64,000 bases of DNA from Winogradskyella sediminis. GTDB lineage: Bacteria; Bacteroidota; Bacteroidia; Flavobacteriales; Flavobacteriaceae. Positions 1 through 64,000 of the stretch are shown one piece after another (positions within the stretch are counted from its first letter, which is position 1; each line of letters opens with the position of its first letter). The translations under genes and the position numbers were made by a program. Below the pieces are notes generated by a model that was given only the letters and a program-made list of their open reading frames with translations, searched no databases and had not been told where the DNA came from. Location of the stretch: NCBI RefSeq assembly GCF_003387355.1, contig NZ_QUNH01000001.1, forward strand, positions 444,023 to 508,022. The letters are read 5' to 3'.

Positions 1-65
1 GCAAAAAAAGAAATATAAAAATAATAGGCACACTAATGCGCTTCAGATATGAACTCACTATCATT

Positions 66-99
66 AATGTTTAGTATTGGCAAATGTTTAGTATCGGCA
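66..99. repeat. 17-bp tandem repeat, two copies
   Basis: Two adjacent 17-bp units (66-82 and 83-99) beginning AATGTTTAGTAT differ at a single position (T78 versus C95). They lie just beyond the 3' end of recO. No stem-loop or coding role is visible; a simple local duplication is the most economical reading. Confidence 0.8.
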
Positions 100-106
100 A
101 AGTTGT

Positions 107-826
107 CTAACGAAATACCTCGTTGAGCACTTGTAATGATTTTGGTTTTTTAAAACTTCCCAAATGTAATTCAAAATAATATAAGAGCATATTTAAAAAC
201 TCTTGGCGTTGTCTCGAACTAATTGTCAAGGTATGTAAAGCATCAAAACTTGTGCCTAACAACCGTTTTAAGAGTGTTAAATTTTCTCCTGAAACAGAGT
301 AAATTCCATGATTAGATGCTTCAAAAACTCCAGATTCTAAATTAAAAAACGCGTGGTCATTATCTAAATTTTCTGGCAGAAAACCTAAATAGCGTGTTAG
401 CTTTAAAAGAAACAATAAATGAAAGTTAGCAAACTGATCTTCATTGTCTAGGTATTGTAATGCCGCTGATAAAAAATGAAATAGATCTGTATTCTGTTCT
501 TCCTCCTTTAAAACATTGGAAAGAATTTCGGCTATAAACAAAACAATCGCACTTTTATAGATATTGGTATGAAGGCTTTTATAAATGTAGTTAAACTTGG
601 TTTCTTTTATAAAATGAAGCGACTGATTGGGTTTGTAGTTCTCCTCTATTTCCAATTGCGATAATTCTTGATAATAAACCGTTTTAGAAAGGCCTTTTTT
701 AGATTTTAAAACACCTCTTAACAGATAACTCACCACACCACGTTGCTCGGTATAGCATTTTACGATAAGGTCGTTGTCTCTGTATTTTAATTTAGAGAGT
801 ACAATGCTGTTATTTTTTGAAAGCAT
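107..826 (-). CDS. recO: DNA repair protein RecO
   Basis: RecO of the RecFOR pathway binds SSB and DNA, anneals complementary strands and helps load RecA at gaps. The 239-residue product has the family's usual length and layout: an N-terminal OB-fold region beginning with an IVLSKLKYRDNDLIV segment, followed by a helical C-terminal part. No zinc-binding Cys cluster is seen, which fits Bacteroidota RecO proteins. It lies 3 bp downstream of the PorZ-like gene on the same strand, so the two are probably co-transcribed, an arrangement I recall from other flavobacteria. The ATG start is unambiguous. Confidence 0.92.
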   Translation of the reverse strand: MLSKNNSIVLSKLKYRDNDLIVKCYTEQRGVVSYLLRGVLKSKKGLSKTVYYQELSQLEIEENYKPNQSLHFIKETKFNYIYKSLHTNIYKSAIVLFIAEILSNVLKEEEQNTDLFHFLSAALQYLDNEDQFANFHLLFLLKLTRYLGFLPENLDNDHAFFNLESGVFEASNHGIYSVSGENLTLLKRLLGTSFDALHTLTISSRQRQEFLNMLLYYFELHLGSFKKPKSLQVLNEVFR

Positions 827-829
827 GCT

Positions 830-3214
830 CTAACGGACAATTAAGACTTTTAGCACTTTAGTTTCAAATGAATCTAAATCGGAAATTAAGATTAAGTAAA
901 CACCTGTTCTAACCACATTATTACCTAGATTTTTACCATTCCATACAGCGGTTCCACCATCTATTGCAAAATTATAACTGGTATTAGACGATCTTAAATT
1001 GACGTTAGATTGCGCTTCTGCTACCAAGTTCCCTTCTATGTCCGTGATTTTAATATTTACACGTTCTGTAAGTCCACTAATTTTTACACCTTTATTAATA
1101 TCATTAAGGTCGTTAAAACCAAGAATATCATATTCTGGCCGTACCGGATTTGGGTACACAAAAGCATCTTCTAAGCTAGATGCTGTTTTTGAACCTCCAG
1201 CTTTAAAAGCCAATAAGCCCTTGATAGTAGCGATATAAACAATACCATTATTGCCATCTACAGAAATGTCGTTAATTCTATTAGAAGGCAACGGAGAATT
1301 GTCTTTAGTAAAATGATATATCGTTGTTTGCCCATCTGGTGAGAGATAAAACACACCAGAATCTACTGTACCTATCCACTTATTATTAGAACCATCAACC
1401 TTAATATCAGTGATGGTTTCTCCTTCTAACAATTCTTTAGCAATACCTTCTTCTAAAATAATGATTGAACTTAAGGTGGGATTAGAATCCTCATAAAACC
1501 CTGAAGTATTATAAAGCACTCTTAGTCCTGTAAAGGTCCCAACCCAAAGCTGATTTCTGTTATCTACAGCAACGGCATTTACTCTAGGAAATGGCAAGCC
1601 TTGTTCCTCGGTACGAATATTTCTAAGAGGAGTATCACTTATAGATTCATTGTAGGCATAAATTCCGTTTGTATATGCTCCAATCCATTTGGTACCATTA
1701 TTATCAATGGCCAGATCAAAATAACCAAATTCATCTCTAATAGCATCTTGTATAATACTCGAAAAGTCATAACTTTTCCAACTACCAGAAATAGGATCGT
1801 AAGATTTTAAAGGTTCAAATACTAACGAGTTCATAGACCACAATAGACCATTACTATCAAATTGTGTTGCAGAAACCCTAATACTTTTATAATTAGGAGA
1901 ACCTTCTAAAACTAAAGATTCTAATCCGCTATTATCTTCTTCATATAAAACAGTGGGTTCAAAATTATTTAATTCTATGAGACCATCATGAAATGAGCTC
2001 ACAAAGACTTGGTTTTGAATAAACGGATTAATAGAAATTTGCGCTAAATTTCTCGCTCCAAACAGGCTATCATAAGGAATACTCTCCCAAGCCTCATTTC
2101 TGTAATAACTTAATCCTCTTTTTCGTAAAGGCTCTGGTACTAAGTCTTCAGTATAATCCCCAAAGCTAGACCATACTACACCAGATTCTGCATTGAGTCT
2201 AAACGTCTCATTAAATAAAGGGCCATTGGGTTTAATCTCTATATAATCTCCCACAACCGAAATAGAATTACTTAATACACCAAAAGCATCTGTCCCGATG
2301 TAGATATTGTTATCTAAACTAATAGCTGAAGTAAAATTAGTATCATAATCTTCGGTAGGTTGAAAGGTATTAACCAATTGTATATTTTCATCATATACAT
2401 AAATTGCATTTTGCGTGGCATATACAAGATGCGTTGCTGACATATCAGCATCTAATGGTAATTGCGGTAATGTAAATAAAGTATTTATCGCTGTGCCATT
2501 AATTTCATACAACACTTTGTTATCGCGTACGGTATACAATTTATTATTAATAGCTTGCATTGTATGATAATTGCCAATAATCACAGTTTGCCATTGCTGA
2601 TAATCTATTAAGTTAGGATTACTTAAGTCCGCTTTTTTTATTCCATTACCATTTAAACACGCTACATATATGTCATTATTTAAAATAGAGACTTGTTTTA
2701 CTGAAACTTGAGCGCCACCATTGCCTAAGAAATAAGTATCTCCAAACTCTAAACGATCTAAATCATAAATAGAAACGCCATAATCTGTAGAAATATAAAT
2801 TTGTCCTTCATGTTCAAAAAAATGGTTGATTCGTTTATTAACCGGAGTAATATTTACCTTCTCTAAAATATCTACCACCGATAATACCGAATTTTCAGTT
2901 TCTGAATACACCTCTATTAAGCCTGTTTCGTAACCAATAAGTAGGTATTGATAAAGCGAGCTGTAATATATCGTTGTAATTTGTTCACCTGAGAGTCCTT
3001 CTACTGAGGTGATTGTAGTTAATTCGTTGGTAGATGTATCATATCTAAACACAGCATTTTGGGCGGCTGCATATATTTTTTGATCACCACTTACCACATC
3101 AACAATATCATTATAGGAATAATGCCCTTGCCATAAAGATGAGAAATCTTGACTATAACATGATGTTGTTAGCCCAAATAGCAAAATAAAAATTTTAAAA
3201 ACAGTGTTACTCAT
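830..3214 (-). CDS. porZ: PorZ-like type IX secretion component (beta-propeller)
   Basis: PorZ is a surface protein of the type IX secretion system attachment complex, in which it supports sortase PorU. The product shows an N-terminal signal peptide, two successive beta-propeller-like regions made of short repeats of the type KWIGAYTNGIYAYN and LWVGTFTGLRVLYN, and a C-terminal region (about the last 110 residues, starting near FVYPNP) that resembles the T9SS CTD fold. I place the start at the ATG at 3214, because the TTG at 3235 only adds seven residues before a good signal peptide (MSNTVFKIFILLFGL). Its position next to recO supports the assignment. Confidence 0.85.
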   Translation of the reverse strand: MSNTVFKIFILLFGLTTSCYSQDFSSLWQGHYSYNDIVDVVSGDQKIYAAAQNAVFRYDTSTNELTTITSVEGLSGEQITTIYYSSLYQYLLIGYETGLIEVYSETENSVLSVVDILEKVNITPVNKRINHFFEHEGQIYISTDYGVSIYDLDRLEFGDTYFLGNGGAQVSVKQVSILNNDIYVACLNGNGIKKADLSNPNLIDYQQWQTVIIGNYHTMQAINNKLYTVRDNKVLYEINGTAINTLFTLPQLPLDADMSATHLVYATQNAIYVYDENIQLVNTFQPTEDYDTNFTSAISLDNNIYIGTDAFGVLSNSISVVGDYIEIKPNGPLFNETFRLNAESGVVWSSFGDYTEDLVPEPLRKRGLSYYRNEAWESIPYDSLFGARNLAQISINPFIQNQVFVSSFHDGLIELNNFEPTVLYEEDNSGLESLVLEGSPNYKSIRVSATQFDSNGLLWSMNSLVFEPLKSYDPISGSWKSYDFSSIIQDAIRDEFGYFDLAIDNNGTKWIGAYTNGIYAYNESISDTPLRNIRTEEQGLPFPRVNAVAVDNRNQLWVGTFTGLRVLYNTSGFYEDSNPTLSSIIILEEGIAKELLEGETITDIKVDGSNNKWIGTVDSGVFYLSPDGQTTIYHFTKDNSPLPSNRINDISVDGNNGIVYIATIKGLLAFKAGGSKTASSLEDAFVYPNPVRPEYDILGFNDLNDINKGVKISGLTERVNIKITDIEGNLVAEAQSNVNLRSSNTSYNFAIDGGTAVWNGKNLGNNVVRTGVYLILISDLDSFETKVLKVLIVR

Positions 3215-3336
3215 TAAAAGATAAGTTTTGCTCAAATATATTTAATACTAACGATAATTATAGGCATATCATATATAATGTCTTAAAAAAGCGCTTGGCT
3301 AAATACGGTCGCTTTGTTTATAGGTTTTAAATTTAG

Positions 3337-4680
3337 CTATATAACTCCTTGAGCTAACATGGCATCTGCAACTTTAACAAAACCCGCAATGTTTGCCCCT
3401 TTGATATAATCTATAGAACCATCTTCGTTTTTTCCATAGTGAACACAGGCGTTATGAATATCTTCCATAATCCCCTGAAGACGCGTATCTACTTCATCTT
3501 TTGTCCAACTTAAACGCAATGAATTTTGACTCATCTCTAATCCTGAAGTCGCAACACCACCTGCATTAGACGCCTTACCTGGCGCAAACAATAATTTGGC
3601 TTTTTGAAAGACATGAATCGCCTCTGGCGTAGATGGCATATTTGCTCCTTCAACGACACACATACAACCATTTTTAACTAATAGTTCTGCTTCCTCACCA
3701 TTTAACTCATTTTGCGTAGCACAGGGTAAGGCAATATCACAAGTTACAGACCATGGTCTTTCTGAAGAAAAATATTCTGCATGTGGATAAGCCTCTACAT
3801 AATCGCTAATACGTCCACGCTTAACGTTTTTTAGATGCATTACAAATTTTAACTTTTCAGCATCAATACCTTCGCTGTCATAAATATAGCCACCAGAGTC
3901 TGACATTGTAAGTACTTTAGCGCCTAATGCTATCGCCTTTTTTGCGGCGTATTGCGCTACATTTCCAGAGCCTGAAATAACAATCTGTTTGTCTTCTAAG
4001 TTTTCATTATGTAATTTTAACATATTCTGAGTAAAATATACAGTACCATATCCTGTAGATTCTGGACGTATTAAAGAACCTCCCCAAGTGATACCTTTAC
4101 CCGTAAGAACACCTGTAAATTCATTTTTGAGTTTTTTATAAGTCCCAAACAAATAGCCAATCTCTCTTCCGCCTACACCAATATCTCCAGCAGGCACATC
4201 TGTAAACTGCCCTATATGTCTATATAATTCGCTCATAAACGCTTGACAAAAACGCATTATTTCATCATCAGATTTTCCTTTAGGATTAAAATCGGAACCA
4301 CCTTTACCGCCTCCCATTGGAAGTGTTGTTAAAGCATTTTTAAAAACTTGCTCAAATGCTAAGAATTTTAAAATGCTAGCATTAACGGACGGATGAAAAC
4401 GCAAACCGCCTTTATAAGGTCCGATTGCAGAATTCATCTGAATTCTATACCCTCTATTAACTTGTATCTCTCCGTTATCATCAATCCAACTCACTCTAAA
4501 GGATATTAAGCGTTCGGGTTCTACCATTCGCAATAAAATGTTCTTACCTCTATATATTTTATTTTGAGCAATATAAGGGATTATCGATTCGGCAACTTCT
4601 TTAACAGCTTGTAGAAATTCTGGTTCATGACTATTTCTTTTTTGCACTTCGGCTAAAAACGCATTAATGGTATCTTTCAT
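3337..4680 (-). CDS. gdhA: NADP-type glutamate dehydrogenase
   Basis: Catalyses reversible reductive amination of 2-oxoglutarate with ammonium to glutamate, a main entry point for nitrogen. The 447-residue length is typical of hexameric bacterial GDH. The substrate-binding motif GPYKGGLRFHPSVN is at about residue 88, and the catalytic lysine motif PMGGGKGGSD is at about 121-130 (K126). A Rossmann GSGNVAQYAA segment follows in the second domain. The choice of NADP rather than NAD cofactor is inferred from overall similarity to GdhA and cannot be proven by eye. The gene is transcribed divergently from an outer-membrane protein gene. Confidence 0.93.
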   Translation of the reverse strand: MKDTINAFLAEVQKRNSHEPEFLQAVKEVAESIIPYIAQNKIYRGKNILLRMVEPERLISFRVSWIDDNGEIQVNRGYRIQMNSAIGPYKGGLRFHPSVNASILKFLAFEQVFKNALTTLPMGGGKGGSDFNPKGKSDDEIMRFCQAFMSELYRHIGQFTDVPAGDIGVGGREIGYLFGTYKKLKNEFTGVLTGKGITWGGSLIRPESTGYGTVYFTQNMLKLHNENLEDKQIVISGSGNVAQYAAKKAIALGAKVLTMSDSGGYIYDSEGIDAEKLKFVMHLKNVKRGRISDYVEAYPHAEYFSSERPWSVTCDIALPCATQNELNGEEAELLVKNGCMCVVEGANMPSTPEAIHVFQKAKLLFAPGKASNAGGVATSGLEMSQNSLRLSWTKDEVDTRLQGIMEDIHNACVHYGKNEDGSIDYIKGANIAGFVKVADAMLAQGVI

Positions 4681-4932
4681 AATAATTATTTAATATCGAA
4701 ATTAAATAATTCATTGACCAATTCTAAATAATAATCTATTTTTGTCAAAAAATAGGATATTTTATTTTTAACAAGTAATTGTAAGAATATTTTGATATAT
4801 TGTGCACCCTTATCGCTTTAATAATTAGGCATATATCTTTTTTTTAAAGTCATATTGAAATTATTTTCATACAATACAAAAGACAGGTTTAATTTTATGA
4901 GAAATACAAAAACATGCATTTTGTCGGTTTTA

Positions 4933-4963
4933 TTTGGTAGTTTATCGAGTTTTTATATATTTG
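4933..4963 (+). promoter_or_regulatory. Bacteroidota-type promoter (TTTG-N19-TATATTTG)
   Basis: TTTG at 4933-4936 is followed by 19 bp and then TATATTTG at 4956-4963, an excellent match to the Bacteroidota housekeeping promoter (-33 TTTG, -7 TAnnTTTG). The ATG at 4994 lies 30 bp downstream. The promoter overlaps the longer open frame starting at 4934, which argues against that upstream start. The remaining part of the 313-bp divergent gap (4681-4932) is AT-rich and shows nothing else I can support. Confidence 0.75.
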
Positions 4964-4993
4964 CTTGGTAAAAGCATCAATTCTCAGAATTAC

Positions 4994-5779
4994 ATGACAC
5001 TAAAATTAAAAAAATTAACTCTTGCATTTGTAATGCTTCTAACATTGCAATTGACGTTTTCGCAGTCCTTTACGCATGAGGTAGGAATTATTGCTGGTCC
5101 TGTAGCCTATCAATCTGACTTTGGTGAGCGTTATGATTTTGAAACCAATTCTGGTAACATTGGCTTTGGTATTGGTCTTGTTTACTATATGAATTTTGAA
5201 TACTTAACAAATTACTACTCCTATTCGAGACGAAATTACTTTACAAACCACTTTAAAGTACGCGCCGAAATTTCTTGGAACAAAACAAAATTAAACCATT
5301 ACGGAAAATGGGTAGACCCAGATAGAACAAGCATTTCTGCAGAGAAGTTAAGAGCACATTCTGGAGAATCTCAAAATTTTGATATCGGAGCACAATTAGA
5401 ATACTATCCCCTTACCACTAGAGCATTATCTCGTGGTGGAGATAAATTTGCACCGTTTTTAAGTTTAGGTGTGCACTATGTGTCTTTCAATCCAGATGTA
5501 GAAACCACATACGGAGATCAAAATCCAAATGATCCCAATAATTTTTACCCACAATGGGAACCTGGTTCTGTAGATGCACAAAACGGCAGTACTTGGTCTG
5601 TAGTTGGGAGTTTGGGAGTGCGATATAATTATAGCCCTATTTCTAACTTTATGGTAGACTTAAGAATACAAAGTTTTTTTGACGATCGTACCGATGGTTT
5701 AGATCATCAATTAAACTCTAACAAAACAAACGACTGGCTAGTGTGGCTAAATGTAGGCTACATATTTATGTTCGACTAA
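4994..5779 (+). CDS. THC0290_0291-like outer-membrane beta-barrel protein
   Basis: A 261-residue exported protein with a signal peptide (MTLKLKKLTLAFVMLLTLQL, cleavage near FSQ). The body is rich in Gly and aromatic residues in alternating strands, typical of a small outer-membrane beta-barrel. It ends NVGYIFMFD, with an aromatic C-terminal region as in OMPs. It resembles the flavobacterial family named THC0290_0291, which I recall as usually neighbouring a glutamate dehydrogenase gene, as here. No biochemical function is known to me. The start is set at the ATG at 4994, behind a strong promoter; a TTG at 4934 would lie inside the promoter. Confidence 0.7.
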   Translation: MTLKLKKLTLAFVMLLTLQLTFSQSFTHEVGIIAGPVAYQSDFGERYDFETNSGNIGFGIGLVYYMNFEYLTNYYSYSRRNYFTNHFKVRAEISWNKTKLNHYGKWVDPDRTSISAEKLRAHSGESQNFDIGAQLEYYPLTTRALSRGGDKFAPFLSLGVHYVSFNPDVETTYGDQNPNDPNNFYPQWEPGSVDAQNGSTWSVVGSLGVRYNYSPISNFMVDLRIQSFFDDRTDGLDHQLNSNKTNDWLVWLNVGYIFMFD

Positions 5780-5800
5780 AATAGTCTAAAACGATATATT

Positions 5801-5835
5801 AAAAAAAGACCAAATCTAACAATTTGGTCTTTTTT
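5801..5835. terminator. Bidirectional intrinsic terminator
   Basis: GACCAAAT (5808-5815) pairs with ATTTGGTC (5822-5829). The stem is flanked by a run of A on the left and a run of T on the right, so it can terminate both the + strand outer-membrane gene and the - strand trans-sulfuration gene. Confidence 0.88.
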
Positions 5836-5850
5836 AATTGAGGCTATGTA

Positions 5851-6990
5851 TTAACCTATCGCTTGTTTTAAATCTGCAATTAAATCCGCTTCATCTTCAA
5901 TTCCTATACTCAACCTGATTAAAGAATCTACAATTCCCATTTTTTCCCGGTCATCTTTAGGAATGCTCGCATGCGTCATACTTGCCGGATGACCAGCCAA
6001 CGACTCTACTCCACCAAGCGATTCTGCCAATGCAAAAATCCTTAAATTCTCCACAATCTTTATCGCTGCCTTATAGTCATTTTCTTTGGTAGTAAAAGAT
6101 ACCATACCACCAAAATCTTTCATTTGTACTCTTGCAACATTATTATTAGGATGGGTCTTAAAACCTGGCCAATACACATTTTTAATTTTAGGATGATCTG
6201 CTAAAAATGTTGCAACGGCTTTTGCATTTTCACAATGCCGCTGCATACGGACATGAAGTGTTTTTATACCTCTTAACACTAAAAAGGCATCTTGAGGACC
6301 ACAAATTGCACCACTAGAATTCTGAATAAAATATAAGCGCTCTGCTAATTCTTTATCATTTACAATTAAGGCTCCCATCACAACATCACTATGTCCACCT
6401 AAATATTTAGTAGCAGAGTGCATTACAATATCTGCACCCAAATCTAAAGGTCGCTGTAAATAAGGTGTAGCAAATGTATTATCCATGGCCAATACTACCT
6501 TATGTTTATTGGCAATCTTTGCTGTGTATTTAATATCAATAATATTTAACATCGGGTTGGTGGGTGATTCTATCCAAATAAGTTTTGTGTTGCTATTGAT
6601 ATAAGCTTCAATAGATTCTACATTTTGCATATCTACAAAATGAAATTTCACCCCAAATTTCTCATATAGTTTTGTGAATAAACGATATGTCCCACCATAC
6701 AAATCATGAGTCGCAATAACTTCATCTCCTTGTTTTAATAATTTTAAAACCGCATCAATAGCCGCCAAACCTGAACTAAAAGCTAAACCATAATGGCCGT
6801 TTTCAATACTTGCAAAAGAGTCTTCTAATGCATGACGCGTTGGATTACTAGAGCGCGCATATGCATACCCCTTATGTTTACCAGGAGTCGATTGTACAAA
6901 CGTAGAAGTTTGATAAATTGGAGGCATTACAGATCCATAAGCGGCATCTGGTTTTTGTTTGCCATGAATTGTTTTAGTATTAAATTTCAT
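5851..6990 (-). CDS. Cystathionine gamma-synthase / gamma-lyase (Cys/Met PLP enzyme)
   Basis: PLP-dependent enzyme of the Cys/Met metabolism family. The 379-residue protein carries the cofactor-phosphate region YARSSNPTRHALE (about 44-56), the AFSSGLAAIDAVL segment and the Schiff-base lysine in HSATKYLGGHSD (K195). It either makes cystathionine from an activated homoserine or cleaves cystathionine to cysteine. Sequence inspection does not separate the synthase from the lyase, so no gene symbol is given. It is a single-gene unit bounded downstream by a terminator and upstream by a divergent lipoprotein gene. Confidence 0.88.
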   Translation of the reverse strand: MKFNTKTIHGKQKPDAAYGSVMPPIYQTSTFVQSTPGKHKGYAYARSSNPTRHALEDSFASIENGHYGLAFSSGLAAIDAVLKLLKQGDEVIATHDLYGGTYRLFTKLYEKFGVKFHFVDMQNVESIEAYINSNTKLIWIESPTNPMLNIIDIKYTAKIANKHKVVLAMDNTFATPYLQRPLDLGADIVMHSATKYLGGHSDVVMGALIVNDKELAERLYFIQNSSGAICGPQDAFLVLRGIKTLHVRMQRHCENAKAVATFLADHPKIKNVYWPGFKTHPNNNVARVQMKDFGGMVSFTTKENDYKAAIKIVENLRIFALAESLGGVESLAGHPASMTHASIPKDDREKMGIVDSLIRLSIGIEDEADLIADLKQAIG

Positions 6991-7123
6991 ACCACTAAAT
7001 TTAGACGTAACTCTTTATTATATGAATAGAATTATCGCTTCTGAATCTTAACAAATGTAACGGATAATTCGTTCTATTCAAATCTATATAATACCTTTAT
7101 TGTTCTAAATATTTATAACCTCA

Positions 7124-7849
7124 ATGCTTGTGAAACGCCTTATCTCATTATTTCTGTTTGCTATTCTATTAAATTCTTGTACTTCGGAATTTAAACCAGT
7201 AACATTTAATACCATTACCATCGAAGACCCTTTTGAAGCTGAGATCTCAGCAATTTATAGTAAGGCTAACGGAAACACAGAACTTAGCAATACTATCAAC
7301 ACAAACATTGAAAACGCTATTGTAAAAACGCTTAATACCACGGAAACAACAGGTGATTTGAAAGCGATTTTAAAAGCATTTAATGAAGAATATTTAAATT
7401 TTAAAACAAGTTATTCAGAAATAGACGAACCCGTTTGGGAACTTCATATTGAAACGGAACGCATTTATCAGTCTGAGGAAATTATTACTATTGTTATTAG
7501 CACCTATGAATTTAAAGGAGGTGCCCATGGTAACGACAAAATAAAATTATTAAATCTCGATGCCAAAACGGGAAGAATCATACCACTTAAAGGTTTTATA
7601 AATGATATTGAGGGTTTTACATCTGTAGCCAAAACGTACTTTATTAAATCCTTAGAGCAAAATAAAGCAGAGCTCACTATTGAAAATTTCTTCTTTGGAA
7701 AACCATTTCATTTACCAGAAAATATTGGCTTTAGCGAAGAAGGCTTAGTGCTCATCTATAACGTTTATGAGGTGGCATCATACGACTTCGGTTATACTGA
7801 ATTTATGATCCCTTTTGAAGAGATAGATGCTTATTTAACTATACATTAA
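7124..7849 (+). CDS. DUF3298/DUF4163-type lipoprotein
   Basis: A 241-residue lipoprotein with a type II signal peptide and lipobox LLNSC (Cys near residue 19). The centre (about 50-130) and C-terminal part contain an ISTYEFKGGAHGN segment and a DFGYTEFMIPFEE segment, typical of proteins with DUF4163 followed by DUF3298. The biochemical role is unknown; a cell-envelope location is inferred from the lipobox. It runs convergently into the antiporter gene with only 2 bp between the stop codons. Confidence 0.7.
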   Translation: MLVKRLISLFLFAILLNSCTSEFKPVTFNTITIEDPFEAEISAIYSKANGNTELSNTINTNIENAIVKTLNTTETTGDLKAILKAFNEEYLNFKTSYSEIDEPVWELHIETERIYQSEEIITIVISTYEFKGGAHGNDKIKLLNLDAKTGRIIPLKGFINDIEGFTSVAKTYFIKSLEQNKAELTIENFFFGKPFHLPENIGFSEEGLVLIYNVYEVASYDFGYTEFMIPFEEIDAYLTIH

Positions 7850-7851
7850 GC

Positions 7852-9096
7852 TCACGCTTTCCTAGTTAATCGTTTTATAATAGGACCAACGGATAGCCCT
7901 TGCCCTACTATTGAGACGACCACAACAACATAAGTAATTACTAAAAATAATTCTCTATGCATGGCATCTGTGAGACTTAGTGCCAATGCAATAGAAATAC
8001 CGCCTCTTAAGCCGCCCCAAGTCATAATTAAATTGGTTTTTGGCACAAAATCTAATCGTTTTTCAAAGAATTTAATTGGCAACCATAATGAGATGTAACG
8101 GCACATTAAAATTAATGGAATAGCCAATAAACCTGCATAAATAAATTTTCCGTCTAAGGACAACACTAGCATTTCCATACCAATCATTACAAATAAAATG
8201 GTGTTTAAAAGCACGTCTACTAGCTCCCAAAACTTGTCTACGTAGAGCTCTGTCGTTTCGGACATGGCAGAATTCCTTACTGTATCATTACCTACAATTA
8301 ATCCGGCTGTTACCATTGCTAAAGGCGCTGACAAATGAAATTGATGTGCCACCATAGTTCCTCCCATAACAGTTGCGAGTGTTAAAATAACTTCAATTTC
8401 ATAACTATCAATAGAACGCATTAAACGATAGGTAATCCAACCAAGAAAAAGGCCTAGTACTATACCACCAATCACTTCTTGTCCGAATAAAGTTGCAATA
8501 TCTGAAATCTCAATCGCAGCATCGGGTTTTGCTGCAATAGCAAAAATAGTTAAGAACACAACAACACCTACACCATCATTAAACAATGACTCTCCTACGA
8601 TTTTGGTTTCCAATTTTTTTGGAGCACCAGCTTTTTTCAAAATTCCTAAAACAGCTATAGGATCGGTTGGCGAAATTAAAGCTCCGAACAACAGACAGTA
8701 GATGAAATCTACATTTAAATTCATTATTTTCAAAACATAAAACATCACTATACCCACTAAAAAAGTAGATACCAAAACACCTACTGTAGCAAATGCCATA
8801 ATTGGCCAGCGCTGAACTTTAAGTTGATTAAAATTGGTATGTAACGCTCCGGCAAACAGTAAAAAACTCAGCATAATATCTAAGAGTACCGTTTCAAAAT
8901 CTATAAGGGAAATAAACGCACGTTCTTGCACCAATAAGGTATCGTCAAACTGAGCAATACCAACCAAAACTACCGTGAACACAATAGTAATAACCATTAA
9001 ACCTATGGTAATTGGCAATTTTAAAAACTTCTCATTGATATAGCCAAAAACCGCTGACAAAACGATTAAGATAGTCGCAATTGAATAATAATCCAT
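7852..9096 (-). CDS. CPA1-family Na+/H+ (cation/proton) antiporter
   Basis: An integral membrane protein of 414 residues with about 12 hydrophobic segments. The ion-translocating motifs of the CPA1/NhaP family are visible: GALISPTDPIAVLGIL in the middle of the protein and ESLFNDGVGVVVFLTIF shortly after. The C-terminal half has TWGGLRGGISIALALSL, another family signature. It exports Na+ or K+ in exchange for protons, useful in a salt-rich habitat. Upstream on the same strand a DinB-like gene ends 2 bp away, so the two are probably one transcript. Confidence 0.88.
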   Translation of the reverse strand: MDYYSIATILIVLSAVFGYINEKFLKLPITIGLMVITIVFTVVLVGIAQFDDTLLVQERAFISLIDFETVLLDIMLSFLLFAGALHTNFNQLKVQRWPIMAFATVGVLVSTFLVGIVMFYVLKIMNLNVDFIYCLLFGALISPTDPIAVLGILKKAGAPKKLETKIVGESLFNDGVGVVVFLTIFAIAAKPDAAIEISDIATLFGQEVIGGIVLGLFLGWITYRLMRSIDSYEIEVILTLATVMGGTMVAHQFHLSAPLAMVTAGLIVGNDTVRNSAMSETTELYVDKFWELVDVLLNTILFVMIGMEMLVLSLDGKFIYAGLLAIPLILMCRYISLWLPIKFFEKRLDFVPKTNLIMTWGGLRGGISIALALSLTDAMHRELFLVITYVVVVVSIVGQGLSVGPIIKRLTRKA

Positions 9097-9098
9097 AA

Positions 9099-9554
9099 TT
9101 ATAATGATTTTCTAAGTGCTAAAATATACCCTAAATGTATACCTTCATGAAAATTATTGAAATCAATGGCCTCTTCCACATTACTCAACGTACTTTTTGT
9201 GGTTACCGTGTACTGATTATAGGTTTGAAATATTTTATTATTGTAGTCTTCCTTTGTCTTTTCAATAGTAGAAAATAATAATCCTTTTATGGTATCGACT
9301 TCAGACTGCAATAAATCGCTTTCGGTTTTAGTTCCTTTTTTAAAAGTTTCCACCATTTCATTAGAAATCACCATTGGTAATCCAGATAATTTATAAACCA
9401 ATAATTGCTGTGTCACAATGGTATGCGCAATATTCCAAATGATATTATTCTTAAACCCTTTTGGGACTTTATTTAACTCTTCTAAAGTGTGATTTTCAAT
9501 AAAACTCTTTAATAGTTTTCTATTTTTAATTGACATGTCAAATGCAAAATCCAT
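9099..9554 (-). CDS. DinB/YfiT-like four-helix protein
   Basis: A 151-residue protein that looks like the DinB/DUF664 superfamily of four-helix-bundle, often metal-binding proteins. Histidine-containing helices are seen at NIIWNIAHTIVTQQLL (about 40-55) and NNFHEGIHLGYILAL near the C terminus, at the positions where the family's metal ligands fall. The actual reaction is unknown; some members are thiol transferases. An internal ATG seven codons in (9536) is an equally good start. It precedes the antiporter in the same transcript. Confidence 0.7.
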   Translation of the reverse strand: MDFAFDMSIKNRKLLKSFIENHTLEELNKVPKGFKNNIIWNIAHTIVTQQLLVYKLSGLPMVISNEMVETFKKGTKTESDLLQSEVDTIKGLLFSTIEKTKEDYNNKIFQTYNQYTVTTKSTLSNVEEAIDFNNFHEGIHLGYILALRKSL

Positions 9555-9634
9555 AAAATCATATTTTGCTTAAAAATAATAAAATTCGCTATAAATACGG
9601 TTTCTTTGCATCTTGAAAATTAATCCCTTTCATT

Positions 9635-9988
9635 ATGAATAAAATCTATTATTTAAGTAGTTGTAATACCTGTACCAGAATTATTAAAGAACTCCATCTG
9701 CCCGAAGATTTTCAACTTCAGGACATTAAAACAGATCCTATTACTGTGTCTCAAATTGAAGCGATGAGAGCACTTACAGAGCGTTACGAAGATTTATTTA
9801 GCAAACGCGCCAGACTTTATAAAGAACTTGGTTTAAAGGACAAATCTCTTACTGAAGATGATTATAAAAATTACATTTTAGAGCATTACACATTTTTAAA
9901 GCGACCAGTAATTATATATAACGATCAAATATTTATAGGTAATTCTAAAAAAACGGTTGAGGCTGCAAAATGCGCTATTCACGACTAG
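9635..9988 (+). CDS. ArsC/Spx-family thioredoxin-fold protein
   Basis: A 117-residue protein of the arsenate reductase ArsC/Spx family. The N-terminal CNTC motif (SSCNTCTRIIKEL) is at the redox position and the thioredoxin-like fold ends with LKRPVIIYNDQIFIGNSKKT, containing the conserved cis-Pro region. Members include arsenate reductases and regulators, and this short CxxC form is common in flavobacteria without ars neighbours. With no arsenic genes nearby, arsenate reduction is not a safe call. Confidence 0.8.
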   Translation: MNKIYYLSSCNTCTRIIKELHLPEDFQLQDIKTDPITVSQIEAMRALTERYEDLFSKRARLYKELGLKDKSLTEDDYKNYILEHYTFLKRPVIIYNDQIFIGNSKKTVEAAKCAIHD

Positions 9989-10273
9989 TAGAGGCTTTAT
10001 CTATTTTATGTGAACATGGACAAATAGTGCTCTATTAAAAGTAACAGCTATGCTTCTTAAATTTTAAGGCGTATATTTAGTTGCACTCAAATCTATAAAA
10101 TCAATGAAGTTGCAATGTATGGATAATGAAGCTTAAGCCGCAATCGTCTTAAGAGTGTACAAATTGCTGCTCACTAATTTTAAAGCATTGTTTGGACGTA
10201 GCCCTGTTGGTCTTAAATTTATAGATAAAGATAAACCAACCTACCCTAAACAAAATATGCTATTTAGGATACA

Positions 10274-10753
10274 TTACAACTGCATAGGTTTTGGTCGCAC
10301 TCCATGCTTACGCGTGTCTTCTTTAGTTAATATCTTAAAGCTTTCGGACTTAGGGAATTTATGAGCAAGATCTAATAAGGTTTCAGGTAAGCGGGTTAAT
10401 TTTCTAGCTTTTAAATCAATCCAGCCGCCTTGCATTTCACAATATGCTAAATTTTCGCCTTTGTGATTATAAAAATTATGTTCAAACATAAACAACATAC
10501 CATCCTCACTTAAACCAGAGACTTCAATGGTTACCGTAATTGGAGTCCCAAGAAAAGACTCTTTAAAGTAATACATGTGCTCATAAAACACTACCGGACC
10601 AACATTGAACTTCATTATCTCTGGCATAGTAAATCCTTTCTCAGTAAAGAAAGCCATCCTAGCATGACTCATAAAATTGGTATAAGCAGAATTAGCCAAA
10701 TGGCCATTAGCATCAACGTCACTCCAGCGAATTTCAAATTGTTTTTTGTACAT
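10274..10753 (-). CDS. Acyl-CoA thioesterase, 4HBT hot-dog fold
   Basis: A 159-residue hot-dog protein. The N-terminal segment FEIRWSDVDANGHLANSAYT carries the D-x-N/D-x-x-G-H-x-x-N signature of 4-hydroxybenzoyl-CoA thioesterase-like enzymes (YbgC type), with the catalytic Asp in that loop. It probably hydrolyses an acyl-CoA; the substrate is unknown. It is monocistronic and divergent from yicC. The 285 bp between the ArsC-like gene and this gene (9989-10273) hold only a short open frame that overlaps this gene antisense, which I do not accept. Confidence 0.85.
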   Translation of the reverse strand: MYKKQFEIRWSDVDANGHLANSAYTNFMSHARMAFFTEKGFTMPEIMKFNVGPVVFYEHMYYFKESFLGTPITVTIEVSGLSEDGMLFMFEHNFYNHKGENLAYCEMQGGWIDLKARKLTRLPETLLDLAHKFPKSESFKILTKEDTRKHGVRPKPMQL

Positions 10754-10842
10754 AAGTTTACTTTCGATTTAGAATTACAAAGTTATAAAAGTCTAATTAA
10801 GAACATGACGCTTTCTAAACTATTTAAAACCATTCAATTTTG

Positions 10843-10850
10843 TACCTTTG
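10843..10850 (+). promoter_or_regulatory. Putative -7 element (TACCTTTG) for the yicC-gmk-nadD run
   Basis: TACCTTTG matches the Bacteroidota -7 consensus TAnnTTTG and sits 24 bp before the yicC ATG at 10875. No clear TTTG -33 element is found at the ideal distance. The element overlaps the upstream extension of the yicC frame, supporting the shorter start. Confidence 0.5.
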
Positions 10851-10874
10851 CGCAACTTTAATTGTAATGTTTTA

Positions 10875-11732
10875 ATGATACAATCCATGACAGGTTATGG
10901 GAAATCTGTACTACAGCTCCCAACCAAAAAAATCTCAATAGAATTAAAATCTCTAAATAGTAAAAACTTAGATCTCAATGCTCGCATGCCTTCCATGTAC
11001 AGAGCCAAGGAGTTAGACATAAGAAAACTAATTGCTAAAAACCTCGTAAGAGGTAAAGTAGACTTTTCGCTATTTGTAGAAATTACAGGTGAGGATACAA
11101 GTTCTAAAATAAACAAAACGGTTGTAAAAGAATACATTAAACAACTTAAAGAGGTTGTAGATGGTGATGCTACAGAATTACTAAAAATGGCCATTCGTTT
11201 ACCAGATGCTGTAACTACAGAACGCGACGATATAGATGAAGAAGAATGGACTCTAATCAGTAAAGAAATTAACAATGCCATTGCTAATATTGTCATTTAT
11301 AGACAAGACGAGGGTGCCACGTTAAAGCAAGACTTTGAAGATAGAATTGCAACACTTAGACGTCTATTAGAAGAGGTTATCACTATGGATCCTGAGCGCA
11401 TTGATGGAGTTAGAGCGCGTTTAGAAAAAGGTATTGCGGATATTAAAGAGAAAGTAGATGAAAACCGTTTTGAACAAGAACTCGTCTATTATATTGAAAA
11501 ATTTGATATTACAGAAGAAAAAGTAAGACTAGAGAATCATTTAGATTATTTTATCAAAGCCTTAGATTCAGAAGACTCTAACGGAAAGAAATTAGGTTTT
11601 ATTTCTCAAGAAATTGGAAGAGAAATTAATACTATCGGCTCAAAATCTAATTATGCACCTATGCAAAAATTAGTCGTTCAGATGAAAGACGAGCTTGAAA
11701 AAATTAAAGAACAATTATTAAACGTACTCTAA
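10875..11732 (+). CDS. yicC: YicC/YloC-family endoribonuclease
   Basis: A 285-residue protein that starts with the family signature MIQSMTGYGK, which fixes the ATG at 10875 rather than the upstream TTG-like start. The N-terminal YicC-like domain (about 1-155) is followed by a DUF1732 C-terminal domain that includes the FISQEIGREINTIGSK motif. Family members are reported to be endoribonucleases involved in mRNA turnover. It is immediately followed by gmk, the usual YicC neighbourhood in many bacteria, which suggests an operon with gmk and nadD. Confidence 0.9.
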   Translation: MIQSMTGYGKSVLQLPTKKISIELKSLNSKNLDLNARMPSMYRAKELDIRKLIAKNLVRGKVDFSLFVEITGEDTSSKINKTVVKEYIKQLKEVVDGDATELLKMAIRLPDAVTTERDDIDEEEWTLISKEINNAIANIVIYRQDEGATLKQDFEDRIATLRRLLEEVITMDPERIDGVRARLEKGIADIKEKVDENRFEQELVYYIEKFDITEEKVRLENHLDYFIKALDSEDSNGKKLGFISQEIGREINTIGSKSNYAPMQKLVVQMKDELEKIKEQLLNVL

Positions 11733-11784
11733 ATTTGCTGACCGTTATAGTCGCAGTATACAGTAAAAAGTAAAACAATTTATT

Positions 11785-12375
11785 TTGTCAGAAATTAAAA
11801 ACGAAGTACAAGGCAAACTCATCGTATTTTCAGCACCTTCTGGATCTGGAAAAACAACTATAGTTCGTCATTTACTAAAACAGCCAGAACTCAATTTAGA
11901 ATTTTCTATTTCTGCAACCTCACGCGATAAACGTGGTAATGAAGTAAACGGAAAAGATTATTATTACTTGTCGCTTCAAGAGTTTAAAAACCGCATTAAA
12001 AACGATGAGTTTTTAGAATGGGAAGAAGTATACAGAGATAATTTTTACGGCACTTTAAAAACTGAAATCGAACGTATTTGGGCAAAAGGAAAGCATGTTA
12101 TTTTCGATATCGATGTCTCTGGCGGCTTACGTATAAAACGAAAATTCCCAGATCAGACCATCGCTATTTTTGTAAAACCACCAGATTTAAATGAACTGGT
12201 AAGACGGCTTAAAGAACGTGGTGAAGAGAGTGCAGAAAAAATTAGCATGCGTGTAGCGAAAGCACCTGCAGAATTAGCCACAGCCCCTTTATTTGATGAA
12301 ATTGTTATAAACTCTAATTTAGATGAAGCATTAGAGAACGCTTATAAATTAGTTTCAGACTTTATAAAAAAATAG
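11785..12375 (+). CDS. gmk: Guanylate kinase
   Basis: Phosphorylates GMP to GDP with ATP. The 196-residue product has the P-loop APSGSGKTT (about residues 17-25) and the GMP-binding region ISATSRDKRGNEVNGKDYYY. The reading frame can only start at a TTG (11785) because there is no in-frame ATG before the P-loop; TTG starts recur elsewhere in this window. It is the second gene of the yicC-gmk-nadD run and is separated from nadD by 30 bp. Confidence 0.93.
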   Translation: MSEIKNEVQGKLIVFSAPSGSGKTTIVRHLLKQPELNLEFSISATSRDKRGNEVNGKDYYYLSLQEFKNRIKNDEFLEWEEVYRDNFYGTLKTEIERIWAKGKHVIFDIDVSGGLRIKRKFPDQTIAIFVKPPDLNELVRRLKERGEESAEKISMRVAKAPAELATAPLFDEIVINSNLDEALENAYKLVSDFIKK

Positions 12376-12405
12376 ACTTGCCTTTGCAAAAATGGATAAA
12401 AGATA

Positions 12406-12984
12406 ATGAAGATAGGTTTATATTTCGGAACATTTAATCCCATTCATATTGGTCACTTAACTATTGCCAATCATTTAGCAGAACATAGCGATTTAGACCA
12501 GGTTTGGTTTGTAGTTACTCCGCTAAGCCCTTTTAAAAAGAAAAGCAGTCTACTAGACAATTACCACCGACTAGAAATGGTGCATTTAGCAACACAAGAT
12601 TATGATAATTTAAGACCAAGTGATATTGAATTTGGATTAAAACAGCCCAACTACACTATTGATACACTCACGTATCTTTTTGAGAAACATCCAAATTATG
12701 AGTTTGCTTTAATTATGGGAGAAGACAATTTAAAAAGTCTTCATAAATGGAAAAACTACGAGCTTATTTTAGAAAATCATAACATTTATGTTTACCCAAG
12801 ACTATCTAAAGGTACGATAGACACTCAATTTAATAATCATCCTAAAATTATAAAAGTTGATGCACCTATTATGGAACTGTCATCAACTTTTATTAGAAAT
12901 GAAATAAAAGACGGTAAAAATGTACGTCCGATGTTATCGGGAAATGTTTGGCAATTTATTGACGAAATGAATTTTTATAGGTAA
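12406..12984 (+). CDS. nadD: Nicotinate-nucleotide adenylyltransferase
   Basis: Transfers AMP from ATP to nicotinate mononucleotide in NAD biosynthesis. The 192-residue protein carries the nucleotidyltransferase signature GTFNPIHIGHL near the N terminus and the C-terminal ISSTxIR-type motif, here LSSTFIRNEI. It ends the yicC-gmk-nadD run; the palindrome starting 3 bp after its stop codon may end the transcript. Confidence 0.93.
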   Translation: MKIGLYFGTFNPIHIGHLTIANHLAEHSDLDQVWFVVTPLSPFKKKSSLLDNYHRLEMVHLATQDYDNLRPSDIEFGLKQPNYTIDTLTYLFEKHPNYEFALIMGEDNLKSLHKWKNYELILENHNIYVYPRLSKGTIDTQFNNHPKIIKVDAPIMELSSTFIRNEIKDGKNVRPMLSGNVWQFIDEMNFYR

Positions 12985-12987
12985 CAC

Positions 12988-13007
12988 ATTCCTGCGAAGG
13001 CAGGAAT
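12988..13007. repeat. Short palindromic repeat (ATTCCTGC-GAAG-GCAGGAAT)
   Basis: An 8-bp perfect stem with a four-base loop, placed directly after the nadD stop codon. The sequence resembles short mobile palindromes scattered in flavobacterial genomes and is related to the units at 13110 and 17411. It may serve as a 3'-end hairpin. Confidence 0.75.
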
Positions 13008-13109
13008 CTCATGAAGAAAACCCTATATTCTTAAAGTTTAAACATAATCTGTCTCAAACTTTTTGAAAGCAGTAGTCTAAACATTTAAAATTCTGTAATA
13101 ATTTATGGG

Positions 13110-13129
13110 ATTCCCGTTTTCACGGGAAT
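13110..13129. repeat. Short palindromic repeat (ATTCCCGT-TTTC-ACGGGAAT)
   Basis: An 8-bp perfect stem with a four-base loop, directly abutting the yraN stop codon. It shares the ATTCC...GGAAT frame with 12988-13007. The two copies sit at the 3' ends of the convergent genes nadD and yraN. Nothing else is visible in the roughly 100 bp between them. Confidence 0.75.
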
Positions 13130-13489
13130 TTAAAAATGATAAAAAGCATCTTCATAATGTGTCAATTGTTCCGTGGTTTTATTCTTTAATACTGCAACAA
13201 TATCAAAACGTGTTTCTAATTCTATATCATGTTCAAGAATAAAAGCATCCATCGCTTTTACCAATAATTTTATTTTGCTTGGAGTTACAAATTCTTGCGG
13301 ATCACCAAAAAAATCAGAATTTCGTGTTTTGACTTCAACACAAATCATGGTATTATTATGCTTGGCAATAATATCGATTTCTGCTTTTTGAAACACGTAA
13401 TTACGAACCACGATTTCATAGCCTTTTTTTAACAGCAATTCTGTGGCGAGTTGCTCACCTAATTGACCAAGTTCGTTGTGTTGTGCCAA
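13130..13489 (-). CDS. yraN: YraN / UPF0102 nuclease-fold protein
   Basis: A 119-residue member of the UPF0102 family. The GQLGEQLATELLLKKGYEIVVRN start, EIDIIAKHNNTMICVEVKTR core (the E-I-D ... E-V-K signature of a restriction-endonuclease-like fold) and the C-terminal RFDIVAV strand are all present. Its function is unsettled; a DNA-processing role has been suggested for the family. The start is a TTG at 13489, fixed by the family's N terminus (MAQHNELGQLGE). Confidence 0.9.
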   Translation of the reverse strand: MAQHNELGQLGEQLATELLLKKGYEIVVRNYVFQKAEIDIIAKHNNTMICVEVKTRNSDFFGDPQEFVTPSKIKLLVKAMDAFILEHDIELETRFDIVAVLKNKTTEQLTHYEDAFYHF

Positions 13490-13503
13490 AGTTTAGTGTT
13501 TAG

Positions 13504-13914
13504 TTAAAACTTATCTGATAATTTTAAAATCTGATTCAAAAAGCTTAATAGAGTTGTTGAATTTTTTGTAAAGTTAAAAAAATCGAAAATGGGTTGTGGT
13601 AATTCACGTTTCAATTCATCAGTTTCCTCCTTAGTCACATTTTCAAAAGACTTTAGCCAACTTTCAAAATAATCTACCCCTTCATATGTCAATTCGTTTG
13701 CATACCTATCCACAAATTTTTTGTTAATAAATAGATATCTTATAGAATCACGAAAGAGTTCATTATTAAAGTCAGAACCATACAATTCCATTATGGGTTT
13801 CTTTATATCATCAACGCGCTTCATTGCTCTACCTTCACTTTCAATATACAATTTAAACAGGATTAAATGTCGCATCAATTCATTGGCCTCTAGAATATTT
13901 AAAGCTTTACTCAT
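13504..13914 (-). CDS. Hypothetical protein, helical, 136 aa
   Basis: I do not recognise a family. The product is predicted to be mostly helical and charged, with no signal peptide or membrane segment. The middle has a winged-helix-like pattern (IRYLFINKKFVDRYANELTYEGVDYFESW), suggesting but not proving a small DNA-binding or adaptor protein. It lies 14 bp upstream of yraN and 6 bp downstream of the LD-carboxypeptidase gene on the same strand, so it is probably co-transcribed with both. Confidence 0.6.
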   Translation of the reverse strand: MSKALNILEANELMRHLILFKLYIESEGRAMKRVDDIKKPIMELYGSDFNNELFRDSIRYLFINKKFVDRYANELTYEGVDYFESWLKSFENVTKEETDELKRELPQPIFDFFNFTKNSTTLLSFLNQILKLSDKF

Positions 13915-13920
13915 ACGATT

Positions 13921-14946
13921 TTAATTTTTAAATTTTAAAGTCGACTGCCCTTTGCCAACCTTTAACTCCACCTTACGCCCCAAAACCAAAGCACGGTTAT
14001 CTTTTTCATGACCCGCAGGCATATGAAATGCAATTGGAAAATCATAATCCGACAATGCATCTAAAATTAATTGTTCTATAGAGCTTCCCCAAAGGGTTGT
14101 GTTTTTTCGTAATTTAGACATATCTCCAACAACCAATCCATTTAAATTATCAAAATAGCCAGCACGTTTCATACTCTGCAACATCCGATCTATATGATAC
14201 TTATACTCACCAATTTCTTCTATAAACAAAATTTTACCACTGGTATCCAAACTTTCTTTAGAACCCAGCATGGTATGTAAAATGGTAAGGTTACCTCCAA
14301 TTAAAGCTCCTGAAGTTTCCCCTACTCTATTGTAATCCGATCCTTTTAAAGTATAGTTAAATGGATTTCCAAATAAAGCCGCTTTAAACGTTTCTACAGT
14401 TTCCGAAATCTTAGACAGATCGTTAGTTAAACTTACACACATTAAGGCATGCAAAGACTGAATTCCTTCATTATGCAATTGATTGTGCAACGCTGTAATA
14501 TCAGAATAGCCGATAACCCATTTTGGGTTTTTCTTAAATGTAGTATAATCTAACTTATCTAAAATTCTAACAGTACCATAGCCACCACGAGCACACCAAA
14601 TGGCACTTATTTTAGGATCGTCCATAGCTTTTTGTAAATCTTCACAGCGCTCGTCGTCAGTACCAGCAAAATGATGTCCTTGTTTAAACACATTTTTACC
14701 AATAACGGCATGTAAACCCCAACTTTTTAAAAGCGCTACCGCTTGCTGAACTTCCCCTTCTCTACTTTTTAAAATCCCAGAAGGAGCTACAATGGCCACT
14801 GTATCTCCTTTTTTCAAATATGGTGGCTGAATGCATTCTGAAGTCATTTTCTTAGCTAAATGGGTTTCTAGTTGTGCGTTAACGTCGGTATTCATAATCA
14901 TTATGCAAAGTAATATGAGATATGACACGTACCTTTTAAAAATCAT
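13921..14946 (-). CDS. LD-carboxypeptidase, peptidase family S66
   Basis: Serine LD-carboxypeptidase that trims the L-Lys/DAP-D-Ala bond of recycled murein tetrapeptides. The body begins PPYLKKGDTVAIVAPSG and includes CARGGYGTVRILD and VIGYSDITALHNQLH, where the Ser of GYSD is the family nucleophile. It carries a signal peptide (MIFKRYVSYLILLCIMIMN), so it would act in the periplasm, whereas the E. coli enzyme is cytoplasmic. I place the start at 14946 because the longer start (14988) puts 14 extra residues in front of the signal peptide. Confidence 0.87.
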   Translation of the reverse strand: MIFKRYVSYLILLCIMIMNTDVNAQLETHLAKKMTSECIQPPYLKKGDTVAIVAPSGILKSREGEVQQAVALLKSWGLHAVIGKNVFKQGHHFAGTDDERCEDLQKAMDDPKISAIWCARGGYGTVRILDKLDYTTFKKNPKWVIGYSDITALHNQLHNEGIQSLHALMCVSLTNDLSKISETVETFKAALFGNPFNYTLKGSDYNRVGETSGALIGGNLTILHTMLGSKESLDTSGKILFIEEIGEYKYHIDRMLQSMKRAGYFDNLNGLVVGDMSKLRKNTTLWGSSIEQLILDALSDYDFPIAFHMPAGHEKDNRALVLGRKVELKVGKGQSTLKFKN

Positions 14947-15066
14947 AATATAGTTTTTGTAAATATAAAAAGGAAATATGGAAGCCAATGAAATTAACTA
15001 GCGAATAACACTTATGAAAATCCATCGAGACATCGTCCTGTTTCATCTTTAATAAGATTAAGACAT

Positions 15067-15104
15067 AAAAAAAAGATGGTCTTAAAAATAAGACCATCTT
15101 TTTT
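15067..15104 (-). terminator. Intrinsic terminator
   Basis: A perfect inverted repeat with AGATGGTCTTA (15074-15084) on the left, a four-base A loop, and TAAGACCATCT (15089-15099) on the right, flanked by A and T runs. It lies 22 bp beyond the stop of the lipoprotein gene 15126-15725 on the - strand. Confidence 0.92.
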
Positions 15105-15125
15105 ATAAACTAGCAGATAAACCTA

Positions 15126-15725
15126 TTAATTAAATAACGCTTTAGTTTTAACTGCATTAGATGTTGCTGGTCTACCTAAATCAGAAGAATAGTCAACAGA
15201 GACTAAAGAACCTGTATAATACCCTGAAAATGATGTTCCGTTTGATACCGTTCCTTCAAATTCAAACTCGTAAGAAGAACCATCATCTAAAACGGTAAAC
15301 GTTCCAGAATTAATATCAAAGTAATTATAATCATCATCAAATGTAGCATCAATAATTACCTCAGCATAAGTATAGGTTCCCGCTTCAGTATTATTTCCAA
15401 AGACATAAACTCCCTCTTCCAAATCCTGTGAGTTTGATGTATATAATTCAAAATACACTCCAGAAAATGTATCATTAGTAGGTATCGTTTCTCCATTTAC
15501 AGTTCTTAATCCTGAGTCCACTAACGAAATATCAAAATTATATATTCCATCAAAATATTCGCCGTAATCTGCGATTACTCCTGATTTTAATTGATATTCT
15601 GTTTCTCCATAGATTAATACACCTGAACCTGTGTTAGATCCTCCGTCACCATCGTCATCATTTCCACAAGAAAAAGACACGAGACCAATTGATACTAATA
15701 AAAAAAGTAATTTTAAATTCTTCAT
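15126..15725 (-). CDS. Hypothetical lipoprotein, 199 aa
   Basis: Not a family I can name. It has a type II signal peptide with lipobox SFSC (Cys about residue 20) followed by the acidic, glycine-rich stretch GNDDDGDGGSNTGSG. That pattern resembles the S-D-E-rich export signal that directs Bacteroidota lipoproteins to the cell surface. The mature part is beta-rich, with repeated EFEF/YTGSL-type strands. A single-gene unit closed by the terminator at 15067-15104. Confidence 0.65.
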   Translation of the reverse strand: MKNLKLLFLLVSIGLVSFSCGNDDDGDGGSNTGSGVLIYGETEYQLKSGVIADYGEYFDGIYNFDISLVDSGLRTVNGETIPTNDTFSGVYFELYTSNSQDLEEGVYVFGNNTEAGTYTYAEVIIDATFDDDYNYFDINSGTFTVLDDGSSYEFEFEGTVSNGTSFSGYYTGSLVSVDYSSDLGRPATSNAVKTKALFN

Positions 15726-15846
15726 TTTAATAAATTTGTTTGATTAAGCTCTAAATGTAAATTAAATTATTTTCCTACTAAAAAAATGTTAAAATTTTTC
15801 GATGAAGCGATTCTACATTTCATTATAATACACACTACAAAATGCT

Positions 15847-15854
15847 TACTTTTG
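15847..15854 (+). promoter_or_regulatory. Putative -7 element (TACTTTTG) upstream of metG
   Basis: TACTTTTG fits TAnnTTTG and ends 22 bp before the metG ATG. A -33 TTTG at the canonical spacing is not evident, so this is a moderate-confidence promoter. Confidence 0.5.
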
Positions 15855-15876
15855 TAGATTCAAAAAACTAATACAC

Positions 15877-17937
15877 ATGTCTAAAAGATATACCATAACC
15901 GCAGCATTACCATATACTAATGGACCAATTCATATTGGTCACTTGGCAGGTGTTTATGTGCCTGCAGATATTTATGCTAGATATTTAAGATTAACCGGAA
16001 ATGATGTTGCCTTTATATGTGGAAGTGACGAGCATGGTGTGCCCATTACTATTAAAGCCAAAAAAGAAGGAGTCACTCCACAAGATATTGTAGATAAATA
16101 CCATGCCATCATTAAACAATCTTTTGTGGACTTTGGTATTTCACTAGACAACTATTCGCGTACGACGGCCAAAATTCATCACGATACCGCTCAAGAGTTC
16201 TTTAAAACACTTTACGACAAAAACGAGTTTGTAGAAGAAGTCACAGAACAATTATACGATGAAGAAGCAAATCAGTTTTTAGCCGATCGTTTTGTAACCG
16301 GAACCTGCCCAAAATGTGGAAATGAGGAAGCCTATGGTGACCAATGTGAAAGCTGCGGAACAAGCTTAAATGCCACGGATTTAATTAATCCTAAATCGGC
16401 GATAACTGGTAATGTACCGACCTTAAAAGAAACTAAACACTGGTTTTTACCACTAAATAAGCATGAAGAATTTTTACGTGAGTGGATTTTAAAAGGTCAT
16501 AAAAAAGATTGGAAGCCTAATGTTTACGGTCAAGTAAAATCTTGGATAGATGATGGTTTGCGTCCACGTGCCGTAACTAGAGATTTAGATTGGGGAATTC
16601 CGGTGCCTGTAGAAGGTGGAGAAGGTAAAGTACTTTACGTATGGTTTGATGCACCCATTGGTTACATTTCAGCAACCAAAGAATGGGCTGAACGCGAAGG
16701 TAAAAATTGGGAAGATTACTGGAAAGACGAAGATACTAAACTCGTGCACTTTATAGGAAAAGACAATATTGTTTTTCACTGTATTATTTTCCCTTCGATG
16801 TTAAAAGCTGAAGGCTCTTATATTTTACCAGAAAATGTACCTGCCAATGAGTTTTTAAATTTAGAGGGACAGAAATTATCGACTTCTAAAAACTGGGCCG
16901 TTTGGTTACCCGATTATTTAATCGATTTCCCAAATCAGCAAGATGTATTGCGATATGCTCTAACAGCTAATGCACCAGAAACGAAGGATAACGATTTTAC
17001 TTGGAAAGATTTTCAAGCCAGAAATAATAATGAATTGGTAGCCATCTTCGGAAACTTCATCAATCGTGTAGTGGTTTTAACCAACAAATATTACAACGGC
17101 ATTATTCCTGAACCTTCAGATTACAGTGCTATTGACCAAGAAATTTTAGCCGCTGTAAAAGCCTATCCTGCTGTAATTTCTAGTTCTATAGAACGTTACC
17201 GTTTTAGAGAAGCGAGCCAAGAACTTATGAACTTAGCACGATTAGGAAACAAATACTTAGCAGACGAAGAACCTTGGAAAACTGTAAAAACCGACGAAGC
17301 ACGTACTAAAACCGTGATGTTTGTGGCTTTACAAATCGCTTCGGCACTTGCTGTGTTGTCAGAGCCGTTTTTACCGTTTACGTCTAATAAATTAAAATCA
17401 ATTCTTTGTCATTCCGCACTTGATGCGGAATCTACTTGGGATGATATCAGCTCTAAAGAGTTACTGCTACCTGCCAACCACAAAATCGGAAAAGCAGATT
17501 TACTATTCTCTAAAATTGAAGATGCACAAATTGAAGCCCAGTTAGAGAAGCTTATTGCAAGTAAAAAAGCAAATGAAGCGGCTAATAAAGCCGTTGAGCC
17601 TCAAAAAGAAGAAATCACTTTTGAAGATTTCACCAAATTAGACTTGCGTGTTGGTACCATTATTGAAGCTGAAAAAATGCCTAAAACTAAAAAGCTTTTG
17701 GTCTTAAAAGTAGATACTGGTATAGATACACGCACCATTGTATCTGGTATTGCAGAAAGCTTTAAACCAGAAGAAGTAATCGGCAAACGCGTCACCGTTT
17801 TAGTAAACCTAGCTCCACGAAAATTAAGAGGAGTAGAGAGTCAAGGTATGATTTTAATGACTGAAGACCAAGGTGGAAATTTAGTATTTGTTAATCCGGA
17901 TAAAGACAATGTAAGCAACGGGCTTCAAATTAGTTAA
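15877..17937 (+). CDS. metG: Methionyl-tRNA synthetase with C-terminal tRNA-binding domain
   Basis: Charges tRNA-Met. The 686-residue protein has the class I motifs PIHIGHL (HIGH at about 19-22) and KLSTS (333-337), a zinc knuckle with two Cys pairs (CPKCG and CESCG, about 144-160), and a C-terminal EMAP/Arc1-type tRNA-binding domain from about residue 581 ([16 protein letters not shown]). Unusually, residues 511-519 (CHSALDAES), between the anticodon-binding domain and the linker, are encoded by an in-frame palindromic repeat at 17411-17431. The frame is intact, so the enzyme should be functional. Confidence 0.96.
17411..17431. repeat. Palindromic repeat inserted in frame in metG
   Basis: ATTCCGCA-CTTGA-TGCGGAAT, an 8-bp perfect stem with a 5-base loop, lies inside metG and is read as part of CHSALDAES. 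It shares its outer bases with the intergenic palindromes at 12988 and 13110, indicating one class of small mobile repeat. Confidence 0.8.
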
Positions 17938-17956
17938 CCCTTCATTAACGTTATAG

Positions 17957-17993
17957 AAAAAGAGGTTTTACAGATAGTGAAACCTCTTTTTTT
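17957..17993 (+). terminator. Intrinsic terminator after metG
   Basis: AAAAAGAGGTTT (17957-17968) pairs with AAACCTCTTTTT (17980-17991), followed by more T. It begins about 20 bp after the metG stop codon. Confidence 0.92.
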
Positions 17994-18094
17994 AGATTTA
18001 TAGTTTTGCTATTGCATCAATATTTTTTTCATTTCAAGTAATCCTCACCTTGCTCTTTAGCTAATTTTGAAAAGAATCAATATAGCAAGAGACA

Positions 18095-18565
18095 ATGAAA
18101 AAATTAGCGATACTATGTCTTACCTTTTGTTTTTTAGCTTGCGGTAGTTCAAAAACAGTCCGCGAATCTAAAAAAACAATAAAAGGAAATTGGACATTAA
18201 CTACGGTAGAATCTTCAGCCATTGGCGATCTAAAAATATCACTACTCAACGATGCAGAAGCGTCGTGTTTTAAAAATAGTTCTTGGCAGTTTATTCCAAA
18301 TAACAATACCGGAATTTACAGTTTATCTGGGATGAATTGCAATACAGACCAACGTTATTTCACATTTACCATAGATGAAATTAATGAAGATACGGGTTTG
18401 TATAACTTCCTATTAAAACCAACGGATGCCAAAGGAAAATCTGAAACCAATTCTGGATTTCGATTACAATTAACATCACTTTCTGAAACTGCCATGCAAT
18501 GGCAACAGGTAGTGACATTAGATGGAAAGCCCATCACCATTTCTATGAACTTTTCAAAATATTAA
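18095..18565 (+). CDS. Lipocalin-like lipoprotein
   Basis: A 156-residue lipoprotein with lipobox FLAC (MKKLAILCLTFCFLACGSS). The mature domain opens with IKGNWTLTTVES, the GxW strand of lipocalin-like (DUF4923/lipocalin_4-type) folds, and consists of alternating strands. It is followed after 3 bp by the OmpA-family lipoprotein gene, with which it is probably co-transcribed; this pairing suggests an envelope role. No specific ligand can be inferred. Confidence 0.72.
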   Translation: MKKLAILCLTFCFLACGSSKTVRESKKTIKGNWTLTTVESSAIGDLKISLLNDAEASCFKNSSWQFIPNNNTGIYSLSGMNCNTDQRYFTFTIDEINEDTGLYNFLLKPTDAKGKSETNSGFRLQLTSLSETAMQWQQVVTLDGKPITISMNFSKY

Positions 18566-18568
18566 ATT

Positions 18569-19279
18569 ATGAAACTATTACATTATAAAACAAATTTAGT
18601 CATAACCCTATCATTACTTTTAGTTTTGATGACAAGTTGCAAAGCTGTAGACAATGCCAACAACAAACAAAAAGGAGGAGTAATTGGTACTGCTGGTGGT
18701 GCACTTTTAGGTGCCATTATCGGTAATAACGTTGGCGATGGCAACAACAGTGAGCTAGGTGCCGTCATTGGAGGCGTTGTTGGAGGTACCACCGGAGTAT
18801 TAATTGGAAAAAAAATGGATAAACAAGCTCAGGAAATTGAACAAGAAATCCCAGGAGCATCCGTAGAACGTGTTGATAATGGTATTGTGCTTACTTTCGA
18901 TGAACAAAGTGGCGTCTATTTTGACACCGAAAAATATAATATCAATGCCAAATCTCAAGAAACATTAAACAAGCTTGCTAGCGTATTTTCAGAATATCCA
19001 GAGACTAATATTTTAGTTGTAGGGCATACCGACAGCTCTGGTAACGATGCTTACAATATGACCTTATCTAAAAACAGAGCACAAGCCGTTACCAATTACT
19101 TAACAGGAAAAGGTTTAAATAGTAGCAGATTTACTACCAAATGGTTTGGCGAAGAAAAACCTATGTATGATAATTCTACAGCTGAAGGACGTTCTAAAAA
19201 CAGACGTGTTAATATAGCCATTGTACCTAATGAAACTATGGTAGAAAATGCAGAAAAAGAAGCTGAGACAACTGAATAA
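18569..19279 (+). CDS. OmpA-family lipoprotein with glycine-zipper segment
   Basis: A 236-residue lipoprotein (lipobox MTSC) with a glycine-zipper region of two hydrophobic Gly-rich stretches (about 35-80, e.g. GTAGGALLGAIIGN), and then an OmpA C-terminal peptidoglycan-binding domain (about 110-220). The latter shows the motif VVGHTDSSGNDAYNMTLS, and R217-type basic residues in GRSKNRRVNIAI. It should anchor the outer membrane to peptidoglycan. The gene is followed by a hairpin that also lies against the next gene's start codon. Confidence 0.9.
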   Translation: MKLLHYKTNLVITLSLLLVLMTSCKAVDNANNKQKGGVIGTAGGALLGAIIGNNVGDGNNSELGAVIGGVVGGTTGVLIGKKMDKQAQEIEQEIPGASVERVDNGIVLTFDEQSGVYFDTEKYNINAKSQETLNKLASVFSEYPETNILVVGHTDSSGNDAYNMTLSKNRAQAVTNYLTGKGLNSSRFTTKWFGEEKPMYDNSTAEGRSKNRRVNIAIVPNETMVENAEKEAETTE

Positions 19280-19326
19280 GTTTTATTAAAACTATTCGGC
19301 AATTACAGAAGAGTTAAATATATTAC

Positions 19327-19362
19327 AGACCTTATATCTTTAAATTTATAAGGTCTTTTTTT
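19327..19362 (+). terminator. Terminator hairpin abutting the tex start codon
   Basis: AGACCTTATA (19327-19336) pairs with TATAAGGTCT (19347-19356) across a 10-base loop and is followed by seven T (19356-19362). The T tract ends directly at the ATG of the next gene (19363). It has every hallmark of an intrinsic terminator for the OmpA gene, but leaves no room for a separate leader or ribosome-binding site for tex. Confidence 0.85.
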
Positions 19363-21483
19363 ATGATGATAAAATATATAGTTAAGCGTACCCAATTAGC
19401 CGAAAAAAAAGTAAAAAGCACCATTCAACTACTAAATGATGACTGTACTATTCCTTTTATTTCGCGCTACAGAAAAGAAGTCACAGGGAATTTAGATGAA
19501 ATACAGATTGCTGATATTGTTAAATACAAAGAGTTATTTGAAGCTTTAGAAAAGCGAAAAATCGCCATTTTAAAAGCTCTAGAAGACCAAGGGGTTTTAA
19601 CCGAAGCCTTAAAACAAAAAATTGAGAATACGCAAGACCTCACCACACTTGAAGATCTGTATTTGCCTTTCAAGAAAAAAAGGAAAACAAAAGCCGAAAC
19701 TGCTCGTAAAAATGGCTTAGAGCCCTTGGCTAAAATCATCATGAGCCAAAAGGCTAATGATGTTGAATCTATTGCCTATAAATATGTAAAAGGAGATCTT
19801 TCATCCGTTGAAGAGGCTTTAGAAGGTGCCAGGCATATAATTGCCGAGTGGCTAAACGAACGTACCGATATAAGAAATAATCTACGTCATCAATTAGAAC
19901 GTTATGCTCAAATTTCAACAAAAGTTATTAAAACTAAAAAAGACGATGAAAAAGCACAAAAGTTTAGAGATTACTTTGACTGGTCAGAATCGTTAAATCG
20001 CATTCCATCGCACAGATTACTCGCCATTTTAAGAGCAGAAAGCGAAGGTTTTATCCGCATTAAAATTGAAACTGACGACATACGCGCGTTGGAACATATA
20101 GATAATAGAATCATTAGAAGTAAAAATGCTTGTGCAGACCAAATTGAATTAGCCATTTCTGATGCTTATAAGCGTTTATTATTTCCGTCGTTGAGTAAAG
20201 AAACCCTCAACAATGCTAAGGAAAAAGCCGATGATGCCGCAATCACAGTATTTGCTAAAAATCTAAAGCAGTTGTTGTTAGGGTCTCCATTAGGTGAAAA
20301 ACGCGTGTTAGCAATCGATCCTGGGTTTAGATCGGGTTGTAAAATCGTGTGTTTAGATGCCCAAGGCGCATTAAAACACAACGAAACCATTTATCCACAC
20401 GCTCCAAAAAATGATAGTATTGGAGCTATAAAAAAGATTTCATCTTTAGCCGAAGCTTATAAAATTGAAGCCATTGCGATTGGAAACGGAACAGCATCAA
20501 GAGAAACAGAAGCCTTAATTCGTAAAATTCAGTTTAAAAACGAGATTCAGGTGTTTGTAGTTAGTGAAGCTGGTGCAAGTATTTATTCAGCTTCAACAAT
20601 TGCACGTGAAGAATTCCCTGATTATGACGTTACGGTTAGAGGTTCGGTTTCTATTGGACGACGACTACAAGATCCGTTAGCGGAACTAGTAAAAATTGAT
20701 GCTAAGTCTATAGGAGTTGGCCAATATCAGCACGATGTAGATCAGACTAAATTGCAAAAACAATTGGATATAGTAGTTGAGTATTGTGTGAATGCGGTTG
20801 GTGTTAATATTAATTCGGCAAGCACGTCATTATTAAGTTATGTTTCGGGAATAGGGCCTAAATTGGCTGAAAATATTTTTGAATACAGAACAGAACACGG
20901 TGTTTTTAAATCTCGAAAAGACATTTTAAAAGTGCCACGATTAGGAGACAAAGCTTTTGAACAAAGTGCTGCTTTCTTAAGAATAAAAGGAGCTAAAAAT
21001 CCTTTAGATGATTCGGCTGTGCATCCAGAACGCTATGCAATTGTAAAACAAATGGCAAAAGATGAAGGGATTTCGCTTCAAGATTTAATTGGAAATAAAA
21101 CCACGCTTAAAAAGATAGATTTAAAAAAATATGTTTCTGAAAGTGTTGGTTTATTAACGCTTCAAGACATCATTACTGAGCTTGAAAAACCAGGTTTAGA
21201 CATCAGAGAAACAGCAAAAGTATTCACTTTCAACCAAAACATAAAAACCATTACCGATTTACATGAAGGACAATTATTACCAGGAATCGTTAATAACATT
21301 ACCAATTTTGGTTGTTTTGTAGATGTTGGAATTAAGGAAAGTGGCTTAATTCACGTGTCCAATTTATCGGATAGCTTTGTAAAAGATGTTAATGAACATG
21401 TGCATTTGCACCAGCAAATTATTGTGAAGGTTTTGGAGGTAGATGTGGCACGGAAACGGATTCAGCTTAAATTGCATAAGTGA
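19363..21483 (+). CDS. tex: Tex-family S1 RNA-binding transcription accessory protein
   Basis: A 706-residue Tex/YhgF homologue. The N-terminal helical region holds the signature TIPFISRYRKEVTGNLDE, the YqgF-like nuclease-fold domain (about 325-450) includes RVLAIDPGFRSGCKIV and VVSEAGASIYSAS, the helix-hairpin-helix domain contains NINSASTSLLSYVSGIGPKLA, and the C-terminal S1 domain begins near GQLLPGIVNNITNFGCF (about 630-700). Tex binds nucleic acid and affects transcription/RNA metabolism. The start may be 19363 or the adjacent ATG at 19366. The gene overlaps the next by one base (TGATG). Confidence 0.93.
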   Translation: MMIKYIVKRTQLAEKKVKSTIQLLNDDCTIPFISRYRKEVTGNLDEIQIADIVKYKELFEALEKRKIAILKALEDQGVLTEALKQKIENTQDLTTLEDLYLPFKKKRKTKAETARKNGLEPLAKIIMSQKANDVESIAYKYVKGDLSSVEEALEGARHIIAEWLNERTDIRNNLRHQLERYAQISTKVIKTKKDDEKAQKFRDYFDWSESLNRIPSHRLLAILRAESEGFIRIKIETDDIRALEHIDNRIIRSKNACADQIELAISDAYKRLLFPSLSKETLNNAKEKADDAAITVFAKNLKQLLLGSPLGEKRVLAIDPGFRSGCKIVCLDAQGALKHNETIYPHAPKNDSIGAIKKISSLAEAYKIEAIAIGNGTASRETEALIRKIQFKNEIQVFVVSEAGASIYSASTIAREEFPDYDVTVRGSVSIGRRLQDPLAELVKIDAKSIGVGQYQHDVDQTKLQKQLDIVVEYCVNAVGVNINSASTSLLSYVSGIGPKLAENIFEYRTEHGVFKSRKDILKVPRLGDKAFEQSAAFLRIKGAKNPLDDSAVHPERYAIVKQMAKDEGISLQDLIGNKTTLKKIDLKKYVSESVGLLTLQDIITELEKPGLDIRETAKVFTFNQNIKTITDLHEGQLLPGIVNNITNFGCFVDVGIKESGLIHVSNLSDSFVKDVNEHVHLHQQIIVKVLEVDVARKRIQLKLHK

Positions 21484-22385
21484 TGTTAAAAATAGCTTTT
21501 CACCCAATATACAGACACTATTTACCTGCAGGACATCGATTCCCTATGGAAAAGTACGAGCTACTACCAGAGCAATTATTGCATGAAGGCACTTGTAGTC
21601 ATCCTAACTTTTTTGAACCAGAAATACCTAACGATAAATATATTCTTGCGGTCCATGACCCAGAATATTATTACGATTTAGTTAATCTCACACTCAATCA
21701 GCGAGCTGCCAGAAAAATAGGCTTTCCTTTAAGTCGCACTTTAGTAGAACGTGAAATACGAATTACAGATGGCACCATAAAAGCGAGTGAATTTGCTTTA
21801 CAACATGGCATTGCCATGAATATTGCAGGTGGCACACATCATGCCTTTACCAATCGTGGAGAAGGGTTTTGTATGCTTAATGACCAAGCCATCGGAGCGC
21901 GTTATCTTCAACATAAAGGTCTCGTTGATAAAATTTTAATTGTCGATTTAGATGTGCACCAAGGCAATGGCACAGCAGAAATTTTTCAAAATGACGATTC
22001 GGTTTTTACCTTTTCTATGCATAGCAAAAGCAATTATCCATTTAAAAAAGAAACCAGTAATCTAGATATCGCTCTAGAAAATGACACTAACGACTCCGCC
22101 TATTTAAACCTTTTAAAAGACACCTTACCAAATCTTATAGCGCAACAGCAACCAGATTTTATTTATTATTTGTGCGGTGTAGATGTCATTAAAACCGACA
22201 AATTAGGAAAACTAGGCTTAACTTTAGAAGGCTGTAAAGCCAGAGACCGTTTTGTTTTAGAGCAATGTAAATTAAATCAAATCCCAGTAATGTGCAGCAT
22301 GGGAGGCGGTTATTCTCCAGACATTAAAACCATTGTAACTGCCCATGCCAATACGTTTCGCACAGCACAAGACATTTACTTTTAG
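21483..22385 (+). CDS. Histone-deacetylase-superfamily amidohydrolase
   Basis: A 300-residue zinc-dependent deacetylase of the HDAC/acetoin-utilisation superfamily. Visible active-site residues are the His pair in GGTHHAF (H119/H120), the zinc ligands in DLDVHQGNG (D155/D157/H159) and CGVDVIKTDKLG for the third ligand region. Bacterial members deacetylate small acetylated amines or proteins; the substrate here is unknown. The ATG at 21483 shares its A with the tex stop (TGATG), which suggests translational coupling. A GTG at 21480 is a poorer alternative. Confidence 0.88.
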   Translation: MLKIAFHPIYRHYLPAGHRFPMEKYELLPEQLLHEGTCSHPNFFEPEIPNDKYILAVHDPEYYYDLVNLTLNQRAARKIGFPLSRTLVEREIRITDGTIKASEFALQHGIAMNIAGGTHHAFTNRGEGFCMLNDQAIGARYLQHKGLVDKILIVDLDVHQGNGTAEIFQNDDSVFTFSMHSKSNYPFKKETSNLDIALENDTNDSAYLNLLKDTLPNLIAQQQPDFIYYLCGVDVIKTDKLGKLGLTLEGCKARDRFVLEQCKLNQIPVMCSMGGGYSPDIKTIVTAHANTFRTAQDIYF

Positions 22386-22432
22386 AGTTAATTTCTAAAG
22401 AAGAAAAGCTTCAAAACTGATTTAACTATGCT

Positions 22433-22440
22433 TATATTTG
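22433..22440 (+). promoter_or_regulatory. Putative -7 element (TATATTTG) for ferritin
   Basis: TATATTTG matches TAnnTTTG and ends 18 bp before the ferritin ATG at 22459. It overlaps the TTG at 22438, which therefore should not be the start codon. Confidence 0.6.
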
Positions 22441-22458
22441 TTTAAAACACTACAAATT

Positions 22459-22977
22459 ATGTTATCAAAGTCTATTGAAGCGGCATTAAACAAGCAAATA
22501 AGAATCGAGGCAGAATCCTCACAAGCCTATTTAGCCATGGCTATTTGGGCCGAAGTAAAAGGCTTAGAAGGTATTTCTAATTTTATGTACAGCCAATCTG
22601 ATGAGGAACGTGAACACATGTTAAAGCTGGTAAAGTTTATTAATGAACGTGGCGGCCACGCACATGTATCTGAACTTAAAGCACCAAGTGTAACCTTTTC
22701 TTCATATAAAGCTATGTTTGAAAAACTTTTGGAACACGAAATTTTTGTCTCCGAAAGCATTAACGAACTAGTACACATCTCATTACAAGAAAAAGATTAT
22801 GCCACCCATAACTTTTTACAATGGTACGTATCTGAGCAAATTGAAGAAGAAGCTATGGCTAGAACCATCTTGGATAAAGTAAAGATGATTGGAGATGATA
22901 AAGGTGGATTGTATTTATTTGATAGAGACATACAACAATTAACTGTAAGTTCAGCAGCTGACACTCCTGAAAACTAA
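22459..22977 (+). CDS. Ferritin (non-haem, FtnA-like)
   Basis: Iron-storage ferritin, 172 residues from the ATG at 22459. The ferroxidase ligands fall where expected for FtnA: E17 (IRIEAESSQAYLAMA), E50 and H53 (EEREHMLKL), with further acidic residues in SEQIEEEAMAR. There is no haem-ligand Met at the bacterioferritin position as far as I can judge. It is a single gene with its own promoter. The short Ala/Pro-rich tail SSAADTPEN is unremarkable. Confidence 0.92.
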   Translation: MLSKSIEAALNKQIRIEAESSQAYLAMAIWAEVKGLEGISNFMYSQSDEEREHMLKLVKFINERGGHAHVSELKAPSVTFSSYKAMFEKLLEHEIFVSESINELVHISLQEKDYATHNFLQWYVSEQIEEEAMARTILDKVKMIGDDKGGLYLFDRDIQQLTVSSAADTPEN

Positions 22978-23062
22978 AATGTTAAAGATTTATTTAGATT
23001 AAATACAAATAACTATTTTTGCTCTTAATACTTACAACCTCCCTTTAAAGAGGAAACTAAAG

Positions 23063-23239
23063 ATGGGTAAAAAGAAGAAAAATAAAAAGTTAAAAAAAGA
23101 ACGCTTAAAAATACTTGAGGCCTCTGGTGTAGAAGCCCTAGGTAAAGTAAAATCCAAGTGTTGTAAAAAATATAAGAAAGCGGAAAATAAGCGCTGTAAA
23201 AAATGCCCTTGCTTTGATTTACTAAAAAAAGTAGCTTAA
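23063..23239 (+). CDS. Small basic Cys-rich protein, 58 aa
   Basis: An unannotated short frame from ATG 23063 to TAA 23237-23239. It starts with MGKKKKNKKLKKERLK and ends with a compact cluster of five cysteines (KCCKKYKK...RCKKCPCF), strongly suggesting a metal-binding (zinc or iron-sulfur) knuckle. I recall similar Lys/Cys-rich small proteins in flavobacterial genomes, but know no function. A purine-rich stretch (AAAGAGGAAAC) precedes the ATG. Coding character is supported by the even spacing of Cys and Lys codons through the whole frame. Confidence 0.7.
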   Translation: MGKKKKNKKLKKERLKILEASGVEALGKVKSKCCKKYKKAENKRCKKCPCFDLLKKVA

Positions 23240-23338
23240 ATATATTACGAACTTCAAACCTGTATAAGATTTATAATCCAGAAACAGTAACCGATAAGGT
23301 TGCTGTTTTTGTTTTTTTAGTACTTTAGAAACTTAATA

Positions 23339-23875
23339 TGCGTTCTACTTATACTAATAACAGCTTGTAAAAGCGAAACATCAACTAGAATACAACAAGA
23401 AAAATCCATAGACAAATCCGTTTATGAGATATGGCAAGCATACCTCAAATCCCATCCCGAGTTGCCACAAGACGAGCTTCCTGAATCTTGGTATTTCCAT
23501 GATAATAGGGACGATGCAAATCGCTTAGCTGCATTGGTTTTAAGTGGAAAAAAGAAAGCGAGTTCAGGCCTATATACCTGGTATAAGGATGCTAATGCAG
23601 ATTTACCTAAAATAGGCACTAAACATATTGTAACCAATTTTAATGGCGCTGCAAAAGCTATCATTGAAATTACAAAAGTAGATACTATTCCCTTTAATAA
23701 GATTCCTAAAAGCTATGCTGCTTTAGATATGGGCATCTCAACTAATCCGTTACAAAAATGGAAAAAAGCACATTGGGACTTTTTTACAAGTTCTATGGTA
23801 GAAAGTGGTGAAACACCTACTGAAGATATGCTCATCGTTTGTGAAGAATTTAAAACTATTTGGCCAGAAAAGTGA
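23339..23875 (+). pseudogene. ASCH-domain lipoprotein gene with a start-region frameshift
   Basis: The ASCH-like domain (FHDNRDDANRLAALVLSGKK ... ADLPKIGTKHIVTNFNG) is complete in the frame ending at 23875. The frame stays open upstream to a stop at 23318 and encodes a clear lipoprotein signal (VLLILITACKSETS, lipobox ITAC) just before it. No ATG, GTG or TTG lies in that frame ahead of the signal. The nearest ATG (23338) is one base out of frame and gives only MRSTYTNNSL. One lost base near 23341 explains this. A TTG at 23462 could still give a cytoplasmic ASCH protein. ASCH domains bind RNA or nucleosides; the role here is unknown. Confidence 0.7.
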
Positions 23876-24019
23876 GAATGTTTCATGACATCTAAAAAGC
23901 TTCAAAATACACCTTTTGTAATAAATTTAAAAGTAAGAAGTTTTTTCGCTGAACTACAAAATTATAGCATTCGTATCCTTGTTTTGTAATTTTTTGGTTT
24001 GTTATGAGACTCAGTAGCT

Positions 24020-24862
24020 ATGACTCATACATTTAAAGAATTTTCAACAAATGCTATTTTCAATATTGGAAATGAAACCGATCTTCTCCCCTTTTCAAAA
24101 GGAAAACAGTGTGAGTTATATACGTTTATTTGGGCAAAATCTGAAGCGATCGATCTCGTTATTGATAATGTACCTTTTACTGTTCCGCCACATAGTATTT
24201 TAGCCTTAACGCCTATTCAATATCTTCAATACAACAGTGGTAATGACATTATAATCTATCAATTTAATAGTGAATTTTACTGTATTAAAGATCACGACCA
24301 AGAGGTAAGTTGTGTAGGCATTCTCTTTTTTGGAAATACTAATATTCCTGTGATTCATTTAGACAAAACCGAACAACAAAAGTATAAAACCTTACACGAC
24401 GTTTTTATAGACGAATTGGATACTAAAGATAATATACAAGCTGAAATGCTTAGAATGCTAATGGCACGGTTTATTATTAAAAGTACACGTTTATTAAAAG
24501 CTAAAGAAGGGATTGTGTCCTCTCCTAAAAGCTCTAAAGTCGATTTACTAAGAACCTTTAATTTTTTAGTAGAACAACATTTTAAAACCGAACACAGTGT
24601 TGCGTTTTATGCTGAAAAATTATTTAAATCACCCAAGACCTTATCTAATAATTTTGCCAAATTAAACCAAAGTCCTCTACAAATTATTCATAATCGTATT
24701 GTATTAGAAACGCAACGACAATTAGTGTACACAGATAAAACAACTAAAGAAATTGCATACGATATCGGTTTTGAAGACGCTTCCCACTTAAGTCGCTTAT
24801 TTAAAAAAATGACTTCGATGTCTCCTTCAGATTACAAAAAACGTTTAAAAAGCTCTAGTTAG
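24020..24862 (+). CDS. AraC-family transcriptional regulator
   Basis: A 280-residue regulator with an N-terminal cupin-like sensor half (about 1-140) and a C-terminal AraC double helix-turn-helix (about 180-275). The latter shows SVAFYAEKLFKSPKTLSNNF and the second-helix signature EIAYDIGFEDASHLSRLFKKMTS. The ligand is unknown. Its stop codon touches the first of two copies of a 26-bp box placed in front of the following promoters, so it is the natural candidate to control the small gene, the AhpD-like gene and the cupredoxin-like gene downstream. Confidence 0.9.
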   Translation: MTHTFKEFSTNAIFNIGNETDLLPFSKGKQCELYTFIWAKSEAIDLVIDNVPFTVPPHSILALTPIQYLQYNSGNDIIIYQFNSEFYCIKDHDQEVSCVGILFFGNTNIPVIHLDKTEQQKYKTLHDVFIDELDTKDNIQAEMLRMLMARFIIKSTRLLKAKEGIVSSPKSSKVDLLRTFNFLVEQHFKTEHSVAFYAEKLFKSPKTLSNNFAKLNQSPLQIIHNRIVLETQRQLVYTDKTTKEIAYDIGFEDASHLSRLFKKMTSMSPSDYKKRLKSSS

Positions 24863-24926
24863 GAAAAATTGACATGTCTTAGGGCAAATTCTTCATTTTA
24901 ATACACCTCTTGCTCGCGCATCTTTG
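24862..24926 (+). promoter_or_regulatory. 26-bp operator-like box and promoter, copy 1
   Basis: A box at 24862-24887 (core TGACATGTCTTAGGGCAA) is followed after exactly 28 bp by GCGCATCTTTG (24916-24926), whose CATCTTTG resembles the Bacteroidota -7 element. It is 23/26 identical to the copy at 25118 with the same 28-bp spacing. The arrangement resembles an activator site upstream of a weak promoter; the adjacent AraC protein is the likely binder (inference). Confidence 0.75.
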
Positions 24927-24952
24927 CATTGTAATATTAAAACAATAATAAG

Positions 24953-25105
24953 ATGAAACTAAAAATCAAATCTATATTTAATCTCATAGAGATATTTGCA
25001 AACAGTCCAAAAAAAATAGGTAACACTATTAATACAAAAACGCATTGCGAACAAAAACACCTTCACGATTTTTATTGTGATGCCGAAAAGCCATTTGTAA
25101 GCTAA
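24953..25105 (+). CDS. Small hypothetical protein, 50 aa
   Basis: A short frame from ATG 24953 to TAA 25103-25105, with a basic, hydrophobic start (MKLKIKSIFNLIEIFANSPK) and a C-terminal part with two Cys and three His (HCEQKHLHDFYC). It sits 26 bp behind the first copy of the AraC-linked promoter and before the second, so it is probably transcribed and co-regulated. No family is recognised. It could alternatively be a leader RNA with a chance frame. Confidence 0.45.
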   Translation: MKLKIKSIFNLIEIFANSPKKIGNTINTKTHCEQKHLHDFYCDAEKPFVS

Positions 25106-25117
25106 AATACACCAAAG

Positions 25118-25182
25118 GGAAAAAATGACATGCTTTAGGGCAATACTAGCATGTTTTCTCACGGTGTTATAGCGCAACTTTG
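25118..25182 (+). promoter_or_regulatory. 26-bp operator-like box and promoter, copy 2
   Basis: The box at 25118-25143 (core TGACATGCTTTAGGGCAA) precedes GCGCAACTTTG (25172-25182) by 28 bp, exactly as in copy 1. The sequence between the conserved blocks is not similar to copy 1, so conservation is restricted to the box and the -7 region. It drives the AhpD-like gene starting 66 bp further on. Confidence 0.78.
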
Positions 25183-25248
25183 TACTCACCAAATATAACA
25201 ACAACTAAATAAATAACCTGAACATATTTCAGAACAAACATTTACATT

Positions 25249-25800
25249 ATGAATACTACATTTAATATTCCGACTAAAGAAGACGTTAACAGTACCAACC
25301 AAGCTATTTTCGACAACCTAAATAAAACTTTAGGCTTTGTCCCAAATCTATATGCCACTTACGCGCACAGTGATACAGCTTTAGAAAATTATTTGAATTT
25401 CGCCAATGCAAAAACGTCCTTATCTGCAAAAGAAAAAGAGGTCGTTAACTTAGCAGTAAGTGAAGTTAATAATTGTATTTACTGTCTCTCTGCTCACACT
25501 GCAATTGCCAAAATGAATGGTTTTAACGATCAACAAATATTAGAATTACGAGCAGGTTTTTCTTCGATAAACAGCAAATTTGATGCTCTAGCTAAATTAG
25601 CTAAAAACATCACTGAAAACAGAGGAAAAACAGATACAGAGGCATTAGAACTTTTCTTCAATGCTGGTTATACTACAGGAAATTTAATCGACACCATTGC
25701 TTTAGTTGGAGAAAAAACCATCTCTAATTATATACATAGCACAACCCAAGTACCTGTAGATTTTCCTTTAGCACAACCATTAGAATTAGAAACTTTATAA
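25249..25800 (+). CDS. AhpD-like / carboxymuconolactone decarboxylase-family protein
   Basis: A 183-residue member of the CMD/AhpD family. The peroxidase-type redox signature is intact: NNCIYCLSAHTAIAK, with C76, C79 and H83 in the CxxCxxxH spacing of AhpD-like alkylhydroperoxidases. It is probably a thiol-dependent peroxide-reducing or stress protein. It follows the second copy of the AraC-linked promoter and precedes the cupredoxin-like gene by 27 bp, suggesting a stress-response pair. Confidence 0.87.
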   Translation: MNTTFNIPTKEDVNSTNQAIFDNLNKTLGFVPNLYATYAHSDTALENYLNFANAKTSLSAKEKEVVNLAVSEVNNCIYCLSAHTAIAKMNGFNDQQILELRAGFSSINSKFDALAKLAKNITENRGKTDTEALELFFNAGYTTGNLIDTIALVGEKTISNYIHSTTQVPVDFPLAQPLELETL

Positions 25801-25827
25801 TTAATAATAATTTAAAATTAAAAACAA

Positions 25828-26211
25828 ATGAAAACTATCGTAGCCATTGTAGCGTTCGCATTAACCTTTACTTTAACAGGGCATGCACAAGACCACATGA
25901 AAACTAAAGCGACAACCGTATCTTTAGAACAAACAAAAGGAGCATTTACCGAAAAATCAGTGACCTTAGAAGAAGGAGATTACATTTTTGAAATATCTAA
26001 CAACAACGTTGGGCACCAAGTTGGTTTTGTATTAGTCCCTAAAGGAAAAGATGCCACTAAACCCGAAAATCATATTAAAACGGCATACGTGACCAAAGCT
26101 GTAGAAAATAACACTAAGGCCTCTAGTAACGTGACCACCTTAACCAAGGGAGAATATGTCTATTTCTGTCCATTAAATCCTACACCTCAATACACATTAA
26201 CAGTCGAGTAA
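25828..26211 (+). CDS. Secreted cupredoxin-like protein with incomplete copper site
   Basis: A 127-residue exported protein (signal peptide ending GHAQ) with a plastocyanin/cupredoxin-like beta-sandwich. The first His (H63 in VGHQVGF) and the Cys (C114 in YFCPLNPTPQYTL) of a type I copper site are at the right places. The downstream His and Met of the usual C-x(2-4)-H-x(2-4)-M loop are missing, so it may bind no copper or bind it differently. Co-transcribed with the AhpD-like gene; ends at a strong terminator. Confidence 0.75.
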   Translation: MKTIVAIVAFALTFTLTGHAQDHMKTKATTVSLEQTKGAFTEKSVTLEEGDYIFEISNNNVGHQVGFVLVPKGKDATKPENHIKTAYVTKAVENNTKASSNVTTLTKGEYVYFCPLNPTPQYTLTVE

Positions 26212-26231
26212 ATTACACTGATTAATACTAT

Positions 26232-26263
26232 AAAAAAAGAGCAGCCATAAGGCTGCTCTTTTT
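26232..26263. terminator. Bidirectional intrinsic terminator
   Basis: AAAAAGAGCAGCC (26234-26246) pairs perfectly with GGCTGCTCTTTTT (26251-26263) across a four-base loop, between the convergent cupredoxin-like and ssb genes. Both strands carry the T tract. Confidence 0.94.
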
Positions 26264-26288
26264 AGTTTATATAAATTGAGATTACGGA

Positions 26289-26621
26289 TTATTTGCCTAA
26301 CATTAAAAGTTCGTTGCAAACCACTTCCGTAATATAGCGTTTTATACCATCCTTATCTTCCCAAGATCTCGAAGTTAACTTCCCTTCTATGGCTACTTCT
26401 TTACCTTTTGTAACAAATTTTTCAATAATCTGAGCCGTTTTCCCCCAAGCTACAACATTGTGCCATTGCGTATCTGTAATCTTTTCGCCCTGTGCATTTT
26501 TATAACTATCGTTTGTCGCAATAGAAAATTTTGCTAGGATTTTTCCGGATTCAAAATTGGTGATTTCTGGGTCTTGTCCTAAGTTACCAATCAACTGTAC
26601 TTTGTTTTTAAGTGTGTTCAT
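26289..26621 (-). CDS. ssb: Single-stranded DNA-binding protein, short form
   Basis: The product has a complete OB-fold (MNTLKNKVQLIGNLGQDPE, WHNVVAWGKTAQIIEKFV, KEVAIEGKLTSRSWEDKDG) but is only 110 residues long and ends VVCNELLMLGK. The disordered linker and the acidic DDxPF tip that recruits partner proteins are absent. This suggests a secondary SSB used in competence, recombination or a mobile element rather than the replicative copy. It borders the cassette array. Confidence 0.9.
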   Translation of the reverse strand: MNTLKNKVQLIGNLGQDPEITNFESGKILAKFSIATNDSYKNAQGEKITDTQWHNVVAWGKTAQIIEKFVTKGKEVAIEGKLTSRSWEDKDGIKRYITEVVCNELLMLGK

Positions 26622-26832
26622 AATTTCTAAATTTTAATGGTTAAACAGTTAATACTATCGAGTTCTTATGTTTCGACACTGCAAATATGAGATGACCTCC
26701 AAGCACTATACGGTAGTTACCCTTTTACATACGTTTGTAAATATTTGTTTTCGTTTGAAAATGACTAATTGTTGATATTCTTTGGTTTTGTTGTATTTTA
26801 GAGAACACTATTTGAAGTTTTGATAATGGATA

Positions 26833-26839
26833 GTTGGCA
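26833..26839 (+). other. Lone right core site (GTTGGCA) at the left edge of the array
   Basis: GTTGGCAGTA at 26833 is the perfect reverse complement of TACTGCCAAC, the left core at the end of the first cassette (28474-28483). No palindrome precedes it, so it is either what remains of a deleted attC or an attI-like insertion point. The rest of the 235-bp gap after ssb (26622-26832) shows only a possible ssb promoter and a small TTTACA/TGTAAA inverted repeat near 26733. Confidence 0.6.
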
Positions 26840-26856
26840 GTAATTAAAAAAAAGAT

Positions 26857-27381
26857 ATGACAGATAATGATATAATGGAAGAAATATCTAAGGGCTATTT
26901 AGAACTTATAGCCAGTAGAAATGGATATTTTAATTCCATACATCGCGACTATGGTACAGATTTAAGTATCAGAAAAGCGAAACTTTGTCCTATCAGAAAG
27001 AGGTATTTGACAACAGGAAAAGCTATAGATATCCAAGTAAAAGCTGTTTCTGAAAAGTATGTTCGTGATTATGACGATACATCTAAAACATTTGTCAAGT
27101 ATGACCTTGAAGTCAAAAACTATAATGATTTAATTGACCGAGCTAATGAAAATGGTTCTTTTATTCCTTTAATTTTAGCTGTATTTATAATGCCTGAAAC
27201 CAAGAATGAATGGCTCAATTTAAAACCGGAAGAACTGATTTTAAAAAAATGTGCTTTTTGGTTTCAAATTCCTTCAGGAGAATTACATTCGCAAAATAAA
27301 TACACAGTTACAATTGATATTCCAAAAGCTAATCGAATTGCGATGGACTTTTATGATGTTCAATTTTCAGCACTAGACTAA
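26857..27381 (+). CDS. DUF4365 protein, nuclease-like (cassette 1, gene A)
   Basis: A 174-residue cytoplasmic protein resembling the DUF4365 family. The pattern EISKGYLELIASRNGY, then YGTDLSI (D35), then AIDIQVKAV (Q60-x-K62) follows the PD-(D/E)xK nuclease scheme in which a Gln can replace the second acidic residue. DUF4365 domains often occur in defence-type genes. It overlaps the next gene by one base (TAATG), so the two are translationally coupled and travel in a single cassette. Nuclease activity is an inference from the motif alone. Confidence 0.72.
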   Translation: MTDNDIMEEISKGYLELIASRNGYFNSIHRDYGTDLSIRKAKLCPIRKRYLTTGKAIDIQVKAVSEKYVRDYDDTSKTFVKYDLEVKNYNDLIDRANENGSFIPLILAVFIMPETKNEWLNLKPEELILKKCAFWFQIPSGELHSQNKYTVTIDIPKANRIAMDFYDVQFSALD

Positions 27382-28472
27382 TGAGCAGATATAAAGAAAT
27401 ATTTATAAGAAATTATTTTATCTCTAGAGGTTGGAAACTTGAGAGAGAAGGAAATCTTTTTGGTTATTTTTCACCGCCTAAAAATATTGGCTTACCAAAT
27501 GATTATTTATTGGAATTACCTAAAATGTCAAAAAACCAAAAAGGTTTTGATAATTACATTGAAAGATTAATTCAAGACTTAATATTTGCATTACCAACGG
27601 AATCGAATGAAGAGGACTTAAAAATATTATTTAGTAAAGAGAATTCAATTTTAAAATATAGAATTTTTGACGCTGATTCATCTGACGGAACAATTTCATT
27701 TCAGAAACATATTGACTCATTAGAAAACTTTAAAAAAGTTTTATCTCAAGCAGTAATATTTACAGCTACTAATAAACCAATTTTTGGAGACGCAAAATAT
27801 GAAGTAGAAGGCTATTTAAATCGCTGTAGAGCCTTACAAACCGAAAAGGGAAGTTATGTAACAAGGTTAGAAATTCCAAACGACACAATTTATACAGCTT
27901 TCTCTAAAATTGAAACTGAAGACATAAATGATAAACTTTTTGATACTTTAGAATACCTAGAGGAGAATATATTTAATGCTAAAATTAAAATGGATATTAC
28001 AGAAAATTATCTTCAAGATATTTCACCCATTTTAAATTATGAGTTATTCAATTCCATAAAAAATATTTATACAAAATCACATATTAATAATTTAGAATAT
28101 CAATTATCATCGCACAACCGAATTAGAAAAATTGAAACTGAAAGAGTTCAAAAAAGTATTCCATATTTTACAAAATATTTAAGAGATGTAAAAAAGCTTT
28201 TACTTGAGGTTGTTCCTTTAGAGGCAATTGGATACATTAAAAGACTTTCTTCTTCATCACCTCTACATTCGACCAAAAATGAAGTTACTATTGATGCTGA
28301 TGTTTCTGGAAATACAGAAACAATTAAAATTATTCTTAGAAGTGATGAATATATTGAAGCCATAGAAGCTCATAAAAACGAATGGCCTATTCGCATAAAA
28401 GGAAAAGCTCAACAAAATAAAACTATGCTAACAATTAAAGAACTTGAGGAATTTGATATTATAAAAAAATAA
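27381..28472 (+). CDS. Unknown partner protein of the DUF4365 gene (cassette 1, gene B)
   Basis: I do not recognise this 363-residue protein. It has no signal peptide or membrane segment. The N-terminal third includes DNYIERLIQDLIFALPTE. The middle (about 180-290) is charged and helical, possibly a coiled coil, and the C-terminal 80 residues look like a beta-rich domain (NEVTIDADVSGNTETIKIIL ... WPIRIKGKA). Tight coupling to the DUF4365 gene inside one cassette argues that the two act together, for example as a nuclease and its sensor or regulator. This is an inference from position only. Confidence 0.65.
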   Translation: MSRYKEIFIRNYFISRGWKLEREGNLFGYFSPPKNIGLPNDYLLELPKMSKNQKGFDNYIERLIQDLIFALPTESNEEDLKILFSKENSILKYRIFDADSSDGTISFQKHIDSLENFKKVLSQAVIFTATNKPIFGDAKYEVEGYLNRCRALQTEKGSYVTRLEIPNDTIYTAFSKIETEDINDKLFDTLEYLEENIFNAKIKMDITENYLQDISPILNYELFNSIKNIYTKSHINNLEYQLSSHNRIRKIETERVQKSIPYFTKYLRDVKKLLLEVVPLEAIGYIKRLSSSSPLHSTKNEVTIDADVSGNTETIKIILRSDEYIEAIEAHKNEWPIRIKGKAQQNKTMLTIKELEEFDIIKK

Positions 28473-28476
28473 CTAC

Positions 28477-28609
28477 TGCCAACAATGTATAAAATTAATT
28501 GCTTGGTTCTAGCCTACTTACGAAAATCCTTGCGGATTTTCTATTCGGGTTTTATTTGCTAAATTAGTTGCTTAAACCACGCAACTAATCTTATACGAGA
28601 CCGTTGGCA
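28477..28609 (+). repeat. attC-like site 1
   Basis: 133 bp bounded by TGCCAAC (28477) and GTTGGCA (28603). It contains an inner inverted pair TTAGTTGC/GCAACTAA and a hairpin tip GAAAATCC-TTGC-GGATTTTC (about 28522-28541). The tip differs from other copies by paired changes. The orientation, core type and length are those of a Vibrio-like long attC site. Confidence 0.8.
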
Positions 28610-28624
28610 AACATTTAAGAATTT

Positions 28625-29038
28625 ATGACTAAAAAGATAATTTGCGTTTGGATTGGAACTTTTGAATCTGAAGACGAACTCTACAAAAACTATCTTAATT
28701 TTGATTATGAAAACGACGACAATCCCGAATCTGAATTTGCCAAAGATTCTGAATTAGAATATTATGATGAGGATTTTATGGAAAGTTGGTGGTTTAGCAA
28801 ACTGGAATTGAATAAACTGACGGAATATAAAGACGACTTACTCGACTCTGAATATTTTTTCGACGAACTTATTGCAGAATTAAAAAATAGAGATTTAACA
28901 ACTCGGAATTCGATTTCGTTCTTATTTGGAGAAAATGGAGAAAACGCAACAAATGAAACGCTCTTTGAATACAACGGAATGGAAATGAAAGACAAACCGA
29001 TTGAGTTTGTTTTTAAAAAAGAATATGAACTGAAATAA
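28625..29038 (+). CDS. Imm22-like immunity protein (cassette 2)
   Basis: A 137-residue, strongly acidic cytoplasmic protein. Its opening KKIICVWIGTFESEDELYKN, followed by NPESEFAKDSELEYYDEDFM, matches the pattern of immunity protein 22 family members, which neutralise polymorphic or contact-delivered toxins. No toxin gene accompanies it, so it would be an orphan immunity gene carried as a cassette. The start codon lies 22 bp after the right core of attC site 1. Confidence 0.65.
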   Translation: MTKKIICVWIGTFESEDELYKNYLNFDYENDDNPESEFAKDSELEYYDEDFMESWWFSKLELNKLTEYKDDLLDSEYFFDELIAELKNRDLTTRNSISFLFGENGENATNETLFEYNGMEMKDKPIEFVFKKEYELK

Positions 29039-29047
29039 AAAACGATT

Positions 29048-29182
29048 TGCCAACAACGTGTATAATTAATTGCTTTGGTCGTTGCTTATTTGGAAAATTC
29101 CTTTGGAATTTTCTCGCGTTCGTTTTTGTTTACTAAATTAGTTGCTTAAACACGCAACTAACCATACACAAAACCGTTAGGC
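29048..29182 (+). repeat. attC-like site 2
   Basis: 135 bp from TGCCAAC (29048) to GTTAGGC (29176). The outer arms pair through GTGTAT/ATACAC, and the tip is GAAAATTCC-TTT-GGAATTTTC. Its left core matches the start of cassette 2 (GTTGGCAAA) rather than its own right core. This asymmetry is what integron recombination produces. Confidence 0.85.
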
Positions 29183-29218
29183 ACAATATGACCAAACCAA
29201 CTTCAATTCAATAAATAA

Positions 29219-30148
29219 ATGGCAATATTTGATTTATTTTCTAAAAGACAAAAGAGATTAAGAGGCGAATTTCCTGAAATTTATACTTATGATAATATTC
29301 CACAACATTTAAGAGTTCAGATTATTCACATCATAAAAGATGCTATTGGAATTAGGAAACATGGACATGAAGATAAACCTGAAGAAGCTTATGACTTTAT
29401 ACACCAAACTCTTTGTCGTGAATATGGGATTTTTAGTTTAGGAGATAGATATTCAAAAAATGATGAAGATCACGTTTTGAACTTCCTTTTATCAACTGAA
29501 GATACTGAAAAAGCAATTGATGTAATTGAACTCTCGTTTAAATTTATAGATAGAATTATAAAACAATCTTTTGATGAATATGAATGGAATACTGAAATTA
29601 AAATTAAACCAGATGAGGCTATAGAAGAACTAAATGAACGATTTAAAGAACATGGAATTGGTTATTCTTTTGACGGAAGTGAAATTATAAGAGTTGATTC
29701 GACCTATACTCATGCTGAAATAACAAAACCAACGATTTCGCTATTATGGAATAATAAATTTGATGGAGCAAATGAGGAATATTTAAAAGCTCATGAACAT
29801 TATAGACACGGAAGAAATAAAGAATGTTTAACCGAATGTTTGAAAGCTTTTGAAAGTACAATGAAGATTATTTGTTCTGAAAAAGGATGGACTTATAAAC
29901 AGACTGACACAGCTAAAACTTTAATACAAATCTGTTTTAAAAATCAATTAGTTCCGACTTTCACCCAAAATCAATTTACATCTTTAAAGAACTTACTTGA
30001 AAGTGGAATCCCTACAATTCGAAACAAATTAGGTGGACATGGACAAGGACAAACACCGCAAATAGTTGACAATGAAATGACAAGATATGGTTTAAATTTG
30101 ACTGGAACCAATATCATTTTCTTAATTGAACAAAGCGGAATAAAATAA
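29219..30148 (+). CDS. AbiJ-NTD4/STM4504-like protein with HEPN motif (cassette 3)
   Basis: A 309-residue protein. The N-terminal half (FSKRQKRLRGEFPEIYTYDN, RVQIIHIIKDAIG) resembles the AbiJ_NTD4 / STM4504-CBY_0614 family linked to abortive infection. The C-terminal helical part ends with IRNKLGGHGQG, where R268 and H274 form an R-x5-H motif typical of HEPN ribonucleases. Its likely role is phage defence through RNA cleavage (inference from family and motif). It fills a whole cassette and has no adjacent antitoxin. Confidence 0.72.
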   Translation: MAIFDLFSKRQKRLRGEFPEIYTYDNIPQHLRVQIIHIIKDAIGIRKHGHEDKPEEAYDFIHQTLCREYGIFSLGDRYSKNDEDHVLNFLLSTEDTEKAIDVIELSFKFIDRIIKQSFDEYEWNTEIKIKPDEAIEELNERFKEHGIGYSFDGSEIIRVDSTYTHAEITKPTISLLWNNKFDGANEEYLKAHEHYRHGRNKECLTECLKAFESTMKIICSEKGWTYKQTDTAKTLIQICFKNQLVPTFTQNQFTSLKNLLESGIPTIRNKLGGHGQGQTPQIVDNEMTRYGLNLTGTNIIFLIEQSGIK

Positions 30149-30155
30149 ATACTGT

Positions 30156-30290
30156 GCCTAACAACGTGTATAATTAATTGCTTTGGTCGTTGCTTATTTG
30201 GAAAATTCCTTCGGAATTTTCTCGCGTTCGTTTTTGTTTACTAAATTAGTTGCTGAAACACGCAACTAACCATACACAATACCGTTAGCC
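30156..30290 (+). repeat. attC-like site 3
   Basis: 135 bp from GCCTAAC (30156, an exact RYYYAAC core) to GTTAGCC (30284). The body is nearly identical to site 2, with tip GAAAATTCC-TTC-GGAATTTTC. The left core extended (TGTGCCTAAC) is the exact reverse complement of the start of cassette 3. Confidence 0.85.
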
Positions 30291-30296
30291 ACAACA

Positions 30297-30989
30297 ATGA
30301 AAAAACTACATATGAATTTGAAATTTCACATAATAATTCTATTCCTTGGTTTCGGTTTTTTGACCAATTGTTCTGAATCGAAAAAGCAAAATTCTAAGGT
30401 TAATCAAAAGGAAATAAAAACTGATGATGCTGAAATAATTAACATAATCGAAAATGATAGCACAGAGCTAATTAAGTTAATGAGAAAAGCATACTATTGG
30501 CATTCTGAAACTTATCTTCCAGACTTACCTCTAAATTATGAAAAAGGGAATGACAGTATTTTTATTGGAATTGATTGGAATACATACGATAAGAATGTAC
30601 AAATACTCAACAAAACAAATTTCTTTACAAACGATTTTATAATTTACCACAAGAACATTGCGTCCAATATTGATAAATCTATTAAAAAAGCTGGAACTGA
30701 ATGGAGAAACATAAATGACGGAATTCCAATTTGGGCATACGAAGCAGATGAATGGTGTAATTGTCAAGATTTTCCCGACAGATACTGGGAAACAATAATT
30801 ATAGATGATTTAAAAATTAATAATGGTTTAGCAACTTTCAACTTAAATTGGAAAACAGGAAACCAATATCACTCTATGAATTATGAGATAACAGCAAAAA
30901 AGATAGATTTGAAATGGAAAATCAACTCTTTAGAGGGATTTAAAAATTATAAAAGCTCTGAGGAATACGATAAATTAATAGCTGATTAA
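30297..30989 (+). CDS. Hypothetical lipoprotein (cassette 4)
   Basis: A 230-residue lipoprotein with lipobox LTNC (Cys near residue 25, after FHIIILFLGFGFLTNC). The mature part is mixed alpha/beta with a notable aromatic segment around AYYWHSETYLPDLPLNYEKG, and a Cys pair in EWCNCQDFPDRYW that could form a disulfide in the periplasm. It somewhat resembles DUF3828-type proteins, but I do not assign it. The start codon lies only 13 bp after the core of attC site 3. Confidence 0.65.
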   Translation: MKKLHMNLKFHIIILFLGFGFLTNCSESKKQNSKVNQKEIKTDDAEIINIIENDSTELIKLMRKAYYWHSETYLPDLPLNYEKGNDSIFIGIDWNTYDKNVQILNKTNFFTNDFIIYHKNIASNIDKSIKKAGTEWRNINDGIPIWAYEADEWCNCQDFPDRYWETIIIDDLKINNGLATFNLNWKTGNQYHSMNYEITAKKIDLKWKINSLEGFKNYKSSEEYDKLIAD

Positions 30990-31002
30990 CAAAAATTGCA
31001 GT

Positions 31003-31137
31003 GGCTAACACCGTGTATAATTAATTGCTTTTTATGTGCTTACCTGCGAAAATTCCTGCGGAATTTTCTCGGGTTCGTAAAAGTTTGCTAATTTAGTTGC
31101 CTAACCACGCAACTAACCATACACAAAACCGTTGGGC
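31003..31137 (+). repeat. attC-like site 4
   Basis: 135 bp from GGCTAAC (31003, exact RYYYAAC except for the second G) to GTTGGGC (31131). The tip is CGAAAATTCC-TGC-GGAATTTTC. The left core extended (GTGGCTAAC) is the reverse complement of the start of cassette 4 (GTTAGCCAC), not of its own right core. Confidence 0.84.
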
Positions 31138-31152
31138 ACAAGCTGAAAAAAA

Positions 31153-31782
31153 TTGGGTAAGAAGAAGAAAAAAAGAAAATCACAAGTTATAAAAACTCTG
31201 AATTCCTTATCAAAATGGATAGGTGGATTTATCATTGGTGCGGTTACCATTTATGGAGTTTATTTACAAAGTCCATATTATGAAACCTATAAAAAAGGGA
31301 TAGAAGCTGAATTATTACCGGTAATTGAAATTCATCAAAATAATCCAGATTTAGATCCTTTTAGACCAAAAAATATTGAACTTGCTTATCCCATTGTAAA
31401 TAATGGAAAATCTAGAGCGAATAATATTGTAATTCAGATAGTCGTTCCTGGTGAAACAAGTGTACATTTTATCCCAAATGTATTTGAACTTGATTACATA
31501 AAAGAAAGAAAAGAGTTTGGAGATTCGATTAATCTTAAAGACCTTCAGTTCAAAACAATGGTTTATAAAGCAAAACGATTAGATTCAGGAGACTTTTCAA
31601 TTATGTATATCTCAATGAATAAAAGCAAATTTGAAAACTTGAATAATATTCCAACGCTTGATTATGAAAACGGAATGATAGACTCAAATTTAATTTTCCC
31701 ACATTTTACCTACATTAAGTATGATGAAGGTCAAGGAATTATTAAACTTAATGATACTTTGAAATTAAGAAGGAAATATTAA
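31153..31782 (+). CDS. Membrane-anchored hypothetical protein (cassette 5)
   Basis: A 209-residue protein with a very basic N terminus (MGKKKKKRKSQ), one transmembrane helix (about 21-40, WIGGFIIGAVTIYGVYLQS), and a beta-rich outer domain with YPIVNNGKSRANNIVIQI, a pattern seen in immunoglobulin-like folds. No family is recognised. The start is a TTG at 31153, with no ATG available near the N terminus. Its orientation and compact cassette placement match its neighbours. Confidence 0.6.
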   Translation: MGKKKKKRKSQVIKTLNSLSKWIGGFIIGAVTIYGVYLQSPYYETYKKGIEAELLPVIEIHQNNPDLDPFRPKNIELAYPIVNNGKSRANNIVIQIVVPGETSVHFIPNVFELDYIKERKEFGDSINLKDLQFKTMVYKAKRLDSGDFSIMYISMNKSKFENLNNIPTLDYENGMIDSNLIFPHFTYIKYDEGQGIIKLNDTLKLRRKY

Positions 31783-31796
31783 TGATTTAAGATTAT

Positions 31797-31929
31797 GCAC
31801 AACAATGTATAACCGCAATTACGGCGAATTCGATTACGTCCGAATCCACTCGGAATTGCTAACGTCAGTGCTTAACCGAAAAACTCCGTATATTTATCCG
31901 TAACTGACGGTTATACGAGACCGTTGTGT
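31797..31929 (+). repeat. attC-like site 5 (divergent family)
   Basis: 133 bp from GCACAAC (31797) to GTTGTGT (31923). The length matches the other sites but the body differs almost completely: it pairs GTATAACCG (31807) with CGGTTATAC, and has GTCAGT and ACTGAC inside. The same architecture with a different sequence suggests that it arrived from another array. Confidence 0.72.
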
Positions 31930-31949
31930 GTAATTAGAGAAAACCGAGA

Positions 31950-32759
31950 ATGATAGAATTAGAATTAATCTGGCAAAAGCCTATTTACCTTCCATATTTG
32001 CAACCTAAATTGACTGATGAAATTTTGGAAAATGCAGAAATAAAATTAGGATATAAATTACCTAAAGAGCTTGTTGAATTATTGAAAATTCAAAACGGAG
32101 GTTACATCAGAAAAACACTTAAGGAATCTCTAAACGAACAAATTTATGGAATTGGTCCGCATTTCCCTTCTCTTACAGATGTAGACTGGACAGATTATAA
32201 AGATTGGGTAAGTTTTGAACTAAACGGATTAATCCCGTTTGATGGCGATGGACATTGGCATATATGTCTTGATTATAGAAAAAACAAAGAAAATCCACAG
32301 ATAACTTATATCAGTGTAGAAAGTGATAGTTAAAGATTAATTGCGGAATCTTTCTCGGAATATTTAACTCAACTTGATTATGACATAGATGATGAGTTAG
32401 TTATCAGAACAAATAAAACTATTACGGAAATCTCTAAAGAACTTGAAAAAACACTAAATATCGAATTTGAAGAACCAGATAATTTTGCTCACGGATATGA
32501 CGAGTATAGAAGTGAATTAGATGGAAGTTGGATTTGGTTAAGCCCTAACCAAGTACCAAAAGGTTTTGTTAGAGAGAATGAAGATAGATATCAAGAACTT
32601 ATTGAATTATCGAAAGGAACTTCTTTGAGGTATCCAGAAATATCAAATTCTGACTTGCTTATTAGTTTTTCAAGTAAGAAAGTTGAGAATAAAGCTATGG
32701 AAAAATTAAAGCTAAATTCTATAGACATCAAACCTTTAAGTGAATTAATAATAAAATAA
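31950..32759 (+). pseudogene. SUKH (SMI1/KNR4) immunity-like gene with one in-frame stop (cassette 6)
   Basis: The first 127 codons encode a SUKH-type domain (LGYKLPKELVELLKIQNGG, LIPFDGDGHWHICLDYR). TAA at 32331-32333 then interrupts it in the motif ISVESDS-stop-RLIAESFSEYL, where the family normally continues through a conserved acidic/hydrophobic segment. The same frame stays open for 141 more codons, ending LNSIDIKPLSEIIIK at 32759, 5 bp before the next attC-like core. The full length would be 270 codons. SUKH proteins counter polymorphic toxins. A recent nonsense mutation or a sequencing error are both possible. Confidence 0.8.
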
Positions 32760-32763
32760 CTGC

Positions 32764-32895
32764 TCACAACACCGTGTATAATTCATTGCTAGTTCTAGCC
32801 TATTTACGAATATTCTTGCGGAATATGCTATTCGGTTTTTATTGGCTAAATTAGTTACTTAAACGCGCAACTAATCTTACATAAACACGTTGTAG
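32764..32895 (+). repeat. attC-like site 6
   Basis: 132 bp from TCACAAC (32764) to GTTGTAG (32889). The body is of the same family as site 1, with tip GAATATTC-TTGCG-GAATAT, whose base changes on one side are matched on the other. The left core resembles the start of cassette 6 (GTTGTG). Confidence 0.78.
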
Positions 32896-32908
32896 GTAAT
32901 TTGAGAAA

Positions 32909-33325
32909 ATGATAAATATCTTTAAAAAGAAACAGGAAGAAATAAAAGAAGAGTTCACTATTGGAGAATTTGACTTTAAAATTGATTCCGGTAATACAAC
33001 CATACAAATTGACGGAAATAAAATTTTTGACTTAACAATCAAAGCGGATGAAAATGTTTTTGAAAATCTATGCGAAAACGATGATTTTGAATTCGGATAT
33101 GGACTTTATTCACCTGAATTTTATGCTCGCGAAATTGACCTTGGAAACAAGAATAAGATAGTAATCAACGAAAAAAATCAAAACGATTATGAAACAGCTC
33201 TATATTTTATGGAACACAATGATCTGGAGATAAATTTAAGTATTCACGATAATTGGATTTTAGTAGCAGGTTGGACTTATATAAGTGGAAAGAAATACCC
33301 GATTTTAATAAAAATGAAAAAATAA
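32909..33325 (+). CDS. Small acidic hypothetical protein (cassette 7)
   Basis: A 138-residue cytoplasmic protein, acidic and beta-rich (EFDFKIDSGNTTIQIDGNKI, LSIHDNWILVAGWTYISGK). The overall look is that of a small immunity or toxin-inhibitor protein, but I cannot place it in a family. It starts 14 bp after the right core of site 6 and is followed 10 bp after the stop by the truncated last core. Confidence 0.6.
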   Translation: MINIFKKKQEEIKEEFTIGEFDFKIDSGNTTIQIDGNKIFDLTIKADENVFENLCENDDFEFGYGLYSPEFYAREIDLGNKNKIVINEKNQNDYETALYFMEHNDLEINLSIHDNWILVAGWTYISGKKYPILIKMKK

Positions 33326-33334
33326 AATAACTAC

Positions 33335-33349
33335 TCACAACAATGTGTT
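33335..33349 (+). repeat. Truncated attC-like left core at the right edge of the array
   Basis: TCACAACAATGTG (33335-33347) matches the first bases of the other sites, but the palindrome and the right core that should follow about 120 bp later are missing. The following 220 bp (33350-33573) show no gene, repeat or promoter I can support. This marks the scar where the array ends or a deletion removed the rest. Confidence 0.65.
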
Positions 33350-33573
33350 CATTTCACCTATAGTTAACCCCATAACTCTTCTGAACACTTAAAATAAAGC
33401 CTGAAAGGCACACTTTTCTTAAGATTTTAACTCCAACTTTCATTTCACGTATGACCAAACGAGAATGAAAAATTGAAGAATAATCCAAATATATCCGTAT
33501 CTTTAAGGCTACAGATCCCTATAAAATCCACTTTCCTACTATTATTTTAGCATATAAATCGTACCACATACGG

Positions 33574-33629
33574 TTGTAAAGTACGTTTACAATTTAAAAT
33601 AAACATACGTTTACAAATTAAGATAAACA
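33574..33629 (+). promoter_or_regulatory. Repeated TACGTTTACAA boxes with a palindrome, operator-like
   Basis: Two adjacent 24-bp direct repeats (33582-33605 and 33606-33629), each starting TACGTTTACAA and ending AAACA, end on the start codon of the next gene. The first overlaps a palindrome TTGTAAA-N5-TTTACAA (33574-33592). Tandem boxes plus a palindrome directly in front of a gene suggest a binding site for a dimeric repressor. Confidence 0.6.
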
Positions 33630-34339
33630 TGAAACAGATTGCTATAGTCCTCACTTGCATATTAGTCTCCTTTTCCTCTGATGCCCAAAGCCTTATTGGA
33701 GCTTGGAAAAACACAACCACAACAGCCCAAGGAGACCAGTTAGAAACCGTCGTTATTTTTACAGAAGCCTACCAAGTCTCTACAACCTATAATACTTCAA
33801 CCGGAGAATTTATAAAAAGTAATGGAGGTTCTTGGTCTATAATGGATAATACCATTACTGAAACCATAGAGTTTAACACTGATAATCCTGAACTAGTAGG
33901 TGCTGAAGTAGATTATAAAGTGAAGTTAACTACAGATGCTTTTCAAATTGTTGAGAGTCAATTAAAATTTGTAAAAATAGATAACGGAAGCCCAGGACAA
34001 CTGCAAGGGGCCTGGCTGATGTCTGGCAGAGTAAGAAACGGAAAGACACAATTAAGAGATATTAGTAGACCAAGGAAAACGATGAAAATTTTATCTGGCA
34101 CACGATTTCAATGGATTGCTTACAATACGAAAACCAAACAATTTCTAGGAACAGGAGGAGGCACCTATACTACCAAAAACGGTATATACACCGAGCATAT
34201 AAAATTCTTTTCAAAAGATACATCTAAGGCTGGTATATCTTTAGAATTCAATTTTAAAATTGAAAATGATCAATGGATTCATACAGGTTTCTCGAGCAAA
34301 GGAGATCCTATACACGAAATTTGGAGTCTTAGATTATAA
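33629..34339 (+). CDS. Secreted protein with two lipocalin-like repeats
   Basis: A 236-residue exported protein (signal peptide MKQIAIVLTCILVSFSSDAQ). Two homologous halves are visible: LIGAWKNTTTTAQGDQ ... GEFIKSNGGSWSIMDN ... ITETIEFN, and LQGAWLMSGRVRNGKT ... KQFLGTGGGTYTTKNG ... IYTEHIKFF. Each half begins with the G-x-W strand of lipocalin-like domains, so the gene arose by internal duplication. No ligand is known. It is followed after 19 bp by the hydrolase gene, probably in one transcript. Confidence 0.7.
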   Translation: MKQIAIVLTCILVSFSSDAQSLIGAWKNTTTTAQGDQLETVVIFTEAYQVSTTYNTSTGEFIKSNGGSWSIMDNTITETIEFNTDNPELVGAEVDYKVKLTTDAFQIVESQLKFVKIDNGSPGQLQGAWLMSGRVRNGKTQLRDISRPRKTMKILSGTRFQWIAYNTKTKQFLGTGGGTYTTKNGIYTEHIKFFSKDTSKAGISLEFNFKIENDQWIHTGFSSKGDPIHEIWSLRL

Positions 34340-34358
34340 TTGAATTAAAAAAACTACC

Positions 34359-35291
34359 ATGCGCTATTTAAAACAATTGTTATGCCTATTGATCTTTGCT
34401 AACCTTAACTTTTCTTGTAAGAATAATAACGACGAAACGAAAACGACCGTAACACCGATTATATTTAAAGATATTATAGAAGAAGACTATGAATTACATA
34501 CATCATCTCAACCTGCAAATGCTGTTTTAGTGCTTTTTGGTGGCTTTCCAGAGAATGCATCAGACATTAAACGCGAATTTAAAATTCTTGAAAAAGCCAA
34601 AGACCATAATATCGCAGTTTTGTACATGAATTACAATCGAAAAATATGGTTAAAAGAACAAGAACTTACCCAATTAACAGAACAATTTCACAGCATTTTT
34701 AAATTGCATAATTTATCGGTTAACAATGTTTACATTGGTGGATTTTCAAGTGGAGGTAATATGGCCCTTTTAGTTAGCAATGCATTAACAGATAAGGAAG
34801 CACACATTATTCCTAAGGGTGTTTTTATTGTAGATTCACCAATCGATTTAGTCGCCTTGTACAACACTGCACAAACAAACGTTGATCGTAACGTCTCTAA
34901 TGCTGCAGTGCAAGAAAGCACTTGGTTGCTTAAAACTTTAAATTCTACATTTGGTCATCCAAATGATAGTCTATCACGTTATGAAAAGTATGCTGTTTTT
35001 ACGTCTAAGACCAACAACTTCAACAACATTAAAAATCTTAAAAACACTAAGATTAGATTGTATACAGAACCAGACACGTTATGGTGGAAAAACACCATGA
35101 TGGCCAAATACAACGAATTAAATGCGTACTATATAAAAAAGCTTTCTCAATCGTTGCAAAATCATAACTTTAAAGACGTCTCTTATATTCCTACACAAAA
35201 TAAAGGCTATCGTTCTAATGGAGATCGACATCCACATAGTTGGGCCATTGTAGATACTCAAAATTTAATTGACTGGATGTTAAATGAATAA
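34359..35291 (+). CDS. Alpha/beta-hydrolase-fold lipoprotein
   Basis: A 310-residue lipoprotein (lipobox NFSC, Cys near residue 20). The nucleophile elbow GFSSGGNMALL gives the G-x-S-x-G motif, the likely acid is around the LYTEPDTLWWK segment, and the C-terminal His is in DRHPHSWAIVD. It probably hydrolyses an ester at the cell envelope. It is linked to the preceding secreted gene. Confidence 0.78.
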   Translation: MRYLKQLLCLLIFANLNFSCKNNNDETKTTVTPIIFKDIIEEDYELHTSSQPANAVLVLFGGFPENASDIKREFKILEKAKDHNIAVLYMNYNRKIWLKEQELTQLTEQFHSIFKLHNLSVNNVYIGGFSSGGNMALLVSNALTDKEAHIIPKGVFIVDSPIDLVALYNTAQTNVDRNVSNAAVQESTWLLKTLNSTFGHPNDSLSRYEKYAVFTSKTNNFNNIKNLKNTKIRLYTEPDTLWWKNTMMAKYNELNAYYIKKLSQSLQNHNFKDVSYIPTQNKGYRSNGDRHPHSWAIVDTQNLIDWMLNE

Positions 35292-35470
35292 AAACAGACC
35301 ATAAAATGTATATCAAAAATGAAGATACTTATCGTCATTTTAAATTTCTAACAATAAGAACTTTATCACTAACCATGGTTAATGTGAAGCCTTACGGTAT
35401 TTATGGTTTAATATTTATTTTTTATTTTAGTACAAAAGAAAGCCACCTGCAATAGGTAGTAAAACAGAAA

Positions 35471-35485
35471 GAAGAAGAAGAAGAA
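35471..35485. repeat. (GAA)5 microsatellite upstream of a start codon
   Basis: Five GAA units lie within an all-purine tract 12 bp before the ATG at 35498, overlapping the area where a ribosome would bind. Length change here could alter translation. The 200 bp before it (35292-35470) hold no recognised feature. Confidence 0.6.
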
Positions 35486-35497
35486 AAAATACCACTT

Positions 35498-35770
35498 ATG
35501 AAAAGTAAACTATCAATTATTAAAGCAGAAATTGACAACTATGCGAGTGACTCTAACTTAACAGAATTACAAATTGTTGACAAACTGAAAGACTATTACT
35601 TCAACAAAAAAGTCAATGAAAATTTAAAACTTTATAAAAAAGGGAAGAAAAAAGTAAGCGAGGTCACTAAGGACTTAAAAATCTCACCACGCAAGTTTTA
35701 TGCTATTCTAGAAAAGAAAAATATAAGCTATACAAAGTACAATAAAAATAAAGAGGAGAGCCCATCTTAA
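35498..35770 (+). CDS. Small HTH-like hypothetical protein, 90 aa
   Basis: A basic 90-residue protein. The C-terminal half (KKVSEVTKDLKISPRKFYAI) fits a short helix-turn-helix of the resolvase/Hin type, with KISPRKFYAIL as the putative recognition helix. There are no other domains. The spermidine-synthase-like gene follows 25 bp downstream. A role as a small DNA-binding regulator is an inference. Confidence 0.55.
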   Translation: MKSKLSIIKAEIDNYASDSNLTELQIVDKLKDYYFNKKVNENLKLYKKGKKKVSEVTKDLKISPRKFYAILEKKNISYTKYNKNKEESPS

Positions 35771-35795
35771 AACCAAAAACCAATTCTTGGTAACG

Positions 35796-36440
35796 ATGAA
35801 GCCATTGCTCAGTTACATTTATCCTATTACCAAAACCATAGAATCTAAATACAGTGGAACACTAGAGATTACTTGGTATAATGGAAAAAAACACCTCAAT
35901 TCTAAAAATGCCAATTACAGTTATGGGTCTTTACAGCGCATATTAAAATTTGGACTAGAGAAGGTTGAATTCTCTAAAATCAATTCTATTTTAATTTTAG
36001 GCATGGGTGGAGGTAGTGTGATTAAAACACTTAGAAACCACTTTAATTATACCAACTCTATCGAAGCTGTAGAAATAGATCCTGTTATTATTGACATCGC
36101 AAAATCTGAATTTGGAATTGTAGAAAACGACCATCTCAAAATCCATTGTGCAGATGCGTTTCATTTTGTTGAAACCAATACCAAAGTTTTCGACCTTATT
36201 ATAATTGACCTGTATATCGATCTTTTAGTACCAGATCAGTTTTTAAGCACAGCATTCTGGGATTATATTCTAAAAACAAAATCTTCTAAAGGATCTTTAC
36301 TTTTTAATGCCTCTGTTAAAGAATCTCATATAACTAACGTTGAAAGCCTCATTAACTACCTTAAAACAAAAGTCTATAAAGTTGATGTATACAAAAAAGT
36401 AAACAACACCAATACTGTTGTTATTACCAATTCCCTATAA
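35796..36440 (+). CDS. Spermidine-synthase-like methyltransferase-fold protein
   Basis: A 214-residue Rossmann-fold protein. The SAM-binding glycine loop SILILGMGGGSVIKTL and the acidic AVEIDPVIIDIAK motif match the spermidine synthase / SpeE-like family, and the Asp pair in IIIDLYIDLL sits in the catalytic region. It is shorter than classic spermidine synthases and lacks their N-terminal beta-domain, so the aminopropyl-transfer reaction is not assured. ATG at 35796 is preferred over a TTG nine bases upstream. Confidence 0.75.
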   Translation: MKPLLSYIYPITKTIESKYSGTLEITWYNGKKHLNSKNANYSYGSLQRILKFGLEKVEFSKINSILILGMGGGSVIKTLRNHFNYTNSIEAVEIDPVIIDIAKSEFGIVENDHLKIHCADAFHFVETNTKVFDLIIIDLYIDLLVPDQFLSTAFWDYILKTKSSKGSLLFNASVKESHITNVESLINYLKTKVYKVDVYKKVNNTNTVVITNSL

Positions 36441-36480
36441 CGTTATAAATTAGTATATTGTAAGAAGTTAATTTAAAGTT

Positions 36481-36831
36481 ATGCGAAAAAAGTGTCCGGA
36501 ATGTGGTGATGTAATCGTAGGTAGAATAGATAAAAAATACTGCAGCGATGGCTGTAGAAATGCACAAAATAATCGTCTAAATAAAGATTCTAAAAATCTT
36601 ATTAGAAATACCAATAACCGATTGCGCAAAAATTACAGAATTTTAGAAGCATTAAATCCTCATAAGAAGATGAAATGCTCTAGAGCTAAAATGGTTGAAA
36701 AAGGTTTCGATTTTAATTATTTTACTAGCACTTACACAACCAAAGCTGGCACCATCTATTATTTTGTGTATGACCAAGGTTACTTACCTCTTGAAGGGGA
36801 ATATTACGCCTTGGTTAAACGCGATGATTAA
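36481..36831 (+). CDS. Zinc-ribbon hypothetical protein, 116 aa
   Basis: A 116-residue protein with an N-terminal four-Cys zinc ribbon (KKCPECGDVI and KYCSDGCRNAQ), resembling DUF2116-like modules, then a basic helical stretch and a C-terminal beta-rich piece. I recall it as a conserved flavobacterial protein of unknown function. Its stop codon overlaps the stop of the convergent CBS gene by 3 bp. Confidence 0.7.
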   Translation: MRKKCPECGDVIVGRIDKKYCSDGCRNAQNNRLNKDSKNLIRNTNNRLRKNYRILEALNPHKKMKCSRAKMVEKGFDFNYFTSTYTTKAGTIYYFVYDQGYLPLEGEYYALVKRDD

Positions 36832-37313
36832 TTACCTTTTTTTGTAGCACTGTTCCAATTTTCGCCTTTCAACTCCAGCGCAGCAATTAAAATATCTTTC
36901 TGACTAATTTGGCCTACAAGTTTACCATTTTCTACAATTGGGAAACGTCGTCGCTTAGAATTTAAAAACTTATTAGCAGCATCAAACACATCCATGTTAC
37001 CATCAATAGTTTCGACTCCTTTAGCCATCCGTAATTCTACATTATCGTGCTTAAGTGGCATATTATAGTACCGGCTTTCACTTAACTGCTTTAGGCAATC
37101 TCCTTCCGAAATAATACCTACTAGCTCTTGCCGTTCATTTACCACAGGTCCACCAGAAATCTTATGTTTTATTAAAGCCTCTACCACCTCTTGAACTGTT
37201 TGGTCAGGTCTAAACGTTATAAGTTTTGTAGACATATAATCTTTTACTTTTAACTGTGTAACATCGCTAGTATTTTGTTGCTTACGAGATCCTTGAAAAC
37301 TTTTTATGGCCAT
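36828..37313 (-). CDS. CBS-domain-pair protein
   Basis: A 161-residue protein consisting almost entirely of two CBS motifs (about 22-82 and 95-150), with segments KLITFRPDQTVQEVVEALIK and GGPVVNERQELVGIISEGD in the first and KRRRFPIVENGKLVGQISQKD in the second. Such stand-alone CBS pairs bind adenine nucleotides and act as sensors. The partner is unknown. The short tail is Gly/Lys-rich. Confidence 0.88.
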   Translation of the reverse strand: MAIKSFQGSRKQQNTSDVTQLKVKDYMSTKLITFRPDQTVQEVVEALIKHKISGGPVVNERQELVGIISEGDCLKQLSESRYYNMPLKHDNVELRMAKGVETIDGNMDVFDAANKFLNSKRRRFPIVENGKLVGQISQKDILIAALELKGENWNSATKKGN

Positions 37314-37435
37314 AACGTTATAATTTTAAAGGTTAGAGATTGTTCTAAAAATACTGAAAATTAACCATTTAAAAAAATCAAAACACAAAAGCACATATAT
37401 TCCGTATTTTTACCCAAAACATTTATTATAAAAAT

Positions 37436-38245
37436 TTGAATACACAAATAAGCATCATTGGTTGTGGTTGGTTAGGCTTTCCTTTAGCTCAACAATTAAT
37501 TAAAGAAGGCTATACCACAAATGGCTCTACGACCTCAACAGATAAGTTGAGTGTTTTAAAAAGTAATGGTATTCAACCGTTTTTAGTCACCTTATCAGAA
37601 ACCACAATTTCAGGGGACTATTCCAAGTTTTTAATCGGAAGTAATATCGTAATTATTAATATTCCTCCTGGTTTAAGGAAACAGCCAAATAAAAATCACG
37701 TGGCAGAGATAAAGCATCTTATGCATGCTATAGAACACCACAACATCAAACAGGTATTATACATTAGTTCTACTTCCGTTTATAAAGATAATTTTCACTA
37801 TCCTATTATAAGGTCTAACACAGTTCCAAATGCTACCTCCAAAAGTGGTAAACAACTTATAGCCATTGAACAAATGCTTAGCACCAACCCTAATTTTAAA
37901 ACGACTATTCTACGTTTTGGCGGCTTGGTGGATAAGGACCGTCATCCTTCTAAATTTTTATCTGGAAAAACCAATATCCCAAATCCTGAAGCTCCCATTA
38001 ATTTAATTCATAAAACCGACTGTATAGCGATCATCAGTACAATACTTAAAAATGAACTATGGAATGTAGCCTTAAACGCTGCATACCCAATACATCCAAG
38101 TAAAAAAACATATTATATAGATTATTGTCAACATCATAATTTACCACTACCTGAGTTTAACTCAGTAACAAAAAGCAAAGGAAAACTCATCGATAGCTCA
38201 CTATTGGTCCAACTATTAAAGTACACCTTTAAGGAGATACCCTAG
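37436..38245 (+). CDS. NAD(P)-binding SDR/epimerase-like protein
   Basis: A 269-residue Rossmann protein that starts ISIIGCGWLGFPLAQQLI (GxGxxG loop). It resembles YeeZ-type epimerase/reductase proteins. The typical Y-x3-K catalytic pair is not clearly placed: YISSTSVYKDNFHY carries the S-x-Y part without a following K in register. A dehydrogenase role is therefore uncertain. The start is TTG at 37436. Confidence 0.75.
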   Translation: MNTQISIIGCGWLGFPLAQQLIKEGYTTNGSTTSTDKLSVLKSNGIQPFLVTLSETTISGDYSKFLIGSNIVIINIPPGLRKQPNKNHVAEIKHLMHAIEHHNIKQVLYISSTSVYKDNFHYPIIRSNTVPNATSKSGKQLIAIEQMLSTNPNFKTTILRFGGLVDKDRHPSKFLSGKTNIPNPEAPINLIHKTDCIAIISTILKNELWNVALNAAYPIHPSKKTYYIDYCQHHNLPLPEFNSVTKSKGKLIDSSLLVQLLKYTFKEIP

Positions 38246-38337
38246 AAATTAATAGATTTTTAAGACCCTTTCTTATTAATTTTTATAGATTTAGCACTTT
38301 AAAATTAAAATAATCAAAGAACAATAAACTAAAAAAA

Positions 38338-39051
38338 ATGAAGACCATTACAACTGCAATACTTATGTTATGTTCAGTAGCTGTATTTGCACAGACAAAT
38401 ACAGAGTTAAAAAAACATTATGAAGCCTATTACAAGCAAATGAAAAAGCAAGGTGATAAGCAAGGTGTTATCAACGCCATGACACATCTCGATGTTTTAG
38501 AACCTTCTGTAGCACGTAAAGATACGTTGGCTTATATCTATCTTTCTGAAGGACAATATATGCAAGCTTTAAACACCATTGGTGTAGAGAAAAACCCAAC
38601 AGATTCGGACATGAATGTAGAGGTAAAAGCTTTAGCATTAAAAAATCTTAATCAAATAGAAATGGCTTTAGAGCATTTTGAAGTATTATATAAGCGCAAC
38701 CCAAATGTGTATTTGGCTTATGAGATGGCTGAAATGAAAATTCAAACTAAGGACTTAGTTGGCGCACGATTAAACATTGATTACGCCATGGCTAATGTTA
38801 CTGAAGACATGAAGCGTGCGTTTTACGAGCAACAACAACCTTATGAAACATCTATGAAAGCAGCATTAATGTACCTTAAAGGCTTATTAACATTTACTGA
38901 GAACAAAGAAACGAATATGGATGCTGCCTTAAAATTTATGAACGATGCCTTAGCTATAGATCCTAATTTTAATCTTGCCAAGATTAGTAGAGAAGCGTTA
39001 GAGGCTCAGAAAGCTCAACGTGCTAAACGTGCTGCTGAGAAAAAAGAATAA
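38338..39051 (+). CDS. Secreted TPR protein
   Basis: A 237-residue periplasmic protein with signal peptide (MKTITTAILMLCSVAVFAQ) and about four TPR-like helix pairs, for example YIYLSEGQYMQALNTIGVE, KNLNQIEMALEHFEVLYKR and LMKFMNDALAIDPNF-like repeats. The tail is Lys/Arg/Ala-rich (AQKAQRAKRAAEKKE). It is likely a scaffold protein; the partner is unknown. A single gene with its own terminator. Confidence 0.8.
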   Translation: MKTITTAILMLCSVAVFAQTNTELKKHYEAYYKQMKKQGDKQGVINAMTHLDVLEPSVARKDTLAYIYLSEGQYMQALNTIGVEKNPTDSDMNVEVKALALKNLNQIEMALEHFEVLYKRNPNVYLAYEMAEMKIQTKDLVGARLNIDYAMANVTEDMKRAFYEQQQPYETSMKAALMYLKGLLTFTENKETNMDAALKFMNDALAIDPNFNLAKISREALEAQKAQRAKRAAEKKE

Positions 39052-39073
39052 TACTTTATATTAGAACATAATC

Positions 39074-39103
39074 AAAAAAAGCAGCTCAATGAGTTGCTTT
39101 TTT
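39074..39103. terminator. Bidirectional intrinsic terminator
   Basis: AAAAAAAGCAGCTC (39074-39087) pairs with GAGTTGCTTTTTT (39091-39103), with one G-T pair, across a three-base loop, between convergent genes. Confidence 0.9.
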
Positions 39104-39113
39104 AGTTTTATAA

Positions 39114-39644
39114 TTATTCTGGTTGAATTTGATTATAAAAATCACCTTCAAGCTTTTTATTAATGAGATAATTAAGATTAGAAAAAGCTATAAAAAGGGC
39201 TTTTATATTTGATAATTTTTCCTCTCTACTAATATTATCTATCGTTAGGTTTTCGTTAAGCTTTAAAAGCTCTGTTTCAACGATAGCATTTCTTGAAATA
39301 ATTAAATTAGTTTTAAACTGCTCTGGCATCTGCGTTTTAAATTCTTTTATAAACTTTTTTAGGAGGTCTAAATCACCATTAAAAAAAGAAAAATCTGCTT
39401 TCTTTAAATAACCGATTTGTGTTGCTAGTTCGTGATATCTGTCCCAAGCCGCAATTGCATTTTCGCTTTCGCTACTCAGTGCATAATCCATATACTCAAT
39501 GCTCTCAATAGTTTTAGCTGTAATTTTTTTGCGCTCTTGTGGGATTTCTGTGGCTTCTATATCTGTTGTAGTGCTATTACCAGAGTCATCGCAACTCATA
39601 ACTATAACACCACATAATAATAAAACAACGAATTTAATTTTCAT
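39114..39644 (-). CDS. Hypothetical lipoprotein, 176 aa
   Basis: Lipobox VMSC (MKIKFVVLLLCGVIVMSCDD) followed by a polar Asp/Ser/Thr-rich linker, and then a mostly helical domain (about 40-176). No family is recognised. It forms a single-gene unit ending at the shared terminator. Confidence 0.65.
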   Translation of the reverse strand: MKIKFVVLLLCGVIVMSCDDSGNSTTTDIEATEIPQERKKITAKTIESIEYMDYALSSESENAIAAWDRYHELATQIGYLKKADFSFFNGDLDLLKKFIKEFKTQMPEQFKTNLIISRNAIVETELLKLNENLTIDNISREEKLSNIKALFIAFSNLNYLINKKLEGDFYNQIQPE

Positions 39645-39786
39645 ATAGCGGAACTAATTTTGACTGTAAATATACTAAACTATCAATTGTAATGATTTAG
39701 TATGTGCTACAGAAACTAAATTGAAGAATTCTTAATAACGCTCTCTTTTTCTGAAAATTTTAATATTACGACGCCTAAATTCTTAT

Positions 39787-39794
39787 TACTTTTG
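39787..39794 (+). promoter_or_regulatory. Putative -7 element (TACTTTTG)
   Basis: TACTTTTG matches TAnnTTTG and lies 21 bp before the ATG at 39816. It overlaps the TTG at 39792, making that an unlikely start codon. Confidence 0.55.
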
Positions 39795-39815
39795 GCGAAA
39801 ATTCAAAAAGAGCAC

Positions 39816-40769
39816 ATGTCTTCAAAAATATTAATCATTGGTGCCTGTGGGCAGATAGGAACAGAATTAACGACTAAGTTAAGAGACATTCATGGTGTAG
39901 ATAATGTTATTGCAAGTGATATTAATACTAGAAAATTAGAGTTGGTTAATGCTGGACCATTTGTAATTTTAGATGCTAAAAACTTTAATGCCATTAAAGA
40001 TTGTTGTATTAATCATAATGTAGATACGGTTTATCTTATGGCTGCTTTACTTAGTGCTACAGGCGAAAAATATCCGATGGAAGCATGGGATCTCAATATG
40101 AATTCATTATTCCATGTGCTTAATTTAGCTAAAGGCGGACAAATCAAAAAAGTATTTTGGCCAAGCAGTATTGCTGTTTTTGGACCAACTACACCAAACA
40201 AAAACACACCACAACATACCATTTGTGAGCCAACAACCGTTTACGGTATTACCAAACAAGTCGGTGAACGTTGGTGCGAATATTATCACGACAAATATGG
40301 TGTAGATGTACGAAGCATTCGTTATCCTGGTATTATTAGCCATAAGGCTATGCCTGGAGGAGGAACTACGGATTATGCTGTTGAAATTTATCACGAAGCG
40401 ATAAAAGAAGGTAAATACGAAAGCTTTTTAGCTGAAGACACCAACTTACCTATGATGTTTATGGATGATGCTATAAAAGCGACCACTGAACTTATGGCAG
40501 CACCTTCTGAAAATATTACCATCAGATCGTCTTACAATTTAGCGGCTATGAGCTTTACACCAAAAGAGATTGCAGAAAGTATTAAAACTGAAATGCCAGA
40601 CTTTACAATGAGCTACAAACCAGATTTCAGACAAGCCATTGCAAACAGTTGGCCAACTTCTATAGATGATAGCGTAGCGCGAAAGGATTGGAACTGGTCC
40701 CACGATTTTGATCTTAAAAAAATGACTTCAGAAATGCTAACGCAGTTAAAGAAAAAGTATCAGTCATAA
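39816..40769 (+). CDS. L-threonine 3-dehydrogenase-like SDR epimerase
   Basis: A 317-residue extended SDR protein. SKILIIGACGQIGTELTT gives the NAD(P) GxxGxxG loop, and EPTTVYGITKQVGERWCEYY gives the Y-x3-K catalytic pair. VRSIRYPGIISHKAMPGGGTTDYAVEIYH matches the SDR-type L-threonine 3-dehydrogenase group, which oxidises threonine to 2-amino-3-ketobutyrate. No kbl (ligase) gene is adjacent. The ATG at 39816 is preferred over the TTG at 39792, which overlaps the promoter. Confidence 0.85.
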   Translation: MSSKILIIGACGQIGTELTTKLRDIHGVDNVIASDINTRKLELVNAGPFVILDAKNFNAIKDCCINHNVDTVYLMAALLSATGEKYPMEAWDLNMNSLFHVLNLAKGGQIKKVFWPSSIAVFGPTTPNKNTPQHTICEPTTVYGITKQVGERWCEYYHDKYGVDVRSIRYPGIISHKAMPGGGTTDYAVEIYHEAIKEGKYESFLAEDTNLPMMFMDDAIKATTELMAAPSENITIRSSYNLAAMSFTPKEIAESIKTEMPDFTMSYKPDFRQAIANSWPTSIDDSVARKDWNWSHDFDLKKMTSEMLTQLKKKYQS

Positions 40770-40793
40770 CATTAAAATAAAATATAATCGCAT

Positions 40794-40828
40794 AAAAAAA
40801 GCAAGAGAAACCGAACTCTTGCTTTTTT
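40794..40828. terminator. Bidirectional intrinsic terminator
   Basis: AAAAAAAGCAAGAG (40794-40807) pairs with CTCTTGCTTTTTT (40816-40828), between the SDR gene and the convergent SusCD/phosphodiesterase operon. It ends both. Confidence 0.92.
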
Positions 40829-40856
40829 ATTGTAAAAAATTTAATAATTGGTATTA

Positions 40857-42200
40857 TTAATCCTTACGACTATCATTTAGCATGCTCTTATATACAATTC
40901 CATGAGAAGCTTCTAATTGCGTTCCAAGAACATAAGCAGCTATAGTTGCAATATCTTCCATTTGAATTTCAGAAAACACCACACCTTTTTTAAAATCTGG
41001 ACCATAGGCTACAAAACCCGTTTGAATATTTTTAGTATCTGGATACTGACCATGTTTACCACCATGTGCCGGTTTAATCAAATCTCCTTCTCTATCATTA
41101 TTAAAACTAAAACCATCGTTTGCAGATAAAGCCAAAACAGCATCCGGATTAGCTCCTCTAGAAGTCATCTCATCTCTTGAGATAATTCGAAACGCTTGTT
41201 TAATACTAAAAGGTAAACCTTCGAGTTTATCTACAATTTTTTCTAATGTTTTGGTATCGTTTTTATCCTTCATATGTAAGAAAGCCGAACCACCAGTACT
41301 TATAAAGAAGGTGTCTTTATCCAAGACCCCTAATTCTTTTAACCATAGGTTGGCAGCAATACTAGAATGTACCGTGTAAAAACCATGATCTCCAGTGATA
41401 ATAATATTGGTTTGCTCTAAAATATTAGCTTTTTTTAAAGCATCCATTATCGTACTGACAGCTTGATCGGCTCCAGCAATTGCCTTTTCGACACCAACAC
41501 CATCACGTCCATTTCTATGCTGTGCTCCATCGGTATTTGGTAAATGAATCGTTAATAAATTTGGAATATAGGTTCTGATAATATAGCCAGCTATTCGACC
41601 CAAATTTTGATCCATACTCAAGGAACTTAAGTTATAATCATTCACGTCTAAGTTACCTGTTGCGTTCGCTATAGCCTCTTCAAACAAACCTTTAGGCGTT
41701 GCATATTTTTGAGTCGCACCACGTCGATCTCTCGGATTATCAAAAGACCAAATTTCGGGGATGTTATAATCAATAACATTGGCATTTACTGTAATAGGCC
41801 ATGACACAGAAGCTGTTTTTAATCCGGCGTTTTTAGCAGCTTCCCATAAGGTTTCCGCTTTTACAGAATTAAAATCATAATACCAGTTACCTGTTGTACC
41901 TTCTTCCGAAACTTTAGTATTGTAATAAACCCCATGTTTATCTGGACCTACACCCGTAATTAAAGTGGTATGTGATGGATAGGTCACCGTTGGAAAAATG
42001 CCATTAACCCCTTTAGCTGCAATACCATTACGAGCTAAATCCTTAATATGAGGAGTGGGCCATTGGTCTTGCAAATAAAAATCTGGTCTAAACCCATCGA
42101 TACTAATAATCACCAAGTGCTTTGCCTCTTGTGCAGCGATAAGGTTGAAGCCAAAACACGCTGATATCAGAACATAAATATATCTCAATTGCTTTTTCAT
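40857..42200 (-). CDS. ENPP-like nucleotide pyrophosphatase/phosphodiesterase
   Basis: A 447-residue exported enzyme of the alkaline-phosphatase superfamily, type I phosphodiesterase group. It has a signal peptide, a first metal Asp (IISIDGFRPDF, D35), the Thr nucleophile in FPTVTYPSHTTL (T73), and the metal site ITGDHGFY. It also has HLPNTDGAQH and PAHGGKHGQY, containing further metal ligands. It should hydrolyse phosphodiester or pyrophosphate bonds of nucleotides or phospho-compounds in the periplasm. It closes the operon behind SusD (9 bp gap) and before a terminator. Confidence 0.85.
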   Translation of the reverse strand: MKKQLRYIYVLISACFGFNLIAAQEAKHLVIISIDGFRPDFYLQDQWPTPHIKDLARNGIAAKGVNGIFPTVTYPSHTTLITGVGPDKHGVYYNTKVSEEGTTGNWYYDFNSVKAETLWEAAKNAGLKTASVSWPITVNANVIDYNIPEIWSFDNPRDRRGATQKYATPKGLFEEAIANATGNLDVNDYNLSSLSMDQNLGRIAGYIIRTYIPNLLTIHLPNTDGAQHRNGRDGVGVEKAIAGADQAVSTIMDALKKANILEQTNIIITGDHGFYTVHSSIAANLWLKELGVLDKDTFFISTGGSAFLHMKDKNDTKTLEKIVDKLEGLPFSIKQAFRIISRDEMTSRGANPDAVLALSANDGFSFNNDREGDLIKPAHGGKHGQYPDTKNIQTGFVAYGPDFKKGVVFSEIQMEDIATIAAYVLGTQLEASHGIVYKSMLNDSRKD

Positions 42201-42209
42201 ATTTCTAAA

Positions 42210-43619
42210 TTAATTAAAAGGCAATACGTGAGTTGACGTTTTATTGGCGACCAACACACGATTCATATCGTAAAGCATCGTCACATTTCCTGTCGTTTCA
42301 TCTACAGTAAAATCATCTAAACCAAGTTCCATAGGAATAAAACTAGGAATCACAGGCACTGTAAATTCATCTGAAATATTAGGGTTGTTTAACTGTTCGG
42401 TTTGAGACACAGGAAACTTAATACCTAAGTCGTTTGAACGTCTACCCTCACTGATAAAAATCTCTTGACGCATTAAATAAATAAGGTATAATACATCATC
42501 TATATTTTCGGCTGCATCAATAGCCAGATGCGAAACGCTTGTTCCAGAAACAGTGTAAACAGGAATAAGATCTGCTTGTCTATCTAAGACATAACCCGAT
42601 CTAAATTCTTGTCCACTTTCAAAACGAACATCTACCGCTGTGGTTGGGTAATCTTGTCTGTTGGTTCCATTTCTTAATTCCTCGCTATCATCTAAATACA
42701 TCACAGGTCTCGCACTTAGCACATTGTCTATTAAATCATGTAATGTAGCGGTTGCCATTTCCAAATTATTTTCAGCCGTATACGCTTCCGCCAAAATTAA
42801 ATACGCTTCTTCTACTTTAGCAAGAGCCATTGGTTTTTGATCTTCTGCAGCCGTACCTATATCAAAAAATTTAGGGTCTAAAAAGTCTAACCTTGGTAAT
42901 GGTGCAAATCTATTTTCGCTAGCTGTAAACGTGGCATTTTGAATTTCATTAGAAACACCATTGGTGCCATCAAATTCTACAGTAAACAACAAGCTAGTAT
43001 TGCTAATTACAGTTTGAGCAAAAGATTTTGCATTCGCTCTATCTCCTAAACTACGGTACACTCTAGATTTTAATAACTGGTACGCTGAAATGGTTTCAGC
43101 ATCACTTTCGTTTTCAATCGCAAGATCTAAATAACTAAGGCTCGCGTCTAATAATTCGCTTGGCGAATAAGCCTCACCATTACTGTTCATTGGTAAACCC
43201 GTGAAATTTTCACCAGATAATATTAAGGCGTAAGCTTTAGCAAAATAAGCATAAGACCATTGTTGTGCTGTTGCATCTGGATCGCTAGGCAATACCGTTT
43301 CTAAAGCATATTCTGCCATTTCTCTTAAGGCTCCAATTTCAACTTGCATACTATTCCCATCGATATCTGTATAATCAATTTGAGGAATATCATAGACTTT
43401 ATTATAAAGTGTATAATTGTTAAAATAATTATCCGATACCATTTCAGAATTGATGACGATCTCATTCATGGTTAAGGCAAGTTGTCTTTTAATTCCCATA
43501 ATCCAACTCGTTGCAGAGTTAGTATTATCCAAGAAATCCTCTTCGGTAACATTAGGGTTATCGACACATGCGGTAAGTGTCAGAAACAAAACGGTGATGT
43601 ATATATATACTGTTTTCAT
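42210..43619 (-). CDS. SusD/RagB-family nutrient-binding lipoprotein
   Basis: A 469-residue surface lipoprotein (lipobox LTAC, then VDNPNVTEEDFLD). Helical TPR-like segments typical of SusD are seen (YAYFAKAYALILSGENF, LLKSRVYRSLGDRANAKSF, KVEEAYLILAEAYTAENN, LIYLMRQEIFISEGRRSNDLG). It works with the adjoining SusC as the substrate-binding lid of the outer-membrane import complex. It starts 11 bp after the SusC stop. The substrate is unknown, but see the phosphodiesterase gene that follows. Confidence 0.93.
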   Translation of the reverse strand: MKTVYIYITVLFLTLTACVDNPNVTEEDFLDNTNSATSWIMGIKRQLALTMNEIVINSEMVSDNYFNNYTLYNKVYDIPQIDYTDIDGNSMQVEIGALREMAEYALETVLPSDPDATAQQWSYAYFAKAYALILSGENFTGLPMNSNGEAYSPSELLDASLSYLDLAIENESDAETISAYQLLKSRVYRSLGDRANAKSFAQTVISNTSLLFTVEFDGTNGVSNEIQNATFTASENRFAPLPRLDFLDPKFFDIGTAAEDQKPMALAKVEEAYLILAEAYTAENNLEMATATLHDLIDNVLSARPVMYLDDSEELRNGTNRQDYPTTAVDVRFESGQEFRSGYVLDRQADLIPVYTVSGTSVSHLAIDAAENIDDVLYLIYLMRQEIFISEGRRSNDLGIKFPVSQTEQLNNPNISDEFTVPVIPSFIPMELGLDDFTVDETTGNVTMLYDMNRVLVANKTSTHVLPFN

Positions 43620-43630
43620 GTTATTTGTTT

Positions 43631-46600
43631 TTAGAAGTTTATTTTTAATGAGGTTAAAAATTCTCTAGGCGCAGAGTACGTAGCGTAAGAAATACCACCA
43701 GTAGAAGCACCACCTTGACCCGTTGCTGAACCACTAATGGTAGCTTCAGGATCAAATGACGATGCTGTAAAATTGAGTGGATTATTCACACTAAAACCAA
43801 TTAATACGGATTTAATAGTTTTGGTGTTTTTAGGGATATAATTGTAATTTATTCCCATGGTTCTAATTTTTATAAAATCAGTCTTCTCTGTAAATAAGTT
43901 TGTAAAATTCAACCAATTTGAAGTGCCGTTAGCTTCAACCTCAGCAGCTGGTACAATATCATCTGAAGCACCATATAGAAATCTAAACTGTTGATCGAAA
44001 CTATTAGCGTAAGCTCCTTTTTGGTAACTACCATTGGCATAGAAACTGAAGTTCTTATAAGCGAAGTTCATTCCTAGATTACCAAATAAATCTGGAATCG
44101 TAGTCCCTAAATACGATTGTGCCGTTGTAGACTCTAAAACACCATTCTCATCAAAAGTTCCATAGTTTCCTCTAATATAGCCGATAGGATACCCTTCTTC
44201 CACTACCGTTTGAATGGTTCTAGCACTAAATCCATTGATATTAAATGGCGCCACACCTCCGGAATCTACGACTAAGTTATCTAAAGTATTTATAGATACA
44301 TTAAGCGATAAAGTTACATTTTCGGTTTGAATAGGAATAAAGTTGGCGTTTATTTCCCATCCTTTATTTTCGATCTCTCCGATATTGTACAATTGACTAC
44401 TTGCATAGCCACTAGATGGTGTTGGCGGCACGTAGAACAAGGCATCTTTGGTATTTGCATTGTAATAGCCTACCGATAAGTTTACTCTGTTATTAAACAA
44501 GGCTGCGTCTATTCCAACTTCGAAAGTTGTGGTTTTTTCAGGTTTTAAATCCGGATTTCCAGATTGTCCAAAAAAGGCGGCTTGTTCTCCTAAAAAACCA
44601 TCAAAATCTATAGTTCTTTCATTTACAAAAGCAGGTGGTAAATTACCTGCGACACCGTAATTTCCTCGTAATCGTAAAGAATTTATAGCTGTTGCATTTT
44701 CTAACCAAGGTTCTGAGCTTACTAAATAAGACACACCAGCTTTAGGGTAATATTGTGTACCGATATTATCACCAAATGAGGGGTTACGGTCGCCACGAAT
44801 ACCTAAGTCGAAGAACAACTTATCTTTAAACCCTATATTTTCTTGAAAATAGAAACCATAGTTAAGCACTTCTGCTAAATATTCTTCACTTGTTTTTATA
44901 GCCGCATCGCTAATCGTTTCGGCTCCATCTCTAATATTTGTACCAGTGTACTGAATTTGATGATCTGAGTTTCTAAACAACTGGCCACCTAGAGTTGAGA
45001 TAAACGAAAAGTTACCCGTTTCAAATTTATGTTGTGCACTTAATTCTAAAGTAATACCAAAATATTTACGTTCTACATTGGTTATATTGCCTTCGTCTGT
45101 AACACGAGTTTGAGTTGTATGTGATAAGTACTCGTTGGTTTGAATGGTTTGATCGTTCTGAACTCTATAATCGATACCTCCAACAAATTTAGCTTCAAAA
45201 TTATTTACAGGTTTGTAAGCGAAACTTTGAGAGGTTGTAAATCTATTTATTGAAATTTCGTTGTCTTGTAGTTCTTCTGCAGTTTTCACAAAATCTTTAA
45301 TTTCACTAAACTCGGCAGCACTAAGGTCGTCTAACCTATTGTTAAACCCTTTTAAAACCGAAGCACCACTTTCTGCAAACCATAAACCTGTATATCCTCC
45401 TTGATTACCATTTCGGTTTCTGTTGTACGTATTATTCACATAAATAAAAGAACTATTATAGGTTACTTTATCTCCTAATTTCGCTTTAAAACCAGTGCTA
45501 AAATCTATTTTCTTGTTGGCGTTATTTTCTGCAATTTGAGCTCCGGTGTTATCTAAAAAATTTCCAGAAAAACTATAACCAAAACCTTCAGAGTTACCTC
45601 CACTTATACTTAAGTTATATTTTTGATAAGTTCCTGTTTCAAATAATAAGTCTTTAGAGCGATCAAAATAAAGGAAATCTGCAGTTGGCGCTATGATTCC
45701 CATTTGCGTTGAAGCTGTAATTTGTGTTCCTCTAGAGCTTCCTTTTTTGGTAAAAATTTGAATTACTCCGTTCGCGGCATCTGAACCGTATAATGTGGTT
45801 GCGGCTCCACCATTAATGTACTCAATACGCTCTATATTATCCATTGGAATATCTGCGATAGAACTCATAGCAGCACCTTGTGCACTACCACCACCTAAAG
45901 CACTAGTGGTGTTTAAGTTATCCATACGCACACCATCGATATAAAATACTGGTGTTGAACTGAGAAAGGCTGAATTAATACCTCGAGATCTAATTAATGT
46001 AGTTGCTCCCGACTGGCCTCCGGTAAAATTAATCTGCGTATTTGGTAATTTGGTGGCAATCAATTGATCTATACGTTGCGATGGCAAACCGGCTAAATCT
46101 TCAGACTTAAGCACTTCAACATTACTAGATAACCGTTTTCGTTGTACACTAGCACCTTGTCCTGTAATAACAACTTCGTTCAGTGCTGCAAAGTGAGGTT
46201 TTAAATTCACTACAATTTCTAATTGACCATCTAAAGGAAAATCGACGTCTTCGTATCCGATGTAAGTGATTTTTAACATCTTCGTATCCGCAGGAACGGT
46301 AATTGTAAACTGGCCATCATAATCCGTTACAGCACCAATATTATACGCTGTAGCGTAGATATTAGCTCCTAACACAGGCGTATTAGTCTCGTCGTACACC
46401 ACACCTTTTATGGTAATATTCTCTTGATTAATCTTAGAAACCGTTTGGGTTATCGGCTTAACTAAAATGCCATTATCTGTAATTTTAAAATCGATTGGCG
46501 ATTTTTGCTTTAACGTCTTTAACACGGTTTCTAAAGGTTGATTATTGACATTTAAATCAACTTTTGTGTTTTGGTAAAGTGCGTTAGAAATATAAATGAA

Positions 46601-46789
46601 TTTTAAATCTGTTTGTTTTTCAATTAAATTAAACACCTGAATTAAAGACGCTTCTTTTAACTGTAAATTAATAGTGTTAGTATTAATATTATAATGCTCA
46701 ATATTGTATGTTGTATGTGTACTTCCGTAAACATTTAATAAACTTGCCAAGATGATGACAGTACTTAATATGAATTTTTGGTGTTTCAT
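43631..46789 (-). CDS. SusC/RagA TonB-dependent transporter with STN domain
   Basis: A 1052-residue outer-membrane transporter. After a signal peptide comes an STN domain (about 35-115, LIQVFNLIEKQTDLKFIYIS), used to signal to an anti-sigma factor. There follow a carboxypeptidase-like domain (about 125-200, IKGVVYDETNTPVLGANIYATA), the plug (GVNEVVITGQG-like segment, TRSRGINSAFLSSTPVFYIDG) and a 22-strand barrel. Presence of the STN domain together with the neighbouring FecR/sigma genes indicates substrate-induced transcription of its own operon. Confidence 0.95.
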   Translation of the reverse strand: MKHQKFILSTVIILASLLNVYGSTHTTYNIEHYNINTNTINLQLKEASLIQVFNLIEKQTDLKFIYISNALYQNTKVDLNVNNQPLETVLKTLKQKSPIDFKITDNGILVKPITQTVSKINQENITIKGVVYDETNTPVLGANIYATAYNIGAVTDYDGQFTITVPADTKMLKITYIGYEDVDFPLDGQLEIVVNLKPHFAALNEVVITGQGASVQRKRLSSNVEVLKSEDLAGLPSQRIDQLIATKLPNTQINFTGGQSGATTLIRSRGINSAFLSSTPVFYIDGVRMDNLNTTSALGGGSAQGAAMSSIADIPMDNIERIEYINGGAATTLYGSDAANGVIQIFTKKGSSRGTQITASTQMGIIAPTADFLYFDRSKDLLFETGTYQKYNLSISGGNSEGFGYSFSGNFLDNTGAQIAENNANKKIDFSTGFKAKLGDKVTYNSSFIYVNNTYNRNRNGNQGGYTGLWFAESGASVLKGFNNRLDDLSAAEFSEIKDFVKTAEELQDNEISINRFTTSQSFAYKPVNNFEAKFVGGIDYRVQNDQTIQTNEYLSHTTQTRVTDEGNITNVERKYFGITLELSAQHKFETGNFSFISTLGGQLFRNSDHQIQYTGTNIRDGAETISDAAIKTSEEYLAEVLNYGFYFQENIGFKDKLFFDLGIRGDRNPSFGDNIGTQYYPKAGVSYLVSSEPWLENATAINSLRLRGNYGVAGNLPPAFVNERTIDFDGFLGEQAAFFGQSGNPDLKPEKTTTFEVGIDAALFNNRVNLSVGYYNANTKDALFYVPPTPSSGYASSQLYNIGEIENKGWEINANFIPIQTENVTLSLNVSINTLDNLVVDSGGVAPFNINGFSARTIQTVVEEGYPIGYIRGNYGTFDENGVLESTTAQSYLGTTIPDLFGNLGMNFAYKNFSFYANGSYQKGAYANSFDQQFRFLYGASDDIVPAAEVEANGTSNWLNFTNLFTEKTDFIKIRTMGINYNYIPKNTKTIKSVLIGFSVNNPLNFTASSFDPEATISGSATGQGGASTGGISYATYSAPREFLTSLKINF

Positions 46790-46879
46790 AAAGTTGTGAT
46801 TTTTTTATTGTTTAGTTGTGATTGATATAATCTTAAGGGATTAAAAGCATAAGCTAACATTGCTCAATAGTGTATTGTT

Positions 46880-47461
46880 CTACTTTAGCTTGCTTACATT
46901 AGAGCTGATATGCCTGAGGGCTAACCCAATATGATTCTCTACGGTTTTAGGGGTTATGTCTAATAGTTCTGATATTTCTTTGTATTTAAATCCGTCAATT
47001 CTGCTCATTTCAAAAATTTGACGGGTACGTTTTGGTATGGATTCTAAAACATTTTTAATGACATTTTTATTAATTTCTTTTTGTTCGTTAGCAATGATTT
47101 CATCCTCTATACTTGGATATAGGCTACTGCTATTTAACTGGTCGTCGTTTTGTAGTGGTCTTGTTTGGTAATTGTTCTTAATTCTTAGGAGATCGTTTTT
47201 TAGTATCGCATAGATATATGATTTTGGATTTTTAATTTTATTAAGTTGGTCTCGATTAGACCATAATTGAATAAAAACATCGTCTACTTTTTCCTCTATA
47301 ACATGAATGTTAGACTCGAACAAAACACCAAATCTGCACAGTTTGTCATAGTATTTTTTAAAAAACACATCGAGTGCCTTGGTATCACCTTCTTGAATTT
47401 GTTCAAATAGAAAAAGGTCTTCACTTGGGATGATTGAATGACGAATGCTTTTAATCTTCAT
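46880..47461 (-). CDS. ECF sigma factor, FecI-like
   Basis: A 193-residue sigma-70 family protein with region 2 (FFKKYYDKLCRFGVLFES, DVFIQLWSNRDQLN, KSYIYAILKNDLL) and region 4 (RTRQIFEMSRIDGFKYKEIS, ELLDITPKTVENHIGLALRH). It directs RNA polymerase to the SusC/SusD promoter when freed by FecR. Its start overlaps the 3' end of the fecR-like gene by 11 bp. The C-terminal HTH is complete. Confidence 0.92.
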   Translation of the reverse strand: MKIKSIRHSIIPSEDLFLFEQIQEGDTKALDVFFKKYYDKLCRFGVLFESNIHVIEEKVDDVFIQLWSNRDQLNKIKNPKSYIYAILKNDLLRIKNNYQTRPLQNDDQLNSSSLYPSIEDEIIANEQKEINKNVIKNVLESIPKRTRQIFEMSRIDGFKYKEISELLDITPKTVENHIGLALRHISSNVSKLK

Positions 47462-48425
47462 GATTTTGAGTTATTAGATATTCGTTATGATTTACCTTCT
47501 TTATTTCAACATCAGCGATGAATTCTATGGAGTGAATAAATGCCTCTAGATCTTGTTCTTTAAAAGCACCTGTGATCCTTTTTTGATTAATTTCTTCATC
47601 AGTAATCTTGAAGCTTACTCCGTAAAAATTATTTATTTTATATAAGGCGTCTTTGAATATTAAATTATCGAGAATTAACATGTTATCTTTCCACGCTAAA
47701 GTCTTAGTAACATTGAAGTTTCTTTTAGTAACATCCGAGGTTTTGGTGTTATAAATTAGCTCTTCCCTTGGTAATAAATTAAGACTGTTTTGAGACTCTT
47801 TAATGAGGACATTGACCTTACCTCTTTCTAAGGATACCGACTTATTATCTAAGACGGTATTAACGTTAAAAGCGGTTCCTAAAACGGTAATGTTTAAATC
47901 CTCTGTATGGACAACAAACGGAATTTCTTTGTTATGCGTAACGTCAAAATACGCCTCTCCTTTGACGTAAACCTGACGCTTAATATTAAAATCTGAGTTG
48001 TATTGGATTTCGCTAGATGCATTTAAAATCACCAAACTACTATCGGGAAGATATACAGTTTGTCGCTGTCCTTTACTTGTAGTGACTTGGTTTGTATAGC
48101 TTAATTCATCGGAATGCGAAAAGTAACCGTAGGCTAAACAAAGTACAACACATGCCGCCAAACTATAGGCAACCCGACGTATAACATTTGGTTTTGAACG
48201 CTGAGTTCTAAGAATATTTTGGGATTCTAATTGTAAGTCTTTTTGCGCTTCATAGGCTTTTAAACTTTCAGGATAGTTATCCCAAATAAGTTTGTAGTTA
48301 TCAAAGGTTGCTTTTAACTCATGATCTAAAGTCAGCTCTATTTCGAATATCGCTTTAGCTGCTGTAGACAATTCCTGCGTTAAATATCGAACGCATTTTC
48401 TTTCATTTTTAGTCATTTCCGTCAT
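47451..48425 (-). CDS. FecR-family anti-sigma factor
   Basis: A 324-residue inner-membrane regulator with one transmembrane helix (about 82-104, RRVAYSLAACVVLCLAYGYF). A FecR domain follows (about 115-215, TSKGQRQTVYLPDSSLVIL, GEAYFDVTHNKEIPFVVHTE, VLGTAFNVN), and then a DUF4974-like C-terminal domain (NLIFKDALYKINNFYGVSFK) that contacts the STN domain of SusC. The N-terminal cytoplasmic part holds the sigma factor. Here it is the first gene of the operon, in front of the sigma gene, the reverse of the common order. Confidence 0.92.
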   Translation of the reverse strand: MTEMTKNERKCVRYLTQELSTAAKAIFEIELTLDHELKATFDNYKLIWDNYPESLKAYEAQKDLQLESQNILRTQRSKPNVIRRVAYSLAACVVLCLAYGYFSHSDELSYTNQVTTSKGQRQTVYLPDSSLVILNASSEIQYNSDFNIKRQVYVKGEAYFDVTHNKEIPFVVHTEDLNITVLGTAFNVNTVLDNKSVSLERGKVNVLIKESQNSLNLLPREELIYNTKTSDVTKRNFNVTKTLAWKDNMLILDNLIFKDALYKINNFYGVSFKITDEEINQKRITGAFKEQDLEAFIHSIEFIADVEIKKVNHNEYLITQNHED

Positions 48426-48642
48426 GGAGTATTCCCTTTTACTACTATGAGTAGAAAATTAGAAAATACCCTCAGTGATTGACATCAAGAGATTGACAAG
48501 GAATTATTAAGTAATTGTTAATTGCGCAGAATGACCGAGAGTGGTGTTTTAATTATGACGTTTGAAAAATCAGAAAATTGATTCTATTAATAAACTAGCA
48601 AGAAATGAATATCTAAGAAAATTGAAATTAAAAACCATAAAC

Positions 48643-48677
48643 AAAAAAGCTGTACAAAAATAGATTTGCACAGCTTT
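48643..48677 (-). terminator. Intrinsic terminator after the T9SS-exported protein gene
   Basis: AAAGCTGT (48646-48653) pairs with ACAGCTTT (48670-48677). On the - strand the stem is followed by a T tract. The rest of the 316-bp gap 48426-48741 is AT-rich and should hold the FecR-operon promoter, which I cannot pinpoint. Confidence 0.75.
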
Positions 48678-48741
48678 AGTTATGTTGTATTCTCAATCGA
48701 TAATCTAAGATGAGATTACCCAATTGACAAATTATACATCG

Positions 48742-49584
48742 CTATTGTTTCATTAAACGTTTTGTAACGGTATGACCATTTTCATCCGAAATTTTTACAA
48801 GATACATTCCAGAAACAAAATGACTAATATCATAGCTTACTTCACTAGTATTAGGTTTTACATGCATAACTTGCACTCCTAAAATATTATAAATTGAAAC
48901 GTCAGAAATAGAACTATTATCTGTAACTTTTATATTAAAGGTAGACTGTGTTGGATTCGGATAAATTGAAATATTAGTATCCAACTCAAAGCTACTTACG
49001 TGTAAAGGGTTAGCATCCAAAATACGAATCTCATCAATATAGCCAAACATATCTGTATCGTTAAGAATTTGCCCAACCGGATCATTTTCAAAACCCATAT
49101 CAGGATGAATAGATAGTCTATACAAGGTTCCCAAAGTAAACGCTGTTGCTGTTGGATTATCTTTTATTTCAAAAACGATTTCTTGCCATTCCCCAGACGC
49201 TGCAGCATCATATTCATTTAAAGGTCGTACAACTTCATTACCATTATTATCGTCTGCAGTAGCATCAAAACGAATCCCTAAATCTGATTGTGCCGGAAAA
49301 TTAACCATCATACTTAAGTATTTGGTTTCGGTATCGGTTATCGTCAAATCCTCTACATCAACACCAGCAAAAATCCACCACTGCGCACCAGTTCTATTTA
49401 ATTGTAAACAGTTTGATGTAGTGTTCAATCCGGTCATATTCGGATTAGCGACAACAGCAGCGGTTATACCACCTCCTGTATTGAGCAAGGCATCAGAACC
49501 AGCCTCAAAATCGTTAACTAATGTTTGTCCGAACGATGCAAATGCAGTACCCAATGACAAACCTAAAAGTAAAAGTTTTTTCAT
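48742..49584 (-). CDS. T9SS-exported protein with carbohydrate-binding-like fold
   Basis: A 280-residue secreted protein with a signal peptide (ending FGQ). It has an N-terminal beta-sandwich domain (about 20-190, LVNDFEAGSDALLNTGGG, WWIFAGVDVEDLTI, FGYIDEIRI), similar in form to CBM-type modules, and a C-terminal T9SS type A sorting domain (about 205-280, ISIYPNPTQSTFNIKV ... GMYLVKISDENG). It would be exported and surface-attached through the T9SS. It has no catalytic motif. Its position between two nutrient operons suggests a glycan-binding role (inference). Confidence 0.8.
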   Translation of the reverse strand: MKKLLLLGLSLGTAFASFGQTLVNDFEAGSDALLNTGGGITAAVVANPNMTGLNTTSNCLQLNRTGAQWWIFAGVDVEDLTITDTETKYLSMMVNFPAQSDLGIRFDATADDNNGNEVVRPLNEYDAAASGEWQEIVFEIKDNPTATAFTLGTLYRLSIHPDMGFENDPVGQILNDTDMFGYIDEIRILDANPLHVSSFELDTNISIYPNPTQSTFNIKVTDNSSISDVSIYNILGVQVMHVKPNTSEVSYDISHFVSGMYLVKISDENGHTVTKRLMKQ

Positions 49585-49792
49585 AATGTAATAATTTAGA
49601 TTGTATTAGAATTTATTTAGTTTATTCTGTAGGAAGTTAATAGATTCTATAGCCTTTATAATGGATTATAATAACCACTACATGGACAATATTTCTTTTT
49701 AAAACATTATAAACCAAATTCAAATATCATATCTAACTAACTGATATAATTACACATAAAGCAACTGCAACTCAATATAATAAATAGATTAT

Positions 49793-49857
49793 TTTGTTGT
49801 CACCATCGGTATTATAAAATTTACAAACGGACGATGACAAACAAAACTTAATCCATA
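49793..49857. other. Imperfect inverted repeat in the gap before the GH2-like gene end
   Basis: TTTTGTTGTCACCATCG (about 49793) faces CGATGACAAACAAAA (about 49851) with small mismatches and a 20-base spacer. It lies just beyond the stop codon of the GH2-like gene (- strand). No T tract follows, so a terminator is uncertain. Otherwise nothing is visible in 49585-49866. Confidence 0.4.
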
Positions 49858-49866
49858 ACATTAATA

Positions 49867-52701
49867 CTATTCATCATAAATATCTGTTGTTGAGAAACTA
49901 TCTTTAGTTGCATCTAGCTGAACAGTTTTAAGCGCTTCAAATTCTATAGTTTTTGAAGGATTAAAAGCTTCACTGTTCATATAGTTTAGAAGACTGTGAC
50001 GCAATTGTCTTGCTACAGGTCGTTCATTTAATTTCGACGTTAAATCAATAGAAGAAAAAATTAATTTTCCGTTACCAACCTTAGCTTCAAACACATTTGA
50101 TAAATGATGGTTGGTCACAAAATTATCAATAACTCTAACCAAAGGAGTCACATCCAATGAATCTGTTATAACCGATTTTGAATTGATACATAAATCCCAC
50201 CATTGCCAGTCTGTATGCATACTCGTCGGAAAACTATTAAACGCTTGGTGCTCTTCATCTAACAATACTCCCATTGTTGCAGGCTGGTTTGGAAAATGCA
50301 CAGGACTCCAAAACACAGGTACAAAACGACCTTCAATACCTTCTAAAGTTTTATAATCTGGATTTAATAAAACAGTCTTACCCTGTTTTAAAGCTGCTTC
50401 AGCTTTGGTAAATGATGTCGTCACTAAAATCTGAGATGCCTCTACAGACACATCTTTTGGATATACCCATATGTTCCAACTGTTCTTGTACTTTGTATCT
50501 TTTAAACTTACAGTTACAGTGAGTTGCTGCGCTTCTGACACTTTCACAGGAAAAACTATAGATCCTAAATTGGTGTTGTTACCAATCTTTAAATCCACCT
50601 GATTAAAACTTCCATTTTCTACTTGATTTCCTTTCTGATCCGTAATGGTCCAATCAATAGTCTGATTTGCTTTTTGCTCGTAAAAATTAGCAATTTCAAT
50701 ACTTGCTTCAAACGTTTCTCCAGTTTCATATACAGCTTTTTCAAATCGAATTAGCGGTACTATTTCGCTATTAAACTGACTAAATTCTTCGGCTGAAATT
50801 ACACCTTTAGATTCCCAGAAGGCGTTTAACAATCCTACAAGAGCCGTTCCCTGACCAGGAAAATCTTGAAGCTGTAATAATTGAAACCCATCAAAACTTG
50901 GTGTTTTTAATGCGCGTTCTATCTCTTCTTTGTACAACAGCGCTGCCAATTTACCAGAAGCATGCGTAAAATCTGGCGCCAACTCTAGTAGTCCTTTTTT
51001 CTCTAAATCTTGTTTAACAGCAATAAAATTTAAAGGCTCTAGAAGTCCTGTATATTTTTCAATTTCACTCATATCCGGATACACAGAATATTGTCCTATT
51101 TCATGAGAAATTAAAGGCACCTCTATGTGTGCTGAACCAGAAGTATAATCCGCATTAAAATGTGGAGGTTTTGAGTTAAAGATACCTTGACCTCTAATCC
51201 AACCTTTATCTGTCCATTGTGCAATAAAAAACTCGTCTTCTACTTCAGGGCGTGTTCCTGTTGGCTTTTGAAACGAAAATGCCGTTGTAGCATATAAATG
51301 ACGATTATCTTTTGCTTTTAAATCAGCAACCATATCATTGAGCACACTTATATCGCCTTGCAATTCATTACCCATTGCCATAAAAATAAATGAAGGATGA
51401 TTACCATAATCGTTGATTATTTTTTGTGATTCCTCTTTTAAGAACTCTGTAGTCGCTGCATCTTCACCTACCACTAAACTCCAATGTGGCAATTCTACTT
51501 GAAAATAAAAACCAGCTTCATCTGCCGCTTCAAAAGCCGCTTTTGGCGGGCACCAAGAATGGAAGCGTAAATGGTTAAGACCGTAATCTTTGGCTTGCTT
51601 TATTAATTTTGCCCAATCTGCCTTTGCTGTTGGTGGATATCCTGTAAGTGGAAAAATTACACATTCTAAATTCCCTCTTAAAAAGATACGTTTATCATTT
51701 AGTAATAAATCACCATGTTTAGCACTCACCCATTTATAACCAAAATTAGTGTCAACTTTTCCAGAATTTGTAGTCACCTCAACGTTGTATAAATTAGGAT
51801 TAAATTCATCCCACAGTTCTAAATTATCGGGTCTATCAATTTCGAAAACGACGTTACCATTTTGCATTTTACTGACCTTAACATCTTGATTAAACACATC
51901 TTCTCCTTTTATAGATTTTATAGTACAATGCACAGTTTCACCCGCTTTTATATCTTGCTGAAACGTAACTTTTAACTTACTCAATGCTGAATTAGGATAC
52001 ACTTGCAAATTTTTAGGTTGATTTGTTCCTGAAGCCTTTAACTCAATGTCACCAAGAATACCATTCCACTTTATTTGCGTGTGATTTGTATAGGCATGAG
52101 CCATATCTTGGTTTACCTTATCTGGATATTTTGTACCTGCAACATTGATATTTGGAAACTTGTTAGAGTTATCTATTACAATAGTTAACAAGTGTGTACC
52201 TGGAGTGACGTTGTGATCTAATTCAAACTCATGGTTACCCACTAAACTATTTGCAGAGCCTATTTTCTGTCCATCTAAATACACTGTAGATTCCCAAATA
52301 ATACGCTCTAAACTCAACACCACATTTTGGTCTTTCCATGCACTCGGAATTTCAATCTCTTTTTGATACCAAGCTTTACCAATGTACTGATGCTTTCTTG
52401 TTAAATTAGACATTACATAGTTGTTAATGGCAGGCTCTAGGGTGTTAGGCTTTCCTAAACCAGCATCATCTAAGGTGCCTGGCAATTCTATTTTAGAGCC
52501 TTCAAACTTTGTAGCCGACCAATTTTCTGAAGCTCCAATATTAGTGGAATCTAATTTAACCTCCCAAGTACCAGATAAATCTATATCTGTGATGTTTTCA
52601 TCGTTACAAGACGTTATACTCAACAGTAATGCGAGTAATAAAATAAAACCTCTATTTTTAGTAAGTATGAATTGCTTTTTGTTCAATTGATTTTGAATCA
52701 T
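49867..52701 (-). CDS. GH2-like glycoside hydrolase, lipoprotein
   Basis: A 944-residue lipoprotein (lipobox ITSC, Cys about 32) with the GH2 domain order: sugar-binding sandwich (about 40-225), Ig-like domain (about 230-320) and TIM barrel (about 330-600), followed by further beta-rich domains. The acid/base candidate is E446 in AMGNELQGD and the nucleophile candidate is E534 in SHEIGQYSVYP. It shares long blocks with the other GH2-like protein in this locus (FLRGNLECVIFPLTGYPPT, HLRFHSWCPPKAAF). Which sugar it releases cannot be read from sequence. Confidence 0.85.
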   Translation of the reverse strand: MIQNQLNKKQFILTKNRGFILLLALLLSITSCNDENITDIDLSGTWEVKLDSTNIGASENWSATKFEGSKIELPGTLDDAGLGKPNTLEPAINNYVMSNLTRKHQYIGKAWYQKEIEIPSAWKDQNVVLSLERIIWESTVYLDGQKIGSANSLVGNHEFELDHNVTPGTHLLTIVIDNSNKFPNINVAGTKYPDKVNQDMAHAYTNHTQIKWNGILGDIELKASGTNQPKNLQVYPNSALSKLKVTFQQDIKAGETVHCTIKSIKGEDVFNQDVKVSKMQNGNVVFEIDRPDNLELWDEFNPNLYNVEVTTNSGKVDTNFGYKWVSAKHGDLLLNDKRIFLRGNLECVIFPLTGYPPTAKADWAKLIKQAKDYGLNHLRFHSWCPPKAAFEAADEAGFYFQVELPHWSLVVGEDAATTEFLKEESQKIINDYGNHPSFIFMAMGNELQGDISVLNDMVADLKAKDNRHLYATTAFSFQKPTGTRPEVEDEFFIAQWTDKGWIRGQGIFNSKPPHFNADYTSGSAHIEVPLISHEIGQYSVYPDMSEIEKYTGLLEPLNFIAVKQDLEKKGLLELAPDFTHASGKLAALLYKEEIERALKTPSFDGFQLLQLQDFPGQGTALVGLLNAFWESKGVISAEEFSQFNSEIVPLIRFEKAVYETGETFEASIEIANFYEQKANQTIDWTITDQKGNQVENGSFNQVDLKIGNNTNLGSIVFPVKVSEAQQLTVTVSLKDTKYKNSWNIWVYPKDVSVEASQILVTTSFTKAEAALKQGKTVLLNPDYKTLEGIEGRFVPVFWSPVHFPNQPATMGVLLDEEHQAFNSFPTSMHTDWQWWDLCINSKSVITDSLDVTPLVRVIDNFVTNHHLSNVFEAKVGNGKLIFSSIDLTSKLNERPVARQLRHSLLNYMNSEAFNPSKTIEFEALKTVQLDATKDSFSTTDIYDE

Positions 52702-52727
52702 TGTATTGAATTTATATAATTTATCTG

Positions 52728-54713
52728 TTATTGTTTATCATTATCCACGATACCTTCTAAACTCATAAAATCTAAGCAAGATGCCTTTACTTTATAAACC
52801 GAAGTCGTATTGTACGTTTGTGCTACATGCGACCGAAATTCACTTCTATCATCAAAATAAAGTGTATAATTAATGGCAGAGAGTGCTAAATGAGGATTCT
52901 CGTTAGTGATATAAGTTTTGAGAATTTCACTAGATTTATTATCTGTACTATTAGCGTAAATTGTCGCTGCGATATTAATTAAAACAGGTGCATAAGCATC
53001 CTTTAAATAAGGCTTTATTTGCTCCAAAACTTCTGTACTTAAGTCATTCCTTAAATGATATAAACCTAGAGATGCCCAATATCTAATAATTTCATTTTCA
53101 TTTTTTAGATATTTCAAAAATTGAAACGCATCGTCTTCCACACCAACTAAATTAGCAACTTCAAAGATATTTTTTAAGTCAAATTGTTCTTCGTCGATCC
53201 TAAACTGATATGGTGTACTATTTCTAGAAATTTCTCCTAATTCGAATTCTGGTAAAAAATGAACATCCCTTTCCTTTAGAATTTCAGTTTTAAGACGCGC
53301 TCGCATAGTTTTTAAAATCTCTTGATGTGCTTCAGAATCAACTAAATTAAATGCTTCCCATGTATCATTTTTTAGGTCATATAAAACTTCAGGAGGTTTA
53401 TTCTTAAACATACTATTTTGAAATTCATTCAATTTACCGTTATCATAATCTTCTCGCATGTGTTGGGTAATCTCTCCAATATCTATGTAATGTATGTATT
53501 TTACCTCTGGAAAAAAGGGCATAAAATTTCTTGAGTATAAGTACCTACCATCCGTAATGGTACGCGTCATATCTAATCCATTATCTGCTCTATCCGTAGA
53601 AAGGTAAGTGTATTCCTTTTTAGGTTTTGGTTGCTCTCCTAAAAAAGGACGCCCTTTCATATAATTTGGAATTTCAATTCCTGTGATTTGCAACAATGTC
53701 GGTGCTAAGTCTTCAAAATCAATGATATCATCCGTTACAATGCCACCTGTTCCCCAAGGTGACAAATGCTTGTATTTTTCGGGAAACCAAATAATAAAAG
53801 GCACTCTATAACCTAAACCAATACCGTTTGTTTTACCCCTAGGGATACCTTCGCCATGGTCCGCAAATATAAAAACTATGGTATCATCCATGAGATTATC
53901 TTCGTGAAGTCGGTGAAGAATATTCCCCATTTTAAGGTCAGTTAGTTTTATGGAATTATAAACCCTCGCCACTTGTTTTCGCATAGCATCCGTATCGCGA
54001 TATATTGGTGGCATTTCAAAAGCCTTATCTGAAATAACATGTTTTGTATGAAATCTATTTAATGCTTCTGGTTTTAACGGAATTAATTTTGTGTTTTTAG
54101 GTAAATCTTCATCAGAATTGTTAGTGGCTTTTTGCTTAGGTAACAAATATTGAATTACATTTTTTTCGTACCATTCGTAAGGCATACTCATAGTACGTGA
54201 TTGGTGCGAATCTGGAATATTAAAAACCGAAAAAAACGGTTGATCATTCTTGCGGTTCCACCATCCGGCTTGATTAGAACTTTCGTGCCATGTCTCTTTT
54301 GTAAATTGATTAACATTAGCAATATTATAATCCGTTTTACTATTGTTGGTTACATAATAACCATTGTCCTTTAAATATTTAGGAAACCCCTTAATTTCTT
54401 CTGGAATTGGGAAATTACTTCTATGGTTACCACTTCCCATTTTATAAGTGGGTACACCTGTAATTATAGCACTACGACTAGGAGAACAAACGGTACCCTT
54501 AGAAAATGCATTTTCAAATCTAACTCCTTGGCTAGCCATAAAATCCATAACCGGTGTTTCGGCGTTTTCATTGCCATAACAACCAATAAATTGTGGAGAT
54601 GTATCTTCTATGGTTATCCATAAAATATTTGGTTGGTCTTGTGCTGAAACGTTAGTCACAAAACCTATATATACAAACAATTGAAAAACACGTCTGATTA
54701 CTTTGAACATCAT
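52728..54713 (-). CDS. Formylglycine-dependent sulfatase with C-terminal repeat domain
   Basis: A 661-residue exported sulfatase of the S1 type. The modified-cysteine motif CSPSR is at 76-80 (AFSKGTVCSPSRSA), with metal ligands in WITIEDTSPQFIG at the start and FIFADHGEGIPRGK further on. After about residue 510 there is a helical tail of HEAT-like repeats (LGLYHLRNDLSTEVLEQIKP) not found in the smaller sulfatase next door. It starts at an ATG overlapping the stop of the upstream sulfatase by 1 bp. Confidence 0.9.
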   Translation of the reverse strand: MMFKVIRRVFQLFVYIGFVTNVSAQDQPNILWITIEDTSPQFIGCYGNENAETPVMDFMASQGVRFENAFSKGTVCSPSRSAIITGVPTYKMGSGNHRSNFPIPEEIKGFPKYLKDNGYYVTNNSKTDYNIANVNQFTKETWHESSNQAGWWNRKNDQPFFSVFNIPDSHQSRTMSMPYEWYEKNVIQYLLPKQKATNNSDEDLPKNTKLIPLKPEALNRFHTKHVISDKAFEMPPIYRDTDAMRKQVARVYNSIKLTDLKMGNILHRLHEDNLMDDTIVFIFADHGEGIPRGKTNGIGLGYRVPFIIWFPEKYKHLSPWGTGGIVTDDIIDFEDLAPTLLQITGIEIPNYMKGRPFLGEQPKPKKEYTYLSTDRADNGLDMTRTITDGRYLYSRNFMPFFPEVKYIHYIDIGEITQHMREDYDNGKLNEFQNSMFKNKPPEVLYDLKNDTWEAFNLVDSEAHQEILKTMRARLKTEILKERDVHFLPEFELGEISRNSTPYQFRIDEEQFDLKNIFEVANLVGVEDDAFQFLKYLKNENEIIRYWASLGLYHLRNDLSTEVLEQIKPYLKDAYAPVLINIAATIYANSTDNKSSEILKTYITNENPHLALSAINYTLYFDDRSEFRSHVAQTYNTTSVYKVKASCLDFMSLEGIVDNDKQ

Positions 54714-56221
54714 TATTTCAATATTTTTTCTAATTGTTTTTCCATTTGCTTCACTATTTTAGGAAATGCTTTGTAAACATTGTTAGTTTCCGATGGGTCT
54801 TCATCGAGATTAAATAGCTGTACTTCTTCTCGAAATCCCGGATCCACAAATTTTTGAGCTATCCAGCGTGGTACCTCAGCCTCTTTTGGCTTTATGTATT
54901 TCCATTTCCCCATTCTTAAACCAAATGTATAGGCTTCTTCGAGTAAAAACTCACGTCCTTTTTCAGATTTACCTAACCAAGCTTCTAAATAATTTTCACT
55001 ATCTGGTGCCGCTCCTTTTTCTACCTTTTGATTGACCAGTTTTGCTAAAGAACGATACAAGTCTACTTGAGACAATAATGCATCACTTGTGCCTGGTTTC
55101 ACCTCATTTGGCCAATGTACAATGGTTGGCATTCTTGTACCAGCTTCGTAAACTGAATACTTAGCTCCTCTAAACTCACCTCCTGGTTGGTGTTCACCAA
55201 CTAATTCCCGAGCATAGTCTAAATAACCATCATCTAAAATAGGACCATTATCACTTGTAAAAATGATTAAGGTATTTTCTAAGAGATTCGCTGTTTTTAA
55301 TTGTTCTGTAATCTGACCCACACACCAATCCATCTGAGCAATAACATCTCCTCTAGGTCCCATAGTGCTACTTTCAACAAACTTAATATTGGCCACTCTT
55401 GGTTGATGAATATCATGCAAGGAAAAGTATAAGAAGAAAGGATGATCTTCATTCTCTTGAATAAAATCAGTGGCTTTATTTGACAATACAAAAGGAATTT
55501 CTTCGTCCACCCAAAGTGCATCTTCACCACCTTTCATATACCCTATTCGGCTAATTCCATTGATAATGGCACCTTGATGATAAGGGTCTGTATGCATTTT
55601 TAATAATTCAGGATGCTGAAATCCCCAAGGATATCCATCTATTCTGGTACCATAACTTACAGAAATAGGATCTTCTGGATTTAAACCAACCACCTCTTGA
55701 TTTTCTAAAAACACACAAGGCACTCTATCTCCTGTGGCAGGAATTAAAAAACTATAGTCGAACCCTAGTTCTTCTGGACCTAATGGTACTTTTTTATTCC
55801 AATCAATTTTTCCTCTTCCTAAACCCAAATGCCATTTCCCGACAACACCAGTTTTATAACCTGCTTTCTGTAACATGCCTGGCAAAGTCTCCTTGTTTGG
55901 ATCAATAATTAATGGTGCGTCTCCCTCTAAGATTGCTGCATTATTTCTAAAGGCGTAACTGCCTGTTAAAAGCGAATAACGAGATGGTGTACATGTTGCC
56001 GATGAACTATGCGCATCTGTAAAGTTTAAACCATTTTTAGCAAGCGCATCTACATGAGGTGTTTTAACGCCAACAGCACCATTAACTCCAATGTCACCAT
56101 ATCCCAAATCATCAACATAAATAACAACAATGTTTGGTTTTTGCTGTTGTGCAAAAACCAAACTATTAACGACTAGAAAAAGCGTCAAAATTATTTGTTT
56201 ATATATTGATTTAAAAACCAT
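54713..56221 (-). CDS. Formylglycine-dependent arylsulfatase-like sulfatase
   Basis: A 502-residue periplasmic sulfatase with signal peptide (ending VFAQ). The metal ligands VDDLGYGD (D37/D38), the CTPSR motif (C77) in SSATCTPSRYSLLTG, and GVVGKWHLG and FTSDNGP are all present and intact. It should remove sulfate esters from sugars once the cysteine is matured by a formylglycine-generating enzyme; no such maturase gene is in the window. It precedes the other sulfatase by a 1-bp overlap. Confidence 0.92.
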   Translation of the reverse strand: MVFKSIYKQIILTLFLVVNSLVFAQQQKPNIVVIYVDDLGYGDIGVNGAVGVKTPHVDALAKNGLNFTDAHSSSATCTPSRYSLLTGSYAFRNNAAILEGDAPLIIDPNKETLPGMLQKAGYKTGVVGKWHLGLGRGKIDWNKKVPLGPEELGFDYSFLIPATGDRVPCVFLENQEVVGLNPEDPISVSYGTRIDGYPWGFQHPELLKMHTDPYHQGAIINGISRIGYMKGGEDALWVDEEIPFVLSNKATDFIQENEDHPFFLYFSLHDIHQPRVANIKFVESSTMGPRGDVIAQMDWCVGQITEQLKTANLLENTLIIFTSDNGPILDDGYLDYARELVGEHQPGGEFRGAKYSVYEAGTRMPTIVHWPNEVKPGTSDALLSQVDLYRSLAKLVNQKVEKGAAPDSENYLEAWLGKSEKGREFLLEEAYTFGLRMGKWKYIKPKEAEVPRWIAQKFVDPGFREEVQLFNLDEDPSETNNVYKAFPKIVKQMEKQLEKILK

Positions 56222-56236
56222 AGTTTTTCTATTGAT

Positions 56237-59200
56237 TTAAAGTGAAACCTCTACTAATTTTGAATGAATATGTGCTGGAATATGAAACAAATTGGCTTCT
56301 GTAACTTTTGTAAAAGCGTCTATTGCTGCTTTATGATTACCCAATCCTAATTGCCCAAGTCCAATGAGGTAATTACAGTGAATTTTATTGAGATCGTTTA
56401 AGTCTTCTTCCCATATTAATAAATCTGGTAATGAGATTGCAAAATAATCAAGCTTTACTTCATCATTCATATGTGTTTCTCCATAATTCAACAAGTTATT
56501 AAAACGCACATTTGCTTCGTCAGTTTTATCTAATTTTTGAAGCGCCAATCCTTGATAGAATATTTTATCTGGTTGCTGATCGTTATAAAAAATAGCTGGA
56601 CTTGGATCGCTTAAGCCTTCTGATGCTTTCTCAAAATAAGCATTAGCTTCTGCTTCATTTTCTAATCCTTTATAAGCACATCCTAACCAATAATCGATAT
56701 CATTTTCTACGGTTCCAAGTAGTTTTCCTTCACCCAAATTATGAGGATACACTTTTGCTTCGTTTAATAAATCGATAGCGTTTTGATAATTTTTAAGGTT
56801 AATTTCATTCTTTGCCAATTCAATTTGACATGTTAAATACTGAAACGGTACTTTACCTTCACCACCTTCCCAAGGATGGAATTGGCGGTTCTGGATCAGA
56901 TTCTTAGCCGTTTGAAAATCACCTTTTAAATTATATAAACTCACACGTTCTAAATACAAATCATCTCTAGAGTTTGTTTGCTCTAAGTGCTTTTCTAAAA
57001 GTGCTAAGCGCTCATCAACCGATACATTAATTTTTTTATAAAATTGATCTAATTCCATTAACAATCGTGCATCAGAATTATCTAAAGCAAAAGCACGCTC
57101 TAAATGTTGCTTTGCTAATTCCTTTTGATTCGCTTTATTGAAATACAGTAAGGCTAAATTACGATGTGTTATTGCAAACGAATCATCTAATTTTACAGAA
57201 GTTTCCCAGCATTCTTGAGCCTCTGTATATTGTCTAGAAGCATACCAGAAATTCCCTAAATAGTAAAAAGCTTTTGAATCTGAAGGATTGATTTTACACG
57301 CTGCTTGTAGTGCTAAAACTTCTTCTATCTTATTAGGAAAGCAATAGTCTTCTGGCATCGCTGCTGCTTTTTCAAAGCATGCTAAAGCATTAGCATTATC
57401 TCCATTTTGATTGTAATACCAACCCATAAAATAGTAAACCATTGGGTAAACTGATTCTTTATTTGTTGTATGAACTTTAAGCAAGGCAATAGCTTCTTCG
57501 TACTGACCTGCCATAGCATAATCTAATGAGAATTCAATATAGTTATGTGCATAGCCTCTTAATAAGTTCTCAAATTCAGCTAAATGTTCTGGATTATTAG
57601 AGATGACATAACGTTCGTATAAAACACCAAAATTAAATTTATCGATTTCTAAAGATGCATGAATTAAATTCTTTGCCGCTTCTATTCTACCTAACTTTCT
57701 AAGGATAATTACCTTTAAATGTCTTGCTTTGTGGTTATGCCAATTCTTTATTAACGCTCTATCTACAAGATCTAAAGCTTTATCTAAATCTCCTCTAAAA
57801 CAATCTATTTGAGCTAAGTTAAAATAGCCTGCATCTTGCCATTGTGCATTCCAACAAGCCTTGAAAAAACTAGCATAAGCTTCTTCCTTTTTTCCCAAGA
57901 AATTTAAAGCCACTCCTTTATTAAAATAGGGCTCACCATCATAAGGATTTGGATTGTGGTTTGTTAAAGTATCTATTGCTGTATCAAAATATGAAACCGC
58001 TTTTTCAAGTTGTCCTTTCCTAAGAAATAAAAGTCCCATAGCGTTATTACAACGCACATCTTTTGGCGCTCTTCGTAGGGCTTCTTCGTAATAATCCATT
58101 GGATTAAAAGTAGCGTGTCTGTATTGCTCTAAATGCAATCCTTGTAAAAATAGAGCCTCAACAGTTTCTATTTCACTAGGTGCTTTTGCAGCTTTTGCTG
58201 GCTCAGGAATATCAATAGACAAGTCTTTATCTGGTGTCCAAGACACTAATACATTACCACCTTTGTCTAATACTGAAATTGTTAAATCTTCAAATTGATA
58301 CCCTTCAATTGCAACGGCTTTTTCAAAACCGTTTTCTGGCGAAAGTTGAACAATCTCTTCAAACAGCGTTACATCTTTGCCTTTCAAGATAATTTTACTG
58401 TCGTTATATTCAGCAGTAACATGCACTTTTATTAAGGCTTTACCTTCTATAATTTCGAGATTAACTAGTGCTTCTTTTGTAGCATTTTTAACCATGCCAA
58501 CATTGTAATATGGCATAAAATATTGCTTAAAACTTTTCTCTTCGTAAGGATGCATCCATGTAAAATCTGGCTGATTATCCGTGTAAACACCACACATTAA
58601 CTCTATATAAGGGCCGTCTTCGTCAGTTAAGTTTCTATCCCAAGCTCTACCAAAATCACCATTTCCCCAAGTCCATTGCTTTTTTCCTGGAGATACATTA
58701 TGATCTGCAATATGCAACAAACCACCTTTCGTATCGTTTTCATAACCTCCCACAAAATCGTATTTTGAAGTTATGGCCATATAACTTGTTGGCACAGGAA
58801 TGTTCTTATAATTAGAAATATCAGTTCCTGGAGCGTAATCTACCTTATAATACTCTCCTTTAGCAATTGGAAATTCAGAAACATCGCGTTTTCCATGATC
58901 AAAAACCGCATTAACATCTGGTGGAAATACCGATTGGTAATGGTCATTTACCGCTACTGCCGGATTTGCCCACCATAAAAATGTTTGAGGATGCGGAGTT
59001 CTATTATATAATTGTGCCTTTATTTCTAAATAAGCTTTATCTGGATGCAATGTAAAACCAGCCATACCTTTAGTACGGAACATACGTTCTAACTCACTAA
59101 CCCAAATTGTTTTACTTCCATCTTCATTATCCTCGATATAGAAGTCTGTTGGGTCGTACGTACTAGGTCTATGGTGCTGTGGCCAGTTGAATTCGATTCC

Positions 59201-59539
59201 ACCAGAAATCCAAGGTCCCGTTAAACCTACTAATGCAGGTTTAATAACGTGGTTATGATACACAAAATGACGTTCTCTAATTTTATCGTAAGCCATTTGA
59301 ATTCTTCCTCCTAAGGCAGGCAAAACCATGATTTTTATATAATCATTTTCAATAAAGATGGCATCCCATTCTTTATCTACTTTGGTATCACTAATTTTTT
59401 CGATTACTGGATTTGGGTATACCGCACCACTACTTGCTTGATACACACGTTTTTCTAAAAAAACAGGGTATTTTTCAGGTGTTCCAACTTCATATGTAGG
59501 TATAATCACCTTTTCTTTCCAAGCTTTTACAACTCTCAT
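56237..59539 (-). CDS. DUF5107-TPR protein, cytoplasmic
   Basis: An 1100-residue protein with no signal peptide. The N-terminal half (about 1-350) is DUF5107-like, a large beta-rich fold resembling galactose-mutarotase-type carbohydrate domains (VLPALGGRIQMAYDK, SGGIEFNWPQHHRPST, FLWWANPAVAVND). The C-terminal half (about 460-1100) contains more than ten TPR-like repeats. A catalytic or sugar-sensing role in handling imported sugars is plausible, but the activity is not known to me. It belongs to the sulfatase/GH2 operon. Confidence 0.8.
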   Translation of the reverse strand: MRVVKAWKEKVIIPTYEVGTPEKYPVFLEKRVYQASSGAVYPNPVIEKISDTKVDKEWDAIFIENDYIKIMVLPALGGRIQMAYDKIRERHFVYHNHVIKPALVGLTGPWISGGIEFNWPQHHRPSTYDPTDFYIEDNEDGSKTIWVSELERMFRTKGMAGFTLHPDKAYLEIKAQLYNRTPHPQTFLWWANPAVAVNDHYQSVFPPDVNAVFDHGKRDVSEFPIAKGEYYKVDYAPGTDISNYKNIPVPTSYMAITSKYDFVGGYENDTKGGLLHIADHNVSPGKKQWTWGNGDFGRAWDRNLTDEDGPYIELMCGVYTDNQPDFTWMHPYEEKSFKQYFMPYYNVGMVKNATKEALVNLEIIEGKALIKVHVTAEYNDSKIILKGKDVTLFEEIVQLSPENGFEKAVAIEGYQFEDLTISVLDKGGNVLVSWTPDKDLSIDIPEPAKAAKAPSEIETVEALFLQGLHLEQYRHATFNPMDYYEEALRRAPKDVRCNNAMGLLFLRKGQLEKAVSYFDTAIDTLTNHNPNPYDGEPYFNKGVALNFLGKKEEAYASFFKACWNAQWQDAGYFNLAQIDCFRGDLDKALDLVDRALIKNWHNHKARHLKVIILRKLGRIEAAKNLIHASLEIDKFNFGVLYERYVISNNPEHLAEFENLLRGYAHNYIEFSLDYAMAGQYEEAIALLKVHTTNKESVYPMVYYFMGWYYNQNGDNANALACFEKAAAMPEDYCFPNKIEEVLALQAACKINPSDSKAFYYLGNFWYASRQYTEAQECWETSVKLDDSFAITHRNLALLYFNKANQKELAKQHLERAFALDNSDARLLMELDQFYKKINVSVDERLALLEKHLEQTNSRDDLYLERVSLYNLKGDFQTAKNLIQNRQFHPWEGGEGKVPFQYLTCQIELAKNEINLKNYQNAIDLLNEAKVYPHNLGEGKLLGTVENDIDYWLGCAYKGLENEAEANAYFEKASEGLSDPSPAIFYNDQQPDKIFYQGLALQKLDKTDEANVRFNNLLNYGETHMNDEVKLDYFAISLPDLLIWEEDLNDLNKIHCNYLIGLGQLGLGNHKAAIDAFTKVTEANLFHIPAHIHSKLVEVSL

Positions 59540-59575
59540 ATCTATAATACTTTTAATCTACGATATTGCAGATGG

Positions 59576-62422
59576 TTATTTATAATTTAATAGGTCTTTA
59601 ATTTTATTAACTGGTACTTCTGTTTGAGGGCTAAAATTTTCACTAGCCATATAAGTTTTTAAGCTGTGTAATAGTTGTTTTGCTTCAAGTCGATTATCTA
59701 GATTGGTGTGCAAATCAATTCCAGACATAATTAATTTGCCTTTACCCACTTTAGCTTCAAATATTAAGGCTGTTTTTCTATTCTTAAACCAATCATCTAT
59801 AACTCTTACAATAGGATTTAATCCTTCTGGTAAATCATCTAGTATTATGGCATTAGAATGACTCATAGCATCCCACCATTGCCAGTTAGAATGAAATTCG
59901 GTAGGAAATTCTGAAAGTGCAGGATGTTCTGGATCACAGAGAATACCTAAAGTATGTGGTTTTTGTTCTTTGGTCCATGAGGTATTCCAAAAGATACTAG
60001 AAAACCCTACTGCAATATCACCTCCTTTATCTGCCGTTATATCTCCTTTGTCTACATTTAAGAGGAGATGACCTCCATTAATGAGATAGTCTATGGAAGC
60101 ATTATCCAATTTACTCACAACTCTCAATTCGTTTTCATTAGAAATAGGCTCTACTTTGGATGGGTATACCCAAAAATCCCAAGTGTTTTTATAATTCTCT
60201 AATGAAACAGAAAGTGTTAATTTTTCAGCTTTTTTAATTGCGGATAAGCTTTGTTCTATGGTGCCTAATGCTAGACCATTCCCTAATTTAATATCCTGTG
60301 TGTTAAATGTACCACTAGCAAAAATGGTTTGATCTGATTTGGTTATCTCCCATTTCGGAATTACATTTTTTAAACTTGTTTCTCCAAAATGCGCAACTTC
60401 TGTGGACACGTGTAATGTATCTGTATTTAAGAACACGCGTTTTTTAAATCGTGCTAACGGTACGGTTGAATTAGAAAATGAACTATATTCTTCTGGAGAT
60501 ACATAACCTTTTTCGTCCCAAAACGCATCTAATACACCAACTAACGCGGTTCCTTGACCTGAGAAATCATGTAAATCTAGGAGTTGAAAACCAGCCATAC
60601 CCTTGGTTCGTAATGCCGCCTCAATATCAGCTTTATAACATAGGGCCTGCAATTTACCCGATGCTAACAGAAAACTATCTGCTAATTTCTCCATTCCATT
60701 TTCCTGTAGTGTTTCTTTAAAAATCTCAAAATTCTTCGGCTTTAAAACACCTGTATATTTAGACATTTCCTTAAAATTTGGATACACGCACCATTGGCCA
60801 ATTTCATGACTTACATATGGCATTGGAGTACTGTTTATGATAGAACTATAATCAAATTCCGTTTGTGGTGGTTTGGCATTAATAATACTATTAAGATTCT
60901 GGTTCCATCCTTGTATTCGTGGTTTGCTATTATTGTAAAAATCGAGATTATCAATAAATGGCCAACCTGCCGCACCTGTATAAACTCTTCTATCATCTAC
61001 TGCTTTAAAGTGAGCCACAAAATCTTTTAAATAAGCCTTATGATTTTCGCCGCTAGGCTCATTGCCATAAGCCATCATTACGAATGAAGGGTGATTTCCG
61101 TAGGCATCAATAATGTCTTGTGCTTCTTTGTATAACCAACGGTCAATTGGTTGCCCATCTCCAATGGTGGTCCAAGCTGAAGCTTCAACCTGTAAATACA
61201 CACCTGCCTTATCTGCAGCCACAAAAGCAGCTTTAGGTGGACACCATGAATGAAAACGCATATGATTTAACCCATGCTCCTTTATAATTTTAAATATGCG
61301 ATCCCAAGAATCGACATCTGTAGGCGGATAACCGGTTAGTGGAAAAATGGCGCATTCTAAGGTACCTCGTAAAAAAACAGGTCTATCGTTTAAGGTAAAA
61401 ATGGTCCCGTCTGCTTTAAAATTACGCATCCCAAAATCCACACGCTTTGTATCTACACCAGCATCGGTCTCTAAGGTGAGCTTCATTTCATAAACATTAG
61501 GATTAAATTCGTCCCAAAGCTTAGCATCTTTACCCATGTTATAGTTAACTATGAATTCTTGAGTTTCACCTATCTGAATCGCTTCTGTATATTCAGCTAC
61601 GAGTTGATGGTTTTCGCCTTTTAATTTTGCCTGAAGCGTTAATTGTCCTTGTATATTTTCCTCAGCATCATTATTAATCTTAATGACTGCTTTCACCGTA
61701 TGATCTGAAATGTTAGGATATAACTTGACGTCTTCAATGGTAACTTTCGCTTTAGCCGACAGCCTTATGTCTCCAATAAAACCATTCCAATTGGTTTGTG
61801 TATTATCTGAAATGCTATGCGCATCTAAACCAACATCGATATCATTAACACTATTATCCACTCGAATGGTTAAGGTGTGTTCACCAGCTTTTAATTTATC
61901 TTCTATAAGATATCGGTGTGCTGTTCCTAAACTATTTTGCCTTCCTATTTTTTTACCATCGACCCAAACTGTAGATTCCCAATGCACGCGCTCTAAGTAC
62001 AGTTCTAACTGTTTATGAGCCCAGGATTCCGGAATTTGTATTGTTTTCTGATACCAAGCAGCTCCGACATAATGCTTATTAGGCGTTAGCCAAAACGGTA
62101 CTTTTACATTGTCTTTTTCCCTATATTTTTTCATTTTAGGGTCTTTGTACCATAAGCTATCATTCCACATATTACCCGTCCAATTAGTACTGACAGTTAT
62201 ATCATTCCCCTTCCCGTTTTCAGCCATGGAACCTGGTAACTCAATTGTTTCTTGAAATTTATGATTGAACCATTTTTCGTCTTCACCAAGATCTAATGCG
62301 TCCATTTTAAAACTCCATTGGCCAGACAGGTCTATGCTTTGCTTCACTTCATTTTTACATGCAAATAATGTAAAGATGAGTGCGCATACATAAAGTCGCT
62401 TTATAGGATTAGGAGTTATCAT
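59576..62422 (-). CDS. GH2-like glycoside hydrolase, lipoprotein (paralogue)
   Basis: A 948-residue lipoprotein (lipobox LFAC, Cys 22) with the same domain order as the GH2-like gene at 49867. The acid/base candidate is E455 (MAYGNEPSGE) and the nucleophile candidate is E540 (PYVSHEIGQWCVYP). The common blocks FLRGTLECAIFPLTGYPPT and HMRFHSWCPPKAAF identify a distinctive sub-group. An extra segment near residues 80-110 (WTGNMWNDSLWYKDPKMKK) is missing from the other copy, which may change substrate access. Confidence 0.85.
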   Translation of the reverse strand: MITPNPIKRLYVCALIFTLFACKNEVKQSIDLSGQWSFKMDALDLGEDEKWFNHKFQETIELPGSMAENGKGNDITVSTNWTGNMWNDSLWYKDPKMKKYREKDNVKVPFWLTPNKHYVGAAWYQKTIQIPESWAHKQLELYLERVHWESTVWVDGKKIGRQNSLGTAHRYLIEDKLKAGEHTLTIRVDNSVNDIDVGLDAHSISDNTQTNWNGFIGDIRLSAKAKVTIEDVKLYPNISDHTVKAVIKINNDAEENIQGQLTLQAKLKGENHQLVAEYTEAIQIGETQEFIVNYNMGKDAKLWDEFNPNVYEMKLTLETDAGVDTKRVDFGMRNFKADGTIFTLNDRPVFLRGTLECAIFPLTGYPPTDVDSWDRIFKIIKEHGLNHMRFHSWCPPKAAFVAADKAGVYLQVEASAWTTIGDGQPIDRWLYKEAQDIIDAYGNHPSFVMMAYGNEPSGENHKAYLKDFVAHFKAVDDRRVYTGAAGWPFIDNLDFYNNSKPRIQGWNQNLNSIINAKPPQTEFDYSSIINSTPMPYVSHEIGQWCVYPNFKEMSKYTGVLKPKNFEIFKETLQENGMEKLADSFLLASGKLQALCYKADIEAALRTKGMAGFQLLDLHDFSGQGTALVGVLDAFWDEKGYVSPEEYSSFSNSTVPLARFKKRVFLNTDTLHVSTEVAHFGETSLKNVIPKWEITKSDQTIFASGTFNTQDIKLGNGLALGTIEQSLSAIKKAEKLTLSVSLENYKNTWDFWVYPSKVEPISNENELRVVSKLDNASIDYLINGGHLLLNVDKGDITADKGGDIAVGFSSIFWNTSWTKEQKPHTLGILCDPEHPALSEFPTEFHSNWQWWDAMSHSNAIILDDLPEGLNPIVRVIDDWFKNRKTALIFEAKVGKGKLIMSGIDLHTNLDNRLEAKQLLHSLKTYMASENFSPQTEVPVNKIKDLLNYK

Positions 62423-62436
62423 TAAAATTGTAATAG

Positions 62437-63168
62437 TTAGTCTTTAGATGTTGTAATGAAATATTCTGAAATAGCATCTGCCACAAACTGATGGCCTTTC
62501 TGATTGATATGATTATTTTGAGACATATACCCTTGCAGCGTCTCAGTCTCTGCAAGTTTTTTGAATATGGCATAGCTATCCACCAAGCCAACGTTGTAGG
62601 TTTTAGCCAGCGCTCTTATTTGTTCGCTATGTTTTGCTAGCTCTGCATCAGCAGATAAAATATCTTCTTTTAAATCTGGTGTTGGCGTTAATAGAATAAC
62701 TTTTGTACCGTATTCCAAAGCCTCTTCAATCATTTGAGACCAGGCTTTTTTAGCACGTTCTAAACCTATACTTCTGTCATTTAATGCATAATCAATGAAC
62801 AGTACATCGGGTTTGTAAATAAGAACGTCTTCTTTAAAGCGCTTTGCACCTTGTTCGGCTTGTTCTCCACCTATTGAAGTCGTAATCGTGTTTACTACTG
62901 AATAGGGATAAAAATCATTCACTTTTTTGAGTGTACGATATGGGTAAGAATCAGTACGATCTACCACACCTCTTGTCGTATAACCCGTAGGAACAGAATG
63001 TCCATGAAATACTAAGTTTACTGTTCTGTTATTTGGCCATTTAACTTTTAACTCTTTTTTTAAACTATCTAAGTAATGATTAGAAGCATTATTTTCTTGA
63101 GCTATGCTTAGGTTAAGACCAAATAGAATAGCCAAAATCGGTAATATGATATGTGTTTTTAAATTCAT
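62437..63168 (-). CDS. SGNH-fold hydrolase with altered catalytic dyad
   Basis: A 243-residue exported protein (signal peptide MNLKTHIILPILAILFGLNL). SGNH blocks are visible: nucleophile region VFHGHSVPTGY (block I), SIGGEQAEQG (block II Gly), DYALNDRS (block III Asn) and SQNNHINQKGH (block V His, H220). The Asp normally three residues before that His is Gln (Q217). The protein may be a sugar esterase acting with a Ser-His dyad. It lies in the sulfatase operon between a sugar transporter and the GH2-like gene. Confidence 0.8.
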   Translation of the reverse strand: MNLKTHIILPILAILFGLNLSIAQENNASNHYLDSLKKELKVKWPNNRTVNLVFHGHSVPTGYTTRGVVDRTDSYPYRTLKKVNDFYPYSVVNTITTSIGGEQAEQGAKRFKEDVLIYKPDVLFIDYALNDRSIGLERAKKAWSQMIEEALEYGTKVILLTPTPDLKEDILSADAELAKHSEQIRALAKTYNVGLVDSYAIFKKLAETETLQGYMSQNNHINQKGHQFVADAISEYFITTSKD

Positions 63169-63178
63169 ATTTATAGTA

Positions 63179-64000
63179 CTATTTCTTTGTATCGGTTAGT
63201 TCTAATTCAATCTCCTCTAGGCTTTTTCCTTTAGTTTCAGGTAGCCTGTTTTTAATAAATAGAAATCCTGCCACACAAATAAAGCTATACACCCAGAATG
63301 TCCCTGACGCTCCTAAAGCATCATTTAAAATTGGAAATGTAAATGTTAAAATGAAGGATGCTATCCATAGTGCGAAAGTTGCAATAGACATCGCTACACC
63401 TCGTAATCTATTAGGAAATATCTCTGACAAAACAACCCACGTAATTGGTGCTAATGACATAGAATAGATAGCGATAGCGATAATTACAAGTAACAAAACA
63501 GGCCAACCTGTAAATTGCATGTAATAAGCTCCTCCTAGAATGGCATACACAACACCTAAACCAATGGAACCTAAAAGCATTAACTTACGTCGTCCCCAAC
63601 TATCTACTGTGCGCATGGCAACCAGCGTAAAGATTAAGTTGACACTACCTGTAATTACAATATTGAACAGCATATCTCCCACACTGTAACCTGCTGCAGT
63701 AAAAATTTCTTCAGCATAATTGAAGATAATATTGATACCACACCATTGTTGAAAAATAGCGAGCACCACACCGATAATTAAAATTGGTTTTACTTTAGCG
63801 TTTTTAAAATCTGAAAACTTAATTTTCGCAGTTCCTGCCTGATTAAGTGTTAATCTTATATTCTTTAATTCCTCTTCGGCATAAGTGCTTCCTCCAATTT
63901 TTGATAACACTTTTTTCGCTGCATTATCGGCATTGATTTTCATTAAGAATCTTGGACTCTTAGGCACCATAAACATTAAACCAAAAAATAAAATTGCCGG
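63179..64000 (-). CDS. Sugar-porter MFS transporter, partial (5' end outside window)
   Basis: The 3' part of a major facilitator superfamily sugar transporter. The frame is open to the window end, where it reads ...FFGLMFMVPKSPRFLMKI, the loop after TM6 of the XylE/GalP family. Several TM helices follow, with the WGRRKLMLLGS motif between helices 8 and 9 and LSEIFPNRLRGVAMSIA further on. The end LPETKGKSLEEIELEL is a classic sugar-porter tail. It should take up a monosaccharide released by the enzymes encoded in the operon. Confidence 0.9.
   Translation of the reverse strand, partial: PAILFFGLMFMVPKSPRFLMKINADNAAKKVLSKIGGSTYAEEELKNIRLTLNQAGTAKIKFSDFKNAKVKPILIIGVVLAIFQQWCGINIIFNYAEEIFTAAGYSVGDMLFNIVITGSVNLIFTLVAMRTVDSWGRRKLMLLGSIGLGVVYAILGGAYYMQFTGWPVLLLVIIAIAIYSMSLAPITWVVLSEIFPNRLRGVAMSIATFALWIASFILTFTFPILNDALGASGTFWVYSFICVAGFLFIKNRLPETKGKSLEEIELELTDTKK

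What the first reader, a model, noticed from the sequence alone, without database searches (positions are those of the whole stretch)
26833..33341. Integron-like cassette array in a flavobacterial chromosome, with no integrase in the window
Seven same-strand gene units alternate with six ~133-bp imperfect palindromes ending in RYYYAAC/GTTRRRY-like cores. Gaps are minimal on both sides of each ORF (5-15 bp after the stop, 13-43 bp before the start), as in integron cassettes. The site length resembles the long VCR-type attC sites of Vibrio. The cargo is almost all unknown or defence-like. Long integron arrays are best described in Gammaproteobacteria, so a Bacteroidota array of this form is notable.
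Basis: partly seen in the sequence, partly recalled or inferred. Interest (0 to 1): 0.93.

Follow-up and report, generated by a model that had tools for sequence, protein, structure and literature searches.

The report
A different integron in Bacteroidota
A run of seven gene cassettes in a likely Winogradskyella genome has the paired ends of integron cassettes, and the recombinase that likely moves them, found beside such arrays in this genome and elsewhere in the Bacteroidota, lacks the segment that defines known integron integrases, so gene capture here would run on a different enzyme.

Summary
The window holds seven co-oriented units separated by six ~137-nt sites, plus a truncated seventh. 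A unit's own 5' end (GTT+7) tends to be the reverse complement of its own 3' end: 7/7 in 152 of 252 cassettes of this genus and relatives, against 4/296 across a site and 0.8% of random pairs. That is the signature of units joined by site-specific recombination. Predicted folds favour the bottom strand in 245/252 (control 66/252). Some cassettes recur in other arrays with unrelated neighbours. The genome has at least 115 sites and, on another contig, an integrase gene followed 27 bp later by a 13-link cassette chain. That integrase type (49/60 genus genomes; other Bacteroidota families) lacks the ~43-residue patch III segment that defines IntI (38/38 proteins) and carries an extra N-terminal domain with an XPB/HARP-like predicted fold. 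Predicted site folds mostly lack the extrahelical bases that IntI reads. It works like an integron but fails a defining IntI test. I propose a Bacteroidota integron variant with its own recombinase and site architecture; recombination itself is untested. The window array is an integrase-less island beside ssb, where other species carry other cassettes.

The parts
26833..28602 (+). cassette 1: two-gene unit (26857-27381 DUF4365; 27381-28472), PADLOC PDC-M02A/PDC-M02B candidate defence pair; own ends GTTGGCAGTA / TACTGCCAAC
28474..28612 (+). attC-like site 1 (R'' end of cassette 1 + site body + R' start of cassette 2)
28603..29175 (+). cassette 2: DUF4284 / Immunity protein 22 (ORF 28625-29038)
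29045..29185 (+). attC-like site 2
29176..30283 (+). cassette 3: AbiJ_NTD4 + DUF7014 protein (ORF 29219-30148)
30153..30293 (+). attC-like site 3
30284..31130 (+). cassette 4: lipoprotein-like by its N-terminus (own reading), no family (ORF 30297-30989)
31000..31140 (+). attC-like site 4
31131..31922 (+). cassette 5: protein with a hydrophobic N-terminal stretch (own reading), no family (ORF 31153-31782)
31794..31932 (+). attC-like site 5, the most diverged of the six
31923..32888 (+). cassette 6: gene with an in-frame stop (ORF 31950-32333, same frame continues 32334-32756)
32761..32898 (+). attC-like site 6
32889..33341 (+). cassette 7 (ORF 32909-33325, no family); its own site is truncated after the R'' end
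26289..26621 (-). ssb gene: conserved left neighbour; the cassette island begins upstream of its start codon. Of 19 ssb loci fetched from relatives 14 have an R1 site within the fetched stretch (up to 12.7 kb), five have none
   Evidence: ssb identity recalled from the sequence

Best explanation
The array is a stretch of cassettes of an integron-like gene-capture system of Bacteroidota, in which a tyrosine recombinase encoded beside another array of the same genome likely excises and inserts each cassette by recombining the folded bottom strand of its ~137-nt site. SHOWN by sequence: cassette ends are complementary within a cassette and rarely across sites; cassettes begin at GTT; in ten loci the first cassette beside an integrase gene begins 27-82 bp after that gene's stop codon and its own end matches that start; whole cassettes recur in other arrays with unrelated neighbours. 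COMPUTED: the bottom strand folds better than the top; in most folds a 9-13-bp R helix is followed by a 3-nt bulge (4-nt in five sites of other lineages) on the R'-L' arm only. INFERRED: a single-stranded cassette folds so that R'' pairs with R'; the recombinase cuts at C^GTT or G^TT and joins the cassette to attI (next to the integrase gene) or to a secondary site such as the one upstream of ssb in the window. Its N-terminal XPB/HARP-like domain would help to hold the folded site, in place of the IntI patch III helix that reads extrahelical bases.
For: Own-end complementarity: 152 of 252 cassettes 7/7 beyond GTT and 207 of 252 with a run of 6 or more, against 4 of 296 across one site and 0.8% of random pairs (333 hits, 296 with both cores kept). 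Bottom strand more stable in 245 of 252 circular-form and 237 of 252 array-form sites, against 66 of 252 control segments; 17 of 17 sites found without the model in 8 named loci. Integrase-adjacent first cassettes: of ten loci chosen for having a site downstream, nine show a 9-10 bp own-end match starting 27-82 bp after the integrase stop, the tenth 6 bp. 10 of the 20 integrase loci carry a co-oriented site downstream within the ~1.2-kb flank. Own genome: the integrase is followed 27 bp after its stop by a chain of 13 cassette links found without the model, one of them (83-nt site) probably chance. Of nine tyrosine recombinases of the genome this one has the strong co-oriented site; two others have weak opposite-strand sites nearby. 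Named loci: chains of >=1 link in 17 and >=2 in 8 of 32, against 21 and 2 of 320 mononucleotide shuffles (32 of the 80 loci given). Shared cassettes: 6 pairs between genomes (>=80% identity, full length; best 98% over 690 bp), 7 within genomes (two at 100%); in eight pairs inspected the neighbourhoods share only site-sized stretches. N-terminal-domain integrase in 49 of 60 genus genomes. Phylum sample: domain and sites coincide in 16 of 296 genomes, 7.5 expected, Fisher p 0.0007.
Against: No recombination was observed. The window itself has no integrase, and its last site is truncated. 15 of 32 named integrase loci show no cassette chain, several for lack of flank. 10 of the 20 loci show no co-oriented R1 site downstream in their short flank. 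Window cassettes 5-7 have own-end matches no better than cross matches. Folds are minimum-energy predictions; window sites 4 and 6 are not clearly better than shuffles, and site 4 folds slightly better on the top strand. The reverse-anchor control gave 50 and 11 of 320; I set it aside because the signal is symmetric. The IntI insertion is itself described as not fully conserved in the integron-like subgroup (PMC8138268, passage).
Confidence: 0.82

Rival explanations
1. Ordinary CALIN: cassettes of the classical integron, moved by a normal IntI acting in trans or since lost.
For: GTT/AAC cores, bottom-strand bias, VCR-like length and own-end complementarity are as in classical cassettes; CALINs are wider spread than intI, and integrons have been listed for Bacteroidota (PMC8618304, passages).
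Against: No IntI over the TIGR02249 cut-off in 37 genomes; the enzyme family at the head of the arrays lacks patch III in 38 of 38; 1-2-nt bulges on the R''-L'' arm, the classical extrahelical bases, in only 23 of 240 predicted folds.
Confidence: 0.08
2. Host XerC/XerD (or another recombinase) does the recombination, as for IMEX elements (recalled), and the array-linked integrase is a passenger.
For: Xer-like recombinases are present; weak opposite-strand sites also lie near two other recombinase genes (L004, L006).
Against: In the ten loci tested the first cassette starts 27-82 bp after the stop of this recombinase family, and similar junctions occur in other Bacteroidota.
Confidence: 0.06
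3. Fixed intergenic repeats (terminators or REP-like elements) between immobile genes.
For: Sites sit between genes, and several contain a strong hairpin.
Against: Complementarity lies between the two ends of one gene unit, not inside one repeat; near-identical units in different places; different sequence behind the ssb junction among species (by eye).
Confidence: 0.02
4. Patch III was lost within the IntI family, so this is a derived classical integron rather than a separate origin (compatible with the best explanation).
For: AU test does not reject Bacteroidota integrases plus IntI as one clade (p 0.114); TIGR02249 matches both flanks of the missing segment.
Against: Best tree places IntI with archaeal and Firmicutes XerA-like proteins (92/60), away from the Bacteroidota clade (81/78). 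The IntI rows were found with a Vibrio query and are Vibrio or unnamed.
Confidence: 0.3

Closest known systems
Sedentary chromosomal integrons (Vibrio superintegron: IntIA, attI, VCR attC sites)
   Same: Integrase gene, attI-like junction, long arrays of single-gene cassettes, long sites with AAC/GTT cores, bottom-strand folding bias, R'/R'' complementarity within a cassette.
   Different: Integrase lacks the patch III / I2 insertion and has an extra N-terminal domain; gene co-oriented with the array; R helix mostly 10-12 bp instead of 7 (7 recalled); one-sided 3-4-nt bulge; predicted extrahelical bases mostly absent.
Treponema chromosomal integrons
   Different: Treponema enzymes are reported as IntI; here the IntI-specific domain is missing.
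CALIN elements
   Same: The window array is a cluster of sites without an integrase (term: PMC8618304, passage).
   Different: An integrase of another type lies elsewhere in the same genome with its own array.
XerA-type tyrosine recombinases (NCBIfam NF040815; PDB 5hxy, 4a8e)
   Same: Closest solved relatives by sequence and structure; NF040815 is the best NCBIfam model for all four proteins scanned, over its cut-off in two.
   Different: XerA acts in Xer/dif chromosome resolution (title and abstract start); these act, as inferred, on cassette sites and most have an added N-terminal domain.
XPB damage-recognition domain / SMARCAL1 HARP domain

Membership tests
Integron (classical) | Integrase with the IntI-specific additional domain (patch III / I2 helix) | tested here: not met
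   Distance from the catalytic-Lys loop to HxxR is 57-61 residues in 38 of 38 Bacteroidota proteins against 101 in 15 of 15 IntI; the PDB 2a3v alignment skips 63 chain residues against 20; TIGR02249 cut-off 265 not reached by the four proteins scanned (172-204 bits) nor in 37 genomes. The domain as IntegronFinder's second required profile: PMC9668308, passage.
Integron (classical) | Tyrosine recombinase with catalytic R-K-H-R-H-Y (set recalled) | tested here: met
   R237, K262, H326, R329, H352, Y361 invariant in 16 aligned proteins; PF00589.
Integron (classical) | attI next to the integrase where the first cassette begins | tested here: met
   First cassette begins 27-82 bp after the stop in ten loci chosen for a downstream site, own-end match 9-10 bp in nine; own genome 13-link chain. 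A conserved attI motif was not proven.
Integron (classical) | attC sites with AAC/GTT cores, R''/R' complementary within a cassette | tested here: met
   152 of 252 exact over 7 further bases, 207 of 252 over 6 or more.
Integron (classical) | Bottom-strand hairpin favoured over top strand | tested here: met
   245 of 252; 17 of 17 in 8 named loci; 12 of 12 in the own-genome chain. Predicted energies only.
Integron (classical) | Extrahelical bases on the R''-L'' arm and an unpaired central spacer | tested here: not met
   1-2-nt bulge on that arm in 23 of 240 predicted folds; instead a 3-nt bulge on the R'-L' arm only in 159 of 252. Predictions, not structures. Definition: PMC2727003, passages.
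Integron (classical) | Cassettes move: same cassette, different neighbours | tested here: met
   6 cross-genome and 7 within-genome pairs among 255 cassettes; eight pairs inspected begin at GTT and share only site-sized neighbourhood alignments.
Integron (classical) | Integrase-dependent attI x attC recombination | not testable with these tools
   Needs an experiment.
CALIN | At least two attC sites called by an attC model, no intI nearby | tested here: inconclusive
   Window has six sites by my own model and no integrase, but IntegronFinder's attC model could not be run, and no Rfam family matches.
XPB-DRD/HARP domain | Fold match well above the background | tested here: inconclusive

The most novel reading that the evidence does not exclude
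Bacteroidota evolved a second kind of integron: a XerA-like recombinase, not IntI, gained an XPB/HARP-like domain that grips folded DNA, and its cassette sites encode strand choice through G-T wobbles and a one-sided bulge instead of extrahelical bases. Gene capture from single-stranded hairpins would then have arisen twice.
Probability: 0.45. Interest if true: 0.93.

Novelty: new variant of a known kind. Interest (0 to 1): 0.86.

Why it matters
IntegronFinder asks for the IntI-specific domain (PMC9668308, passage), so integrons of this kind would not be called complete: IntegronFinder 2.0 reports one complete integron in Bacteroidetes proper, in Salinibacter (PMC9024848, passage). Here one genome holds at least 115 sites in the 0.28 Mb examined, with defence-like and unknown cargo. 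If the recombinase works as inferred, patch III and extrahelical bases are one solution among several for recombining a folded single strand. It would also offer a new recombinase-site pair and make the question of integron origin (one or two) testable.

Tried and rejected
First pattern for the site was mistyped and found nothing; replaced by BLAST and a covariance model. Rfam holds no matching family at gathering thresholds. Pfam does not recognise the N-terminal domain at E up to 10 beyond weak unrelated matches. Foldseek gave no match at E<=0.001 for that domain. The reverse-complement anchors were meant as a control but carry the same symmetric signal (50 and 11 of 320), so only the shuffles are used. 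A first regex measure of the K-loop to HxxR distance was wrong for many rows and was replaced. In one search I gave the own-genome locus a stop coordinate 59 bases too late and it showed one stray link; one search repeats it with the right stop and finds 13 links. A loose attI regex hits 38 of 52 loci but also 236 of 1040 control windows, so attI is argued from the junctions, not from a motif. Empty versus occupied site: five of 19 ssb loci (L089, L091, L093, L095, L100) show no R1 site, but their intergenic sequence is too diverged to read an exact empty site. No site in phage records; two Tenacibaculum plasmids have 75-79% identical sites. None of the seven window cassettes recurs at >=80% full length among the 255. 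Of 35 loci looked at, three (L113, L125, L130) were left out for lack of stop or flank.
Full report
WHAT IS THERE. Between 26833 and 33341 seven co-oriented units alternate with six sites of 124-127 bp from AAC to GTT. A unit's start is the reverse complement of its own end over 10, 9, 10, 9, 4, 6 and 5 contiguous bases for units 1 to 7. For units 1-4 no cross pairing is as long; for units 5-7 some cross pairings are. The seventh site is cut off after its first half. The window has no integrase.

WHERE IT IS. The window is contig C1 444023-508022 of a 3.80-Mb, 32-contig genome. The genome's array-linked integrase is 99% identical to a Winogradskyella sediminis protein, so I take the genus as Winogradskyella. 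BLAST with one site hits 36 of 37 same-genus genomes (own included) and 0 of 23 genomes of other families (about 14 candidates per genome are scored, so copy numbers there are floors). A covariance model from the six sites found 305 sites in 42 loci and 115 in 0.28 Mb of this genome (four of them cut off at contig ends). Several small contigs of this draft begin or end close to a site.

THE CASSETTE TEST. I rebuilt a profile from 150 sites and scanned the window and 120 loci: 333 hits, 296 with both cores kept, 252 cassettes between neighbouring sites. Start and end of the same cassette agree at all seven bases beyond GTT in 152 of 252, with a run of six or more in 207. Fifteen of 252 disagree at the first of these bases and thirteen at the second; I count them as misses. 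Across one site, where two different cassettes meet, all seven agree in 4 of 296, and in random pairs in 0.8%. This is what remains when circles that close on matching ends are inserted one behind another. Cassettes have a median length of 752 bp, 226 of 255 longest reading frames point the same way, and the gaps are 35 bp before the start and 13 bp after the stop (medians over the co-oriented frames among 217 cassettes).

MOVEMENT. Among 255 cassettes, six pairs from different genomes match at >=80% over the full length (best 98% over 690 bp; one between Winogradskyella and Algibacter onchidii at 90%), and seven pairs lie within one genome, two of them 100% identical on a 242-kb second contig. 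In the eight pairs inspected the cassettes begin at GTT, and what the 900-bp neighbourhoods share is no longer than a site (at most 153 bp). None of the seven window cassettes recurs in the set. The window array lies upstream of ssb. Of 19 ssb loci read from relatives, 14 have an R1 site within the fetched stretch and five none; read by eye, the sequence behind the junction differs between species.

THE INTEGRASE. None of 37 genomes has a TIGR02249 match over the cut-off, but a ~370-405-residue tyrosine recombinase matches both halves of that profile and skips its middle. Ten of the 20 loci fetched there have a co-oriented site downstream within the flank. In these ten the first cassette begins 27-82 bp after the stop codon, and its own end matches that start over 9-10 bases in nine, six in the tenth. 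One of them is in this genome: without the model, 13 cassette links follow one another from 27 bp after its stop, one (83-nt site) probably chance, and all 12 sites between links fold better on the bottom strand. Of the nine tyrosine recombinases of the genome this one has the strong co-oriented site; L004 and L006 have weak sites on the other strand. The N-terminal domain of this enzyme is found in 49 of 60 genus genomes at E<=1e-5; the weaker hits may be the ~355-residue type that I did not find beside arrays (L060, L061).

NOT AN INTI BY THE USUAL TEST. IntI is defined by an additional domain around patch III, which IntegronFinder requires as a second profile (PMC9668308, passages). A tyrosine-recombinase survey calls the insertion essential for integron function, though not fully conserved in its integron-like subgroup (PMC8138268, passages). 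Here the stretch between the catalytic-lysine loop and HxxR is 57-61 residues in 38 of 38 Bacteroidota proteins, as in XerA-like ones (56-60), against 101 in 15 of 15 IntI, which were found with a Vibrio query. The solved IntI 2a3v aligns with a gap of 63 chain residues against 20. In a tree of 65 proteins the Bacteroidota enzymes form one side of a branch (81/78) and IntI lies with XerA-like proteins (92/60), but an AU test does not reject Bacteroidota plus IntI as one clade (p 0.114). One or two origins is therefore open.

THE SITES. The bottom strand folds more stably than the top in 245 of 252 sites in circular form and 237 of 252 as they stand, against 66 of 252 segments from inside cassettes. 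In 159 of 252 predicted bottom-strand folds the R helix (mostly 10-12 bp) is followed by a 3-nt bulge on the R'-L' arm only. Small bulges on the other arm, where classical extrahelical bases lie, appear in 23 of 240. In classical sites the first of those bases sets strand choice (PMC2727003, passages) and one is contacted by the I2 helix of IntI (PMC3053210, passages). So the helix and, by prediction, most of the bases it reads are both missing here. I infer co-evolution.

BEYOND THE GENUS. The one scan of genome contigs returned 80 named loci, its cap. I tested 32 of them without the site model: cassette chains start within 260 bp of the integrase stop in 17. Two or more links occur in 8: Zunongwangia, a Bacteroidetes MAG, Flavobacterium aciduliphilum, a Flavobacteriaceae strain, Algoriphagus, Seonamhaeicola, a Sphingobacteriales MAG and Aquiflexum. 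Shuffles gave 21 and 2 of 320. The 17 sites between those links are 131-142 nt long and all favour the bottom strand; the five printed (L105, L115, L126 twice, L128) have a 4-nt bulge at the same place. R1 finds sites in L103, L114, L124 and L126 but not in L105, L112, L115 or L128, so part of these sites share the form without close sequence.

CARGO. Window: a PDC-M02 two-gene candidate defence pair, an Imm22-like protein, an AbiJ_NTD4/DUF7014 protein, and proteins with no or weak matches. Of 117 cassette proteins scanned (from 217), 54 Pfam families matched, each in one or two members; the 25 listed include ParE toxin, Abi_C and AAA proteins, CAAX proteases, cation efflux and the beta-lactamase fold. 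PADLOC models such as AriA, AbiJ, GajA and PD-T4-6 matched one member each. The number of proteins without any match was not returned.

LITERATURE. Library searches listed no paper that I recognised as describing such a system; I read passages of eight papers, none in full. Subscription papers and preprints are not held. Integrons have been listed for Bacteroidota (PMC8618304, passage), and IntegronFinder 2.0 names one complete Bacteroidetes integron, in Salinibacter ruber (PMC9024848, passage). Taxon-specific attC models cover 11 taxa, Bacteroidota not among those named (PMC8352920, passages). The co-oriented integrase is known from Treponema (PMC3607928, passage).

VERDICT. It works like an integron; by the IntI-domain test it is not a classical one. 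I file it as a new variant.

Noticed in passing
window 31950-32756: Cassette 6 carries one reading frame interrupted by an in-frame stop: a decaying or split gene inside the array.
   Followed up: partly
L026-L027 (G005:C2, 242-kb contig): The second contig of a two-contig genome carries nearly 40 kb of array, with two cassettes present twice at 100% identity.
   Followed up: partly
G000 contigs (L221, L222, L223, L225, L228, L229, L231): Seven small contigs start 84-106 nt before a site, so the repeats probably break short-read assemblies and cassette counts are underestimates.
   Followed up: no
L058, L060, L061: Related recombinases of 277-356 residues in the same genus, where I saw no cassette junction after the stop codon; their role is unknown.
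   Followed up: no
L004 and L006 (G000:C6, C7): Two other recombinase genes lie next to weak opposite-strand sites near contig starts, perhaps unrelated elements inserted at array ends.
   Followed up: no
CP116296.1, CP116298.1 (Tenacibaculum finnmarkense plasmids): Plasmids carry 75-79% identical sites, so such cassettes may also travel on plasmids of other Flavobacteriaceae.
   Followed up: no
L136: A contig labelled Spirochaetota encodes the long integrase with one cassette-like unit behind it; horizontal spread or misbinning.
   Followed up: no
ssb upstream region, L083-L099: Sequences just before the first cassette upstream of ssb resemble each other in several species (TATATTTA(G/T)GTGTTAGC or CGTATATATAAGTGTT), like a second docking site without an integrase.
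   Followed up: partly
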